The notes under the pieces are model-generated. The model searched no databases, was not told where the DNA came from, and was given only the letters and a program-made list of their open reading frames with translations. A program made the position numbers and the translations under genes. DNA of 64,000 nucleotides from Minwuia thermotolerans (GTDB lineage: Bacteria; Pseudomonadota; Alphaproteobacteria; Minwuiales; Minwuiaceae), in NCBI RefSeq assembly GCF_002924445.1, contig NZ_PIGG01000048.1, positions 1 to 64,000 on the forward strand, in the 5' to 3' direction. Below are positions 1 to 64,000 of the stretch, one piece after another (position 1 is the stretch's first letter; the number at the start of each line of letters is the position of its first letter).

Positions 1-29
1 CGAAGACAATTGACGAAAGGAACCCCGAG

Positions 30-491
30 ATGAAACGCACCCTGATCGCCGCCGCCATGCTGGGCGGTCTCCTCGCCGCCGCCGTACAGCCCGCCGCGGC
101 CGCCGACTTCGAGGTCAAGATGCTGAACCGCGGCGCGGACGGCATGATGGTCTTCGAGCCCGCCTATCTGGAGGTCCAGCCAGGCGATACCGTGACCTTC
201 CTGCCCACCGACAAGGGCCACAACGCGGAAACCATCAGGTCCATGCTTCCCGCCAATGCCGAGGCTTTCAAGGGCCGGATGAACAAGCCGGTCACCGTGA
301 CCTTCACCGAGGAGGGTGTCTACGGCTACAAGTGCCTGCCCCACTACGGCATGGGCATGGTCGGCGTTGTCGTGGTCGGCGACGCCACGGCGAACCTGGA
401 CGCCATCCGCGAGGCGAAGCATCCGGGCCGGGCGGACAAGCGCATGTCCGCCCTGCTGCAGCAAATGGACGACCGGCTGGCCGCGCGCTGA
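30..491 (+). CDS. Pseudoazurin, periplasmic blue copper protein
   Basis: Small type 1 copper protein that shuttles single electrons in the periplasm, typically from the cytochrome c pool to nitrite reductase or another terminal reductase. Residues 1-25 form a signal peptide (basic start, hydrophobic core, Ala-rich cleavage region). The cupredoxin fold follows, with the copper ligands His64, Cys102, His105 and Met110 in a [11 protein letters not shown] context typical of pseudoazurins. The length of 153 aa is normal. An AAAGGA ribosome-binding site lies about 9 nt before the ATG. It is followed 92 bp later by nnrU on the same strand, which fits nitrogen-oxide respiration, but no reductase is inside the window. 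Family assignment is firm; the electron partner is inference. Confidence 0.93.
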
Positions 492-583
492 ACCGGATGC
501 CATGACGCGAAGAGGGCCGGGGGCGGCGACGCCCGCCGGCCCCGGTGCGTTGAGGAAATGTCAGGACAGAGGAAGGCGGAGCG

Positions 584-1177
584 ATGACGAACCTGGCGGC
601 CGCGCTGGCGCTGCTGTTCCTGACCCATGCGGCGCCGTCCCTGCCGGCGCTGCGCGAACGGCTGCTGGCGCGGCTGGGCGTCAGGGCCTTCCGCATCGCC
701 TACAGCCTCGTCTCGCTCGCTGCGGTCGCCTGGGTGATCCAGGCCTATGCCGGGGCCGCTGACAGCCCCTGGGTCTGGTCGCCGCCGCTCTGGGCCCGCT
801 GGGCGGCGGTGCTGGCAATGCCGCTGGCGCTCTGGCTCGTCGCGGTGCGGTTGATGCGGCCGCCGGGCAAGGGCGCGGCTTGGCTCTATCGTCTTGTTCC
901 GGCCCCGGCCAGCGCCGGCATCCTGCTCTGGGCGCTGCTCCACCTCGCGAATGTCGGGCAGGCGCGGGCGCTGCTGCTGTTCGCCGTCTTCGCTGCAATC
1001 GCACTCTTCGCGCTGGTCAAGAACATGCTCACCGCAGCGCCGGTCGCCGGGAGCGCCCCGGACCGCGTCGGCTATCGGCCGGCAGCGGCGGCGCTGGCCG
1101 TCTGGGCGGCCTTGCTGGCGCTGCATCCACTGGTCATCGGCCCTGACCCGCTCGCCTGGCTTGCCCTGCCCGGCTGA
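584..1177 (+). CDS. NnrU family integral membrane protein
   Basis: Polytopic membrane protein of the NnrU family, which is linked genetically to nitrite and nitric oxide reduction in denitrifiers but has no proven biochemical role. The sequence is strongly hydrophobic with five to six predicted membrane segments. The N-terminus (THAAPSLPALRERLLARLG) matches the family pattern of a His-Pro motif followed by a basic loop and a Tyr-Ser-Leu segment. A GGAAGG-type ribosome-binding site precedes the ATG. It lies downstream of pseudoazurin on the same strand. Its last 44 bases overlap the end of the convergent hydrolase gene, which is frame-compatible and not a sign of error. Confidence 0.85.
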   Translation: MTNLAAALALLFLTHAAPSLPALRERLLARLGVRAFRIAYSLVSLAAVAWVIQAYAGAADSPWVWSPPLWARWAAVLAMPLALWLVAVRLMRPPGKGAAWLYRLVPAPASAGILLWALLHLANVGQARALLLFAVFAAIALFALVKNMLTAAPVAGSAPDRVGYRPAAAALAVWAALLALHPLVIGPDPLAWLALPG

Positions 1178-2114
1178 TCGGCCCCCGGCGCAGGCCGTCC
1201 AGGAAATCGAGAACCTCCGCGTTCGACCGCCGTGTCACCTCCCTGTTCTTCTGGATGGTATAGCCCCGCGAACTGACATGGGTCGCCAGGAACAGGAGCC
1301 GGCTCAGGGGTCCGTCGATCTTCCGTCCCGATTCTTCCACGCGCAGTTCGCCGTCGGGCTGCAGTTCCACGTGGCAATGGCGCAGGTGGAAGCCGAAACG
1401 CCGCGGTTCCACGTCGTCGCCGTCCCACTGGTGGTAGCAGTCGAAAACCTTCAGCCGCACATCGGATCCGCCGCGGCGCAGATCCTCGGCGATCTTCTGC
1501 GTGCGCTCGACCGAAACGTTCCGGTCCCGCTCGCCGATCATGATCAGCACCGGCGCGCCGGTGGTCTCGGGTTCCTTCATGCGCACGACGCTGCAACTGT
1601 AATAGGCGATGTGGGCGGCGAAGCCCCCGCCCTCGGGTTGGTACAGGTCCCTGATCGGCTCGAAGGCGGCCACCTGGGAAACCATGCCGCCATAGGAGTA
1701 GCCCTTGATGGCCACCCGCTCGCCGTCGATTTCCGGACGGCTGCCCAGATAGGCCAGCGCACCAAATGCGTCGGCGAGGACCATCGCCGTCGTGAGCCTG
1801 AGCGCCTTCCATGTCTCCGGTCCGCGGATATTCCGGGAGGCGTAGCTGTCCAGCACCAGGGTCGCGTGGCCGTGCTCGGCCAGCCAGCGGCCATAGGCCA
1901 TCTCCCTGTTTCGCATCGGCCCGCCCAGACCCTGGGCGATGACGACGCCCGGCCAGCCGCCGGGCGGCGCCTCGCCCGCCGGAAGATAGAGCGTGCCCTG
2001 CGCCTCGATTGGCCGGTCCCGCGCGCCTTCGGCCATGTCCCGGGGCATGTAGGGGTTCCAGCTCCGGAAGCTGACCGTATGGCCGTCTTGCGCTTTCTGA
2101 CGGGCCTCAGCCAT
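1134..2114 (-). CDS. Dienelactone hydrolase-like alpha/beta hydrolase
   Basis: Alpha/beta hydrolase resembling dienelactone hydrolases; the substrate is unknown. The nucleophile is Ser140 in GYSYGGM, with probable Asp197 (GERDRNV) and His228 (CYHQWDG) completing the triad, in the expected order and spacing. The start is placed at 2114 because GGGGAG lies 7 nt before that ATG and the start overlaps the stop of the upstream acylase gene by 8 nt, which suggests translational coupling. In-frame codons further upstream lie inside the acylase gene. It forms an apparent operon with yciB and the acylase. A cytoplasmic enzyme is likely, since no signal peptide is seen. Confidence 0.8.
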   Translation of the reverse strand: MAEARQKAQDGHTVSFRSWNPYMPRDMAEGARDRPIEAQGTLYLPAGEAPPGGWPGVVIAQGLGGPMRNREMAYGRWLAEHGHATLVLDSYASRNIRGPETWKALRLTTAMVLADAFGALAYLGSRPEIDGERVAIKGYSYGGMVSQVAAFEPIRDLYQPEGGGFAAHIAYYSCSVVRMKEPETTGAPVLIMIGERDRNVSVERTQKIAEDLRRGGSDVRLKVFDCYHQWDGDDVEPRRFGFHLRHCHVELQPDGELRVEESGRKIDGPLSRLLFLATHVSSRGYTIQKNREVTRRSNAEVLDFLDGLRRGPISRAGQARRAGQGR

Positions 2115-4383
2115 GGCGATGCTCCCCATATCCGGCGCCGGCCGGCGACAGCGTGACCACATGGCGGAACTCGCGGGCTACCGAGGAGCGCGACATTGGT
2201 ACGCGGACATAGCGTCCTTCCCGCCAGAGCGTGTACTGGTCGTTGAAGCTGTCGGAACCGAGCCAGCCGTCCTGGCCGCCCAGCAGGCAGAAGTCGTTGG
2301 CGTCCGGGTCGGACAGGTCGGAGACATGGCGCGCCACCTGGCCCAGTCCGACGCGGTGCGTGTCCCGCGCCACGCCGTGAGCGGTCTTCATCAATGTCTC
2401 GTTGCCGCCGCCGATGGCGTCGTCGCTGAAGCGGTAGCTCCTGCCGATGACCGGCACCCGGGCGAACGGATGCTCCAGGCGCATGCGGTGGATCGCGCCC
2501 CATGTCCGATGACGCCTGAAATCGGACTGTGCGTCCCGCGCGGCCCTTGTGGCCGCCTTCTCGAGGCGCCGGCGGGGCAGTTCCTCGAGATCGCGCGCCA
2601 GTTGGGCGGTCAGGTCCCATGCCGCAAGGTAGAGCGCCAGTTCATAGGCGGCATGAAGGTGGCGCAGCAGGTGATGGACCATCAGCTCATAGGCCAGGGC
2701 GCCGCGCGAGCCGGCTTCGTGCCGGCCGTTCCACGTGGCCAGCGCTCCTACGACGTCGGGCGTGTCGGCTGCCTGGTTGTCGAGCACCTCGAGCATGCCC
2801 CGGCGGATCCGCTCCGAGGACGGCATGGCGACGTCGCGCTGCAGCGCCTTCAGGTCATCCGGCCCGCCTTCGCTCAAGCCGTCGAGCAGCCGGTTCATCC
2901 GGTCCACCCGATCGTTCGAGGAGAAGAAGAAGCCCACCGGCACGTCCGAAGGCGGCGGCCGGTTGTTGGCGGAGGCGACATAGCCGCGCTCGGGCGCGAA
3001 CTCCGCCGGGAAGTCGCTGCCGACGACGATTTCGCTCCAGTGGTCGAGGAACTCGCGCTTGCGGACGATGTCGGCCGGCGGACCCGCGCCGCGGCGCGGC
3101 AGGTGTGCTGCGATCGCCTTGCCCACCCGGCCCCGGACGTCGGCGTAGACCATGGTCTGTGCGGGCGCCGCGAAGCCGTCAAGGGCGCCGCGGAACTCGT
3201 CCCAGTTGCGGGCGCGCTGGACGCCCAGCATGGCGCTGATCTCGTCGTTCGGATCGTGGCCGATCCAGCGCATGGCCAGCGGCCGGTTCTTCGGCAGCCC
3301 GAGCATGGGCGCGTCGGAGATGATCGGTCCGTAGGCGCATTCCCGGATCGTGACCCGGCCTTCGCCGCCCCAGCGCACGGGGATGGTTTCCTCGCGCGTT
3401 GCGATTTCCCCGTCCGGCAGATCGGTGACATCGAACAGGTCGCTGCTGGCCGCATGCAGGCTGGTGCCCCCCCAGGCGATGTGTTCGTTGCGGCCCAGCG
3501 CCATCACGGGAACGCCGGGGATCATCAGGCCGACGGCGTGAATGCCGGGCGCGCGCATGCCGGCGATCAGCCACAGATTGGGCAGCATGACGCCCAGATG
3601 CGGATCGCTGGCGATCATCGCTGCGCCGCTTTTCGTACGTTCGCCGGCCACGGCGAGGGAGTTGCTGCCGCTCCGGCCGAAGGCGGCCAGGAAGTCTTCG
3701 GTTCCGGGGCTGCGGCCATCCCCGGCATAGGACGGCACCGGGGAGCCGCCTTCCGCGATCAGCCTTTGCCAGGCCGCCGGCCAGTTCTCTCGGTCGCTGT
3801 GCGGCAACAGCCGGCGCAGGACCTTCCAGGAGAAGTCGCTCGCAGCCACCCGCCCGATGGCGACAAGGTCGGCCAGGGTCCAGGGCTCGGGTGCGGCGCC
3901 CAGAAGGCGGAACTCCTCCGGATGCTCGTCCGCCGATTCGATGACCGCGTTGACGCCGTCGCGGAAGCCGGCAAGCCATTCCCGCGTTTCCTCCGGCAGG
4001 CCCTGCCGGATTTCCTCGACGGCGCGGGAGAAGCCGACGATGCGCAGGCTGCGGTCGACGTCGAGCGCCACCGGACCCAGCAGCCCGGCCATGCGGCCGC
4101 GCGCCAGCCGGCGCATGATTTCCATCTGGAACAGCCGGAGATGGCCGTGAACGACGCCCAGGCCCACGGCGAGGTCGCGCTCCCCGGCGGCCTCCACGAA
4201 GGGCACCTGATGGTCGTTCCAGCGGATCTCGACCCCGGTCTCCAGCGGCAGGCCCTGGCGCGGCAGCGCCGCCAGACGGTCCTCCAGGCTCCAGCGCCGC
4301 CGGCGGGGTTCGCGGGCGCGGAAGACCGTGTAGCGCGCGGTCAGCATTGCCGCGCCTTTCCACGAGCGCGCCGTGGTGATCAT
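2107..4383 (-). CDS. Penicillin acylase family (Ntn-hydrolase, S45) amidase
   Basis: Ntn-hydrolase of the penicillin amidase family, which cleaves amide bonds in N-acylated compounds (beta-lactams, acyl-homoserine lactones or other acyl amides). The autoprocessing site is visible as GSN at residues 239-241, where Ser240 would become the N-terminal nucleophile of the beta subunit, followed by the family motif SDPHLG. About 758 aa, close to the family norm. The ATG at 4383 overlaps the yciB stop as ATGA. A second ATG at 4347 has a better-spaced GGAAAGG, so the true start may be 12 codons later. No clear signal peptide is seen, unusual for a family that is often periplasmic. The substrate cannot be read from the sequence. 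Confidence 0.85.
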   Translation of the reverse strand: MITTARSWKGAAMLTARYTVFRAREPRRRRWSLEDRLAALPRQGLPLETGVEIRWNDHQVPFVEAAGERDLAVGLGVVHGHLRLFQMEIMRRLARGRMAGLLGPVALDVDRSLRIVGFSRAVEEIRQGLPEETREWLAGFRDGVNAVIESADEHPEEFRLLGAAPEPWTLADLVAIGRVAASDFSWKVLRRLLPHSDRENWPAAWQRLIAEGGSPVPSYAGDGRSPGTEDFLAAFGRSGSNSLAVAGERTKSGAAMIASDPHLGVMLPNLWLIAGMRAPGIHAVGLMIPGVPVMALGRNEHIAWGGTSLHAASSDLFDVTDLPDGEIATREETIPVRWGGEGRVTIRECAYGPIISDAPMLGLPKNRPLAMRWIGHDPNDEISAMLGVQRARNWDEFRGALDGFAAPAQTMVYADVRGRVGKAIAAHLPRRGAGPPADIVRKREFLDHWSEIVVGSDFPAEFAPERGYVASANNRPPPSDVPVGFFFSSNDRVDRMNRLLDGLSEGGPDDLKALQRDVAMPSSERIRRGMLEVLDNQAADTPDVVGALATWNGRHEAGSRGALAYELMVHHLLRHLHAAYELALYLAAWDLTAQLARDLEELPRRRLEKAATRAARDAQSDFRRHRTWGAIHRMRLEHPFARVPVIGRSYRFSDDAIGGGNETLMKTAHGVARDTHRVGLGQVARHVSDLSDPDANDFCLLGGQDGWLGSDSFNDQYTLWREGRYVRVPMSRSSVAREFRHVVTLSPAGAGYGEHRHG

Positions 4384-4991
4384 GCCGCCTCCCGCTTCTG
4401 CCGGCGCGCCGCTTCGGCGGCCCGCCGCTCGCGGCGGAACATGGGCCACAGGCTGGCTGCGAACAGCGCGTCCAGCGGCAGCACGCAGAAGACCTTGAAG
4501 TAGACCCAGATCTCGGTGCTGAAGGAGCGCCGGACGACCTCGTTGAGCAGGGCGAGGCAGATCAGGAAGCCGCCGGCACGGAACGCCAGCTTGCGCCAGG
4601 CCTCGTCGCGCATGGTCAGTTCGTCGCCGAAGGCGCGCTTCAGGAAGTTGACGCCGACCAGCGGCCCGCCCAGCACCATGGCGCCGAACAGGGCATTGCC
4701 GACGGTGGGCTGGATCTTGATGAACATGGCCTCGCCCAGCCACAGCGTGAGGCCGCCGAAGGCAAGCACCATGACCAGCCCCAGCAGGGGGAAGGTCGGC
4801 AGGGTGCGTTTCGCCGAATATGTGCAGGCGACCGAGACGATCATTGCGATCATGAACACTGCCGTGCCGACGAAGATGTCGCCGAACATGAAGCCGACGA
4901 AGAATGCCAGCAGCGGTCCGGCTTCCAGGGCCAGCTTGCCCAGGAGCTTCGACGTCCTGTTCAGCGGAATTTCGGCTGCCATCTCGCTCAT
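4380..4991 (-). CDS. yciB: Inner membrane septation protein YciB/IspZ
   Basis: Integral membrane protein of the YciB (intracellular septation protein A) family, involved in cell envelope integrity and septum formation. Several hydrophobic spans are visible, with the family segments LALEAGPLLAFF near the N-terminus and WVYFKVFCVLPLD near the C-terminus. The start at 4991 is chosen because AAGGA lies 7 nt upstream; another ATG at 5012 would add seven residues. It is the first gene of a tight three-gene set with the acylase and the alpha/beta hydrolase, joined by short overlaps. About 203 aa, normal for alphaproteobacterial members. Confidence 0.88.
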   Translation of the reverse strand: MSEMAAEIPLNRTSKLLGKLALEAGPLLAFFVGFMFGDIFVGTAVFMIAMIVSVACTYSAKRTLPTFPLLGLVMVLAFGGLTLWLGEAMFIKIQPTVGNALFGAMVLGGPLVGVNFLKRAFGDELTMRDEAWRKLAFRAGGFLICLALLNEVVRRSFSTEIWVYFKVFCVLPLDALFAASLWPMFRRERRAAEAARRQKREAA

Positions 4992-5278
4992 CGGCCGATC
5001 CTTCGGGGACACGCCGACGAGCGGCGGGCCGTGGAGGCGGCGGGCCGCGACGGAACCGGCAGGCGGGGCGGGATTCGCCCTCCGCCGGCAGAGTTGAATT
5101 TCAGATGCTCGGGCACTTTGCGCGCTCGTTTTTTGCTTCTTCTTGTGTGCAGGACGTGGTGAGCGCGCCGGCCGTATGGAACCGCGTCGATTTGCCCGGG
5201 GCGTGGAAACGCCTGTGGCGCATCCGGTGGAAACCGGGATTGGCCATGCCGCCGCCGCGGCCTCACGCCCCCGGGGGT

Positions 5279-6175
5279 TCAGTCCAGACCGTCGTCGGGC
5301 GTGTCGCCGAGGTACAGGGGCTTGATGGCGCGGCTGCGGGCCGTGATCGCTGCGCCGCCGGTGCGGTCCATGTCGCGCGGCAGTGCGGGGTCGGCGAGAG
5401 TGAGCGGATGGCCCGTCTCGACGAAGCCCAGATAGGGGCCGCCGAAGTCGTAACCGATCAGCTTCAGCACCTCGTGGGGGATATCCTTCGCCTTGTCCGG
5501 CGGGATCGAGAGGTACTGGTTCTCCTCCTGGCGCAGCCAGCCGAGATTGTAGTGAAGCCCCATGCCGCGGCGGTTGCCGTTCGACCGGTTGGCGCCGCTG
5601 CCGTGGATGAGATTGCTGGTGTAGAGCAGCACCGAACCGGCCGGCATCTCCGCATTGACCGCCTCGTCGGCTGTGGGTTGACGGTCATGGGCCCAGCGGT
5701 GGCTGCCGGGCACCAGCCGGGTGCCGCCATTCCCGGCGGTGAAGTCGTTGCACGCCCACATGGTGGCCAGCGTCATGGGGATGGAAGGCAGGCGCACGGG
5801 ATAGATCCCGCCGTCGCGGTGCAGCTCCTGGGCCGTCTCGCCGGGCTGCAGATCCACCAGCAGGGTGACATGGAGGTGATAGCGCGCGCAGTGGGGCAGC
5901 AGAACGCGGTCGCAGACGCCCATGATCGTGGGATGGACGGCGAGCTCCCGGCAGGCCGCGGACTTGGCGATCAGATTGTTGATGCGTTTGGTCCTGTGGC
6001 CGGCAAAGTCGGTCCGGCCAAGCTGCACCGCGTCGACATGGGGGTCGAAATCGGCGTTGAGACGCGACACGGTCTCCGCATCGGCCAGTTCGCGCACGAT
6101 GGCGTAGCCGTGCTCGTCAAGGGCTTCGGCGACGGCCTCGGGGCTTGCGTCGCGGTCGAATTCTGGCCTGGGCAT
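5279..6175 (-). CDS. Phytanoyl-CoA dioxygenase (PhyH) family oxygenase
   Basis: Fe(II)/2-oxoglutarate-dependent oxygenase of the PhyH family. The iron triad is visible as His119 and Asp121 in ELHRDGG and His190 in LIHGSG, followed about 11 residues later by arginines expected to bind 2-oxoglutarate. The start at 6175 is preceded by AGGAG about 10 nt away; earlier in-frame codons give low-complexity basic sequence and are unlikely to be coding. 298 aa, normal. The substrate is unknown: family members hydroxylate lipids, ectoine and phosphonates among others. It is a single gene, with yciB 287 bp downstream on the same strand. Confidence 0.88.
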   Translation of the reverse strand: MPRPEFDRDASPEAVAEALDEHGYAIVRELADAETVSRLNADFDPHVDAVQLGRTDFAGHRTKRINNLIAKSAACRELAVHPTIMGVCDRVLLPHCARYHLHVTLLVDLQPGETAQELHRDGGIYPVRLPSIPMTLATMWACNDFTAGNGGTRLVPGSHRWAHDRQPTADEAVNAEMPAGSVLLYTSNLIHGSGANRSNGNRRGMGLHYNLGWLRQEENQYLSIPPDKAKDIPHEVLKLIGYDFGGPYLGFVETGHPLTLADPALPRDMDRTGGAAITARSRAIKPLYLGDTPDDGLD

Positions 6176-6483
6176 CCGCTGTTGGCTCCTCTGCCGGGTC
6201 TGAGGGCCATTCCAGCGGCGCGGCCGTTTCGATGCAAGATGCCTCGTCGGCGGGGCGGCGACGGCCGCGCCCGGCACTCTCGCAAACCACCGACCCATCA
6301 GCTATCAAACGGAAGAACTCTCGTTCTGAACGAGGGAGCCAAGGGGCTCAGACCAGGTGCACCTCACTATCCTGCTCCAGGCCCCGGGCGTGGACGCGCT
6401 GAGGCCTCAGAGGGGCACGGGGCCCGGCACAAGCCGAGCAATGGGCTCAACCTCGAAATCAGCTTGCCGTCGAACTGTCGATG
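6176..6483. other. Gene-free stretch with a 15-bp palindrome upstream of the PhyH gene
   Basis: This gap between the PhyH start and the end of the downstream-facing kinase gene holds no coding region I can support. It presumably carries the PhyH promoter. The only clear structure is the perfect palindrome CTCGTTCTGAACGAG at 6320-6334, listed separately. No terminator-like hairpin with a T run is seen for the kinase gene. Confidence 0.5.
6320..6334. promoter_or_regulatory. Candidate operator: perfect 15-bp palindrome
   Basis: CTCGTTC and GAACGAG flank a single central T. It sits about 145 bp upstream of the PhyH-family oxygenase start and beyond the 3' end of the kinase gene. There is no T run next to it, so an operator is more likely than a terminator. 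The binding protein is unknown. Confidence 0.3.
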
Positions 6484-8643
6484 TCATGCATCGCGGTCAA
6501 GGGTCGACCGGACCATCCGCGCCAGATCTTCACGCTGAAAGGGCTTCTGCAGCAGCCGCATGCCCGGCTCCACCCACCCCTCATTCAGCATGGAGGCCTC
6601 CGTATAGCCGGAGGTGAAAAGCACGGGCAGCCGGGGCCGGATGCGTTGCGCGGCATCTGCCAGCTGTCGCCCGCTCATGCCGCCCGACATGACGATGTCG
6701 GTGAAGAGCAGATCGATATCCTCGTTCTGCTCGAGCAACGCCAGCGCCTCCTGCCCGTTTGCAGCCTCCATCACCCGGTATCCCAGCAGGGAGAGTTGCA
6801 GCACCACGAAATCCCGGACCATCGCATCGTCCTCGGCCAGCAGCACCAGCTCGCCTCTGCCTTCCATCGCGGGAGCAGCCGGCGGTTCCTCCCGGGGCCG
6901 TGTCGGCGTCTCGGCGCGCGGCAGGTAGAGCCGGATCGTCGTACCCCTGCCGACTTCGGAATCGACGTCGAGATGACCCCCGGTCTGCTTGATGAATCCG
7001 AAGACCATGCTGAGTCCGAGACCGCTGCCGCGGTCGGATTCCTTGGTGGTGAAGAATGGCTCGAACGCGTGGCGCACCACCTCCTCGGGCATGCCGGTTC
7101 CGGTGTCCGAAACCGCGATGCTGACATATGGACCTGGCGTCACGTCGGCCTGCCGCTGCGCCGCATCCGCATCCGCATCCGCATCCAGACGGGTGTTGGT
7201 CATTTCGATCCGCAGCAGGCCGCCCTCGGGCATTGCGTCCCGCGCATTCAGGCAGAGATTGAGGATTGAGTTCTGGAGCTGACTGGCGTCCACGTAAGCA
7301 TCATCGATGCTGCGCTCATGGGAGATGGCAATTTCGATGTGCTCGCCCAGGGTCCGCTGCAGAAGCAGCCGCATTCCCTCGATCAGTGCCGCGACATCCG
7401 TTGCCGCGGGCGCCAGCACCTGACGCCGGGAATAGGCGAGCAGATTATGCGTGAGCTCGGCGCCGAGGTTCGCCGCCTTCAGGATTGTGTCTACCAAGGA
7501 CCTCGAGTCTTCATCGCGCCCGTCAAGCCGCTGCTCGAGTAGCCCGGCGTTCCCGATCACGACGGTCAGAAGATTGTTGAAGTCATGCGCGACACCGCCC
7601 GTGAGCTGTCCAATGGCTTCGAACTTCTGCGCCTTTCGCAACTGGCGTTCGGTTTCGCGCTGCTCGGACACGTCGGCGAGAATGGTACAGACTGCGGGCG
7701 ACCCTCCCCAGTCGAGAACGGTGACCCGGTTCTCGAGTTCGATGATGGAACCGTCCCGTGTCTTACCCTTGAGGTCGTAGGCCTTCGGCGGGTCACCGCC
7801 CCTCATGCGTTGGCGGTTGAACTGCACGATACGGTCCCGCTCCTCCTCGGCGAAAAGCGCCAGGCAGTCGGGCAGGCCAAGAATCTCGTCAGCGCTGGAA
7901 TAGCCGAGCGTTCTCGCCAGGGCCTCATTCGCAAGAATCGGGGTGAAATCGCGGTGAACGAGGATGCCGACCGGGGCTGCGGCAATCACCTTCTCGAAAC
8001 GCGAACGCAGCTCTTCGATGTGCGCCTTCGCCTGCCGATGCTCGGTGATGTCGCGGGCGACGCCGACCACGCGATAAACCTCTCCGCTTTCGTTGCGGAC
8101 GGGAAATCCACGATCCTCGATCCAGCGGATCGCGCCATCGGGCCTGACGATCCGGTACTCGGCCACGTTGCTTTGCCGTTGCCGTTCCCGGATCTTTCTT
8201 CGGGTATAGGCGCGATCATCGGGATGAACGGTTTCCATCCATGATCCGGGATCGCTGAACATCGCGTCACTGGAGCGGCCCCAGATCGTTTCATACGCCG
8301 GTGAGACGTAGTGGATACCACGATCGCGCGGGTCGCCGATCCACAGGACCTCCCCCACATTGTCGGCAATCAGTTCGAAACGTTCCCGGCTTTTCTCCAG
8401 AGCGGCGTTGACGGAAATGATTTGCGCCATGCCGCGGCGGATGAAGAATCGGCAGATCAGGCCCAGACCGAGCGCCGTGATCAGGACGAATCCCATTCCC
8501 TTGACGCTCTGGATGCCCGGTCGCCAGTCGCTGCTGAATCCATGTTCGACGAGCCAATCCGACCCGAGAATGTAGAGGAATCCGGCGGCGGCGTAGACCG
8601 CGGCGACACGCAGCGCTGTCCCGCCTGCCGCGCCGAATCTCAA
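6484..8643 (-). CDS. Membrane hybrid histidine kinase (PAS-PAS-HisKA-HATPase-REC)
   Basis: Hybrid sensor kinase. Two hydrophobic segments (about residues 11-27 and 48-68) are followed by PAS domains at about 85-205 and 210-335. The HisKA H-box has His353 in GGVAHDFNNLL. The HATPase has an N-box near 465, a DTGTGMP motif at about 513 and a GSGLGLSM glycine box at about 539. A C-terminal receiver has Asp649 in FTDIVM. The only available upstream start is TTG at 8643 with no strong ribosome-binding site, so the start is uncertain. Four tandem GCATCC units (7163-7186) encode an Asp-Ala run between the N-box and the DTGTGMP motif. No dedicated output gene adjoins it; it may feed the nearby single-domain receivers. 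Confidence 0.87.
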   Translation of the reverse strand: MRFGAAGGTALRVAAVYAAAGFLYILGSDWLVEHGFSSDWRPGIQSVKGMGFVLITALGLGLICRFFIRRGMAQIISVNAALEKSRERFELIADNVGEVLWIGDPRDRGIHYVSPAYETIWGRSSDAMFSDPGSWMETVHPDDRAYTRRKIRERQRQSNVAEYRIVRPDGAIRWIEDRGFPVRNESGEVYRVVGVARDITEHRQAKAHIEELRSRFEKVIAAAPVGILVHRDFTPILANEALARTLGYSSADEILGLPDCLALFAEEERDRIVQFNRQRMRGGDPPKAYDLKGKTRDGSIIELENRVTVLDWGGSPAVCTILADVSEQRETERQLRKAQKFEAIGQLTGGVAHDFNNLLTVVIGNAGLLEQRLDGRDEDSRSLVDTILKAANLGAELTHNLLAYSRRQVLAPAATDVAALIEGMRLLLQRTLGEHIEIAISHERSIDDAYVDASQLQNSILNLCLNARDAMPEGGLLRIEMTNTRLDADADADAAQRQADVTPGPYVSIAVSDTGTGMPEEVVRHAFEPFFTTKESDRGSGLGLSMVFGFIKQTGGHLDVDSEVGRGTTIRLYLPRAETPTRPREEPPAAPAMEGRGELVLLAEDDAMVRDFVVLQLSLLGYRVMEAANGQEALALLEQNEDIDLLFTDIVMSGGMSGRQLADAAQRIRPRLPVLFTSGYTEASMLNEGWVEPGMRLLQKPFQREDLARMVRSTLDRDA
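7163..7186. repeat. Tandem hexanucleotide repeat (GCATCC x4) inside the kinase gene
   Basis: Four exact, adjacent copies of GCATCC encode alternating Asp-Ala on the minus strand. Six-base units keep the frame, so gain or loss of copies would only change the linker length inside the ATPase domain. Confidence 0.75.
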
Positions 8644-9053
8644 ATCGCTGGCAGGGCTGTAGTGCTCGTTGGTGCCTATCGTGAGGTCTCCATGATCCGA
8701 TCAGGCTGCCTCCAACCAAGCAGTGTGGAAGTCCTCACAGTAGGGCGAAGCCAGTACCCAAAGAACAACTGGAGCGTTAGTCTGCCATGTCGGCATCCTG
8801 CGGATAAACCCGGGAAAGTCGAACAGGTTTCCGATTGGGCCATGGCCCCTCCGTAGGACGAATGACCGCGGTAGGCCGAAAGTCAGGGCAAACAGTTCCA
8901 GTTCTACGGAGACGCTGAATCTGGGCGGATTGCCATTGGCTCATCCTGCACGCGCACCACATCACGCGCTAGAGATTTGTTTAGGTGTGTTCCGCAATGG
9001 TGTGCCGCGAGCGTGTCTCCGCAGATCATTCAAGGGCAGGAATCAGCATAATC
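8644..9053. other. 410-bp gene-free region between divergent signalling genes
   Basis: No coding region is supported here. The stretch lies between the TTG-started hybrid kinase (leftward) and a receiver gene (rightward), and so should hold both promoters. It is visibly less GC-rich than the chromosome on either side of the signalling block. I see no tRNA, no repeat longer than a few bases and no strong hairpin. Confidence 0.5.
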
Positions 9054-9440
9054 ATGAAGATACTTGTCGTCGACGACGACCGCCTGATCCGGGACATGTT
9101 CACCAACAGCCTGGAAACTCAGGGCCATGAAGTGACCGTGGCCACCGACGGAGACGATGCGCTGCGCTTGCTCGGAGAGATGAAGCCGGATGTCGTGCTT
9201 TGCGACATCATCATGCCGAATCGTGAAGGTATCGAAACGATAGCCGAGATTTCACGTACCGAGCCGGGTCTCCCGGTCATCGCCATCACCGGCGGCGGCA
9301 AGCTCGGCCCGGCTCCACTGCTTGAGGCGGCGAGAAGGGCCGGCGCTTCCGCGGCCCTCAAGAAGCCTTTTGGAACGAAGGTTCTTCTCAACACGATCCA
9401 TCAGGTCATGTCCGGAAAGGAAGCAGGCCCGGGCGAATGA
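9054..9440 (+). CDS. Single-domain response regulator (REC only)
   Basis: Stand-alone receiver of 128 aa with the acidic pocket DDD at residues 7-9, the phospho-acceptor Asp51 in LCDIIMP and the conserved Lys in ALKKPF near 103. No output domain follows, so it works through protein contact or as a phosphotransfer intermediate. The start at 9054 gives a normal receiver N-terminus (MKILVVDDD); AGGA lies somewhat far upstream. It is convergent with a second receiver gene that ends 15 bp away. The two proteins are similar throughout (IIMPNREGIETI against LIMPTQEGVETI), so they look like paralogues. Confidence 0.9.
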   Translation: MKILVVDDDRLIRDMFTNSLETQGHEVTVATDGDDALRLLGEMKPDVVLCDIIMPNREGIETIAEISRTEPGLPVIAITGGGKLGPAPLLEAARRAGASAALKKPFGTKVLLNTIHQVMSGKEAGPGE

Positions 9441-9455
9441 CCGCGCCGGACCCGG

Positions 9456-9845
9456 TCAGCATGACTCCCCGCCGCGCCGCTCGGCCAATATCCGACCGAT
9501 CAGGGTGACGAGCACGCTCGGGGGAAACGGCTTCTTCAAGGTCGCGGCCGCCCCGAACTTCCGGGCCACGTCCAGCAGCGAGAGCGCATCGAGCCTCCCG
9601 CCTCCGGAAATCGCAATGATCGGCAGGGTTGGATAGGCCTTCCGCACCGCCATGATGGTTTCCACCCCTTCCTGCGTCGGCATGATGAGGTCGGTGACCA
9701 CAAGATCCGTGCGTGCGCGCGAAAGCTCCTGCATCGCCTGTTTTCCATTCTCCGCTGTCGCAACGGCGTAGCCCGCCCCATCGAGCGCTTCTCTCAGGGT
9801 GCCCAGGACCAGCGGATCGTCATCGACGAGAAGAATTCGTTTCAT
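9456..9845 (-). CDS. Single-domain response regulator, end of the kai operon
   Basis: Receiver-only protein of 129 aa with DDD at residues 8-10, phospho-acceptor Asp52 in VTDLIMP and the Lys of TLKKPF near 105. It starts 37 bp after the stop of the large hybrid kinase on the same strand, so it is probably the fourth gene of kaiC-kaiB-kinase-receiver. It may receive phosphate from that kinase in place of a DNA-binding regulator such as RpaA. It has no output domain. It is tail-to-tail with a related receiver gene on the plus strand. Confidence 0.9.
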   Translation of the reverse strand: MKRILLVDDDPLVLGTLREALDGAGYAVATAENGKQAMQELSRARTDLVVTDLIMPTQEGVETIMAVRKAYPTLPIIAISGGGRLDALSLLDVARKFGAAATLKKPFPPSVLVTLIGRILAERRGGESC

Positions 9846-9882
9846 TCCCGGTTACCTTTGTCGAGATAGCGAACCATGGACA

Positions 9883-12800
9883 TCAATCCGAGAGGACCGT
9901 CTTCAGCATTGCGACAAGCTGGCTGCGGCTGAAGGGCTTGCGCAGCAGCGGAATCGACGGGTCGTGCTCATGAAGCCGCTCGATCATGCTCGGATCGGTG
10001 TAGCCGGACATGAGTATGATACCGCTACCTGGCCGGTTGCGGCGAATTTCGCTGGCGAGCCCATAGCCCGACATGCTGCCGGGCATGATCACGTCACTCA
10101 GGAGCAGATCCAGCTCCGGCAATCCCGCCAGAGATTCCAGCGCGTCGGCCGCGCTTGACGCTTCATGAACCGTCAGACCCATATCTTCGAGCAGCAATCT
10201 CAGGTAGTTCCGCACCCGGTCTTCATCCTCGACAACCAGGATGGTTCCTTCGAATTGATCGTCGAGATCAGCGGCGCCACCGTTGTTTCCGACAGCCTCC
10301 GATCCGGTGGCGACAGGAAGATCGATCATGACTCGTGTGCCCTGGCCCGGCTTCGATTCCAGCGAGGCCGTTCCGCCGGACTGGATCGCGAAGCCATGCA
10401 CCATGCTCAGACCCAGACCAGTGCCCTGACCGACCGGTTTGGTCGTGGAGAACGGTTCGAAGGCCTTGTCGGCTACGGCAGGGGGCATGCCTTCGCCGTC
10501 ATCGGTTACCGAAAGGCGCACGAAAGCGACGGGGGCGCCGCCATTGTCCAGGTCCTCGCAGCGGAGGATGATCGTGCCGCCATTGGGCAGCGCATCCCGG
10601 GCGTTCAGGATCAGGTTCATCAGCGCGGTATGCAATTGCGCTTCATCGGCGAGGATCTGGCGGCATGAATCCGGCGTTTCGACCCTGAGCTCTATATCCT
10701 CACGGAGCGTGCGTTCGAGAAGCCGGGCGGCATCCTGGAGTACCTTCTGAGGCTCGACCGCCTGAGGCGAGAGCAATTGCCGCCGGGAGAAGGAAAGGAG
10801 CCCGTCCGTCAGCGCTGCGCCGCGACCAGCGGCTTCGCGGATCGCAGCCAGCATGCGGCCTTCCCTTGTCTCCGGCCCGATCCGGTCCGAAAGCATTTCC
10901 GCGTTGCCGGCAACGACCATCAGCAGATTGTTGAAATCGTGCGCAATACCGCCCGTCAGCTGCCCCAGCGCCTCCATCCTGCTGGCTTCGCGCAGCTGCT
11001 TCTCCAGTTCCCGGCGGGATGTGATGTCCAGGTGGCTCACCAGCGCGCCGCTATGCCCGTCCAGGTTGACCGGCGATACCGTGGCGAAGAACCAGCGCAT
11101 CTCCTTTTCATCCCCACAGGGATACTCCATCTGGAACCGGTCGGTCTGACCCGACATCACGTCCAGAATGCCTTCCTGCATCTGCTGCGCCTCGACGACG
11201 CCTTCGGCCGCGGCCCGGGTGCATATGTCGATGTAATTCGCCCCGACACCACCTTCCGGCATCTGGAGGTCCCGGGCGTCGCCCTCCGAAATCCATGACC
11301 TGTTGACGAACAGGATGTCGCCGCGATGGTCGAGAACAGCGAGCATGCTGGGTACGCTGTCGAGAACCGCGCTGCGCAGATTGGACTGGATGCGACGCTC
11401 GTAGTAGCTGGCGATCAGGTGGCCGATAGCCTCGACGAACATCCTGTCGTCGTCGGAGAAGGCCGCCGGGTTCGTGCTGTAGACTGAAAGTGCACCGGAA
11501 AAGCCGCCCGAGGCGGTCAGCATGGGTACTGCAACTCCCGACCGTGCGCCCAGTTCGACCAGACGGTGGTGTGGCCGGAATCTTTTCTCGGTCCCGTAAT
11601 CGTGGCTGATGATGGTATCGCGCGAATGGAGAGCGAAGCCCAAATGCGAGTCCGTCCCTCCAACAAATACGTATTCCTCGCGCGCATGCTCAGGCCAGCC
11701 ATCCCGCGCTACGATCATCATCTGGGATCCCGAACTGACCTGGCGCGCGATGCTCGCGAAATCGCAGTCGGTTCCCTTTCGCAACGCTCGGGCAGCCCGG
11801 TCGAGGAAGTCCTGCGAATCTTCCGCTTCGGCCGAATACTGGCTGAGTCCGGCCATAATCTGCTGCTTGACTGCTCGATCCCGGGCGCGGTTCCGGGCTC
11901 TTTCGGCAGATCGCCGCAGCGCTGCTTCCCGGTCATGACTGCGAATCATGAACCACGCGGCGGCGGCGACAAGGAGAACCAAGAGAATTGCCGACCCGAT
12001 ATGACCGACCAGATTCTCTCGCCACGGTGCAAGAATTCTGTCGCGATCGACAGCGATCGCCGTCACCAGCTCGTGCCTGGGGCTCACATGATAGCCGACG
12101 ATACGTATCTCGCCGTCGCTCTGAGGCGGTGAAGTATATGAACCTGTAGACGCCGAGGAGATGTGTTCGGTGAACAATGGCCGGTCGGCCAGGGATCCTC
12201 CTACAATATCGGTCGAAGGCGAGCGGGCGAGCACGGTCCCGTCGGTGCGTGCGAGAAGCATGACCGAGCCGGAACCGATCTCCAGGGCCGAGTGTGTTCC
12301 GGTCAGGGCAGACGTCTTCAGCGCCACGACCGCAGCATAGACCACCTGTCCGGATCGATTGCGGAACGCTCGGACCACGGGTATCACAAGGTTGCCGGAG
12401 GCTCCCGCGGCCACGGGCGTTTCGATATGCTTCCCGAGGTCATTTCCTTCGATCAGCGCCTTGACGCGGCGTTGATCGAGGAAACCTGACTCCTTCGATA
12501 AATCGCGGTGTCCGGAGGCAACGACGGTTTCATCGCGGTTCAGGACCACCACGCTCTGGAATTCCGGGAAACGGGAGCGGAAACCGCGCAGCAGGCGGCC
12601 GATGTGCGCCCTGGCCCCAGCATCCAGGGTGTCTGTCTCGTTCAGATGATCTTCCAGAGATAAGAAGAGAAGATCGATACTGTCGAAAACCTGCTTGTGG
12701 GTGCTGGCCAGATTGACGACGAGGTTTTCGACGTCGCGTTCGGCGTCCTCGGTAAGACGCATGTGGTCCCGATACACGTCGATGGCCGTCTCGCCAACCA

Positions 12801-12909
12801 CGAGGATGGCGACCAGAAACGAGACAATCAGGACGCGGCGGCGGAACCGGCTTTCGCGCACAGGGGGGGAGGAGTCGCTGCCGGGCGCTTCGGTCACCGT
12901 GTCCGCCAC
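9883..12909 (-). CDS. Hybrid histidine kinase coupled to kaiB (Cache-like-GAF-PAS-HisKA-HATPase-REC)
   Basis: Large hybrid sensor kinase of 1008 aa. Membrane spans at about residues 24-41 and 304-322 enclose a roughly 260-residue extracytoplasmic region of the double-Cache type. A GAF-like domain (about 350-500) and a PAS domain (about 512-632) follow. The H-box has His657 in GGIAHDFNNLL. The HATPase has DDGEGMP at about 803 and GTGLGLSM at about 829, and a C-terminal receiver has Asp939 in LSDVIMP. The GTG start at 12909 overlaps the kaiB end by 16 nt, so translation is coupled. In known Kai systems a kinase reads the KaiC/KaiB state (SasA in cyanobacteria); this protein has a different architecture and no KaiB-like sensor domain, so that role is inference. 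Confidence 0.88.
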   Translation of the reverse strand: MADTVTEAPGSDSSPPVRESRFRRRVLIVSFLVAILVVGETAIDVYRDHMRLTEDAERDVENLVVNLASTHKQVFDSIDLLFLSLEDHLNETDTLDAGARAHIGRLLRGFRSRFPEFQSVVVLNRDETVVASGHRDLSKESGFLDQRRVKALIEGNDLGKHIETPVAAGASGNLVIPVVRAFRNRSGQVVYAAVVALKTSALTGTHSALEIGSGSVMLLARTDGTVLARSPSTDIVGGSLADRPLFTEHISSASTGSYTSPPQSDGEIRIVGYHVSPRHELVTAIAVDRDRILAPWRENLVGHIGSAILLVLLVAAAAWFMIRSHDREAALRRSAERARNRARDRAVKQQIMAGLSQYSAEAEDSQDFLDRAARALRKGTDCDFASIARQVSSGSQMMIVARDGWPEHAREEYVFVGGTDSHLGFALHSRDTIISHDYGTEKRFRPHHRLVELGARSGVAVPMLTASGGFSGALSVYSTNPAAFSDDDRMFVEAIGHLIASYYERRIQSNLRSAVLDSVPSMLAVLDHRGDILFVNRSWISEGDARDLQMPEGGVGANYIDICTRAAAEGVVEAQQMQEGILDVMSGQTDRFQMEYPCGDEKEMRWFFATVSPVNLDGHSGALVSHLDITSRRELEKQLREASRMEALGQLTGGIAHDFNNLLMVVAGNAEMLSDRIGPETREGRMLAAIREAAGRGAALTDGLLSFSRRQLLSPQAVEPQKVLQDAARLLERTLREDIELRVETPDSCRQILADEAQLHTALMNLILNARDALPNGGTIILRCEDLDNGGAPVAFVRLSVTDDGEGMPPAVADKAFEPFSTTKPVGQGTGLGLSMVHGFAIQSGGTASLESKPGQGTRVMIDLPVATGSEAVGNNGGAADLDDQFEGTILVVEDEDRVRNYLRLLLEDMGLTVHEASSAADALESLAGLPELDLLLSDVIMPGSMSGYGLASEIRRNRPGSGIILMSGYTDPSMIERLHEHDPSIPLLRKPFSRSQLVAMLKTVLSD

Positions 12910-13226
12910 CTATCCAGCAAGCGACGAATGTGCTCGATATCATCCAGGGTGCCGACGACGCGCAGGCTTGACCCACCGGTTCCAATCACGAGCATCGGGG
13001 TCGCCATCACGCCATCGGTGTAGGCGCTCTGCGGATTTTCGAGCACATCCACGAACTGGAGGAGGTCGAGGTCGACGCCAGTTGCTTCGAGGGCGGCCTC
13101 GAGATTTCTTCTCGCCCTCAATGTCGTCGAACTGCCTTCGATCCCGTAAAGGAGAAGCTGCCGGGGACGCTCGGCTTGACCGTCGCCGCCAATGTCCGGA
13201 CGCTGAGTTGACGCCTCGATGCTCAT
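12894..13226 (-). CDS. kaiB: KaiB-like protein
   Basis: Small KaiB-family protein of 110 aa, a thioredoxin-like fold that in cyanobacteria binds the KaiC ring and switches its phosphorylation phase. Visible family features are the first strand LLLYGIEGSS, the helix with RARRNLEAAL, and the ATPMLVIG segment near residue 75, matching the ATPTL signature of KaiB. The ATG at 13226 overlaps the kaiC stop as ATGA. It lies between kaiC and a hybrid kinase, which supports a dedicated module. The N-terminal 20 residues are not part of the fold. No kaiA-like gene is seen in the window. Confidence 0.87.
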   Translation of the reverse strand: MSIEASTQRPDIGGDGQAERPRQLLLYGIEGSSTTLRARRNLEAALEATGVDLDLLQFVDVLENPQSAYTDGVMATPMLVIGTGGSSLRVVGTLDDIEHIRRLLDRWRTR

Positions 13227-14920
13227 CGACTCTCGGACTCCGGGTCTGAGCGCCGCGAAAGACTGATTCGACGTCGGCGCTCCGACCGCATCCGTTGACG
13301 CTCATCCTCCGCTTCTTCCAGTTCTTCGATCGTCTGGTCGCGGAGCTCGACCTGACCCTTCAGGCGATCCAGCTCGGCAGCCATCGCCTTCCGTTCTTCC
13401 AGAAGGGTCTTGCGGCGCCGGTCGAAATCGCGTTCTGCAATCCGCTCGTCGCGCTCCATCTCGAACTCGCGTTCCTTGCGAGCCGTTCCCATCAGGACCT
13501 CGCCGCCCAGCGCATAGACATCCACCAGATCGATACCCTGGTCGGAGATGACAAGCTCACGAACCTGATGGGAATGCGAGGTGCCCCGGGATTTGACGAT
13601 CGAGATGGCGCGGTTCCGCTCGCCGGCGTTGACCGCAAATGTCAGGTGAAGCCAGGTATCGGCAATGGTCGAGACATTCGACGCCGTATCGATATAGCTG
13701 CCCGGCTGCGCCTCCTTTTCGGTAAGCGAGGTCATCAGCAGCGTGATGCCCTCTCTCTTTGCATGGTCCATCAAGCGCTGGCCGGGCGTGATGGCGTGAA
13801 CCTGCCCCGGCGCCTTGTGGATCGCGGACAGCGGATCGATCACCATGCAATCAGGTTGGAGCCGATCCATCTCCGCCATGATGTTGACGATGTGATCCTC
13901 GATACCCGCCGCTCCCGATCGTAGCGACAGGAAGCGGAGCAATCCTTCATCGACCTGCGATTGAAGCTCGAGCCCGATGGATGCGGCGTTTCGCACGATC
14001 TGTTCGCCGGCCTCGTCGAATGAGACCAGAAGCGATTTGCCGCCTCTGCGGCAGGTGGCTTCCAGAAAGCTTACGGCAAGCGATGTCTTGGCCGTCCCGG
14101 GCACGCCGCTTACCAGGATGGCGGATCCCCTGAGATAGCCGCCGCCCAGAAACTGGTCGAGACGCGCCACGCCACTGCTGACGCGTTCGGTCGAAACCTT
14201 GTGGCGGACTTCTGCGGAACCGGGATCGGCGATCGTGATGCCCCGGGGTCCGATGATGAACGGCAGAAGACTTGAGCTGCTGGTGCTGCCGCGAAGCTTG
14301 GTCACGCAGATCGTTCGGACCGCCACCTGGTCGACATGCCGCCGGCGCAGTTCGATACAGGCATCCGAAAAATAGTTCAGAAAGGAACTCCTCGAGGATA
14401 CCGAGGCGCCGGTCTCCTCAATCTTTCCGGTGAGTACGCAGGTCATTCCGCGTTCGCGAACCCATTGCTTCAACCGGTAAAGTTCGCGTCTGGCGGCCTG
14501 TTCATCATCCAGGAGATCGAGCAGGACGTCGATCGAGTCGAAGGCCACCCGCGTTGCGCCCATGGCGTCTGCCCTGGCGCCGAGCGCCGCCAGCAGACCC
14601 TGAAGGTCGAAACGGCCTTCGATTGCGACATCGGGCCCAAGCCCGCCTTCGATGATGTCGAACCGGCCATCCGCCCGAAGTGCTGCAATATCCCAGTCGA
14701 GAGCTGCGGCGTCCGCTGCAATCTCCTCGGCCGTTTCCTCGAAACAGACCAGAATCCCCGGCTCGTCATCACGCTCGGCGCCATGAAGCAGGAATTGCAA
14801 TGACAGGATGGTCTTGCCCGAACCCGGCTCCCCATCGATCAAGGTGATGCGGCCGCGAGGAAATCCGCCGCCGGCCATGTCATCCAGAATTGTGGAGCCC
14901 GTCGGCGCCTTGTTGGCCAT
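13223..14920 (-). CDS. kaiC: KaiC-like circadian/RecA-fold ATPase with two domains
   Basis: Double RecA-like ATPase of 565 aa. The CI domain has Walker A GEPGSGKT at 30-37 and catalytic glutamates 61-62. The CII domain has Walker A GVPGTAKT at 272-279 and an Asp-Glu pair at 302-303. The dual phosphosite equivalent to cyanobacterial Ser431/Thr432 is kept as Ser417-Thr418, with Thr412 at the 426 position, so autophosphorylation is plausible. After about residue 485 comes a charged, probably coiled-coil tail to 545 that is longer than in cyanobacterial KaiC. The start at 14920 gives the usual short lead-in to the CI domain; the ribosome-binding site is weak. It is the first gene of kaiC-kaiB-kinase-receiver. 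Confidence 0.92.
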   Translation of the reverse strand: MANKAPTGSTILDDMAGGGFPRGRITLIDGEPGSGKTILSLQFLLHGAERDDEPGILVCFEETAEEIAADAAALDWDIAALRADGRFDIIEGGLGPDVAIEGRFDLQGLLAALGARADAMGATRVAFDSIDVLLDLLDDEQAARRELYRLKQWVRERGMTCVLTGKIEETGASVSSRSSFLNYFSDACIELRRRHVDQVAVRTICVTKLRGSTSSSSLLPFIIGPRGITIADPGSAEVRHKVSTERVSSGVARLDQFLGGGYLRGSAILVSGVPGTAKTSLAVSFLEATCRRGGKSLLVSFDEAGEQIVRNAASIGLELQSQVDEGLLRFLSLRSGAAGIEDHIVNIMAEMDRLQPDCMVIDPLSAIHKAPGQVHAITPGQRLMDHAKREGITLLMTSLTEKEAQPGSYIDTASNVSTIADTWLHLTFAVNAGERNRAISIVKSRGTSHSHQVRELVISDQGIDLVDVYALGGEVLMGTARKEREFEMERDERIAERDFDRRRKTLLEERKAMAAELDRLKGQVELRDQTIEELEEAEDERQRMRSERRRRISLSRRSDPESESR

Positions 14921-15046
14921 TCGTATCCGTCCCGGGAAGAATTTTGAAGTATCATGTTGGCACGTGATTTCAAGATGCCTACAAAACGACAAGCTACATA
15001 CTCGGATAAAATGTATCAAGGGAGGGAAAGGCGAGGTAAAATAGTA
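14921..15046 (-). promoter_or_regulatory. AT-rich promoter region of the kai operon
   Basis: This 126-bp gap upstream of kaiC is far richer in A and T than anything around it and lies between two leftward genes. It is the likely promoter of the kai operon. I cannot fix -35 and -10 boxes with confidence. Confidence 0.45.
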
Positions 15047-16513
15047 CTAATTTCTTAATCTGGAGTAGAAATTCAGCCAGCCATAGTGGCAGGCGCCGGC
15101 AGGATTGGTTTCCGGCCCCTGGATGCGGTCGCCACTGATAAACCGAATCCCGGCCGCAGCGGCCGAGAGCACGAGGCTGGTTGTGTCGAGGCCCATCACA
15201 TAGGAGTTGAACTCGTGGGATCGGCACAGCCTGGCGAATTGCTCGAAGGTGCGGATCATGTCCTCCTCGCGCCGGCGGTCCCCATGAACGTCGAGACCCA
15301 CGGCGTGAACGCGCTTCGGAAAGACCGATCTCGTTAGCGGGACCTGATACCCGACCCTCAGGAATATCGCCCGGCATTCGGGACGGAGCATGTCCACCAT
15401 GTTCTGAAGCTTCGCGCCGTTCACGCCGGGCGGTATGTCCGATATGACGATACAGAGCCGCTCGTGCCGGGCGCCGTCAAAGGCCCTCAACGCGTTCAGG
15501 TAGCGGCTCAATCGCCAGCTTGTCGCCAGGGCTCTGAAACTGACCGGAACCGCGATCATTCCGGCCTGTCCGGCAGTCACGAACTCGTCTATCCGCGCCA
15601 CGCCATGTTCGAGGAGCTTCAGACACAGTTCGAGCATGAGCTTGTCGAAATTCTGGGCTTCCTCGATTGCAGGAAAGCCCCGATATTCCCTGCCACCGAT
15701 GACGCGGAACGGTTCCGCCGAAAACACGCTCAGGACTTCGCTCTTGACGTCCCATGTTGCGGTGAACTGGACATCGAATTCCGACAGTTCGAGGGGGTGG
15801 GCGGTGAAGGGCGCTTCCGGCTGGTCCGCATGTTCCTCGTAGACCAGAACCGATGACGTCCCTGCGCTCGATTTCCGATGATTTCGTGGAATGCGGCCGA
15901 GTTGAGGCCCGGCATCTGCAGACTGAAACATCTCCAGTGGCTGAACGCTCCGGTTGTCGACGAACAGAAGACGGCCTGCTTCTGCCCCGTGCAGCCCGAA
16001 AATCCGGATGTCATCGGCGCCAGTCTCGCCAAGCAGGGGCGCGGCCGCTTTCCTGCACGGGATCGCCCAACGTGTGCCGCGGTTCGGGTCGCGTTCCGTC
16101 GAGATGATCATGATGCACTCGGGCGCGATCTCGAGGATCAGATCCTGGGGCGTTGCGACCTTCCGGATCTCGCTCAGCGCACGCTTCGACAGACGTTCTG
16201 CAATACGCAACCGCTGGCGGCTGCTTTCGATGTCGTGCGCGATCAAATGAAGCGACACGAGGATAATGCGATCCGCAAAGACGTCCGGCCTCGCGAGGAT
16301 CTCGCCGGCGATGGCGTGAAACGTCCGCAACGCCTCGGGGCGGCCATCGTCCGGGCGCAATGCCGCCGAGAGGATGGTTCGGCCATCCTCGCTCAGCCTG
16401 ACTTCGATCCATTCGTCTTCGCCGGGAAGCACGAGTTCCAGCTCACGACCGCGCGCCGCGCGCGCCGGCGATGAACCTGCTTTCGCGGGCATTGGGAGCT
16501 GGTTGGGCGACAT
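15047..16513 (-). CDS. Degenerate EAL-domain-like protein upstream of kaiC
   Basis: Soluble protein of about 488 aa that I recognise only by fold. The C-terminal half (about residue 250 onward) follows the plan of an EAL domain: an EVLS segment in place of the EAL signature strand, a helix-rich middle, and an end (AAAAGIRFISGDRIQGP) resembling the closing strands of the EAL barrel. The metal-binding and catalytic acidic motifs (DDFGTG, EGVE) are not seen, so phosphodiesterase activity is unlikely. The N-terminal half has no recognisable domain. The start at 16513 has AAAGG close upstream. It lies 126 bp upstream of kaiC on the same strand. It could be a c-di-GMP-binding or purely structural partner; that is inference. 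Confidence 0.55.
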   Translation of the reverse strand: MSPNQLPMPAKAGSSPARAARGRELELVLPGEDEWIEVRLSEDGRTILSAALRPDDGRPEALRTFHAIAGEILARPDVFADRIILVSLHLIAHDIESSRQRLRIAERLSKRALSEIRKVATPQDLILEIAPECIMIISTERDPNRGTRWAIPCRKAAAPLLGETGADDIRIFGLHGAEAGRLLFVDNRSVQPLEMFQSADAGPQLGRIPRNHRKSSAGTSSVLVYEEHADQPEAPFTAHPLELSEFDVQFTATWDVKSEVLSVFSAEPFRVIGGREYRGFPAIEEAQNFDKLMLELCLKLLEHGVARIDEFVTAGQAGMIAVPVSFRALATSWRLSRYLNALRAFDGARHERLCIVISDIPPGVNGAKLQNMVDMLRPECRAIFLRVGYQVPLTRSVFPKRVHAVGLDVHGDRRREEDMIRTFEQFARLCRSHEFNSYVMGLDTTSLVLSAAAAGIRFISGDRIQGPETNPAGACHYGWLNFYSRLRN

Positions 16514-16793
16514 GGAGCCTTTCTGGCAGATCGGCCGTGAAGGAGAGGTTAATGCTGGCCGCTCGATGACGACGGCATTGCTCGTGAGCACCCGGCCTCG
16601 GAGATTTCCGTCGATTCGGGTGGAGGTTTGGCTGATCATCCCGCGGCCGACCATAGACAAAGCGGCAATTGTAGTCGCTGTCGGGCGAGACAAGACCCTG
16701 GTCGCGGCAGGCGCTCTCGAATGCGATGATAAATTGACATATGTGTTGAGAATTGTGCTCAGAATTCGATGGCGACAGTCCAGATTTTTGTGG
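16514..16793. other. 280-bp AT-richer gap between the EAL-like gene and the helicase remnant
   Basis: No supported gene lies here. The stretch probably contains the promoter of the EAL-like gene. Base composition is visibly lower in GC than the flanking chromosome, in keeping with the rest of the block. Confidence 0.45.
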
Positions 16794-17264
16794 TCATTCT
16801 TCTTGCAATACTTCTGCAATCAGCGCGTCGATCTCCTTTCGGAATCGGGCGGCGATGCGGGAGTAACCAATTCGATCGGCTACAGCGGCTGCCAGATCAT
16901 CCGAATCGTCAGCCACTAGCTCGGCAATCAGTCCCAATTTTTCGGGATGCGGAACGTCCGGCCAGCTCCGTTCAATCTGTGCAAATGACAAGCCTCTGAA
17001 CGGTATCAAGAACCTGGATTCAAGGCTCTCGGGCCAGAACACCTTGTGCCCGTCAGTCGTCTCTTTGTGGGGCCTGAGATCGCGGCACGCCCGCCAGATG
17101 ACACCACGAATTTCCTTGCCAGTGCGCTGAAATCCGTGGTCGCGGGCGATCAGCTGCGAGAGGCGTTTGAAGGTAATCGGACCCTCGGCATCAATGCTTC
17201 CTCGGCTAAACGCCTTTGAAACAAAAAGAAGAAGGCCCGCGTTTGGGGCCTCTTCTCGGGTTCG
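16794..17264 (-). pseudogene. C-terminal remnant of a DUF3320/COG1112-type helicase
   Basis: An open frame runs from a TAG at 17265-17267 to its stop at 16794 with no in-frame ATG. Its translation contains EGPITFKRLSQLIARDHGFQRTG, interrupted here only for display length, then RGVIWRACRD and VFWP. This is the arrangement of the DUF3320 domain at the end of large DUF4011/COG1112 helicases, some of which act in phage defence. All upstream helicase sequence is missing, and the frame runs back into the terminator of tRNA-Ser. The simplest reading is a decayed, 5'-truncated gene left at a tRNA-associated junction. An internal GTG at 17042 could start an 82-residue peptide, but that would begin inside the domain. 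Confidence 0.55.
17222..17255 (-). terminator. Rho-independent terminator of tRNA-Ser
   Basis: On the minus strand, GAAGAGGCCC pairs with GGGCCTTCTTC (one bulged T) around a short loop, followed by a run of T. It lies about 20 bp after the 3' end of the tRNA. Confidence 0.75.
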
Positions 17265-17273
17265 CTACAAGAT

Positions 17274-17365
<92 letters not shown>

Positions 17366-17469
17366 GCAGACGGGTCGTTTCGGACCACGGGGACGCCGGG
17401 CTGGCCGGCGGGCGCGGACACTAGCCGAAGGCCCGGCCCGCCGCAATCCGTTTCGGAGCCCGCTTCCGG

Positions 17470-17733
17470 TCAGTGCTGGCGCAGCGCCTTCTTCAGCTCG
17501 CCCTTGTTCATGTTGGAGCGGCCTTCGATGCCCACCTGCTTCGCCTTCGCGTAGAGCTCGTCCCTGGTCCAGTTCTCGTAGGCATTGCTCTGACCGCCCT
17601 TCTTCGAAGGCTTCTGGCTCTCGTTCTGCTTCGCGTTGGCGATGCGCGCGGCCTTTTCCTTGCTCATGCCCTTGTCGCGCAGTTCCTCGTAAGTCTCGTC
17701 GTCCTTGACGGAATTCGCGTGGTTCTTCGCCAT
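17470..17733 (-). CDS. Small basic protein with a Rho N-terminal/SAP-like tail
   Basis: Highly charged 87-aa protein. The first half (MAKNHANSVKDDETYEELR) resembles small conserved proteins annotated as DUF7218. The last 35 residues (WTRDELYAKAKQVGIEGRS, then NKGELKKALR) read as a Rho N-terminal or SAP-like helix-turn-helix, a fold that usually binds nucleic acid. GGGAGAG stands 8 nt before the ATG. It is a single gene on the minus strand. Function is unknown; a stress-related or DNA-associated role is only inference. Confidence 0.72.
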   Translation of the reverse strand: MAKNHANSVKDDETYEELRDKGMSKEKAARIANAKQNESQKPSKKGGQSNAYENWTRDELYAKAKQVGIEGRSNMNKGELKKALRQH

Positions 17734-17848
17734 GGCGTTCTCTCCCGGTTGTTGTTGGTCTTGTACGCTTGCCGGTACGAGAGAGAGATGTTGCCGGGGC
17801 GGCCGGGCGCAACCCGCGGCGCCTTCCGGGGCGACGAGGCGCCGCGCT

Positions 17849-19228
17849 TCAGGCGCCGGGCGGCGGCGGGACGGCCGCCGGCTCCGCCGCCGTCTCTTCC
17901 GGCATCATCCGGTCGATGGTCACACAGGCCACCATGTCGCCGGTCACGTTGACGACCGTGCGGCACATGTCGAGCACGCGGTCGACGCCCAGGATGATGG
18001 CGATGCCGGCCGGCGGAATCCCCACGCTGGCCAGGATGGTTGCCAGGATGACGATGCCGACGCCCGGTGTGCCCGGCGAGCCGATGGCCGCGCCGGTCGC
18101 CATCGCGGTCAGCAGCAGGATGCCGCCGACACCCAGCTCGACGCCGAAGACCTGTGCCAGGAACACCGTCGCCACGCCTTGGTAGAGGGCCGTGCCGGCC
18201 ATGTTGATCGTGGTGCCCAGCGGCACGACGAAGCGCGCCACGGCGGGACGGACGTCCAGGCGCTTTTCCACCGTGCTCAGGGTCAGCGGCATCACGGCGG
18301 CGGAGCTGGAGGTGGAGAAGGCGAGCAGCATCACGTCGCGCGTGTCCGCCAGGAAACGGCCCATGCGCCGTCCGGCGAGGATCCGCGCCGTCAGTAGATA
18401 GCAGAGCATCAGCATCCCCAGCCCGACGAGGACCGTGACCAGATACATGCCGGTGCCGATGAGGGCGGAGAGGCCGATACGGCTGGTGATGTTGGCCAGC
18501 AGACCGAAGACTGCCAGCGGCGCGAAGCGCAGGACCCAGCCGACGATGACCATGCAGGCCGCCTGGATGGAGGCGAGCAGGTCGAGCAGCGGGCGCCGCT
18601 GGTCGGCCGGCGTCATCACCAGCGCCAGGCCGATGATCGCGGCGGCGATGACGATCTGCAGCATGTTGCCGCTGACGAAGGTGCTGAGCGGGTCGGTGGG
18701 GAACAGGCCGACGATCATGTCGGGAAGGGCGTCGATGGTGGGCGGCCGCGCGGGCGCGGCCGCCACCGCCCCGGCGCCTTCGCCCAGGGCGCGGTCCACC
18801 GCTGCGGTATCGACGAAGGCGCCGGGGCGGATCAGCGTGGCCGCGCCGACGCCGAGGGCCACGGCCAGCAGGGTGCTGATCATGAAGAAGGCCACCGCGC
18901 GCGCGCCCAGCCGGCCGAGATCGCTCCCCGCCTCACCGGCGGCGATGCCGCGGATCACGGAGGCGACCACCAGGGGGACGACGACGAACTGGATGGCCAG
19001 CAGGAACAGCCGGCCCGGCAACGCCACCCAGTTGCCGACCAGGGTGGCGAGGTCCGCCGCCAGCAGGCCCGAGGTCGGACCGATCAGAACGCCAAAGCCG
19101 ACGCCCAGCGCCATGCCGATCAGCACCTGCAGCCAGAGCCGCTGGCGGATCAGGGTGAAGAGGTGCTTGCGCAGGGCCGGCAGCGAGCGGGGCGGCGCGG
19201 GCGCGGCTTCGGCGGGGGTGTCGGACAT
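17849..19228 (-). CDS. Dicarboxylate/amino acid:cation symporter (DAACS/SDF family)
   Basis: Secondary transporter of the glutamate/dicarboxylate:cation symporter family, about 459 aa with eight membrane spans and two re-entrant loops. Family signatures are visible: the serine-rich hairpin SSSAAVMPLTL, the cation and substrate motif NMAGTALY (NMDGT in most members, here with Ala for Asp) and GTPGVGIVIL in the second hairpin. The start at 19228 gives a short cytoplasmic N-terminus before the first span. It is a single gene divergent from the nitroreductase gene. The Asp-to-Ala change in the NMDGT motif may alter ion coupling. Confidence 0.9.
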   Translation of the reverse strand: MSDTPAEAAPAPPRSLPALRKHLFTLIRQRLWLQVLIGMALGVGFGVLIGPTSGLLAADLATLVGNWVALPGRLFLLAIQFVVVPLVVASVIRGIAAGEAGSDLGRLGARAVAFFMISTLLAVALGVGAATLIRPGAFVDTAAVDRALGEGAGAVAAAPARPPTIDALPDMIVGLFPTDPLSTFVSGNMLQIVIAAAIIGLALVMTPADQRRPLLDLLASIQAACMVIVGWVLRFAPLAVFGLLANITSRIGLSALIGTGMYLVTVLVGLGMLMLCYLLTARILAGRRMGRFLADTRDVMLLAFSTSSSAAVMPLTLSTVEKRLDVRPAVARFVVPLGTTINMAGTALYQGVATVFLAQVFGVELGVGGILLLTAMATGAAIGSPGTPGVGIVILATILASVGIPPAGIAIILGVDRVLDMCRTVVNVTGDMVACVTIDRMMPEETAAEPAAVPPPPGA

Positions 19229-19429
19229 GGTGATTCGGTACCAGACTTCCTGTGTGTGGCCGCGGCAAGCCGGCTCCGGGCCGGAGGCGACGTTACCACA
19301 AGTGTCATCCGCCAGCCGGTCAGCCAAGGCGGCAACGCGACCCGAGGCGACGGCGCTGCCGCCGGCGAGCCGCTTGAAGTCTCCGCCGCCGGGTCGTCAG
19401 ATGCGGGAATCGCTTCGGGGGAGGAGGCC

Positions 19430-20269
19430 ATGACAAACAGCATTTCGGACCTGCTGGAACGCCGTTTCGGCGATGCGCCGCAGCCGCATGATGCGGACGA
19501 GCCGCAGCTTTGGCGCGATATGGCCTCGCGCGGCAGTTGCCGGCGCTTCAGTCCCGAACCGTTGCCGCCCGCGCTGCTCGACCGTCTGGCCGCGCTCGCG
19601 CTCTGCTCGCCGACCAAGAGCGACCTGCAACAGCGCGATATCCTGATCGTCGATGACCCGGCCCTGCGCCGGGAGATCGACGCCCTGCTGACGGAGGGCG
19701 CGCAGGGCCAGCGCTGGATCGCCCGCGCGCCGCACATGCTGATCGTTCTCGGCAACAACCGCCGGCAGCGCAGGATCCACGAATGGCGGGACCGGACCTT
19801 CGCCAACGACCACCTGGACGCCTTCTTCAACGCCGCGGTCGATGCGGGCATCGCTCTGTCGGCTCTGGTGCTGGCGGCGGAGGCCGCCGGGGTCGGCGCC
19901 TGTCCGATCAGCGCCATCCGCAACCATGCACGACAGATTTTGGAACTGCTGGCCCTGCCCGCGTACGTCTTCCCGGTCGCCGGCGTTGCGCTGGGCTGGC
20001 CCGACGCGCCGACGCCGGTCGCGCCGCGCCTGCCACTGTCCCATACCGTGCACAGGGACCGCTACAGGGAGGCCGGGCTGCGGGAGGCGGTCGATGCCTA
20101 CGATGCGCGCCGGCGCGCGATCGCGCCCTACCGCGTGCAGCGGGACGTGGCGCGCTTCGGCGAGGACCCGGCCTATGGCTGGTCGGAGGACAAGGCGCGC
20201 CAGTACGCGAACCCGGAACGCGCCGATTTCGGCGCCTATGTCCGCGCGATCGGCTTCAGCCTCGACTGA
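19430..20269 (+). CDS. Nitroreductase family flavoprotein
   Basis: FMN-dependent nitroreductase fold, NfsA/FRP-like, 279 aa. The FMN-binding N-terminus is visible as RGSCRRFSPEPL and the SPTKSDLQ segment, with the dimer-interface helix and an ALGW-type motif (GVALGWPD) in the C-terminal part. The GGGGGAGGAGG ribosome-binding site right before the ATG at 19430 fixes the start. It probably reduces nitro, quinone or enone compounds with NAD(P)H; the natural substrate is not evident. It is followed 94 bp later by a thioesterase gene on the same strand. Confidence 0.85.
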   Translation: MTNSISDLLERRFGDAPQPHDADEPQLWRDMASRGSCRRFSPEPLPPALLDRLAALALCSPTKSDLQQRDILIVDDPALRREIDALLTEGAQGQRWIARAPHMLIVLGNNRRQRRIHEWRDRTFANDHLDAFFNAAVDAGIALSALVLAAEAAGVGACPISAIRNHARQILELLALPAYVFPVAGVALGWPDAPTPVAPRLPLSHTVHRDRYREAGLREAVDAYDARRRAIAPYRVQRDVARFGEDPAYGWSEDKARQYANPERADFGAYVRAIGFSLD

Positions 20270-20363
20270 CTCATGACGGCATGCGGCGCGGGCGGCATTG
20301 CGCCCGGCGCCGGAGCCTGTAAGGTCCGGCGCCGCCGAAACGCCATCCATCGAAAGCCCCGTC

Positions 20364-20828
20364 ATGACCGACACCGCCACCGCCCCGGATCCGACCGACC
20401 GCGCGACCTACTGGCGCTGGGTCCAGGGGATGACGCGATTCTCCGACACCGACCGCATCGGCCACGTGAACAACACCGTGGTGCCGCAGATGGTCGAGGT
20501 CGGTCGCGTGACCATGATCGACGAGCTGATGGGCGACGTCGCGCCAGTGGTGGAGTGGGTCGTGGTGCGTCTCGAGGTCGACTACATCGCCGAGCTCAAT
20601 TTTCCCTCGAAACTGGATATCGGCACCCGCGTGGTGGCCGTCGGCAATACCAGCTACACGGTAATCAGCGGGGTTTTCGAGGGCGACCGGTGCATTGCGC
20701 GCGCCCGCTCCGTGCTGGTTCATGCGATGGGCGGACGGTCATGTCCGCCGCCCGATGCGGCGAAGCGCATACTGCTGGCGGAACTCGGCCGCGAAGCGGG
20801 TGTTGACAGTCCCCCCGCCGCTGTCTAA
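20364..20828 (+). CDS. 4-hydroxybenzoyl-CoA thioesterase family (hotdog fold) acyl-CoA thioesterase
   Basis: Single hotdog-domain protein of 154 aa. The 4HBT active-site pattern is clear: DTDRIGHVNNTVVPQMVE, with the catalytic Asp followed by the GHVNN turn and a Glu on the hotdog helix. It probably hydrolyses acyl-CoA thioesters in the cytoplasm; the acyl group cannot be inferred. The start at 20364 places the domain about 25 residues in. It is unlinked in function to the ribosomal operon that follows. Confidence 0.85.
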   Translation: MTDTATAPDPTDRATYWRWVQGMTRFSDTDRIGHVNNTVVPQMVEVGRVTMIDELMGDVAPVVEWVVVRLEVDYIAELNFPSKLDIGTRVVAVGNTSYTVISGVFEGDRCIARARSVLVHAMGGRSCPPPDAAKRILLAELGREAGVDSPPAAV

Positions 20829-20936
20829 AAGCCGCTGTCTTCCGGCGGGCCGCGCGCCCGGCGGTCACGTTTGAATTGTCGCCGACCGGCCGCTGCTTCC
20901 AGCGCCGCGGCCTGTCAGACCGGATAGAGAAGAAAC
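20829..20936 (+). promoter_or_regulatory. Leader/promoter region of rplU-rpmA
   Basis: This 108-bp stretch upstream of rplU should carry its promoter and leader. An AGAGAAGAAAC ribosome-binding segment directly precedes the ATG. No known leader structure is recognised by eye. Confidence 0.4.
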
Positions 20937-21248
20937 ATGCACGCTGTCATCAAGACCGGTGGAAAACAGTATCGCGTCGCCGAGGGCGACGTGCTCAACG
21001 TCGAGACCCTGCAGGCGGAGCCCGGCGCGACCGTCGCGTTCGATGTGCTGGCCGTGGGCGACGGCGCGGACCTGAAAGTGGGTTCGCCGCTGGTTGACGG
21101 CGCAAAGGTCGAGGCCGAGGTGCTGGATCAGATCCGCGGCGACAAGATCATCGTCTTCAAGAAGAAGCGGCGTCAGAACTATCGCCGCACCCGTGGCCAC
21201 CGTCAGAACCTGACGGTCGTCAGGGTCACCGGCATCACCGGCGCCTGA
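20937..21248 (+). CDS. rplU: 50S ribosomal protein L21
   Basis: Ribosomal protein L21 of 103 aa, which binds 23S rRNA in the large subunit. The N-terminus [17 protein letters not shown] and the basic segment [16 protein letters not shown] are highly characteristic. It is followed 26 bp later by rpmA, the universal partner. Confidence 0.99.
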
Positions 21249-21274
21249 GCGCCACCGCAACGGAGTAACGTCCC

Positions 21275-21541
21275 ATGGCTCACAAGAAGGCAGGCGGTTC
21301 GTCCCGGAACGGTCGCGATTCGGAAAGCAAGCGGCTCGGTGTGAAGAAGTACGGCGGCGAGCGGGTCATTCCCGGCAACATCATCATCCGGCAGCGCGGC
21401 ACGCGCTGGCACCCTGGCGAGGGCGTCGGCATGGGCAAGGATCACACGATCTTCGCCAAGGTCGAGGGCGAGGTGAGCTTCTCCAAGGGCGGCCTGAAGC
21501 CCACGATCAACGTGATCGTGCCGGCGCCGGCGGCCGAGTAA
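21275..21541 (+). CDS. rpmA: 50S ribosomal protein L27
   Basis: Ribosomal protein L27 of 88 aa, whose N-terminal tail reaches the peptidyl-transferase centre. The start [19 protein letters not shown] and the segment [12 protein letters not shown] are diagnostic. The N-terminus is the standard gram-negative form without a cleavable extension. It is cotranscribed with rplU and probably obgE. Confidence 0.99.
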
Positions 21542-21634
21542 GGGTCCGCCGGTCATGATGCGGCGGGCCGCCACGGCGCCCGCCTTCACCGGCCAAGCGC
21601 CGGAACCGACATTTCCCATTCCCATCGGAACTGA

Positions 21635-23843
<2,209 letters not shown>

Positions 23844-23847
<4 letters not shown>

Positions 23848-25133
23848 GTGTAGTGGAAGCCGATTTCGCCGGCGATGCAGACCTCGGCGGACGTATCGCG
23901 GAGATGGGCCGGGCAGCCCGGGCTGCCGCCCAGGCGCTGGCTGTCGCCCCGGCAGAAGCGAAGAACCGCGCCCTGACTGCCGCCGCCGCCGCGATCCGGG
24001 ACCGCGCGGGCTCGATCCTTGCCGCCAACCAGGTCGATATCGAGGGCGCCGAGGCCGCCGGCCTTTCGGCGCCGCTGATCGACCGCGCCAGACTGGACCG
24101 CGCCCGGCTGGAAGCCGTGGCGAAGGGCCTGGAGGACATTGCCGCGCTCGCCGATCCGGTGGGCTCGGTGATGGCCGAGTGGGAGCGGCCGAACGGGCTG
24201 AAGATCCAGCGCGTGCGCACGCCGCTCGGCGTCGTCGGCGTGATCTACGAGAGCCGCCCCAACGTGACCGCCGACGCCGGGGGTCTCTGCCTCAAGGCGG
24301 GCAACGCGGTGATCCTGCGCGGCGGCCGCGAGGCGTTCCATACCAACACCGCCCTGCATGCCGCCCTGGTCGAGGGCCTGAAGGCCGCCGGCCTGCCCGA
24401 GGCGTCGATCCAGCTCGTCGCCACCACGGACCGCGCCGCTGTCGGCTACATGCTGGGCGCGGCGGAGTATATCGACGTGATCGTCCCGCGGGGCGGCAAG
24501 TCGCTGGTCGAACGGGTCCAGCAGGAGGCCCGCATGCCGGTCTTCGCCCATCTGGAGGGGCGCTGCCACGTCTATGTCCACGCCGCGGCGAATCCGGAAA
24601 TGGCGCGCGACATCGCGGTCAACGCGAAGATGCGGCGCACCTCGATCTGCGGCTCGGCGGAGACTTTGCTGATCGACCGCGCCATCGCCGGGAAGACCGG
24701 CCGCGACATCGTCGCCGCGCTGATCGAGGCGGGCTGCGAAGTGCGCGGCGACAAGGGCGTCGCCGCCCTGGACGACCGCGTCGTCCCGGCCCGGCCCGAG
24801 GACTGGGACACCGAGTATCTCGCCCCGATCATCAGCGCGGCGCTGGTCGACGGCGTGGAGCAGGCGATCGATCACATCCGCGCCCACGGCTCCGAGCACA
24901 CCGACGCCATCGTCACCGACGACGCCGAAACGGCGGCGCGGTTCCTCAACGAGGTGAATTCGGCCATCGTCATGCACAACGCCTCAACCCAGTTCGCCGA
25001 TGGCGGCGAGTTCGGCATGGGCGCGGAGATCGGCATCGCCACGGGGAAGATGCACGCCCGCGGCCCCGTCGGCGTGGAGCAGCTCTGCAGCTTCAAGTAC
25101 GTCGTGCGCGGCACGGGCCAGACCCGCCCCTGA
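23844..25133 (+). CDS. proA: Glutamate-5-semialdehyde dehydrogenase (gamma-glutamyl phosphate reductase)
   Basis: Second enzyme of proline synthesis, reducing gamma-glutamyl phosphate with NADPH. The aldehyde-dehydrogenase-like fold is intact, with the catalytic Cys269 in [13 protein letters not shown] and the NADP-binding segment [13 protein letters not shown]. 429 aa, standard. It starts inside the proB stop (ATGA) and its TGA directly abuts the nadD ATG. Confidence 0.98.
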
Positions 25134-25739
25134 ATGCCCCACCGCGGACTTCGCATCGGCCTGCTGGGCGGCTCGTTCAACCCGGCGCATGACGGCCATC
25201 GCCATCTCAGCCTGGAAGCCCTGCACCGGCTCGCCCTCGACGAGGTCTGGTGGCTGGTCTCGCCGCAGAACCCGCTGAAGGCGACGAAGGGCATGGCCCC
25301 GCTGGCCCGCCGCCTCGAATTCGCCGAACGGCTGGCCCGCCATCCGCGGATCAGGGTCACCGACATCGAAGCGCGGATGGCCACCCGCTACACGGTCGAC
25401 ACGCTGTCCGAACTGAGGCGCCGCCATCCCGACGAGCGCTTCGTCTGGCTGATGGGCGCCGACAATCTGCGCCAGCTTCCCGGCTGGGACCGCTGGACGG
25501 AAATGATGGCGCTCGTGCCCGTTGCCGTATTCGACCGCGAGCCCTATTCTTGGAACGTCCTGACGGGGCAGGCGGCGACCCGGTTCCGGCGCGCCTATTG
25601 GCGGCAGTCGGACGTGCGGGCGCTGGCGGATGCGAAACCGCCGGCGTGGTCCTTCATAAGGATGCGGCGGCACCCCATGTCGGCGACGAAGGTCAGGGCG
25701 CACGGCGCCACCCCCTGGCCTGTCGAGAACCCCTTGTAA
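25134..25739 (+). CDS. nadD: Nicotinate-nucleotide adenylyltransferase
   Basis: Adenylates nicotinate mononucleotide in NAD synthesis. The nucleotidyl-transferase motif GGSFNPAHDGH is at residues 11-21, and MGADNLRQLPGW lies in the middle. Near the C-terminus the usual ISSTxIR loop appears as MSATKVR, a mild departure in the ATP-binding signature seen in some alphaproteobacteria. The start codon directly follows the proA stop. Confidence 0.95.
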   Translation: MPHRGLRIGLLGGSFNPAHDGHRHLSLEALHRLALDEVWWLVSPQNPLKATKGMAPLARRLEFAERLARHPRIRVTDIEARMATRYTVDTLSELRRRHPDERFVWLMGADNLRQLPGWDRWTEMMALVPVAVFDREPYSWNVLTGQAATRFRRAYWRQSDVRALADAKPPAWSFIRMRRHPMSATKVRAHGATPWPVENPL

Positions 25740-25763
25740 CGGCGCCGCCAAAGGAGGACAGCC

Positions 25764-26144
25764 ATCGTCGACCGCGATGCTGCACACGGGCCCGTGGACG
25801 AACTGCTGGGCCTGATCACGACGACCCTCGAGGACAACAAGGCCGAGGATCTCGTGCGAATTGACCTGGAAGGCAAGACGGACATCGCCGATCACATGCT
25901 GGTCGCCTCGGGGCGCTCGGCACGGCACGTCTCGGCCATTGCCGACCATGTCGTCGAGAAACTGAAGGACGCCGGACACGGCCGGGCCCGCGTCGAGGGC
26001 GCGGGCGCCTGCGACTGGGTTCTGGTGGATGCGGGCGACGTCATCGTCCACATCTTCCGCCCGGAAGTCCGGGACTTCTACAACCTCGAGAAGATGTGGG
26101 CCGCCGAGCTGTCGAAGCCGGAAGCGGACTTCGCGACCGGCTGA
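25764..26144 (+). CDS. rsfS: Ribosomal silencing factor RsfS, apparent ATC start
   Basis: RsfS binds L14 on the 50S subunit and blocks subunit joining. The body (EDNKAEDLVRIDLEGKTDIADHM, interrupted for length, then ASGRSARHVSAIAD, CDWVLVD and FYNLEKMW) is diagnostic. The start is odd. A textbook AAAGGAGG lies 6-7 nt before an ATC at 25764, in frame, giving IVDRDAAHGPVDELLGL. The next standard start, GTG at 25794, has no ribosome-binding site. ATC is a permitted but rare start, used for autoregulation in infC-like cases. If the GTG is used, the protein is 116 aa instead of 126. It sits between nadD and rlmH as in most proteobacteria. Confidence 0.85.
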   Translation: MVDRDAAHGPVDELLGLITTTLEDNKAEDLVRIDLEGKTDIADHMLVASGRSARHVSAIADHVVEKLKDAGHGRARVEGAGACDWVLVDAGDVIVHIFRPEVRDFYNLEKMWAAELSKPEADFATG

Positions 26145-26145
26145 C

Positions 26146-26607
26146 TTGCTCCGCATCGCCATCTGCAGCATAGGCCGGTTCGGCCGCGGGCCGGAGCGGA
26201 CGCTGTTCGACGTCTATGCGAAGCGCCTGCCCTGGCCGCTGGACCTGCACGAGCTGGAAGACCGCAAGGGGGGTTCGGACGCCGAGCGGAACCGGCGCGA
26301 GAACGCGTTGCTGCGGGAGCGCGCCGCCGACGCCCAGGCGGTGATCGCCCTCGACGAGCGTGGCCGGGAACTGGACAGCCGGGCCTTCGCGGCCGCGCTG
26401 GGGGGCTTCGCCGATGCCGGTCGGCGCGATATCGCCATCCTGGTCGGCGGCGCCGACGGGCTGGATGACGAGACCCGGGCGATGGCCGATCTCACAGTCA
26501 GCTTCGGCCGCCTTACCTGGCCGCACCTGATCGTCCGCGCCATGCTCGCCGAGCAGCTCTACCGCGCCCACACCATCCTGACCGGCCACCCCTATCACCG
26601 GGACTGA
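26146..26607 (+). CDS. rlmH: 23S rRNA pseudouridine-1915 N3-methyltransferase RlmH
   Basis: SPOUT methyltransferase that modifies pseudouridine 1915 on assembled ribosomes. The N-terminal strand LRIAICSIGRFGRGPE, the SAM-knot loop LVGGADGL and the C-terminal EQLYRAHTILTGHPYHRD are all typical. 153 aa. The start is TTG at 26146, one nucleotide after the rsfS stop, implying coupled translation; there is no strong ribosome-binding site of its own. Confidence 0.96.
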   Translation: MLRIAICSIGRFGRGPERTLFDVYAKRLPWPLDLHELEDRKGGSDAERNRRENALLRERAADAQAVIALDERGRELDSRAFAAALGGFADAGRRDIAILVGGADGLDDETRAMADLTVSFGRLTWPHLIVRAMLAEQLYRAHTILTGHPYHRD

Positions 26608-26630
26608 CCGGGCTGGCGGGTGGGCGGCTC

Positions 26631-27479
26631 CTATTTCTCCGGCAGGCTGCGCAGAAAGGCGATGATCGCGTCCATGTCAGGCTCGGAGATGTTCGCGTAA
26701 TAGCCATAGGGCATGGGCGGCAGCATCTTCGAGCCGTCGGGGCGCACGCCCTCGCGGATCATCCGTTCGACCTCTGCATCCGAGTAATCTCCGATTCCGG
26801 CCGGCGTGATGTTGGTCGAGACCACCGTGCCGAAGGGAAGGTGGAACTCCAGCCCCCCGGCGCCGAGCCGGTTCTCCCAGTCCGGACCCTTCGGCCCCAT
26901 CGGCGAATGGCATTCGATGCAGTGCCCCGCGGGACCGGCGAGATAGGCGCCATAGGCCAGCCGGTCATCGCGGTCGGGTTCGGGCACCGCGCCGACCGGC
27001 GGTCCGTAGGCCGGTGGCAGCGGCATGTTGTAGACCGAATCCGGCACTTCGTTGTTCACCGGTTCGACCTGGCGCATGTAGGCGACGATCGCCTGCACGT
27101 CGCGGTCCGAGAGGCCGCGATAGAGCGCGATCGGCATGGGTGGTCCGATGATCGAGCCGTCGGGACGCCGGCCTTCGCGGATGGCGTCGATGATCTGTCG
27201 GTCGGTCCATCCTCCGATACCGGTTTCCGGGTCCGGCGTGATGTTCGGGGCGCTTGCGGTGAAGGCCGGGTTGCTCTCGATCTCCGCCCAGCCGGCCAGC
27301 TCCATGCCCGGCAGTTCGCCCTCGGGTCCCTTCGGCGTGTGGCAGTTGCCGCAGGCCACGATCGAGCGCATCAGATAGGTTCCGCGTTCCAGCAAGGTCT
27401 CCTCGGCCTGCGCGCCGCACGCCGCGAAGAGTGCGCCCGCGATCGCCGCGACGGCGAGCCCGTTTCTCAGAATGTCCAT
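26631..27479 (-). CDS. Diheme cytochrome c, periplasmic
   Basis: Secreted cytochrome with two class I heme sites: CGNCH near residue 43 and CIECH near residue 186. Residues 1-25 are a signal peptide. Each half has a distal Met in a PPMP context (GPPMPIALYRG and LPPMPYGYYA), the expected sixth ligand. About 282 aa, with the layout of alcohol/aldehyde dehydrogenase cytochrome subunits, but no dehydrogenase gene is beside it. It may donate electrons to a terminal oxidase. It is divergent from gpmI with about 158 bp between. Confidence 0.9.
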   Translation of the reverse strand: MDILRNGLAVAAIAGALFAACGAQAEETLLERGTYLMRSIVACGNCHTPKGPEGELPGMELAGWAEIESNPAFTASAPNITPDPETGIGGWTDRQIIDAIREGRRPDGSIIGPPMPIALYRGLSDRDVQAIVAYMRQVEPVNNEVPDSVYNMPLPPAYGPPVGAVPEPDRDDRLAYGAYLAGPAGHCIECHSPMGPKGPDWENRLGAGGLEFHLPFGTVVSTNITPAGIGDYSDAEVERMIREGVRPDGSKMLPPMPYGYYANISEPDMDAIIAFLRSLPEK

Positions 27480-27637
27480 ACCGTCCCCCTTTCGCTTCCC
27501 GGCCTGGCCGGCTCACACCTTGCGGCCATCATAATCCAGCCGCATTTGATCATCATAAGCCTTCGATTCGCCATCGGCCCAGCCGGCCCTTGGGAAAACA
27601 CTCAAAATCCGCCCTGCACTCCGCTATATAGCCCGCC

Positions 27638-29206
27638 ATGACCGAACACGATTCCAAGACGAGCTATCGCCCCGTTGTCCTGTGCATCCTGGACGGCTGG
27701 GGCCATCGCGAGGCGCGCGAGGGCAACGCCATCCTGATGGCGCGGACGCCGAACTGGGACAGGTTCTGCCGGACCTGTCCGCAGAGCCTGATCGAGACCT
27801 CGGGCGTCGCCGTGGGCCTGCCCGATGGCCAGATGGGCAATTCCGAGGTCGGCCACATGAACATCGGCGCCGGCCGCGTGGTGCTGCAGGATCTGCCGCG
27901 CATCGACGAGGCCATCGAACAGGACCGCCTCGGCGATCTGCCCGCGCTGCGCCGGCTGGCGGAGAAGGCGGGCCGTGTGCATCTGATGGGCCTGCTGTCG
28001 CCGGGCGGCGTGCATTCGCATCAGGATCACATGATCGCGCTGGCGAAGGCGCTGGCGGCGAACGGCGTCGAGGTGCTGGTCCATGGCATCCTCGACGGCC
28101 GCGACACGCCGCCGAAGTCGGCCGCCGGCTTCATCGAGATCTTCGAGGCGGCGCTGCCCGAGGGTGTGCGGCTGGCCACCGTCATGGGCCGCTACTGGGC
28201 CATGGACCGCGACAAGCGCTGGGACCGGGTAAAGCTGGCCTTCGACGCCATCGTCGACGCCGGGGTCGCCGAATTCGCCGATGCGCAGACCGCCCTGGCG
28301 GACGCCTACGAAGCCGGCGAAACTGACGAGTTCGTCAGGCCGCGCCGGATCGGCGGCTATGACGGCGTGCGCGCGGGCGATGGCCTGCTGATGGCGAATT
28401 TCCGCGCCGACCGCGCCCGCGAGATCCTCACCGCCCTGCTGGACCCGCATTTCGACGGCTTCGACCGCTCGCGCGTGCCGGACTTCGTGGCGGCCGCCGG
28501 CATGGTCGAGTATTCGGAGGCGTTGAATCCCTTTCTCGAGACGCTGTTCCCGTCCGAGAACCTTGAAGACACGCTGGGCGAGGTCGTGGCCAGGGCAGGT
28601 CGGACCCAACTGCGTATCGCCGAAACCGAGAAGTACGCCCATGTCACCTTCTTCCTGAACGGCGGCCAGGAGACCTGCTACGAAGGCGAGGACCGGATCA
28701 TGGTGCAGTCGCCCGACGTCGCCACCTACGACCTGAAACCGGAGATGTCGGCGGCAGAGGTCACCGACCGGCTGGTCGAGCGCATCCGCGACGGCCGGAC
28801 GGATCTGATCGTGGTCAACTTCGCCAATCCCGACATGGTCGGCCATACCGGCGTCGTGGCGGCGGCGGTGAAGGCCGTCGAGGCCATCGATGCCTGTCTG
28901 GGCCGGGTCGCAGAGGCTGTCGAGGCCGCCGGCGGCGCCATGCTGATCACCGCCGATCACGGCAATCTGGAGATGATGGCGGATCCGGAGACCGGCCAGC
29001 CGCATACCGCACACACCACCAATCCGGTGCCGCTCACGCTGGTCGGCGGGCCGGCCGGGATGGTGCTGAAGGACGGCCGTCTGGCCGACCTGGCGCCCAC
29101 GGTGCTGAAACTGATGGATCTGCCGCAGCCGGCGGCGATGTCCGGCCGCGTACTGCTCGCGCCGGCCAGGGCGGCCGAAGAAAGGACCCGGCGCGCCATT
29201 GCATAG
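27638..29206 (+). CDS. gpmI: 2,3-bisphosphoglycerate-independent phosphoglycerate mutase
   Basis: Cofactor-independent mutase that interconverts 3- and 2-phosphoglycerate using two Mn ions. The alkaline-phosphatase-like metal site begins in LCILDGWG, and the phosphoserine nucleophile is Ser69 in GQMGNSEVGHMNIGAG. VNFANPDMVGHTG and ITADHGN supply further metal ligands. 522 aa, normal. It heads a conserved alphaproteobacterial run with envC, ctpA, the deacetylase and rppH; the envC start overlaps its end by 8 nt. Confidence 0.98.
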   Translation: MTEHDSKTSYRPVVLCILDGWGHREAREGNAILMARTPNWDRFCRTCPQSLIETSGVAVGLPDGQMGNSEVGHMNIGAGRVVLQDLPRIDEAIEQDRLGDLPALRRLAEKAGRVHLMGLLSPGGVHSHQDHMIALAKALAANGVEVLVHGILDGRDTPPKSAAGFIEIFEAALPEGVRLATVMGRYWAMDRDKRWDRVKLAFDAIVDAGVAEFADAQTALADAYEAGETDEFVRPRRIGGYDGVRAGDGLLMANFRADRAREILTALLDPHFDGFDRSRVPDFVAAAGMVEYSEALNPFLETLFPSENLEDTLGEVVARAGRTQLRIAETEKYAHVTFFLNGGQETCYEGEDRIMVQSPDVATYDLKPEMSAAEVTDRLVERIRDGRTDLIVVNFANPDMVGHTGVVAAAVKAVEAIDACLGRVAEAVEAAGGAMLITADHGNLEMMADPETGQPHTAHTTNPVPLTLVGGPAGMVLKDGRLADLAPTVLKLMDLPQPAAMSGRVLLAPARAAEERTRRAIA

Positions 29207-30338
29207 ACTCCTGCTTCTCGCGCTGGTGTCGTGGCCGTTACTGACGGCCGCCGATGAGGTGCGGGACCTCGAGGCCGCGCGGGACGACCGGGCCGCAGCG
29301 GCGGCGGAGGCCGATGCGCTGGCACGCGAAGCGGAAGCGCAGAAGGCCGCAGCGGCGAAGCTGTCGGCCGAGCTTGCGGAAACGGCGGGCGCGGTGCGCG
29401 GCGCCGAAAGCCGTCTCAGCGGGCTGGAGCGGGAAATCGCGGCGCTGGAGGCGCGCCGCGCCGAGCTTGACGCGTCACTGGCGGCGCGGCGCAATCAGAT
29501 GGCGGCGTCGCTCTCCGCCCTGACCGGGATTGCCCGGGTGCCGCCGCTGGCGGTGATCGCGCGCCCCGGCGCGTTCGACCGGGCCCGGCTGTCGGCCTCG
29601 GCTCTGGCGGGGCTGCGCCCGGCCCTGGAACGGCGGATGGCGGCGATCACTGATGACATGCGGACGCTCGCGGCGACCGAGGCCCGTCTCGCGTCGGCAA
29701 GGAGCGAAGCGGAGAACGCGCTTTCGGCGCTGGAGAACGACCGCGCCCGGCTGGCGGAACTGGTGGCGGCGCGCCGCGCCCAGGCCGGCCGCACGCGGCA
29801 GGCGGCGGAATCCGCGCAGGCGCGCGCGGCGGAGCTGGCGCGGAAGGTACGCACGCTGGAAGATCTGGTCAGCCGGCTGGGCGACCTGGAGCCGGTGGCG
29901 GCGCCGGAAGGGCGCCGGACGGCGGAGGCGATGGCGGCTTTCAAGGGACGGCTGCCTCTTCCCGCCGAGGGCCGGGTGGTCTCAGCCTTCGGCGAGCAGC
30001 GGGGCGCCAATGCCGGCAAGGGCATGGCGATCAGCACGCGCCCGGGGGCCATCGTGACCGCCCCGCACGACGCAATCGTGCGCTTCGCGGGCGACTTCCG
30101 CTCCTATGGGCGGCTGTTGATCCTCGATTTCGGAGACAGCTATCATTTGCTTGTCGCCGGATTGTCTGGCATCGACGTGGTTGTCGGCCAGTGGTTGCTG
30201 GCCGGCGAGCCGGTCGGCCGCATGGCTGTCCGGGAAGACGGCGGACGGCCCGAACTCTATCTGGAGCTGCGCCATGACGGCCTGCCTGTCGATCCGGGCC
30301 CGTGGCTGGCGCAAAGGCAAGGAAAGACAAGCGGATAA
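29199..30338 (+). CDS. EnvC-like murein hydrolase activator, catalytically dead LytM domain
   Basis: Periplasmic activator of cell-separation amidases. A signal peptide (residues 1-18) is followed by a long coiled coil (about 20-235) and a C-terminal LytM/M23 fold (about 255-370). The zinc ligands of active M23 peptidases are missing: the HxxxD position reads KGMAISTRPG and the HxH strand reads YLELRHD. This matches EnvC, which activates amidases without cutting murein itself. The start is TTG at 29199, 8 nt inside gpmI. Its TAA overlaps the ctpA ATG by one base. Confidence 0.88.
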   Translation: MHRLLLLALVSWPLLTAADEVRDLEAARDDRAAAAAEADALAREAEAQKAAAAKLSAELAETAGAVRGAESRLSGLEREIAALEARRAELDASLAARRNQMAASLSALTGIARVPPLAVIARPGAFDRARLSASALAGLRPALERRMAAITDDMRTLAATEARLASARSEAENALSALENDRARLAELVAARRAQAGRTRQAAESAQARAAELARKVRTLEDLVSRLGDLEPVAAPEGRRTAEAMAAFKGRLPLPAEGRVVSAFGEQRGANAGKGMAISTRPGAIVTAPHDAIVRFAGDFRSYGRLLILDFGDSYHLLVAGLSGIDVVVGQWLLAGEPVGRMAVREDGGRPELYLELRHDGLPVDPGPWLAQRQGKTSG

Positions 30339-31654
30339 TGATGAAACGTACGACAGTCGCCGCCGTCATGTCGGCGGTCATGATCGCATCGGTCAGCATG
30401 GTCGCCTGCGCCCCGGCGCGCGCTCAGGACCAGGACCGTGAGGTCTATCGCCTGCTGGAGCTGCTGGGCGACGCCCTGGCCAAGATCCGGTCCAACTATG
30501 TCGAGGACGTCGACGACAAGAAGCTGATCGAGGCCGGCATCAACGGCATGCTGTCGTCTCTCGATCCGCATTCGAACTTCCTCAGCCCCGAGCGCGTCAA
30601 GCAGATGGAAGTGGACATCCGCGGCGAGTTCGGCGGTCTCGGCATCGAGGTCACGATGGAGAACGGCTTCGTCAAGGTCGTCACTCCGATCGACGATACG
30701 CCGGCGGCGCGTGCCGGCGTCAGGCCGGGCGACCTGATCAGCCATATCGACGGCGAACCGGTGCTGGGCCTTTCGCTGACCGAGGCGGTGAAGAAGATGC
30801 GCGGCCGCGTCGGCTCCGACATCGTGCTGACGATGATCCGCGAGGGCGAGGCGGAGCCTTTCGACATCACCATCACGCGCGACATCATCACGGTGCAGTC
30901 CGTGCGCTCCCGCGCCGAAGGCAATGTCGCCTATATCCGCATCACCAGCTTCAACGAGCAGACCGAAAGCGGTCTGCGCAGCGCCATGGACACGCTGCGG
31001 GCCGAAATCGGCGAGGACCAGCTGAGGGGCGTGGTGCTGGACCTGCGCAACAATCCGGGCGGACTGCTGAACCAGGCGATCGCGGTTTCCGACGCCTTCC
31101 TGGAGCGCGGCGAGATCGTCTCGACCCGCGGCCGCGGCGACGACAATATCGAACGCTACAATGCCAAGTCGGGCGACATCGCCACCGGCCTGCCGGTTAT
31201 CGTGCTGATCAACGGCGGCTCGGCCAGCGCTTCCGAGATCGTCGCCGGCGCCCTGAAGGACCACAACCGGGCGATCCTCATGGGCACCAAGAGTTTCGGC
31301 AAGGGCTCCGTCCAGTCGATTATCCAGCTCCAGGGCGGCAACCGCCTGAAGCTGACCACGTCGCGCTACTACACGCCTTCGGGAACGTCGATCCAGGCGA
31401 CAGGCATCCTGCCCGACATCGAGGTGCCGCAGGCGACGCTGGAAATCATCGACAATCCGAACGCCCGCTCCGAGGCCGATCTGCGCAACCGTCTGGAGAA
31501 CGACACGGACAACGGCGACGGTTCCGCGCCCGACGCCGGCCAGCCCGGCGCGGCGGCGCCGGAGGGCGGCGAGACGCCCCCGGACTATCAGCTCCAGCGG
31601 GCGCTCGACGCGATCCGGGCCATCGATCTGGCGCGCGCCGGCTCGCTGAAGTAA
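30338..31654 (+). CDS. ctpA: Carboxy-terminal processing peptidase (S41)
   Basis: Periplasmic serine peptidase that processes C-terminal tails of exported proteins. The signal peptide covers about residues 1-30. A PDZ domain (about 95-180) includes GLGIEV. The S41 catalytic region carries the Ser in GGSASASEIV (293-302) and Lys322 in GTKSFGKGSVQ. A low-complexity acidic tail follows 395. ATG at 30338 overlaps the envC stop (TAATG); a second ATG immediately follows. Linked with EnvC, it probably tunes murein hydrolases. Confidence 0.94.
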   Translation: MMKRTTVAAVMSAVMIASVSMVACAPARAQDQDREVYRLLELLGDALAKIRSNYVEDVDDKKLIEAGINGMLSSLDPHSNFLSPERVKQMEVDIRGEFGGLGIEVTMENGFVKVVTPIDDTPAARAGVRPGDLISHIDGEPVLGLSLTEAVKKMRGRVGSDIVLTMIREGEAEPFDITITRDIITVQSVRSRAEGNVAYIRITSFNEQTESGLRSAMDTLRAEIGEDQLRGVVLDLRNNPGGLLNQAIAVSDAFLERGEIVSTRGRGDDNIERYNAKSGDIATGLPVIVLINGGSASASEIVAGALKDHNRAILMGTKSFGKGSVQSIIQLQGGNRLKLTTSRYYTPSGTSIQATGILPDIEVPQATLEIIDNPNARSEADLRNRLENDTDNGDGSAPDAGQPGAAAPEGGETPPDYQLQRALDAIRAIDLARAGSLK

Positions 31655-31673
31655 CGCCGGGCAACCCGGAGAT

Positions 31674-32945
31674 ATGGCGGCGCACGGCAGGCGTCCGGCG
31701 GCACAGACGGCGCTCCTGATCGTCGCGCCGCTGCTCGTCCTGGCCTATGCCGGGGTGATCGGCTGGCTGTGGTGGGCCGGCCCCCCGGAGGACGCCGCTG
31801 CGCCCGAGCCGATAGCGGAAACCGGGGAGGCCGCGACGCCGCCGGCGGCCGTGAAGAGCGGGGAGGAGAGCCCTGCCGCCGAGGCGCCGGCAGTGGCCGA
31901 CAGCCCCGCTCCCGAAGCGCCGTCGCCAGCGCCAACGCCGCAGCCGGCTCCCGAACCGGAGCCGGAATCGGAGCAGCCCGCCCCCGAGCCGGCGCCTCGG
32001 CCGGAACCCGAACATCCGGCGCCGCAGCCTCAACCGCAGCTGGAACCGGAAGCGGCGCCCCGGCCAGCGCCCGAGCCGATGCCCGAGCCGGAGCCGGCGC
32101 CGAAAGGTGTCGAGGAATTCGAACGCACGCCCCTGCCGCCTGCGCCGGACCCGGAACTCACCGACCGCGGCCGGTACGGCCCGCTGCCGGTCCGTTCCCC
32201 CGACGGGCGGGTGGCCTGGCAGGCCTATGGCCGCCCGTTCGAGCGCGAGGCCGGTCAGCCGGTCATCGCCATCGTCATGTCCGAAGTCGGGCTGGCGGAG
32301 GCGGCGACGCTGTCGGCGATCCAGGATCTGCCGGGCGAGATCTCCCTGGCTTTCAGCCCCTATTCGACGCGGCTCGACGAATGGGTGCCCGCGGCGCGCG
32401 CGGCCGGCCACGAGGTGCTGATCCAGGTGCCCATGGAGCCCCGCAACACCGCCTTCGACGATCCGGGCGACAAGGCGCTGCTATCGACCAACCAGCCCGA
32501 GGTCAATGTCGACCGGTTGCATTGGGTGCTGTCGCGGGCGGTGGGCTATGTCGGCGTGACCAACTTCATGGGCTCGCGGATGACCGTCTCGCCCAAGGAC
32601 ATGCAGCCCATCCTGGAAGCCATCGGCGCGCGCGGCCTGCTCTATGTCGACGCGCGCGTGACCCCGGCCTCGATCGCCGCCAAGCTGTCGGCGGAACTGG
32701 GCGTGCCGTCGGTCGCCAATGACCGCTTCATCGACGTCGAGGCCGCACGCGGCCCGATCGACCGGCGGCTGGCGCAACTGGAAGAGCTGGCGCTGGCCCG
32801 CGGCGTCGCGGTCGGCTTCGCCCAGCCCTATCCGGTGACGATCGAGCGGCTGCGCATGTGGATACCGCAGATGCGCAAGCGCGGCTTCCTGCTGGCGCCG
32901 GTTTCCGCCGTGGTCCGCGTCGGAGGAGGCGAGAATGGCGGATGA
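31674..32945 (+). CDS. Divergent polysaccharide deacetylase, membrane-anchored
   Basis: Protein of the divergent polysaccharide deacetylase family (PF04748 type). It has a membrane anchor at about residues 12-36, a long Pro/Glu/Ala linker with many PEPEP-like units (about 37-145) and a C-terminal NodB-like barrel starting near VIAIVMSEVGL. The linker suits crossing the periplasm. Family members sit with envC and ctpA in proteobacteria and are thought to act on the envelope; activity is unproven. It overlaps rppH by 11 nt. Confidence 0.87.
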   Translation: MAAHGRRPAAQTALLIVAPLLVLAYAGVIGWLWWAGPPEDAAAPEPIAETGEAATPPAAVKSGEESPAAEAPAVADSPAPEAPSPAPTPQPAPEPEPESEQPAPEPAPRPEPEHPAPQPQPQLEPEAAPRPAPEPMPEPEPAPKGVEEFERTPLPPAPDPELTDRGRYGPLPVRSPDGRVAWQAYGRPFEREAGQPVIAIVMSEVGLAEAATLSAIQDLPGEISLAFSPYSTRLDEWVPAARAAGHEVLIQVPMEPRNTAFDDPGDKALLSTNQPEVNVDRLHWVLSRAVGYVGVTNFMGSRMTVSPKDMQPILEAIGARGLLYVDARVTPASIAAKLSAELGVPSVANDRFIDVEAARGPIDRRLAQLEELALARGVAVGFAQPYPVTIERLRMWIPQMRKRGFLLAPVSAVVRVGGGENGG

Positions 32946-33423
32946 TCCGGCCGATCTGCCCTACCGGCCCTGCGTCGGGATCATGCTGATCAACCGGGAC
33001 TGGCGGATATTCGTCGGCCAGCGCATCGATCAGACAGTGGAAGCCTGGCAGATGCCCCAGGGCGGCATCGACCCCGGCGAGGAGCCGGTCACCGCCGCCT
33101 TCCGCGAGATGGAAGAGGAGATCGGCACGGCCAAGGCGGAGGTCATCGCGGAGTCACAGGACTGGATCCCCTACGACCTGCCGCCGCACCTCGTGGGCAG
33201 GGTCTGGCGCGGCCGCTATCGCGGCCAGTCGCAGAAATGGTTCGCCATGCGGTTTCTGGGCGAGGACCGCGATATCGATCTGCAGACCGACCATCCCGAG
33301 TTCCGCGAATGGCGCTGGACGCCGCTCTCCGAACTGGCCGAGATGGCCATCGACTTCAAGCGTGAGACCTATGCCCGGGTGGTGGCCGAATTCGCGCCGC
33401 TGTTCCCCGCCGAGGCGCGTTAG
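32935..33423 (+). CDS. rppH: RNA pyrophosphohydrolase
   Basis: Nudix hydrolase that removes pyrophosphate from the 5' end of mRNA and so triggers decay. The Nudix box GGIDPGEEPVTAAFREMEEE, followed by IGT, is complete, with the catalytic glutamates in REMEEE. The N-terminal RPCVGIMLINRDWRIFVGQR and the WQMPQGG motif are typical of RppH rather than other Nudix enzymes. 162 aa. It is the last gene of the gpmI run, convergent with ppdK 27 bp away. Confidence 0.96.
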   Translation: MADDPADLPYRPCVGIMLINRDWRIFVGQRIDQTVEAWQMPQGGIDPGEEPVTAAFREMEEEIGTAKAEVIAESQDWIPYDLPPHLVGRVWRGRYRGQSQKWFAMRFLGEDRDIDLQTDHPEFREWRWTPLSELAEMAIDFKRETYARVVAEFAPLFPAEAR

Positions 33424-33450
33424 GGCGGCGTCATCGCGCCGGGCGCGCCG

Positions 33451-36117
<2,667 letters not shown>

Positions 36118-36142
36118 TCTGGCCGTCACCTTCTCCCGATCC

Positions 36143-36231
36143 GTCATGCCCGCCTGGTGCGGGCATCCGGTCGAACTTTCAACTTGCGGCAAAGCCGCTC
36201 CGGACCCCCGCACGGCGGCGGGGGTGACAAC
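36143..36231. repeat. Dispersed palindromic repeat, copy 1 (full)
   Basis: 89-bp unit between ppdK and glyS. It begins GTCATGCCCGC and ends GCGGGGGTGAC-AAC, so the ends are imperfect inverted repeats. Inside are hairpins ATGCCCGC/GCGGGCAT, GCGGC/GCCGC and CCCCCGC/GCGGGGG. A closely matching unit lies at 42779-42866. Confidence 0.85.
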
Positions 36232-36257
36232 TTCAACAATCGGCCCGCCTGCGCTCT

Positions 36258-38372
36258 CTAGCCTTCGATCTTCGAGAAATCCGCCACCCGGTGCAGGGTC
36301 GCGCGGATCTCCGCCAGCAGCTTCAGCCGATTGGCGCGCAGCGCCGCGTCGTCGGCGTTCACCGTGACATTGTCGAAGAAGGCGTCCACGGGCCCGCGCA
36401 GCGCGGCCATCGCGCTCATCGCTCCGCCGAAGTCCTCCGACGCCAGCGCCGCGTCGGCCTTCTCCAGCGCGGCGGCGAGGGCCTCGCCCAGTTCCGCTTC
36501 CGCCGCTTCGACGAAGGCGCCTCGGTCGGCGGGGCCGGAATGGACGGCGCCGTCCTTCTTCTCCTCGATGCGCAGGATGTTGGCGGCGCGGCGATAGGCG
36601 GCCAGCAGGTTGCCGCCGTCCTCCGATTCCACGAGCCGCTGCAGCGCCTCGACCTGCCAGGTGAGACGCACAAGATCGTCCTCGCCGCCCAGCGCGAAAA
36701 CAGCGGTGATCAGGTCGTGGCGCACGCCCTGTTCGCGCAGCGTCACCTTGAGCCGGTCGGCGATGAAGTCGAGCAGTTCGATGGTGGTCTGGGCACGAAA
36801 AGCTTCACCTTCTCGGTGACGGTCGAAGTACATTTTCTGGTGCTCTTCGGAGAAGTCGCCAGCAATCGCTCGCAGCGCATGATTGAACGTAGCGGAGAGA
36901 TTGAGACGAATGCCGTTCTCCAGAATCAGCCGGATCACGCCCAGCGCCGCGCGGCGCAGCGCATAGGGGTCCTTGGAGCCCGTCGGCTTCTCGCCGATGC
37001 CGAAGAAGCCGGCGAGCGTATCCAGCTTGTCGGCCAGCGCCACGGCGACCGAGACCGGATCGGAAGGGCAGAGGTCGCCCGGGCCCGCTGGACTGTAGTG
37101 CCAACGAATGGCGTCCGCGAGGGCCTCCGGCTCACCGTCATGGCGGGCGTAGTAGCGGCCCATGAACCCTTGCAGTTCGGGGAACTCGCCGACCATCTCG
37201 GTGGTCAGGTCGGCCTTGGCCAGTATGCCGGCGCGATGCGCGTCCCCTTCGTCCGCACCGACCTTCGGCGCCAGCCACCTGGCCAGATCCGCGAGACGCT
37301 CGGCCTTGCGCCGCATGGAGCCCATCGCGGCGTGGAAGACGATCGGGTCGAGATCGGAAACGCGGCTCTCCAGGCTGCGTTCCCGATCCTTGTCCCAGAA
37401 GAATTTGGCGTCGGAAAGCCGGGCGCGCAGCACCTTCTCGTTGCCGGCAACGATGGCCTGCCCGCCGTCCTCCGCCTCCAGGTTGGCGACGGCGATGAAG
37501 TAGGGCGCCAGACTGCCGTCGGTGGAATCATTCACGGCACAAAAATATTTCTGGTGCGTCGCCATTGACGACTCGAGCACTTCGCGCGGCACATCCATGA
37601 AGGCGTCGTCGATCCGACCCCATACTGGTACCGGCCACTCAACCAGCCCGGCAACTTCATCGAGAAGTCTGGGGTCCGCCTGGTACAGAATTCCCCTCGG
37701 CTGGGAATCCATCGCACCGTCATTGATGACCCGTTTGCGCTCATCGCGGTCGAGCATGACCTTCGCGGCGCGCAGCTTCGCCCGATAGTCGGCGAAATCC
37801 GTCACCGCGAACGCATCGGGCGCGTGGAACCGGTGCCCGCGCGTCGTGTTCGACGAGGTCACCGGGCCATAACTCACCGGCACGACCTCGCCGCCGAACA
37901 GGCAGAGAATGGAATGCAGCGGCCGCACCCAGCGCACCTGGTGCGCACCCCAGCGCATGGACTTGGGCCAGGGCAGCTTCTGTATCGCGCCCTCGATCAG
38001 TCCGGGCAGGATTTCCGCCGTTGGCTGGCCGGGCTTCTCGATCACGGCGAACAGGAACGTCCCCTTGGGCGTCTCGCGTTCCTCGACCTGGTCGCGCGAC
38101 AGCCCGACCGAGCCCAGGAAGCCGTTGACCGCCTTCTCCGGCGCGTCGGCCTTCGGGCCCTTGCGCTCCTCCCGAACGTCGGCGGTGGCCTCCGGCACCT
38201 CCTCTAAGACCACCGTCAGACGCCGTGGCGTCGAATGATGAACCGGCTTCGAGACGTCGAGACCCGCTTCGGTCAGCGCGTCGTTCAGCAGGCGCGCGAG
38301 ATCGGCCGCCGCGCGGTCCTGCATGCGCGCCGGGATTTCCTCCGAGAACAGCTCCAGCAGCAGTTCGGCCAT
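36258..38372 (-). CDS. glyS: Glycine-tRNA ligase beta subunit
   Basis: Beta subunit of the bacterial heterotetrameric glycyl-tRNA synthetase, which binds tRNA. The N-terminus [18 protein letters not shown] is diagnostic, and the HD-like middle and anticodon-binding C-terminus ([11 protein letters not shown] end) are present. 704 aa. It starts 2 nt after the glyQ stop, so the two subunits are cotranslated. The 3' third (about 36750-36910) has a few AT-richer patches without breaking the frame. Confidence 0.98.
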
Positions 38373-38374
38373 GT

Positions 38375-39262
38375 CTACGCCTCCACCGTCAGGTGGCCGC
38401 GGCTGACCAGCCATTCCTCGGCGCAGCGCTTGGCCAGCGCGCGGACGCGGCCGATATAGGCGGCGCGCTCGGTCACGCTGATCACGCCGCGGGCGTCCAG
38501 CAGGTTGAAGACGTGGCTCGCCTTGATGCACTGGTCATAGGCGGGCAGCGCCAGGCCGCGGTCGGCGACCGCATGGCATTCGGCCTCGGCGTCGCGGAAA
38601 TGGCGGAACAGCATCTCCGTGTCCGCATGCTCGAAGTTGTAGGCGGAATACTCGCGTTCGGCCTGCAGGAAGACGTCGCCATAACTGGCGCCGGCGCCGT
38701 TGAAGTCCAGGTCGTAGACGTTGTCGACGCCCTGCACGTACATCGCCAGCCGCTCCAGGCCGTAGGTCAGTTCGCCCGAGACGGGGTTGCAGTCGAATCC
38801 GCCCACCTGCTGGAAATAGGTGAACTGGCTGACCTCCATGCCGTCGCACCAGACCTCCCAGCCCAGCCCCCATGCGCCGAGCGTCGGGCTCTCCCAGTCG
38901 TCCTCGACGAAGCGGATGTCGTGGTTCTTCGGGTCGATGCCGATCTCGCGCAGGCTGCCAAGATAGAGCTCCTGGAAGTCGTCCGGGGACGGCTTCATGA
39001 TCACCTGGTACTGGTAGTAGTGCTGCAGCCGGTTGGGGTTCTCGCCATAGCGCCCGTCGGTGGGCCGGCGCGAAGGCTGCACATAGGCCGCGTTCCAGTG
39101 CTCCGGTCCCAGCGCGCGCAGCGTCGTCGCCGGATGGAAGGTGCCCGCGCCCACTTCCATGTCGTAGGGTTGCAGGATCAGGCAGCCCCGCGCCGACCAG
39201 TAGCGGTGCAGGCGGAGAATGAGATCCTGGAATGACGGCGCGTCGAGCGCTCCGCTGGACAT
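38375..39262 (-). CDS. glyQ: Glycine-tRNA ligase alpha subunit
   Basis: Catalytic subunit of the alpha2beta2 glycyl-tRNA synthetase. [19 protein letters not shown] and the motif 2 region [19 protein letters not shown] are diagnostic of the class II core. 295 aa from the ATG at 39262, which has GAGAGG about 10 nt upstream; sequence further upstream in this frame overlaps the MBL hydrolase gene and is not coding. Directly followed by glyS. Confidence 0.98.
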
Positions 39263-39415
39263 CGGCTCGGGGCCTCTCGGAAGGACGGTCAGAAGGCGCG
39301 GGACAGGTATAGGGGCGACGGGCTGGCGGTCAAGGCCCGCGACGCCGCGGAGGGCAGGCATGCGGGCCCGGTCCGCGCTATGCTGTGGCGGAAACGAGGC
39401 GAAGGGAGGGACGCG

Positions 39416-40318
39416 ATGAACACCGACACCTGGCGGATCGGCGACGTGCGGATCACGCGCATCATGGAGCTGAAGGCCGAACGCACGCCGGACTTCGGCT
39501 ATACGGAGCTGACCACCGACGACATCCTGCGCGAGACGTGGCTGAAGCCCCACTTCGCCACCGAGGAAGGCAAGCTGATCAGCTGCATCCAGGCCTTCGT
39601 GGTGGAAAGCGAAGGCCGGCGCATCATCGTCGACACCTGCGTCGGCAACGACAAGGAGCGCGGCAACCCGGCCTGGAACATGCTGTCCGGGCCCTTTCTG
39701 GACGACCTGCGGGCCGCCGGTCATCCGGCCGAGACGATCGACACCGTGCTCTGCACCCATCTGCACGTGGACCATGTCGGCTGGAACACCATGAAGCAGG
39801 GCGACCGCTGGGTGCCGACCTTCCCCAACGCCCGCTACCTGTTCGGGCGCGTCGAATGGGAGCACTGGAGCCGGGAAGCGACCGAGGCGATCCGGGGCGA
39901 CATGCCGGTCGACGTGGTCGAGGGCGTGGTCGACGCCCGCCGCACCAACCGGGATTCCGTGCGGCCCATCGTCGAGGCCGGTCTGCACGAACTGGTGGAG
40001 ACCGATCACCGGGTCACCGGGGAGGTCCGGCTGGAACCGACGCCGGGCCACACGCCGGGCCATGTCAGCGTGGTCATCGAATCGGGCGGCGAGCGCGCGG
40101 TGATCACCGGCGACCTGATGCATCACCCGATCCAGTGCGCCATGCCGCATGTCGCCAGCCGCTTCGACCACGACATCGCCCGCGCCCGGGCGACCCGTGA
40201 GGACTTCCTGCGCCGCTACGCCGACGGGCCGGTGACGGTCTTCGGCACCCACTTCGCGCCGCCGACCGCCGGCCGCGTGATCTCCCATGACGGAGGCTGG
40301 CGCTTCTCGGTGGACTAG
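39416..40318 (+). CDS. MBL-fold metallo-hydrolase
   Basis: Metallo-beta-lactamase-fold hydrolase of about 300 aa with the zinc motif HLHVDHVGW near residue 120, a second ligand His in [11 protein letters not shown] and Asp in [10 protein letters not shown]. The arrangement is that of quorum-quenching lactonases and related esterases, but no specific substrate is indicated. The GAAGGGAGG ribosome-binding site before 39416 fixes the start. It is divergent from glyQ and followed by the antiporter gene. Confidence 0.87.
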
Positions 40319-40454
40319 CGGCCACTGGCCGGCCTCGTCGGAATGACGCCGGGCCCCGATCGCGGCCATGCGGATTCGGCGGTCGCGGCGTCGCCGGATG
40401 CCGCGTTATGCTGCGGCGCAACCGGACGCCGGACAAGGGAGCGACTTTCAGGCC

Positions 40455-42224
40455 GTGCACGCCGCCACACTGCATCTGCGCGAGGTGATCATCTTCCTGC
40501 TTGCCGCGGGGATCATCGTGCCGCTGTTCCGGCGGGTGAAGATCAGTCCGATCCTGGGTTTCCTGATCGTCGGCATGGTGATCGGCCCCTACGGCCTGGC
40601 CAGCTTCGTGGATGTGGCGCCCTGGCTGCGCCACGCTGTGATCGACGACGTCGAGTTCGTCAACGCCCTGGCCGAGATGGGCGTGATCTTCCTGCTGTTC
40701 ATGATCGGGCTGGAACTGTCGCTGGAGCGGCTCTGGGCGATGCGCCGGCTGGTATTCGGGCTGGGCGGGGCGCAGGTGCTGGTCACCGCAGCGGTGATCA
40801 CGGCGATCGCGGCGATGTTCGACAACACCCTGCCCATGGCCGTGATTCTCGGCGCCGGCTTCGCGCTGTCCTCGACGGCCATCGTCATGCAACTCCTTTC
40901 CGAGCAGCGCCGGCTGGGCACCGAGGTCGGGCGCACCAGTTTCTCGATCCTGCTGTTCCAGGATCTCGCGGTGCTGCCGATCCTGTTCATGGTCAGCGCC
41001 TTCGCCGCCCGCGGCGAGGATTCGCCGGTCATCGCCTTCGCCATCGCCATGGGGCAGGCGGCGGCGGCCGTCGTCGTGGTGCTGGTGCTGGGGCGGCTGC
41101 TGCTCCGGCCGCTGTTCCGCTTCGTCGGCGCGGCCGACAGCCGGGAGCTGTTCCTGGCGCTGGTGCTGCTGGTCATCATCGGCACCGCCATGGCCATGGA
41201 ATCCGCCGGCCTGTCCGCGGCGCTGGGCGCGTTCGTCGCCGGGCTGCTGATGGCGGAGACCGAATACCGCCACGAGGTCGAACTGGACATCGAGCCCTTC
41301 AAGGGCCTGCTGCTGGGCGTCTTCTTCGTCTCGGTCGGCATGGAGATCGACCTGACCGAAGTCCTCGCCCGGCCGGTGCTGCTGGGCGTCTCAGTGATCG
41401 GGCTGTTCGTCATCAAGGCGCCGATCATCTACGGGCTCGGCCGGGCGTTCGGGCAGTCGCGCCCGGTCGCCGCGGAGAGCGCGGTGCTGCTGTCCCAGGG
41501 CGGGGAGTTCGCCCTGCTGGTGGTCTCGATGGCCTTCGCGCTCGGACTGATGGATGGGCCGACGGCCCAGTTCATGCTGATCGTCACCAGCCTGACGATG
41601 ATGGCGACGCCGATGCAGGCGCATTTCGGCCGCCGTCTCGGCGGCGCGCTGGAAGCCCGTGGCGCGGAGCGTCAGCGCCCCGCCGCCGCGAGTCCGCCAT
41701 CGGACCTGAAGGGGCATGTCGTGATTGCCGGCTACGGCCGGGTGGGTCAGATGCTGGCGGCCATCCTGGAGGAGCAGGAGATGGCGCACTACGCCATCGA
41801 CAATGACGCCCATCTGCTCGCCCGCAGCCGGCGGGGCCGCGATCATGTCTTCTTCGGCGACGCCAGCCGTCCCGACATGCTGCGCCGGCTCGGCGCGGAC
41901 CGCGCGACGGCGTTGGTGGTGACCATCAACAGCCCCCAGGCGGCGGAGCGCATCGTCGCCGCGGCCCGGCGCGAATGGCCCGGCCTCTCGATCCACGCCC
42001 GCGCCCATGACAACGAGCACGCCCGGCGGCTGCGGGATCTCGGCGCCGACAGGGTGGTGCCGGAGACGGTGGAGGCCAGCCTGCAGCTCGCCGACGCGGT
42101 GCTGATCAGCTCCGGCCTGCCGGGCGCCACCGCGCACCGCATCATCGAGGCTCACCGCGCCTCGCTGGAGGAGAGCGGCGAACTGGACGAGGAGGCGGCC
42201 GAGGAGGTGAGGGAGAAGCTGTGA
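40455..42224 (+). CDS. CPA2 monovalent cation:proton antiporter with RCK (TrkA-N) domain
   Basis: KefB/KefC-like potassium:proton antiporter. About 12 membrane spans (residues 10-385) begin LREVIIFLLAAGIIVPLF and include ISPILGFLIVGMVIGPYGL. A cytoplasmic RCK/TrkA-N domain from about 415 has the Rossmann motif VIAGYGRVGQ for NAD(H). A GTG at 40455 starts the protein where family alignments usually begin; ATGs at 40368 and 40398 would add a basic leader and cannot be excluded. The downstream cupin gene starts inside its stop (GTGA). Confidence 0.9.
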   Translation: MHAATLHLREVIIFLLAAGIIVPLFRRVKISPILGFLIVGMVIGPYGLASFVDVAPWLRHAVIDDVEFVNALAEMGVIFLLFMIGLELSLERLWAMRRLVFGLGGAQVLVTAAVITAIAAMFDNTLPMAVILGAGFALSSTAIVMQLLSEQRRLGTEVGRTSFSILLFQDLAVLPILFMVSAFAARGEDSPVIAFAIAMGQAAAAVVVVLVLGRLLLRPLFRFVGAADSRELFLALVLLVIIGTAMAMESAGLSAALGAFVAGLLMAETEYRHEVELDIEPFKGLLLGVFFVSVGMEIDLTEVLARPVLLGVSVIGLFVIKAPIIYGLGRAFGQSRPVAAESAVLLSQGGEFALLVVSMAFALGLMDGPTAQFMLIVTSLTMMATPMQAHFGRRLGGALEARGAERQRPAAASPPSDLKGHVVIAGYGRVGQMLAAILEEQEMAHYAIDNDAHLLARSRRGRDHVFFGDASRPDMLRRLGADRATALVVTINSPQAAERIVAAARREWPGLSIHARAHDNEHARRLRDLGADRVVPETVEASLQLADAVLISSGLPGATAHRIIEAHRASLEESGELDEEAAEEVREKL

Positions 42225-42736
42225 GCGACGCCTGGAAGCGCGAGATCGAGGCCATCATCCGGACGCTGGACCTGCAGCCCCACCCGGAGGGCGGCCACTA
42301 CGCGGAGATCCACCGTGCGGCCGAGGGGGTCGCCGCCGGCGCCCTGCCGCCGCGCTATGGCGGGCAGAGAAGCTTCAGCACGGCGATCTACTACCTGCTG
42401 GGACCGGGCGACGTCTCGGCCCTGCACCGCGTCGCTTCCGACGAGATCTTCCACTTCTACCTGGGCGATCCGGTGGAGCAGCTCCGGCTGTTTCCCGACG
42501 GCAGCCACCGCGTGGTGGAGATCGGCCGCGATCTGGCCGCCGGCCAGCGGCCCCAGTCGGTCGTGCCCGCCGGCGTCTGGCAGGGCGCGCGGGTGAAGCC
42601 CGGCGGCCGCTTTTGCCTGATGGGCTGCACCGTCAGCCCCGGCTTCGACTTCGCCGATTTCGAGATGGGCGAGCGTAAGGCGCTGATCGACGGCTGGCCG
42701 GAGGCGGGGGAGATGGTCGAGGTGTTGACGGGCTGA
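42221..42736 (+). CDS. DUF985-family cupin
   Basis: Single-domain cupin of the DUF985 family, 171 aa. The sequence LDLQPHPEGGHYAEIHR, the ISTAIYYLL-like strand (SFSTAIYYLLGPGD) and LHRVASDEIFHFYLGDP with its two histidines mark the family; a GTG start overlaps the antiporter stop. Members bind metal or sugar-like ligands, but the biological role is unsettled. Translational coupling to the antiporter may mean shared regulation only. Confidence 0.87.
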   Translation: MSDAWKREIEAIIRTLDLQPHPEGGHYAEIHRAAEGVAAGALPPRYGGQRSFSTAIYYLLGPGDVSALHRVASDEIFHFYLGDPVEQLRLFPDGSHRVVEIGRDLAAGQRPQSVVPAGVWQGARVKPGGRFCLMGCTVSPGFDFADFEMGERKALIDGWPEAGEMVEVLTG

Positions 42737-42778
42737 CGGAATCCTGCCGGTCGATTGGCCCGATGCAACGCCGTGCGT

Positions 42779-42866
42779 GTCATGCCCGCCCTGTGCGGGC
42801 ATCCGGCGAACCAACGACTTGCGGCGAAGCCGCTCCGGACCCTCGCACGGTGGCGGGGGTGACAAC
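42779..42866. repeat. Dispersed palindromic repeat, copy 2 (full)
   Basis: 88-bp unit between the DUF985 cupin and the Sel1 gene, matching the unit at 36143-36231 nearly base for base outside a short central segment (TCGAACTTTCA in copy 1, CGAACCAACG here). It has the same GTCAtgCCCGC start, CCGGACCCtCGC segment and GCGGGGGTGAC end. Confidence 0.85.
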
Positions 42867-42897
42867 GGATGCGGTCCCCGATCCGTGGCCCGGAACC

Positions 42898-43929
42898 CTA
42901 CGCCGTGGTTTCATCTTCGGCGTCCAGTTCCGCCCAGCTGGCGCGGTTCTGTTCGGAGAGGCTGAGTTCGTCGGCGGTCATCTGCGGTTCCAGCGCCTCG
43001 AGCCGCTCCGTCATCCGGGCGGCGAAGTCGGGGTCGGACGTCCGGTCCCGCGCCCGGCTCATCATGGCGTGCGCCACGCCGCGGTCATGGCCTTCGAGCA
43101 CCATGCCGAAGGATCCCATGCCTTCCGGATGGCCGCATTCGGCCGAGGTCTGAAAATAGCCGACGGCCCGGTCGATGTCCTCGATCACGCCGATGCCCTG
43201 AACCAGCGCGAGACCGGCCTTGTAGCAACCGTCCGGATCGCCGGCCTCGGCGGCCATCTCGTACCAGCGGAAGGCTTCCGCGGCGTCGTGCGGCACATGC
43301 TCGCCCCGAAGGTGATGATCGCCGAGCGCGCACATCGAATGTGTGGAGCCGGCTGCCGCCGCCTCGCGGTAGTATTGCAGCGCCCGGGCGGGATCCTGCT
43401 CGACGTGCTCCCCCGTCTCATAGGCTCTGGCCAGAACAACGAGACCGTCGTTGTCGCCGTTCTCTGCCGCGAGCCGCAGAAACCGCACCGCCTTGTCGGC
43501 ATTCTGCTCGCAGTATCGGCCATCCAGACAGGCACGGCCGATGGCGTAGGCGGAACTCGCATCGCCGGCTTCCGCCGCCTCCGTCAGCATCGCCATCCCC
43601 GCCTCCGAATCGGCGGGAACGTTCGGGTCGAACAGCAGCTTGGTGCCCAGGACCTTCTTGCTGTCGATATCGCCGGCTTCGGCTGCGGCCCTCAGCAGTT
43701 CGAGGCCCCGCGCCTCGTCCTTCGGAACGCCGTTGCCTTCCAGACAGGCGAGGCCGAGGAGATTCAGACCCGTCGTCGATCCTGCGGCAGCGAGCTGTTC
43801 CAGGAAAGGAATGGCCTTGCTGTAGTCGCCTCTTTCGGGGGCAGCCGCCGCGTCCTCCGCGCTTCGGATCACGTCGCCGCCGCCCAGAAGGCCCGACGCC
43901 ACGCGCCGCAATCCCGATACCAGGCCCAT
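42898..43929 (-). CDS. Sel1-repeat (TPR-like) protein
   Basis: Helical repeat protein of about 343 aa. At least six Sel1-like units of roughly 36 residues follow each other (for example AGSTTGLNLLGLACLEGNGV, then AGDASSAYAIGRACLDGRYC and AGDPDGCYKAGLALVQGIGV). Such repeats mediate protein-protein contacts, often in signalling or envelope stress. No signal peptide is clear, so it may be cytoplasmic. The start at 43929 has GGGAG at 6 nt. The C-terminal 60 residues are acidic and not repeat-like. Confidence 0.85.
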   Translation of the reverse strand: MGLVSGLRRVASGLLGGGDVIRSAEDAAAAPERGDYSKAIPFLEQLAAAGSTTGLNLLGLACLEGNGVPKDEARGLELLRAAAEAGDIDSKKVLGTKLLFDPNVPADSEAGMAMLTEAAEAGDASSAYAIGRACLDGRYCEQNADKAVRFLRLAAENGDNDGLVVLARAYETGEHVEQDPARALQYYREAAAAGSTHSMCALGDHHLRGEHVPHDAAEAFRWYEMAAEAGDPDGCYKAGLALVQGIGVIEDIDRAVGYFQTSAECGHPEGMGSFGMVLEGHDRGVAHAMMSRARDRTSDPDFAARMTERLEALEPQMTADELSLSEQNRASWAELDAEDETTA

Positions 43930-44024
43930 GGCCCGCTCCCATGTCCGCCGTTCCCTGGAACGATTGAAGAACAGAGGGGCATGCAACGCAAGCGGGAAAA
44001 GTTGCCCCCGGGACGGGCCCGGCC

Positions 44025-44654
44025 TCAGAGGCCGGCGCTGGGGCGTTCCTTCATCTTCGTGTACCAGCCGTGCAGATTGCCCAGCTCCTCAGGCACCCGC
44101 ATCTTGATGATGCGCGCGAAGTCGGCGCAGACGAAGGCGGTGATGTCGGCATAGGTCAGGCCGCCGCCGACCAGCCATTCGCGGCCCTCCAGCCGCCGGT
44201 CGAGGATCTCGAAATAGCGCTTGGTGCGGGTGAGGCCCCGCTCGCCGAGTTCCGGAATCTGGTCGTAATTGTCGGGTCCGGGCAGGGCGCGGCCCTTCAT
44301 GTGCGGGTTGGTGTTGCGCAGGGCCTCGGCGACGGCCTGGAAACCGTGGGACTCGGCGATCGCCGCCCATTGCAGGACCTCGGCGCGCTCGATGTCGCTG
44401 TTGCCCATCAGCACCGGTTCGGGGTGCTTCGCCTCCAGATAGGCGGCGATGGCGAGATTCTCGGTCAGCGCCACGCCCTCGTCCGTCATCAGGACGGGCA
44501 CGGTGCCGCGCGGATTGATCTTCAGGAAATCGTCGCCCAACTGCTCCGCCTTGCCCACGTCGACCTGGGTCGTGGGCACGTCGAGGCCCTTTTCGGCGAT
44601 GAAGATGCGCGCGCGGCGCGGGCTGGGCGCGGTGGCGCAATCGTAGAACTGCAT
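44025..44654 (-). CDS. Glutathione S-transferase family protein
   Basis: GST of 209 aa with an N-terminal thioredoxin fold (MQFYDCATAPSPRRARIFIAEKG) and the cis-Pro and SNAIL-like glutathione motif NPRGTVPVL followed by LTENLAIAAYL. The C-terminal helical domain has the ADITAFV capping motif. The catalytic residue near the N-terminus could be Ser11 or Cys6. The substrate is unknown. Single gene on the minus strand. Confidence 0.9.
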   Translation of the reverse strand: MQFYDCATAPSPRRARIFIAEKGLDVPTTQVDVGKAEQLGDDFLKINPRGTVPVLMTDEGVALTENLAIAAYLEAKHPEPVLMGNSDIERAEVLQWAAIAESHGFQAVAEALRNTNPHMKGRALPGPDNYDQIPELGERGLTRTKRYFEILDRRLEGREWLVGGGLTYADITAFVCADFARIIKMRVPEELGNLHGWYTKMKERPSAGL

Positions 44655-44743
44655 GATGCCGTCTCCTCCCCTGATCGGCGTTCGATCAGGGGAGTATAGA
44701 CGTCTGCGCCGGCCGGCGACACCCGCCGAGCCGGCATCCGGCG

Positions 44744-44878
44744 CTACTGGACCTTCTTGCCGGCGATCACCGTCTGGGACTTGGCGACGCCGGAGTTGGC
44801 GGTGGCGGTGACTTTCGGCTTCTCCTGCTTCGGCTTCTTGGCCTCGCGGTTGCCGCGGTTCTTGTTGCCCTTGGACAT
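44744..44878 (-). CDS. Small basic conserved protein, 44 aa
   Basis: Very short Lys/Asn-rich protein (MSKGNKNRGNREAKKPKQEK at the start, ending VIAGKKVQ). Small proteins with this MSKGNKNRGNREAKKPK N-terminus are, to my knowledge, common in alphaproteobacteria and without known function. The frame is closed cleanly by TAG, and the start overlaps no other gene. Cytoplasmic, probably nucleic-acid- or ribosome-associated by its charge; that is inference. Confidence 0.7.
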   Translation of the reverse strand: MSKGNKNRGNREAKKPKQEKPKVTATANSGVAKSQTVIAGKKVQ

Positions 44879-45268
44879 CTGACTACCTCGTGTCGGGCGG
44901 CGGCGCGCGTCCGGAATTCCGATGCGGCGCCGCTGCGGGTGGGCCCCCGGCCCGCCTCGTCGGGGCGGCAAGGAGTGGACATTTCCGGCTGTTGACGTGG
45001 CAGTCGCCCGACGCCCCGGGCCGGAGCCGCTGTCGGGCTGCGCCGATGGTCCCGCTCCCGATCCCTGACGCGGAAGGAGGGGCCGGATCGCAGGCCGCGA
45101 TCCGGATGGCCATGGCCGACCCTCAAGATGATGCGCCGCCGGGCGCTTGCCAAGCGGGGACTGGGTTTCGGCCGGAAATATTGTCGTGTCGAGCGATATC
45201 GGGGATGACTGCAACGGTCCGAGCCGCGCTGCGTGCCGGCCGATCCATCCCGCGCAGCGCGGTTTCTC
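44879..45268. other. 390-bp gap without a recognisable gene
   Basis: No open frame here shows a coding pattern on either strand. The stretch lies between the start of the small basic protein gene and the end of ecm, so it must hold the promoter of the former. A short GC palindrome near 45249-45262 might help end ecm transcription, but it lacks a T run in the right direction. Confidence 0.4.
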
Positions 45269-47248
45269 CTACGCCGCTTCGGCGGAACCGTCCACGATCC
45301 GGGCGATGTCGCTCATGATCGCGGCCAGGTCGAAGTCCTTGGGCGTATAGATTGCGGCGATGCCGGCGGCTTTCAGCGCCTCGGCGTCGGCCTTCGGGAT
45401 GATGCCGCCGACCACGACCGGCACGTCGCCCAGGCCCTCGGCGCGGAGGCCTTCGAGGACCTCCCGCGCCAGCGCGGCGTGGGAGCCGGACAGGATCGAG
45501 AGTCCCACCAGGTGAACCGATTCCTCCAGCGCCGCGGTGACGATCTGCTTCGGCGTCAGCCGGATGCCCTCGTAGACCACCTCCATGCCGGCGTCCCGGG
45601 CGGCGACGGCGATCTGCTCGGCGCCGTTGGAATGGCCGTCGAGGCCCGGCTTGCCCACCAGGATCTTGATGCGCCGGCCAAGCCGGGCCGAGACCTGCTC
45701 GACCTTCGAGCGGACCTCCGCCAGCCCCTCCGCGGCGACGCCGGCCGCGCCGCCAACGCCCGTCGGCGCGCGGTACTCGCCATAGACCCGGCGCAGCACG
45801 CCGGCCCACTCGCCGGTGGTGGCGCCGGCCTTCGCGGCGGCGATGGAGGCCTCCATGATGTTGCGGTCTTCCTTCGCGGCCTGTTCCAGCGCCGCCAGCG
45901 CGGCCTTCGCCGCCGCCTCGTCACGGCTCTCCCTCCAGGCGTTCAGGCTCTCGATCTGGTCGGCCTCGGCGCTCTCGTCGACGGTCAGGATGGCGTCCGC
46001 CGCCTCGGCCAGCGGCGAGGGCGCGCTCTCGGTGAAGCAGTTGACGCCGACCATCTTCAACTCGCCCGACATGATCGCCTGCACGCGCCGGGCGTTGCTC
46101 TCGACCAGCGCCTCCTTCATGTAGCCGCTCTCGACCGCCGCGATGGCGCCGCCCAGGCGCTCGATGGTCTTCATCTCGTCCAGCGCCCCGGCTTTCAGTT
46201 CGGCCACCTTGGCGTCGACCACGGGGCTGCCGTCGAACAGGTCGGCATATTCCAGAAGGTCGGTCTCGTGCGCCACGATCTGCTGGAGGCGCAGCGACCA
46301 TTGCTGGTCCCAGGGCCGCGGCAGGCCCAGCGCCTCGTTCCAGGCGGGCAGCTGCACCGCGCGGGCGCGGGCCTTCTTCGACAGCACCACCGCCAGCATC
46401 TCCAGCAGGATGCGGTAGACGTTGTTCTCGGGCTGCTGCTCGGTCAGGCCGAGAGAATTGACCTGCACGCCATAACGGAAGCGGCGGTTCTTTTCTTCCT
46501 CGACGCCGTAGCGGTCGCGCAGCATCTCGTCCCAGAGATCGACGAACGCGCGCATCTTGCACATCTCCTCGACGAAGCGGATGCCGGCGTTGACGAAGAA
46601 GCTGATGCGCCCGGCCACCTGCCCGAACATCTCGGGCGGCAGTTCGCCGCGCTCCTTCGTGGTGTCCAGCACCGCCCGCGCCGTCGACAGCGCGAAGGCC
46701 AGCTCCTGCGTCGGCGTCGCGCCGGCCTCCTGCAGGTGGTAGGAGCAGATGTTGGTCGGGTTCCACTTCGGCATTTCGGCGACCGTGAAGCCGATCACGT
46801 CGGCGATCAGCTTCAGGCTCGCCGCCGGCGGGAAGATGTAGGTCCCGCGCGAGAGATACTCCTTGATGATGTCGTTCTGGACGGTGCCCATCAGCTTCGT
46901 CCGGTCCGCGCCCTGTTCCTCGGCGGCGGCGATGTAGAGCGCCAGCAGCCACGGCGCCGTGGCGTTGATGGTCATGGAGGTGTTCATCTGCTCCAGGGGG
47001 ATGCCGTCGAACAGCGTCCGCATGTCGCCCAGATGGCCCACCGGCACGCCGACCTTGCCGACCTCCCCCTTCGCCAGCACGTGGTCGCTGTCGTAGCCGG
47101 TCTGCGTCGGCAGGTCGAAGGCGACCGAAAGGCCCGTCTGCCCGCGGCTCAGATTGGTGCGGTAGAGCTCGTTCGACGCCCTCGCCGACGAATGGCCCGA
47201 ATAGGTCCGGATCAGCCAGGGGCGGTCGCGTTCAGGGGTCTCGGTCAT
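45269..47248 (-). CDS. ecm: Ethylmalonyl-CoA mutase (B12-dependent)
   Basis: Coenzyme-B12 mutase that converts ethylmalonyl-CoA to methylsuccinyl-CoA. Single chain of 659 aa, shorter than methylmalonyl-CoA mutase, with the substrate barrel first (RPWLIRTYSGHSSARASNELY) and the C-terminal cobalamin domain with LDGHSNGAEQ, in which His539 would ligate cobalt. Assignment as Ecm rather than methylmalonyl mutase rests on length, N-terminal sequence and the divergent neighbour ccr, the preceding pathway enzyme. The start at 47248 gives MTETPERDRPWLIR. It shares the intergenic region and operator candidate with ccr. Confidence 0.93.
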   Translation of the reverse strand: MTETPERDRPWLIRTYSGHSSARASNELYRTNLSRGQTGLSVAFDLPTQTGYDSDHVLAKGEVGKVGVPVGHLGDMRTLFDGIPLEQMNTSMTINATAPWLLALYIAAAEEQGADRTKLMGTVQNDIIKEYLSRGTYIFPPAASLKLIADVIGFTVAEMPKWNPTNICSYHLQEAGATPTQELAFALSTARAVLDTTKERGELPPEMFGQVAGRISFFVNAGIRFVEEMCKMRAFVDLWDEMLRDRYGVEEEKNRRFRYGVQVNSLGLTEQQPENNVYRILLEMLAVVLSKKARARAVQLPAWNEALGLPRPWDQQWSLRLQQIVAHETDLLEYADLFDGSPVVDAKVAELKAGALDEMKTIERLGGAIAAVESGYMKEALVESNARRVQAIMSGELKMVGVNCFTESAPSPLAEAADAILTVDESAEADQIESLNAWRESRDEAAAKAALAALEQAAKEDRNIMEASIAAAKAGATTGEWAGVLRRVYGEYRAPTGVGGAAGVAAEGLAEVRSKVEQVSARLGRRIKILVGKPGLDGHSNGAEQIAVAARDAGMEVVYEGIRLTPKQIVTAALEESVHLVGLSILSGSHAALAREVLEGLRAEGLGDVPVVVGGIIPKADAEALKAAGIAAIYTPKDFDLAAIMSDIARIVDGSAEAA

Positions 47249-47333
47249 TTTCTGATCTTCCAAAAGGCAGGTCTTGTACGAACGAAAATTACGCCTTGCG
47301 TTTGGCGGCGGAAATATCATATCAGTCGCCGCA

Positions 47334-47362
47334 CTGCAAAACGGTAGTTTGCCGCTTTGCAG
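47334..47362. promoter_or_regulatory. Candidate operator between ecm and ccr (TTTGCA-type inverted repeat)
   Basis: CTGCAAAACGG and CCGCTTTGCAG form 11-bp arms with one mismatch around TAGTTTG. The site is in the shared upstream region of ecm (86 bp from its start) and ccr. TTTGCAA-type half-sites are the known binding pattern of ScfR-family regulators (RamB, PccR) of acetate and propionate metabolism, so control by short-chain acyl-CoA status is a reasonable inference. Confidence 0.5.
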
Positions 47363-47434
47363 CATAATTCCTGTACGATGGGAGGGTCCAGTCCCGCGCG
47401 CAAGCGGGGCCGGACGGATCCGGTAGCGAGATTT

Positions 47435-48748
47435 ATGGAGCATGACCTCATGGCGGAATTCCAGGCAGTCGAGAGCGAGCCGTCGGACCTGACGCAGGGC
47501 GAGAAGAAGGAGCTCTACGAGGTCGGGGAGATCCCGCCGCTGGGTCACGTACCGAAGAAGATGTACGCCTGGGCGATCCGCAAGGAGCGCGAGGGCGAGC
47601 CGGACAAGGCCATGCAGGTCGAGGTGGTCGAGACCCCCGAGCTGGACAGCCACGACGTGCTGGTTCTCGTGATGGCCGCGGGCGTCAACTACAACGGCGT
47701 CTGGGCGTCCCTCGGCACGCCCGTCTCCATGTTCGACGTCCACAAGCAGCCCTATCACATCGCCGGCTCCGACGCCGCGGGGGTGGTCTATGCCGTGGGC
47801 TCCAAGGTCAAGCGCTGGCAGGTCGGCGACGAGGTCGTCGTCCACTGCAACCAGGACGATGGCGACGACGTCGAATGCAATGGCGGCGACCCGATGTTCT
47901 CGCCCTCGCAGCGGATCTGGGGCTACGAGACGCCGGACGGCTCCTTCGCGCAGTTCGCCCGCGTCCAGGACCGCCAGCTCATGCCGCGGCCCAGGCATCT
48001 GACCTGGGAGGAGAGCGCCTGCTACACGCTCACTCTCGCCACCTCGTACCGCATGCTGTTCGGCCATCGCCCGCACATCCTGCGCCCCGGCGACAACGTG
48101 CTGATCTGGGGCGCGTCGGGCGGCATCGGTTCCATGGCGGTGCAGCTCTGCGCCACCGCCGGCGCCAACGCCATCGGCGTGATCTCCGAGGAGGACAAGC
48201 GCGAATTCGTCATGTCGCTGGGCGCCAAGGGCGTGATCAACCGCAAGGATTTCAACTGCTGGGGCCAGATGCCGACGGTCAACACCGAGGAATACGCCGC
48301 CTGGACAAAGGAAGTCCGCAAGTTCGGCAAGGCGATCTGGGACATCACCGGCAAGGGCAATGACGTCGACTTCGTTTTCGAGCATCCGGGCGAGGCGACC
48401 TTCCCCGTCAGCTGCATCATCGTGAAGCGCGGCGGCATGGTGGTCTTCTGCGCCGGTACCACCGGCTACAATCTGACCATGGACGCCCGCTATGTCTGGA
48501 TGCGCCAGAAGCGTATCCAGGGCAGCCACTTCGCCAACCTGAAGCAGGCCACCCAGGCCAATCAGCTGGTGATCGAACGGCGCATCGACCCGTGCATGTC
48601 CGAAGTCTTCAGCTGGGACGACATCCCGCGCGCCCACATGAAGATGTTCCGCAACGAGCACAAGCCCGGGAACATGGCGGTGCTGGTCTCGTCGAAGGTG
48701 CCGGGCCTGCGCACCATCGAGGACGCGATCGAGGTCGGCAACGGCTGA
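47435..48748 (+). CDS. ccr: Crotonyl-CoA carboxylase/reductase
   Basis: Key enzyme of the ethylmalonyl-CoA pathway: reductive carboxylation of crotonyl-CoA to ethylmalonyl-CoA with NADPH and CO2. It is a zinc-lacking MDR-family protein of about 437 aa. LYEVGEIPPLGHVPKKMYAWAI is a near-invariant Ccr segment (shown without its last residues), and the NADPH-binding motif WGASGGIGSMAVQ is in the Rossmann part. Starts at 47435 or 47450 are both possible. A strong terminator follows at 48794. Confidence 0.96.
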   Translation: MEHDLMAEFQAVESEPSDLTQGEKKELYEVGEIPPLGHVPKKMYAWAIRKEREGEPDKAMQVEVVETPELDSHDVLVLVMAAGVNYNGVWASLGTPVSMFDVHKQPYHIAGSDAAGVVYAVGSKVKRWQVGDEVVVHCNQDDGDDVECNGGDPMFSPSQRIWGYETPDGSFAQFARVQDRQLMPRPRHLTWEESACYTLTLATSYRMLFGHRPHILRPGDNVLIWGASGGIGSMAVQLCATAGANAIGVISEEDKREFVMSLGAKGVINRKDFNCWGQMPTVNTEEYAAWTKEVRKFGKAIWDITGKGNDVDFVFEHPGEATFPVSCIIVKRGGMVVFCAGTTGYNLTMDARYVWMRQKRIQGSHFANLKQATQANQLVIERRIDPCMSEVFSWDDIPRAHMKMFRNEHKPGNMAVLVSSKVPGLRTIEDAIEVGNG

Positions 48749-48793
48749 CCGCCGGCGGAGCCGCCCGGCCGGATATGCCGGGCGATGAGTTTG

Positions 48794-48833
48794 GCGAAGC
48801 GCGCATGATGACCGTCATGCGCGCTTCGCTTTT
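48794..48833 (+). terminator. Strong rho-independent terminator of ccr
   Basis: A perfect 15-bp stem (GCGAAGCGCGCATGA with TCATGCGCGCTTCGC) around a 6-nt loop, followed by TTTT. It lies 46 bp after the ccr stop and before icd, insulating the two. Confidence 0.88.
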
Positions 48834-48922
48834 GACGCCCGCGCGCGCGGTGATATAAGCGGCGCAGCTTCCGGGGCCGTGCCGGCCGCAGGATCAATCC
48901 GTGCAATCCGAAGAGGTGGGGA

Positions 48923-50134
48923 ATGAGCAAGATCAAGGTGAAAAATCCGGTCGTCGAGCTGGACGGCGACGAGATGACCCGGATCATCTGGGATTTCATC
49001 AAGCAGAAGCTGATCCTGCCCTATCTCGATATCGACCTGCACTATTACGACCTGGGCGTCGAGGAGCGCGACCGCACCGACGACCAGATCACCGTCGACG
49101 CGGCCGAGGCCATCAAGAAGTACGGCGTCGGCGTCAAGTGCGCCACCATCACCCCCGACGAGCAGCGCGTCGAGGAGTTCAAGCTCAAGAAGATGTGGCG
49201 CAGCCCCAACGGCACCATCCGCAACATCATCGGCGGCACCATCTTCCGCGAGCCGATCGTCTGCCAGAACGTGCCGCGTCTGGTGCCGGGCTGGACCGAT
49301 CCCATCGTCATCGGCCGTCACGCCTATGGCGACCAGTACCGCGCCACCGACTTCGTGGTCCCCGGCAAGGGCAAGCTGACCATCAAGTTCGAGGGCGAGG
49401 ACGGCAAGACCATCGAGCGCGAGGTCTTCGACTTCCCCGGCGGCGGCGTCGCCATGTCCATGTACAATCTGGACGATTCCATCCGCGACTTCGCCCGGGC
49501 GTGCATGAACTACGGCCTGAACCGCGGCTGGGACGTCTACCTGTCGACCAAGAACACCATCCTGAAAGCCTATGACGGCCGCTTCAAGGATCTGTTCCAG
49601 GAGGTCTACGAGGCCGAGTTCAAGGACAAGTTCGACGCCAAGGGCATGATCTACGAACATCGCCTGATCGACGACATGGTGGCCTGCGCCATGAAGTGGT
49701 CCGGCAAGTACATCTGGGCCTGCAAGAACTACGACGGCGACGTGCAGTCCGACACGGTCGCCCAGGGCTTCGGCTCGCTGGGCCTGATGACCTCGGTGCT
49801 GATGACGCCCGATGGCAAGACCGTCGAGGCCGAGGCGGCCCACGGCACGGTTACCCGCCACTACCGCATGCATCAGCAGGGCAAGGAGACCTCGACCAAT
49901 CCGATCGCGTCGATCTTCGCCTGGACCCGGGGTCTGGGCTATCGCGGTCAGATGGACGAGACGCCCGAGGTGGTGAACTTCGCCCAGACGCTGGAAAAGG
50001 TCTGCGTGCAGTCGGTCGAGAACGGCCAGATGACCAAGGATCTGGCCATCCTGATCGGCCCCGACCAGCCCTGGATGACCACCAACCAGTTCCTCGACGC
50101 CCTGGACCGGAACCTCCAGAAGGCGCTGAGCTGA
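48923..50134 (+). CDS. icd: NADP-dependent isocitrate dehydrogenase
   Basis: TCA-cycle enzyme that oxidatively decarboxylates isocitrate. The 403-aa protein is of the eukaryotic-like type II family ([20 protein letters not shown] start; the substrate and metal segments [13 protein letters not shown] and [13 protein letters not shown]). AGGTGGGGA stands just before the ATG. It follows the ccr terminator and is convergent with glsA. Confidence 0.98.
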
Positions 50135-50140
50135 GCCAAC

Positions 50141-50173
50141 GGCGCGCGGGCCGGCTCGCCCGGTTCGCGCGCC
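50141..50173. terminator. Candidate bidirectional hairpin between icd and glsA
   Basis: GGCGCGC and GCGCGCC flank further pairing bases between two convergent genes. There is no T run on either side, so termination is only a guess from position. Confidence 0.35.
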
Positions 50174-50186
50174 GCCTTCGCTGCGA

Positions 50187-51134
50187 TCAGCGGAAGACCG
50201 AGAGCTCCAGCCGCTTCGACAACACGCCCAGCGCCTTCATGGCGCCGATGGAGTTGCCCTTCTGACCCAGGGCGGGTCCGAAGCCGGCGATCGCCATGCG
50301 CCCCGGCGCGATGGCGAGGACCGCGCCGCTCACCGAGCTTTTCGACGGCAGGCCAACCTCGATGGCGTGGCTGCCGACCTCGTCGTACATGCCCGACGTC
50401 GCCATCAGCGCCAGCACGCCATGCGCGTTGGCCGGCGTGATGATGTGCTCGCCGGTGATCGGGTCTGCGCCGGCGTTGGTCAGGAACATGGCTATCCGCG
50501 CCAGATGCTCGGCGGTGCAGGTGACCGCGCACTGCCGGAAATAGGTCTCGACAGCGACTTCCACGTCGCTGATGACCTTGTGGTGGCGCATGATCTCCGC
50601 CAGCGCCCGGTTGCGGTGGCCCGTCTCCGCTTCCGAGCGGAAGACCGCCTCGTTGACCGGGAACGCGGCCGCCTCCAGCCCGCTGGCGCGCCCGAGGAAA
50701 GCCTGGAAATGGGCGATCTTGTCCGATGCGTCGACGCCCGGCAGGTGATCGCTGGTCAGGATCGCGCCGGCATTGATGTAGGGATTGCGCGGCTGCCCTT
50801 TCTCCTCCTCCAGCTTGACGATGGAGAAGAAGGCGTCGCCCGACGGCTCGGTCGACATATGCTCGAAGACCCGCTCGCCGGAATGCTCGATCACGGCGGA
50901 GAGCGAGAAGATCTTGGAAACGCTCTGCATCGTGAAGGGGTGGGCGGCGTCGCCGATCGAGGCGGTGACGCCGTCGACGGTGTGCACCGCGATCCCGAAC
51001 AGGGACGGGTCCACCCGGGCCAGTTCGGGGATGTAGGTCGCGACATGGCCGTGGGCGCATTTGGCGAGGCCGGCCTGATAGGCCTCGTCCAGCGCCGCCT
51101 CGATGGCCGCCCTGTCCGGGACCGGCCGGGTCAT
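50187..51134 (-). CDS. glsA: Glutaminase (serine-dependent, GlsA type)
   Basis: Hydrolyses glutamine to glutamate and ammonia. The serine-beta-lactamase-like fold has the catalytic QSVSKIF motif near residue 70 and NPYINAGAI for substrate binding. 315 aa, normal. Its ATG at 51134 overlaps the stop of the Anbu peptidase gene by 4 nt, so translation is coupled to that gene. Confidence 0.95.
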   Translation of the reverse strand: MTRPVPDRAAIEAALDEAYQAGLAKCAHGHVATYIPELARVDPSLFGIAVHTVDGVTASIGDAAHPFTMQSVSKIFSLSAVIEHSGERVFEHMSTEPSGDAFFSIVKLEEEKGQPRNPYINAGAILTSDHLPGVDASDKIAHFQAFLGRASGLEAAAFPVNEAVFRSEAETGHRNRALAEIMRHHKVISDVEVAVETYFRQCAVTCTAEHLARIAMFLTNAGADPITGEHIITPANAHGVLALMATSGMYDEVGSHAIEVGLPSKSSVSGAVLAIAPGRMAIAGFGPALGQKGNSIGAMKALGVLSKRLELSVFR

Positions 51135-51868
51135 GCGATCTCGGGCCAGTCAGCCGGCGCGAGGTCCCGCACGGCCTGCCGGATGGCGTCGCTGTAGCTG
51201 TTGCGGATGTTGACGAAGTAGGGATCTTCCATCTCCACCCGCCGGACCTGGATCGGGCCCAGCGATCCGGCGCGGTAGATCACCATGTCGAAGGGCGGCG
51301 CCACCGACAGGTTGCTGCGCACGGTGGCGTCGAAGCTGAGCAGCGTCAGCTTCACCGCTTCGGACAGGCTGGTCCTGAACTGCATGGCGCGGTCCAGGAT
51401 CGGCTTGCCGTACTTGACCTCGCCGATCTGCAGGTAGGGCGTGTCCGGGGACGCCTCGATGAAGTTGCCGGCCGGATAGATCAGGAACAGCCGGTGCGGC
51501 CCGCCGGCGATCTGGCCGGCGAACAGGAAGCTTGCCGAGGGATCGCCATAGGCCTGCACGTGCTGGGCATTGGCGCTCATCACCTCGCGCAGCACGCTGC
51601 CGACCATCTTGGTGGCGTCGAACATCGTCGCCGCATCGAACAGGTTGGTCGGGTTGCCGCCCTGGCCCAGGCGCTGGTTCAGGATGGTGACCACCGCCTG
51701 GGTGGTCGCCAGGTTGCCGGCGGAGGCCAGCACCATGACCCGCTCGTCCGCGTTCTGGAACGCCGAGATCTTCGAGATGGTCGCGATATGGTCGACACCG
51801 GCGTTGGAGCGCGTGTCGGCGGTGACGACGAAGCCGTCCTCCAGGAACAGGCCAAGTCCGTAAGTCAT
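51131..51868 (-). CDS. Anbu-type proteasome-like peptidase
   Basis: Protein of the Anbu (ancestral beta subunit) family, proteasome- and HslV-related self-compartmented peptidases. After Met removal, Thr2 (MTYGLGLFLEDGFV) would be the N-terminal nucleophile, and DTRSNAGVDHI near residue 18 and ISKI near 33 supply the conserved Asp and Lys. 245 aa. Anbu genes usually lie with a transglutaminase, an alpha-E domain protein and a circularly permuted ATP-grasp. Those partners are not adjacent here; the gene is instead coupled to glsA. Confidence 0.87.
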   Translation of the reverse strand: MTYGLGLFLEDGFVVTADTRSNAGVDHIATISKISAFQNADERVMVLASAGNLATTQAVVTILNQRLGQGGNPTNLFDAATMFDATKMVGSVLREVMSANAQHVQAYGDPSASFLFAGQIAGGPHRLFLIYPAGNFIEASPDTPYLQIGEVKYGKPILDRAMQFRTSLSEAVKLTLLSFDATVRSNLSVAPPFDMVIYRAGSLGPIQVRRVEMEDPYFVNIRNSYSDAIRQAVRDLAPADWPEIA

Positions 51869-52091
51869 TCTGTTGCGGTCTCCCTCCGCGGCGTTTCACG
51901 TCGCCCGCGGCGTTGTCGAGGACGGGGATGTTGCGCCCATGCCGCCCGCCGCGAAAGCGGATTCTTTACTCGGGCCGGGGTGAAGTCCGATTTTCCCCTC
52001 CCGCCTTGCCGGCGGCGCATTGGAACCTGACCGGGCCGGCCGCCTGCCCTATAGTCAGGGCTGTTGTCGATACCGCGCAGGGGAGGGCGTC

Positions 52092-53105
52092 ATGCCGATC
52101 GATCAGGCCTGGCTGGATCAGGTTCAGGAAGAAGTCATCGAGCCGGACCGGCCGATCATCGACCCGCACCACCATCTCTGGGACTATCCCGGCTCTCGCT
52201 ATCTGCTGGACGAACTGCTCTCCGACATGGGTTCCGGTCACAACGTCGTCGCCACGGTCTTCGTCGAGTGCGGCGCCATGTACCGCGCCGACGGGCCGGA
52301 ACACCTGAAGCCTGTGGGCGAGACCGAGTTCGTCAACGGCGTTGCCGCCATGAGCGCGTCGGGGACCTACGGCGCCGCCCGCGCCTGCGCAGGCATCGTG
52401 GGCCTGGCCGACCTCAACCTGGGCAGCCGCGTCGGCGAGGTGCTGGACGCCCACATGCGCGCGGCGCCCGACCGCTTCCGCGGCATCCGCCATGTCGCAG
52501 CCCATGACGACAGCCCGGACGTCAGGGTGGCGCACACGAAGCCGTTCAGGCACATGCTGGCCGACGCCACCTTCCGCGAAGGCTTTGCCGAACTGCAAAA
52601 GCGGGACATGAGCTTCGAGGCCTGGGTCTACCATCCCCAGATCCGGGAGGTGACCGAACTGGCCCGCGCCTTTCCCGACACGGTGATCATCGCCGACCAC
52701 TTTCTCGGACCGCTGGGCATCGGGCCCTATGAGGGCAAGCGCGACGAGATCTTCGAGCAGTGGAAGCTCGATTTCGCGGAACTGGCGCGCTGCGAGAACG
52801 TGGTGGCGAAGCTGGGCGGCCTCAACATGGCCGTGAACGGCTTCGGCTGGCACAAGCGCGACAAGCCGCCCACGGCGCGCGAGCTGGTGGCGGCGACGGG
52901 CGACTGGTACGTCCACGCCATCGACTGCTTCGGACCCGGGCGCTGCATGTTCGAGAGCAACTTCCCCGTCGACAAGCTGTCGGTCAGCTATCCGGTGCTG
53001 TGGAACGCCTTCAAGCTGATCGCCGCCGCCTATACGGAGGCCGAGCGCGACGCCCTGTTCCACGACACCGCGAAACGGGTCTACCGGCTCGACCTGCCGG
53101 ATTGA
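52092..53105 (+). CDS. Amidohydrolase 2 family hydrolase (lactonase-like)
   Basis: TIM-barrel metal-dependent hydrolase of about 337 aa. The metal motif DPHHHLWDYP near residue 24, further histidines in RGIRHVAAHD and IADHFLGP, and the closing GRCMFESNFPVDK (Asp near the end) are those of the amidohydrolase 2 clan, which includes L-fuconolactonase and 2-pyrone-4,6-dicarboxylate hydrolase. GGGGAGG precedes the ATG. It may belong with the sugar-acid genes near 57-59 kb, but it is not in their operon. Confidence 0.85.
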   Translation: MPIDQAWLDQVQEEVIEPDRPIIDPHHHLWDYPGSRYLLDELLSDMGSGHNVVATVFVECGAMYRADGPEHLKPVGETEFVNGVAAMSASGTYGAARACAGIVGLADLNLGSRVGEVLDAHMRAAPDRFRGIRHVAAHDDSPDVRVAHTKPFRHMLADATFREGFAELQKRDMSFEAWVYHPQIREVTELARAFPDTVIIADHFLGPLGIGPYEGKRDEIFEQWKLDFAELARCENVVAKLGGLNMAVNGFGWHKRDKPPTARELVAATGDWYVHAIDCFGPGRCMFESNFPVDKLSVSYPVLWNAFKLIAAAYTEAERDALFHDTAKRVYRLDLPD

Positions 53106-53118
53106 CCGCAGGGAGCGT

Positions 53119-54579
53119 TCAGCCGCGTCTGGCGAGCAGGGCGCGGGCCTGGCCGGCCAGGGTTTCAGCGCGAGCCTGGCTATCGGCCACGGCGAGAAAG
53201 GGGAATCCGGCGCTGCGCTCGATTCCGCCGACGGCAAGCGGGACGATGCCTTCATTTTTCCCGCGGCGCAGCAGGAACGGTCCCAGCAGGTCGTAGAGCG
53301 CTTCGGCGGTTCGCACGCGCAGTTGCAGGGACTGGTCCTGTACGATGACCATGCCGCGGCCGGCGTGGCGGCCGAAGAACCGGTTGACGAAGCTCATCGG
53401 GATCGAAACCCCGCCCCATCTGCCGTTGCACTCGATCCAGTGCACGCCACGGGCGCGCCCGGCCTCGCCGGTGATCAGGCAGTCGAAGCTGCAACGTCCG
53501 AAATAGCCGAGCGCCTGCAGATGTACGGCCAGCGCCATCGCCTCGCGGCAGATGCGGCGCAGCACGCCGACCGATAACACAGCCGGAGCGGCGCCTATGA
53601 ATTCGGCTTCGTCACCGGCCAGGCGTTGCTCGAAGATGCCTTCCACCACCGGATCTCCGTCACCGGGGGCGGGGATCCAGATCTGCGCCGAGGGGCTGGA
53701 CAGGGCGGCGGTCTCCCAGACGCCGACCAGCAGCGGATAGCGGTCGCGCCAGCCTCGGGCGCGCAGGATGTCCAGGACGCAGCAATGCAGCCTTTCGGTG
53801 CTGAAGCCGCGGATCAGCGCCGCGTCGAGGTTCACATTGCCCAGGGAACCGGCGCTGTCCGGCGTCTTGACGATGACCTGTTCGCAATTGCGGGCGAGGC
53901 GCCGTATGTGCGCCGCCAGGGCCGCCGGCCCATAGGCGGCGAAAGTGGGCGGCAGGGCCTGTGGACCAAGCACCGCCCGCACGCGGTCAGCAAACCAGAT
54001 CTTGTCGTTGACCCGCTTGGCGAGCTGCGGCGGCGGTGCGGCGACCCTGACCGGGACGCGGGCGACATCGGCGATTGTTCCGGCCAGCGCCCAGTCCTTA
54101 CCCGAGCCCAAATAGGGGACGATCTGGAAGCAGCCCCGGTCCCGGGCCGCGTCGGCGAAGCGCGCGGCCAGCGCCGGCGACCGGCAGCGGCTTGCGATCG
54201 CCGCCGGGCCGCCCCGCTCCGGCGGGCCGATCTCGATGATCCGAAGGTCGTGGATGCCGAGCAGGTGGCGGACGAAGGCCTCGTGGCGCGGGCAGGCCTT
54301 CTCGACGACGAGGAAGTCGCCCTCGTCGGCCAGCAGGGCTATCCGATGCTCCAGCCGCTGTTCCCGCATTCCCGCGAACAGCCCGACTTCCCGCTGATCG
54401 CCGATCAGGAGGGCGGGCCCCGGCTTCAGACCGGACGAAACCCGCGGGCCGAAGAAGTCGGTCCGCCCGAGCGAGGGCTCGTTTGCGAGAACTGCCCTGG
54501 CCATCCGCAGGAGTCGCCGCCGTTCCCTCTGCGGTAGATGGACTGCCAGGCGTTCGACGATCGGAATCGCCGGCCGCAT
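53119..54579 (-). CDS. ATP-grasp ligase-like protein (PreATP-grasp type)
   Basis: Protein of about 486 aa with an ATP-grasp fold: a Lys in VIVKTPDSAGSLGNVN for ATP, and the metal-binding end motif WIECNGRWGGVSIP. The N-terminal half resembles the PreATP-grasp region of peptide-ligase-like (PGM1-related) enzymes. The reaction would join a carboxylate to an amine with ATP; the substrates are unknown. The start at 54579 has no clear ribosome-binding site; upstream GTG codons in frame are possible. It is head-to-head with a class II glutamine amidotransferase, which could supply ammonia. Confidence 0.7.
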   Translation of the reverse strand: MRPAIPIVERLAVHLPQRERRRLLRMARAVLANEPSLGRTDFFGPRVSSGLKPGPALLIGDQREVGLFAGMREQRLEHRIALLADEGDFLVVEKACPRHEAFVRHLLGIHDLRIIEIGPPERGGPAAIASRCRSPALAARFADAARDRGCFQIVPYLGSGKDWALAGTIADVARVPVRVAAPPPQLAKRVNDKIWFADRVRAVLGPQALPPTFAAYGPAALAAHIRRLARNCEQVIVKTPDSAGSLGNVNLDAALIRGFSTERLHCCVLDILRARGWRDRYPLLVGVWETAALSSPSAQIWIPAPGDGDPVVEGIFEQRLAGDEAEFIGAAPAVLSVGVLRRICREAMALAVHLQALGYFGRCSFDCLITGEAGRARGVHWIECNGRWGGVSIPMSFVNRFFGRHAGRGMVIVQDQSLQLRVRTAEALYDLLGPFLLRRGKNEGIVPLAVGGIERSAGFPFLAVADSQARAETLAGQARALLARRG

Positions 54580-54791
54580 TGTGTCTCGGGCGTCCGGACC
54601 ATGCGTCTTCCGTGCCGACACGCCCTCATCCCCAAGCTTGGTGAATTCCTGGCCATAGAGTTGCCCGTCCCTGCGCGCCCGGCCGAAATGCGTGCTCGGC
54701 GGCGATTCGCCCTTTGACGCGCCGTTGCCAAAGGAGACTATTCTCGGGACCAAAGCTGCGCAACGCGCCCTGGGGGAAGGAGAATGCCGGA
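54580..54791. promoter_or_regulatory. Divergent promoter region of the ATP-grasp and amidotransferase genes
   Basis: This gap of about 210 bp separates the two start codons and should contain both promoters, unless the ATP-grasp protein begins further upstream. No clear operator is seen. Confidence 0.35.
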
Positions 54792-55637
54792 ATGTGCCGT
54801 CTCTATGCGCTTCGGGCGAATGAGCCCACTCGGGTCGAATGCGGTCTTGTCCGTTCCCAGAACAACCTCATGCGCCAGAGCCAGGGCGACGCCGAGGGAC
54901 TGGCGCACGGCCATGGCTGGGGTGTTGCCGAGTATCCCGACGGCGTACCGATGCTGGAGCGTCAGACATGGGCCGCGTTCCATGGCGAGCATTTCGCGAA
55001 GAAGGCGGCCCGCGTCTACGCACACACCGTGATCGCGCATGTGCGCCGCGCAACTGTGGGTTCGCCGCGTATCGAGAACACCCACCCCTTCGTCTTCGGC
55101 CGCTACATCTTCGCCCACAACGGCACCTTGCCGAACTTCGAGGCGATCCGACCGCGCCTGCTGGAGCATGTCGACCCGCTTCATCACGATGAGATCCGGG
55201 GCGATACCGACAGCGAACATGTATTCCATTACCTGCTGACACGCTGGGCGCACGGACCGCAGACCGACCTGCTCGAAACCGTGCGCGAAGGCGTCGAGCG
55301 GATCGTCCGATGGTGTGCGGAACTGGCCCCCGGCAAGCCCGTCGGGCTCAATATCGTTCTTGGCGACGGCGAACGCATGGTCGGCACGCGGCTGAACCGG
55401 ACGCTCTGGTACCTGGAGCGTGACGGCCTTGTCCGCTGCGACATCTGCGGGCAGACGCATGTGCACCACAAGCCGAGATCCGACTACCGTTCCGCCGAGG
55501 TCGCGTCGGAACCGGTGACGCCGGAGGAGGCCTGGCGGCAGGTGCCGAACGGAACGGTCTATGCCGTCGACCCCGACTACAAACTGCATTTCGAGCCGCT
55601 TAGACTGCCGGAAGGCGCGCTCCGGGAAGCCGGTTGA
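54792..55637 (+). CDS. Class II glutamine amidotransferase
   Basis: Ntn-type glutaminase domain protein of about 281 aa (YafJ-like). Cys2 directly follows the start Met and would be the nucleophile. IAHVRRATVGSPR and FVFGRYIFAHNGTLPNF supply the family's glutamine and oxyanion residues. AAGGAG about 9 nt upstream fixes the start. Near residues 217-227 it contains a CxxC-x3-H-x-HH cluster that could bind a metal. No synthase domain is fused, so ammonia may go to a partner such as the divergent ATP-grasp protein. Confidence 0.86.
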   Translation: MCRLYALRANEPTRVECGLVRSQNNLMRQSQGDAEGLAHGHGWGVAEYPDGVPMLERQTWAAFHGEHFAKKAARVYAHTVIAHVRRATVGSPRIENTHPFVFGRYIFAHNGTLPNFEAIRPRLLEHVDPLHHDEIRGDTDSEHVFHYLLTRWAHGPQTDLLETVREGVERIVRWCAELAPGKPVGLNIVLGDGERMVGTRLNRTLWYLERDGLVRCDICGQTHVHHKPRSDYRSAEVASEPVTPEEAWRQVPNGTVYAVDPDYKLHFEPLRLPEGALREAG

Positions 55638-55647
55638 AGGGCGTTGT

Positions 55648-55938
55648 CTATTTCAACTCGATCTCGACGAAGACGAACTCGAAGGGGTTGTCGTTGATCA
55701 CGTCGTGCTCAACGCCGGCGTCGCGGGCGTAGGAGACGCCTGCGGCGAGCGGCGCCTTCGCCACGCCGTTGGCGGTTTCGATGCTGAGTTCGCCGGTCGT
55801 GACGGGGACCACGACATAGTCCATGCCGTGGCGGTGCCAGCCTGTGTGGGCCCCGGGCGCAAAGCGCCATTCGGTGACCACGACGCGGTCGGTCTCGAGC
55901 TGCTTCGTCGGCACGGCCCAGGGCCGGTTGTCGCTCAT
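55648..55938 (-). CDS. Small cupin-domain protein
   Basis: Single cupin of 96 aa. The first metal motif is visible in GAHTGWHRHGMDYVVVPVTTGEL (shown in part; GxxHxH-x-E/D-like) and the second in DAGVEHDVIND. GGAGAAGG precedes the ATG at 55938. The role is unknown. It is convergent with the amidotransferase gene and stands alone. Confidence 0.8.
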   Translation of the reverse strand: MSDNRPWAVPTKQLETDRVVVTEWRFAPGAHTGWHRHGMDYVVVPVTTGELSIETANGVAKAPLAAGVSYARDAGVEHDVINDNPFEFVFVEIELK

Positions 55939-56086
55939 TCGGCCTTCTCCATCAGCATGGCGCGGGGTCCGGACTTCAGCGTCCTTCCTCGCCCATGAAG
56001 GATGCCGCAGGCCAGAGGCGCCGGCCGCGCCCGGGGACAGGGTACATGCCCTGTTGCGGGTGCGCCAGCCGGCGCGGCGGGCTGGT

Positions 56087-56575
56087 CTACCGCGTGTTGA
56101 CGATGCGCCACGTGCCGTCGGCCTGGCGGCAGGCCGTTCCGGTCGCCAGTTCATCGCGGCCGTCGATGATCACCCGCTGCTGGTAGTCGCGGCAGTCAAG
56201 GCCGTCCGCCGACCTGTAGGTGTTGGTTGGTGTGAAAGTGCCGGAATGCTGCGTGTCCGGGTTGACCCAGGTTGACGTTGTCCCGCTGCGGGAACTCTCC
56301 AGGCTCCGCTGGGCGGTGCGCTCGGCGTAGAGCCTGTCGGACTTGTCCAGCGAGCGTCCGACCTCGGAGCCGAGATAGGCGCCCAGCAGGGTGCCGCCCG
56401 CAGTTGCGGCGAGCTGGCCGGCGCCGCCGCCGATCTGCGAACCCAGCAGGCCGCCCACCGCGGCGCCGATCAGGGCGCCGCCCACTTCCTTCTGGCCGGC
56501 GGTATTGGTTTCGCATGCGGCCAGGCCCAGTGTGAGCGCGACGGCGATACAGGCGATCTTGGATTTCATGGTCAT
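56087..56575 (-). CDS. Glycine-zipper outer-membrane lipoprotein (17 kDa antigen-like)
   Basis: Lipoprotein of about 162 aa with a lipobox (LAAC near residue 21 after the signal sequence). A glycine-zipper segment follows (IGAAVGGLLGSQIGGGAGQ, then GGTLLGAYLGSEVG), and the C-terminal half resembles the surface antigen/RcpC-like domain ending WRIVNTR. Starts at 56575 and 56569 are both possible. Likely anchored in the outer membrane; the function is structural or unknown. Confidence 0.82.
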   Translation of the reverse strand: MTMKSKIACIAVALTLGLAACETNTAGQKEVGGALIGAAVGGLLGSQIGGGAGQLAATAGGTLLGAYLGSEVGRSLDKSDRLYAERTAQRSLESSRSGTTSTWVNPDTQHSGTFTPTNTYRSADGLDCRDYQQRVIIDGRDELATGTACRQADGTWRIVNTR

Positions 56576-56736
56576 TGTTCCATGTGCTTGAGCTGACGAA
56601 CGCAGACTAGCGGTTCGGCGTTCCGCAGCCTTGATCCTGGTCAACTCGGCACGAGGAATCTGAACGCGGCCTGTCTGCGGCGCCGGGGGCGGCTCCCGCA
56701 GATAACCGGTCAGTCACGGCCGGGACGCGGTCCGGT

Positions 56737-58477
<1,741 letters not shown>

Positions 58478-58481
<4 letters not shown>

Positions 58482-58885
58482 GCGGCCCGGCCCGGCGAGG
58501 CCATCGCGGCGGCCACCGCCTCGATCTCCACCCTCATGCGCGGATCGACCAGGGCGCTGACCACCACCAGCGTCGAGGCGGTCAGCCGGCCCTCCATCCG
58601 TTCGTCGCGTATCCGGCGATAGGCGGCGACGTCGCCGGCGTCGGTCAGATAGATGTTCAGCCGCACGACGTCCGCCACGCCCATGTCCGCCTCGGCCAGG
58701 ATGGCGAAGACGTTGTCGAAGGCGACATGGATCTGCCCGTCGATGTCATCGGGGATGTTGCCCTTGCGGTCGAGGCCGACCTGCCCGGAGATGAAGCACC
58801 AGCGGCAGTCGGGGGGAACCTCCATGCCCGGTGCGAAACGCGAGCCCGGATTGGCGTGTCCCTTCGGTTCCAGAACCCTGTTCAT
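58478..58885 (-). CDS. RidA/YjgF family deaminase
   Basis: RidA-like protein of 135 aa. The family core is visible as FISGQVGLDRKGNIPDDI with its conserved Gly-Gln, and the C-terminal VDPRMRVEIEAVAA carries the catalytic Arg and Glu. GGGAGG stands about 10 nt before the ATG. It deaminates reactive imine or enamine intermediates. It is the first gene of the ridA-denD-SDR operon. Confidence 0.87.
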
Positions 58886-59014
58886 GGCTTTTCGACCTCC
58901 CTGTTGTCGCGGGGCGTCTCGCCGGCCCCTTCGGCGGGAATCGTAGCCGCGTTCGCCGGGCCTGTCAGTGCTTGACCGCCAGCACCGCCGCGTTTAAACA
59001 GCGGCCTCTCCGGT

Positions 59015-59092
59015 GGCGGGTGTAGCTCAGTCGGTTAGAGCGCCAGATTGTGGCTCTGGAGGTCGTCGGTTCAATTCCGATCACTCGCCCCA
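59015..59092 (+). tRNA. tRNA-His(GTG)
   Basis: The 7-bp acceptor stem GCGGGTG pairs with CACTCGC. G-1 at 59015 faces the discriminator C, the hallmark of histidine tRNA. The D arm has GCTCAGTCGGTTAGAGC, the anticodon GTG is at 59050-59052 and the T arm is GTCGGTTCAATTCCGAT. CCA is encoded. Confidence 0.97.
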
Positions 59093-59183
59093 ACTTCCTT
59101 CTTCGAGCGGTACCGAACGCCGCCTCGTGACATCCGGCGAAACCCGTGATGGAACGGTGCCGCGGATATTGCTCGAATGACGC

Positions 59184-59218
59184 GAATTCGTCCGAAATGC
59201 ATGAAGAATTCGTCGGAA
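59184..59218. promoter_or_regulatory. Two direct repeats (GAATTCGTCSGAA) upstream of the alpha-oxoamine synthase
   Basis: Copies at 59184-59196 and 59206-59218 differ at one base and are 22 bp apart from start to start, close to two turns of the helix. That suits side-by-side binding of a regulator. They lie about 125 bp before the downstream start codon. Confidence 0.4.
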
Positions 59219-59341
59219 CGGCCGTCAATCGACAGCCGTTAACCAGAACGGTTCACCGCTCGTTAAGCCCGTAGTTCCACTCTGCCGCGTACTAGGATAC
59301 GCGGCCCAGAACCGGTCCGCCCGCTTCGGAGGAACCGAAAC

Positions 59342-60688
59342 ATGAACGACGACGCCAGCCTTCCTCCCGAAGCGCTCGTGGGCAGCCTCAGGGATTACCG
59401 CATCATCGAAGGCGCCGACCTCCTCGGTCGCACGGAAGCCTTCTTCGACTGGCAGAACCTGCGCCGCCGCCACGATCTCTGGCCCTATTCCCGCTCCACG
59501 GCCACCGCGCCGAAGTCCTCCTGCAGCGCCTTCGACGACACCGGCAAGGATGTGCAGGGCGTCAACTTCGCCTCTCAGGACTATCTCAGCCTGGCTTCGC
59601 ATCCGGCCATCAAGGAGGCTGCGATCCGGGCGATCACCGATTTCGGCGCCCACAGCGCCGGTTCGGCGGCGTTGCTCGGCAATACCGGCCTGTCTCTGCG
59701 GCTGGAAGCCGAGATCTCCGGCTTTCTGGGCCGCGATCACACGGTGCTCTATCCCACGGGCTGGTCCGCCGGCTTCGGCGTCGTCCAGGGCCTGGTGCGG
59801 CCCGACGATCACGTGGTCATGGACGTGCTGGCCCATAGCTGCATGCAGCAGGGCGCGGCCGCCGCGACGAAGAACATCCACCTGCACGGCCACCTCAACC
59901 TGGATGGCGTGCGGCGCAAGCTGAAGCGGATCCGCGACAAGGATGCGAAGAACGGCATCCTCGTCGTCACCGAGAGCCTGTTCTCCATGGACTCCGACAC
60001 GCCGAAGCTGCGCGAACTGCAGAATCTCTGCCACGAGTTCGGCGCCATCCTTCTGGTCGACGCCGCGCACGACCTGGGCTGCATGGGCGAGGATGGCCGT
60101 GGCCAGCTTGGCCTGCAGAACATGATCGACGACGTCGACATCATCGTCGGCAGCTTCTCCAAGACCTTCGCTTCCAATGGCGGCTTCGTGACCGCCGGGT
60201 CGCGGGCGGTGAAGGAGTACCTGAAGTACTACAGCGCGCCGCAGACCTTCTCCAACGCGCTCTCGCCCATGCAGGCGGCGGTCGTGCTGAAGGCCTTCGA
60301 GATCGTCCGCTCCGATGAGGGCCGTCAGCTGCGCCGCGATCTGATGAACAACACCCTCTATCTGCGCGAGCAGCTCAAGGAGGCGCGCTTCGACGTTTCC
60401 GGCGATCCTTCGGCGATCGTGCCGGTGCATATCGGCGCCGAGGGCCATGCCCGCATGGCGGCCCAGGAACTGGCCAAGCGCGGGGCCATCGCCAACCTGG
60501 TGGAGTATCCGGCCGTCGCCCGCGGCGGCGCGCGGTTCCGCCTGCAGGTCATGGCACGGCACCACAAGGCCGAGATCGACCATCTGGTCGGCCGTATGCG
60601 CGAAGCGGTGGACGAGGCGGAAATCCGCTTCCGCCCGCACCGCGGCGCTGCGCCGGCGAAGGCCGCCCGCGCGGCCCGCGCCGCCTGA
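59342..60688 (+). CDS. Alpha-oxoamine synthase family PLP enzyme (serine palmitoyltransferase/BioF-like)
   Basis: PLP-dependent acyl-CoA:amino acid condensing enzyme of about 448 aa. The PLP Lys is in GSFSKTFASNGGF. DAAHDLGCMGEDGRG gives the Asp and His of the cofactor site, and VNFASQDYLSLASHP is the N-terminal family strand. The family covers ALAS, KBL, BioF and serine palmitoyltransferase. FSKTFAS plus NGG leans toward the SPT/KBL side but is not decisive. GGAGGAACC precedes the ATG. Its Ala-rich C-terminal tail (PAKAARAARAA) is not part of the fold. Confidence 0.82.
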   Translation: MNDDASLPPEALVGSLRDYRIIEGADLLGRTEAFFDWQNLRRRHDLWPYSRSTATAPKSSCSAFDDTGKDVQGVNFASQDYLSLASHPAIKEAAIRAITDFGAHSAGSAALLGNTGLSLRLEAEISGFLGRDHTVLYPTGWSAGFGVVQGLVRPDDHVVMDVLAHSCMQQGAAAATKNIHLHGHLNLDGVRRKLKRIRDKDAKNGILVVTESLFSMDSDTPKLRELQNLCHEFGAILLVDAAHDLGCMGEDGRGQLGLQNMIDDVDIIVGSFSKTFASNGGFVTAGSRAVKEYLKYYSAPQTFSNALSPMQAAVVLKAFEIVRSDEGRQLRRDLMNNTLYLREQLKEARFDVSGDPSAIVPVHIGAEGHARMAAQELAKRGAIANLVEYPAVARGGARFRLQVMARHHKAEIDHLVGRMREAVDEAEIRFRPHRGAAPAKAARAARAA

Positions 60689-60699
60689 ACAAGCCGGCC

Positions 60700-60720
60700 G
60701 GCCGCCCCCTGCGGGCGGCC
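60700..60720 (+). terminator. GC hairpin after the alpha-oxoamine synthase gene
   Basis: GGCCGCCC and GGGCGGCC form an 8-bp stem with a 5-nt loop right after the stop codon. There is no T run, so intrinsic termination is uncertain. Confidence 0.4.
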
Positions 60721-60779
60721 CGGCGGCAGCCCCCCGGTGAGGTATCAAGGGGTTGCGTCCCGAATGGAGAACGCGATCG

Positions 60780-61202
60780 ATGACCTCGCCATCGGCCGTC
60801 CCGCGACTGCTGGCCATTGACGACGACGCCGATTCCGCTGAGCTGGTCGCCCGCGTCGCGGCCCGCGCCGGCTTCGAGGCGGACTGGATCGCCGATCCGC
60901 GTCTGGCCGCCGAGACGGTCTCGCGGGTCGGTCCCGACGTCGTCACCCTGGACCTCTGCATGCCGGACCTGGACGCGCTGGACGTGCTGGGCGAACTCCG
61001 CGAGGCCGGCTTCGACGGCGCCATCCTGATCGTTTCCGGTCAGCCCGACAGCATCCGCAACGCCGCGGCCCGTCTCGCCGAGGCGAACGGCCACGAGGTC
61101 GCGGGCAATTTCCGCAAGCCGGTGGATGTCGCGGCCATGCGCAGGCGGCTGTTCGACATCGCCGCGGCCCGCGCCGGAGGCGGCGCGCGAAGCGGCGGCT
61201 GA
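60780..61202 (+). CDS. Single-domain response regulator
   Basis: Receiver-only protein of 140 aa with the acidic pocket DDD at residues 14-16, phospho-acceptor Asp58 in TLDLCMP and the Lys of FRKPVD near 115. No output domain and no adjacent kinase. GGAGAA precedes the ATG at 60780. It lies between the alpha-oxoamine synthase and mcd, with no visible functional link. Confidence 0.88.
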   Translation: MTSPSAVPRLLAIDDDADSAELVARVAARAGFEADWIADPRLAAETVSRVGPDVVTLDLCMPDLDALDVLGELREAGFDGAILIVSGQPDSIRNAAARLAEANGHEVAGNFRKPVDVAAMRRRLFDIAAARAGGGARSGG

Positions 61203-61318
61203 CGCGCTCCGCCGGGCCGAATCCGGGCGCTGCCGCGACAAGTTCCCTGTGGCAATTGCCGGTCGGATCGGCCATAAACGCCGCCAATTTCCGACAACAG
61301 CCGCAGCAGAGTACCTCC

Positions 61319-63019
61319 ATGCCCGACACCGCGCCCGCCTTCGACGCCCGCCAGGACGATCTGGTGCTTTCCGACCTGATGGACCTCACCGCCAAGGCCG
61401 TGGACTCGGCCGACCGCTACAAGCAGGTGGCCATCTCCACGGTGGCGAAGTTGGTCCGCGACGACGAGGGTCGCATCGACGCCGAGAAGATGGAGTTGAA
61501 CCAGTTCGCCTGTCACGGTCTGGCCTGGGTCGCGACCTATGTCGAGGCGCTGCGCGAACTGCGCAACTGGGCCGGCCGTATCGACGAGGAGGGCAAGCTG
61601 GGCGAACTGGAGCGGCTGATCCTGCAGGCCGGCTTCGGTGAGTATCTGGCCCAGCTGGGCAACGGCATTCCGATGAATCAGGGCGAGGTCGTCCGCCCGC
61701 AGGACCTCGGTCTGCAGATGCGGTCCGTCGACAAGCTGGCCACCCAGGCGGTGCGCAAGCTGATCTTCCAGGGCAACACGCCGGCGGTGCGCAGCCGCAT
61801 CGCGGCGCTGCTGGACGGCGCGCTGGAGACCGGCAATTTCGGCGAGCCGGGCCTGGACGAGACCTTCCAGATGATCCGCGACCAGTTCCGCCGCTTCAGC
61901 GACGACAAGGTCGCGCCTCATGCCCACAAGTGGCATCTGGACAACGAACTGATCCCGCTCGAGATCATCCGGGAGATGGGCGAGCTCGGCGTCTTCGGCC
62001 TGACGGTGCCGGAGAACTACGGCGGCCTGGGCCTGGGCAAGATGTCCATGTGCGTCGTCTCCGAGGAGCTTTCGCGCGGCTATATCGGCGTCGGCTCGCT
62101 CGGCACCCGTTCCGAGATCGCGGCCGAACTGCTGCTGACCGGCGGCACCGAGGAGCAGAAGCAGCGCTGGCTGCCCGGCATCTGCTCCGGCGAGATCCTG
62201 CCGACGGCGGTCTTCACCGAGCCCAACACCGGCTCCGACCTGGCCAGCCTGCGCACCCGCGCCGTGCGCGACGGCGACGTCTACCGGATCACCGGCAACA
62301 AGACCTGGATCACCCACGCCGCCCGCGCCGACGTCATGACCGTGCTGGCGCGCACCAACCCCGACGAGCCGGGCTACAAGGGCCTGTCGATGTTCTTCGC
62401 GCCCAAGCCGCGCGGCGAGGAGGGCAACCAGTTCCCCGCCGAAGGGATGTCCGGCGGCGAGATCGAGGTGCTGGGCTATCGCGGCATGCGCGAATACGAG
62501 CTGGGCTTCGACGGCTTCGAGGTTGCCGCCGAGAACCTGCTCGGCGGTGAGGAAGGCAACGGCTTCAAGCAGCTCATGGCGACCTTCGAGAGCGCCCGCA
62601 TCCAGACGGCCGCCCGCGCCGTGGGCGTCGCCCAGAACGCCATGGAATGCGGCATGCGCTACGCCAGGGACCGGCTGCAGTTCGGCAAGCCGATCTACGC
62701 CTTCCCGCGGGTGCACGGCAAGGTCGCCTGGGCCGCGGTCGAGACCATGATCGCGCGCCAGCTCACCTATTATTCCGCGCGCGCCAAGGACGAGGGCCGG
62801 CGCTGCGACCTGGAGGCCGGGATGGCCAAGCTGCTGGCCGCCCGCGTCGCCTGGGCCAATGCCGACAACGCCGTGCAGAGCCATGGCGGCAACGGCTTCG
62901 CGCTGGAATACGAGGTCAGCCGCATCCTCTGCGACGCCCGCATCCTCAACATCTTCGAGGGCGCCGGCGAGATCCAGGCCCAGGTCATCACGCGGCGCCT
63001 GCTCGACGGCGCGAACTGA
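61319..63019 (+). CDS. mcd: (2S)-methylsuccinyl-CoA dehydrogenase
   Basis: Flavoprotein that oxidises methylsuccinyl-CoA to mesaconyl-CoA, the step after Ecm in the ethylmalonyl-CoA pathway. 566 aa: an extra N-terminal helical region of about 150-180 residues, not found in ordinary acyl-CoA dehydrogenases, is followed by the standard fold (TVPENYGGLGLGKMS; AVFTEPNTGSDLASLRTRA, shown in part). The catalytic base is in the FEGAGEIQ segment. The long N-terminus and the presence of ccr and ecm 13-16 kb away support Mcd over a generic dehydrogenase. The start at 61319 is inferred from the family N-terminus. Confidence 0.87.
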   Translation: MPDTAPAFDARQDDLVLSDLMDLTAKAVDSADRYKQVAISTVAKLVRDDEGRIDAEKMELNQFACHGLAWVATYVEALRELRNWAGRIDEEGKLGELERLILQAGFGEYLAQLGNGIPMNQGEVVRPQDLGLQMRSVDKLATQAVRKLIFQGNTPAVRSRIAALLDGALETGNFGEPGLDETFQMIRDQFRRFSDDKVAPHAHKWHLDNELIPLEIIREMGELGVFGLTVPENYGGLGLGKMSMCVVSEELSRGYIGVGSLGTRSEIAAELLLTGGTEEQKQRWLPGICSGEILPTAVFTEPNTGSDLASLRTRAVRDGDVYRITGNKTWITHAARADVMTVLARTNPDEPGYKGLSMFFAPKPRGEEGNQFPAEGMSGGEIEVLGYRGMREYELGFDGFEVAAENLLGGEEGNGFKQLMATFESARIQTAARAVGVAQNAMECGMRYARDRLQFGKPIYAFPRVHGKVAWAAVETMIARQLTYYSARAKDEGRRCDLEAGMAKLLAARVAWANADNAVQSHGGNGFALEYEVSRILCDARILNIFEGAGEIQAQVITRRLLDGAN

Positions 63020-63115
63020 TTCCGGTGGGCGCGCGGGGGTTGGCTGGGCCGGCCCGCGCGCCTTCTGAGCTGCGTCGGCGGGCCTTCCGAACCGTCCCGC
63101 GCGCCTTCTCTATCG

Positions 63116-63142
63116 GCCACCCCCGAGTGCGGGGATGACATC
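63116..63142 (-). repeat. Half copy of the dispersed palindromic repeat
   Basis: On the minus strand the segment reads GTCATCCCCGCACTCGGGGG, carrying the GTCAtcCCCGC end signature and one hairpin of the full units at 36143 and 42779. The rest of the unit is absent. Confidence 0.5.
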
Positions 63143-63195
63143 GGCCGCCCGTTCCGCGATCCTGCCCCATGCCAACGGCATTGGGGAGAAAGCAC

Positions 63196-63690
63196 ATGGC
63201 GCGCACGTCCGAATATCTGCAGCGGGCCGCCGACCGGGTGATGATCCAGGACCTGCTGGCCCGTTACGCCTGGGAGGTCGACCATGGCGACCCGAAAGAC
63301 TGGGCCGCGCTGTTCACCGAGGACGGAGTCTTCGAGATCCCGGCGGTGAAGGTGAAGGCAGAGGGCCGCGCGGAACTCGCCGAGTTCGCCGCCGACCTGC
63401 AGCGCGCGATCCCGAACGTCCACCATGTCCAGACCAACTTCGTCATCGAGCTGGACGGCGATCGCGCATGGGGGCGCTGTGAACTGAACGAGTTCATGGC
63501 CCGGCCGGAGGCGGTCTATCCCAACCTGCAGGGCTGGTACGAGGACGACTACCTCTACCGGGGCGGACACTGGCGCATCGCGCACCGGCGGGTCTTCACC
63601 GCCGAACCGAAGAGCACGGTCACCGGCAAGGTCGGCGAGCACTTCCAGCCCTTCCACGAGATCTGCAAGACGAAGTGGCGGAAGGCCTGA
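63196..63690 (+). CDS. NTF2/SnoaL-like domain protein
   Basis: Small alpha+beta cone protein of 164 aa. The segments RVMIQDLLARYAWEVDHGD and DWAALFTEDGVFEIP are typical of SnoaL-like proteins, and the closing RGGHWRIAHRRVFT strand matches the fold. Members are isomerases, hydratases or accessory proteins of aromatic and polyketide metabolism; none is indicated here. GGGGAGAAAG precedes the ATG at 63196. Confidence 0.82.
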   Translation: MARTSEYLQRAADRVMIQDLLARYAWEVDHGDPKDWAALFTEDGVFEIPAVKVKAEGRAELAEFAADLQRAIPNVHHVQTNFVIELDGDRAWGRCELNEFMARPEAVYPNLQGWYEDDYLYRGGHWRIAHRRVFTAEPKSTVTGKVGEHFQPFHEICKTKWRKA

Positions 63691-63727
63691 CCGCCGCCTG
63701 ACAGACGGCCGCCGCGGGCCGCGGTCC

Positions 63728-64000
63728 CTACGATGTACCGTAGCGCGCCAGCAGGGCGGCGCATTCGGCCATCTGCTCGACGTCGTCGAAGGCCGGCACG
63801 CCCGCCGCCTCCAGCTTCGCGAACCAGTCCGCCCTGTGCGGCAGGGTGCCCATCATGGCGTGCATGAAGGGCACCGGGCATTCTCCGGCCAGTTCGGCCA
63901 GCGCCGCGACGACCGGGTCTGCGTCGACCATGAAGGGGACGACGTGGATGCCGAGCACGGCGTCATAGCCGTCGAGGCCATGATCCAGCAGCGCGCGGAA
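63728..64000 (-). CDS. NDP-forming acyl-CoA synthetase, C-terminal part (runs off the window)
   Basis: The last 90 codons of a leftward gene whose start lies beyond 64000. FRALLDHGLDGYDAVLGIHV and the spacing to PFMHAMMG and LEAAGVPAFDDVEQMAECAA match the flavodoxin-like ligase subdomain of ADP/NDP-forming acetyl- or acyl-CoA synthetases. The gene ends with this domain, so the ATP-grasp part would lie on the N-terminal side or in another gene. Which acyl group is used cannot be told from this piece. Confidence 0.7.
   Translation of the reverse strand, partial: FRALLDHGLDGYDAVLGIHVVPFMVDADPVVAALAELAGECPVPFMHAMMGTLPHRADWFAKLEAAGVPAFDDVEQMAECAALLARYGTS

Follow-up and report, generated by a model that had tools for sequence, protein, structure and literature searches.

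The window, the 64,000-nt stretch of Minwuia thermotolerans DNA analyzed here, contains the divergently oriented genes ecm (minus strand) and ccr (plus strand), which are separated by an intergenic region of 201 bp (Table 1). The product of ccr scored 631.8 bits with TIGR01751 (cut-off 378.55), and the start at 47450 was picked from an upstream GGAG and the genus alignment. The ecm product belongs to the methylmalonyl-CoA-mutase superfamily (PF01642, B12-binding) and scored 551.9 bits, i.e., below the cut-off of 876 for the methylmalonyl-CoA mutase equivalog. The name ecm was thus based on superfamily membership, the score under the mutase equivalog cut-off, and the position next to ccr. The intergenic region holds an inverted repeat, CTGCAAAACGG-TAGTTTG-CCGCTTTGCAG, with two 11-nt arms (10 of 11 positions complementary) and a 7-nt spacer. 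The sequence-only reading had reported an 11-bp inverted repeat with TTTGCAG/CTGCAAA half-sites and a TAGTTTG spacer between the divergent genes, and the repeat is present as reported.

Table 1. Features of the ecm-ccr region (positions in the window)
Feature	Position	Strand	Description
ecm, probable ethylmalonyl-CoA mutase	45269..47248	-	PF01642 superfamily, place beside ccr
Possible ecm -10, TATGAT	47316..47321	-	Reading of the sequence; the box 1 core would fall in the spacer
Box 1, PhaR-type: AGTCGC CGCACTGCA AAACGG	47324..47344		Core 47330-47338, exact YGCRNYGCR
Inverted repeat	47334..47362		Arms are portions of box 1 and box 2
Box 2, PhaR-type: GTTTGC CGCTTTGCA GCATAA	47347..47367		Core 47353-47361, one departure from YGCRNYGCR
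ccr, crotonyl-CoA carboxylase/reductase	47450..48748	+	TIGR01751 above cut-off

A scan of the region for consensus promoters and terminators found neither. The TATGAT hexamer was kept in six of the seven aligned sequences, with a one-base difference in the family member G008. On the ecm side, AAAATTAYGYCTTGC (47285-47300) was kept in all seven aligned genus and family members. A probable mcd lies approximately 12.6 kb past ccr in M. thermotolerans (window 48749-61318) and approximately 10.2 kb past it in its sister G006, whereas mcd follows ccr within about 250 bp in G001, G003, G004, and G008, so the ccr-mcd pair is split in the former two. No match to ccr was obtained in G005 (89% complete).

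The repeat was first of all considered as a palindrome. Repeats of equal quality (arms of 11 nt, at most one mismatch, spacer of 3–20 nt, overlapping registers counted) occurred 71 times in the window versus 32.7 on average over 30 shuffles. The pattern CTGCAAA-N15-TTTGCAG had one exact match in the M. thermotolerans genome, the repeat itself; with up to three mismatches, 46 sites were obtained versus 54 for the reversed control, so there is no genome-wide family of such palindromes. Among 115 ccr upstream regions, the palindrome was found with zero or one mismatch in three: those of M. thermotolerans, G006 (Ccr 98% identical), and G300. The arms had two to three mismatches in four other genus members, and a single palindromic operator was rejected because its arms are not kept across the genus. 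What is conserved in the ccr upstream regions of the genus and the class is TGC-N3-GCA with A/T arms, not the palindrome. The bare palindrome is only mildly unusual, and the part of it that goes beyond chance is the two boxes within the repeat.

These boxes resemble the published site of PhaR, the PHB-sensing repressor. The PhaR motif in Paracoccus denitrificans is CTGCN3GCAG. The palindrome published for Sinorhizobium meliloti PhaR is WNWD2NYGCRNYGCRNH2WNW (PMC12542648). The box centers are at 47334 and 47357, 23 bp apart, and the core of box 1 is the sole YGCRNYGCR in the ecm-ccr intergenic region. When a matrix trained on ccr loci was applied, box 1 (scored at 47324-47342) reached 12.6 bits and rank 3 of 63,982 window positions, and box 2 (scored at 47349-47367) 11.6 bits and rank 5 of 63,982. 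The top window match to this matrix, at 52583-52601 (15.7 bits), is located inside an ORF (52020-53105) and presumably due to chance. Another matrix contained no ccr sequences and was built from 23 core-bearing boxes taken from phaP, phaC, and phaZ in the genus and family of M. thermotolerans. It placed box 2 at rank 1 of 63,980 window positions (16.1 bits, runner-up 13.4), and box 1, with 4.9 bits, came no higher than rank 25 of 63,980. Based on these ranks, the repeat arms belong to two PhaR-type boxes. Compared with the flanks W-N-W-D-D-N and N-H-H-W-N-W, the arms of box 2 are near those of the species' own phaP boxes, and those of box 1 partly so. The YGCRNYGCR core alone is frequent, with 75 occurrences in the 64-kb window, and by itself means little there. 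The ccr upstream region of M. thermotolerans scored 11.7 bits, under the 12-bit line used below (median in genomes with PhaR, 19.8). All six genus members having ccr (M. thermotolerans, G001-G004, and G006) carried two boxes 22–23 bp apart. The right-hand core has two departures from the consensus in G001-G004 and a single one in M. thermotolerans and G006. Conservation of two PhaR boxes, rather than of a palindrome, would account for a site that is kept while the palindrome is lost.

For conservation across Alphaproteobacteria, the 80 top-ranking ccr loci among 594 matches were taken, of which L105 and L150 were left out because their upstream sequence was too short; this gave 78 upstream regions of up to 300 bp. 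In 71 of these 78, the published PhaR core was present; the reversed motif was found in 12 of 78, and dinucleotide shuffles gave an expectation of 16.7. An unguided motif search in the same non-genus set returned tTTgTGCAtTGCaacAaAa, which is the PhaR motif and underlies the ccr-trained matrix, with a log-likelihood ratio (LLR) of 587; three shuffled sets gave LLR values of 128–133, the gap being indicative only, since the shuffled sets got fewer starts and no last refinement. The seven regions of the 78 (best 80 of 594 matches) in which the core was missing were those of L075, Methyloceanibacter, Hyphomicrobium (two), Methylocystaceae, and Methylocystis (two). Other Hyphomicrobium and Methyloceanibacter loci had the core, so these sequences give only a hint that some methylotrophs may have dropped it.

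The presence of the box was then set against that of PhaR in 385 genomes of the class, ccr being found in 112 and PhaR in 231. Presence and absence of PhaR in the 112 ccr genomes were compared by eye from the result tables. Ten ccr genomes from five families were without PhaR (G016, G072, G125, G137, G149, G162, G247, G259, G327, and G337). In all 112 genomes, 400 bp before ccr were scored (G312 gave 95 bp only), and a strong box was defined as at least 12 bits with the ccr-trained matrix. Strong boxes were detected in 88 of the 102 genomes with PhaR versus two of the ten without it (Fisher p 2.3e-5, a statistic that ignores ancestry). The corresponding counts were 95/102 versus 2/10 for the published core and 20/102 versus 0/10 for the reversed motif. 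The 14 genomes with PhaR and no box at 12 bits included M. thermotolerans and G004. The two genomes having the box and no PhaR, G072 and G125, are 68% and 80% complete, respectively, and their PhaR may be absent merely from the assembly. The eight genomes lacking both represent three families, and two of them are incomplete (G162, 79%; G259, 68%). In G162, G259, and G337, which are small, AT-rich, and without PhaR, the ccr reading frame is interrupted by one TAG and one TAA. All 20 genomes with PhaR and an upstream region below 50% GC had the box; this low-GC control answers base composition only in part, as its mean GC was 0.46 versus 0.34 in the ten genomes without PhaR. Some of the surveyed genomes were also among the loci that trained the ccr matrix, and the PHB-gene matrix was therefore used as a check that avoids this overlap. 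At 10 bits, it detected boxes in 83 of 97 PhaR genomes outside the family of M. thermotolerans, in one of the ten without PhaR, and in 6 of 240 coding pieces.

The M. thermotolerans genome encodes PhaR on a contig away from ccr (C26; TIGR01848 above cut-off, PF07879 and PF05233), as well as a class I PHB synthase and a depolymerase (TIGR01838 and TIGR01849 above cut-offs) and phasins. At its PHB genes, the ccr-trained matrix gave 22.0 and 17.2 bits for phaP (cores 60 bp apart), 22.9 bits for phaC, 16.6 bits for phaZ, and 12.6 bits between phaR and the adjoining synthase-like gene. A PhaR-type box of 12.2 bits was also found before an etfB-like gene (PF01012; L171 1385-1403, G000:C81 near 28387). 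Electron transfer flavoprotein would accept electrons from Mcd. Two further PhaR-type boxes, 54 bp apart and one of them of 13.2 bits, are located at L166 1789-1863 (G000:C31:429288-429362). The strict extended PhaR pattern was tried for defining the regulon in this genome and rejected as too GC-driven (37 matches versus 29 in the control, at most one mismatch); its matches included the promoters of phaP, phaZ, phaR, and the etfB-like gene. Upstream of mcd, there was neither a YGCRNYGCR core nor a PhaR-type box. No PhaR-type box was found upstream of the probable mcl1 (L285, named from reading of its sequence) or of its counterpart in G003, and the G008 counterpart had one of 12.1 bits. The shared site that the sequence-only reading had expected before other genes of the pathway is therefore lacking at mcd and the probable mcl1, which goes against both that reading and a PhaR regulon spanning the whole pathway; the latter was rejected for this genome.

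PccR recognizes TTTGCAAA-type boxes, and the earlier reading had likened the half-site to those of the ScfR family (RamB, PccR). The region would then be one palindromic operator of an acyl-CoA-binding ScfR-family regulator of the RamB, PccR, or MccR type. The half-sites do include TTTGCA, and the genome does encode one ScfR-family protein, as that reading had anticipated (L001 361-2396, G000:C76, the only such gene, followed by a response-regulator gene, PF00072). This protein, however, scored 307.5 bits against a RamB cut-off of 700, TTTGCAAA was present in none of the 115 ccr upstream regions, and the palindrome is not conserved. TTTGCAA had no match in the window versus 2.05 expected, and TTTGCAA/TTGCAAA was found in 25 of the 115 upstream regions, with no occurrence in the six regions from the genus or in that of G008 from the family; a resemblance to PccR-type boxes was thus not supported. 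In P. denitrificans, an ScfR gene also adjoins a two-component system. There, RamB acts on acetyl-CoA assimilation and influences ccr and ecm levels, both transcripts being raised by ramB deletion, but the PccR and MccR homologues were without effect on a ccr reporter (PMC10370305). At the glyoxylate-cycle operon of that species, the RamB site consists of two boxes separated by 18 bp. The genome studied here is without a RamB-grade protein. An ScfR effect is possible in species with RamB and unlikely here, and an ScfR-type operator at this repeat is quite improbable.

The boxes could also merely resemble PhaR boxes and serve another regulator, e.g., a TetR protein like CcrR, which activates ccr in Methylorubrum extorquens (PMC4207312). 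The link of PhaR to the ecm and ccr boxes comes from sequence comparison. Against another protein, recognition between the two matrices is reciprocal, the PHB-gene one detecting the boxes before ccr and the ccr-trained one those at the species' own PHB genes. The box also tracks PhaR in 112 genomes, and the ccr upstream region of M. bullatum, which belongs to the genus group of the original CcrR work, had no PhaR-type box when scored with the ccr-trained matrix. Another regulator is thus considered unlikely. The repeat could also form a hairpin in a leader RNA or be a palindrome by chance. In line with this, its 29 nt fold well as RNA in both orientations (z -3.7 and -4.7), and 22 of 1000 shuffled versions of the intergenic region contain such a repeat. 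The arms, however, have diverged in the four other genus members while the box positions are unchanged, the region from one of these members (L015) folds only somewhat better than its shuffles (z -1.4), no terminator-like site was found in the scan, and the boxes are conserved across families. In L015, the shorter perfect palindrome GCAAAACGCGTTTTGC is still present. The hairpin was rejected, as the sequence folds in this species and the long pairing is lost within the genus, and either explanation, hairpin or chance, is very improbable.

The region 47324-47367 is likely a two-box PhaR operator, at which PhaR would repress the divergent ecm and ccr genes until PHB granules titrate it. The site is probably regulatory and is so placed that it could serve both genes, as the sequence-only reading had suggested, although not as a single palindromic operator; similarly, the acyl-CoA-linked regulator proposed there would likely be one from C4 acyl-CoA/PHB metabolism, the ScfR family being unsupported. 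PhaR of S. meliloti represses phasin and depolymerase genes and is sequestered by PHB, and at phaP1 and phaP2 two copies of its site flank the -35 element (PMC12542648). In the Bradyrhizobium diazoefficiens phaP1 promoter, two boxes flank the -35 and the proximal one overlaps the -10 (PMC10888616). The M. thermotolerans region resembles the phaP operators of S. meliloti (PhaR/AniA) and B. diazoefficiens in the YGC-RNY-GCR core, the pairing of boxes, the presence of PhaR and PHB genes, and in part the A/T arms. It differs from them in that the predicted boxes are closer (23 bp center to center) and weaker, and in that the target would be the ethylmalonyl-CoA pathway instead of genes for PHB granules. 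CcrR of M. extorquens is likewise a dedicated transcription factor on ccr, but an activator (PMC4207312).

By analogy, PhaR would occupy the promoters of ecm and ccr as long as PHB has not built up; we infer its binding, the repression, the response of both genes, and PHB as the signal. Free PhaR on both boxes would block the two divergent promoters, and the possible ecm -10, with the core of box 1 in the spacer, agrees with repression. Upon acetyl-CoA overflow, carbon would pass through acetoacetyl-CoA and 3-hydroxybutyryl-CoA to PHB, and the granules would titrate PhaR off the DNA. Both ecm and ccr would then be derepressed jointly with the phasin, depolymerase, and synthase genes, and the C4 acyl-CoA pool common to PHB and the ethylmalonyl-CoA pathway would be drained into biosynthesis. 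As PHB synthesis and the pathway use this common pool, a PHB-sensing repressor on ccr would switch directly between storage and assimilation.

The switching on of the ethylmalonyl-CoA pathway is known for few species, with RamB effects in Paracoccus and CcrR in Methylorubrum. No link of PhaR to ccr or ecm was found in the literature searched, from the available portions of papers including PMC4207312, PMC7109303, PMC2948502, and PMC11237726, most subscription papers and regulon databases being outside its scope. The word "ethylmalonyl" occurs 0 times in the main text of the S. meliloti PhaR regulon paper (PMC12542648), and ccr is absent from the main text of the M. extorquens phaR-mutant study (PMC6520949). 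The widely conserved box upstream of ccr is predicted to be a new target of a known regulator, PhaR. For most Alphaproteobacteria with the ethylmalonyl-CoA pathway, it seems reasonably probable that Ccr, together with Ecm where the genes are divergent, is a direct ancestral PhaR target, that the granule itself signals the opening of acetyl-CoA assimilation, and that loss of PhaR entailed loss of the operator. If true, this would be a class-wide rule, relevant to the engineering of PHB and dicarboxylic-acid producers, and the conservation of the box suggests how carbon storage is coupled to acetate use.
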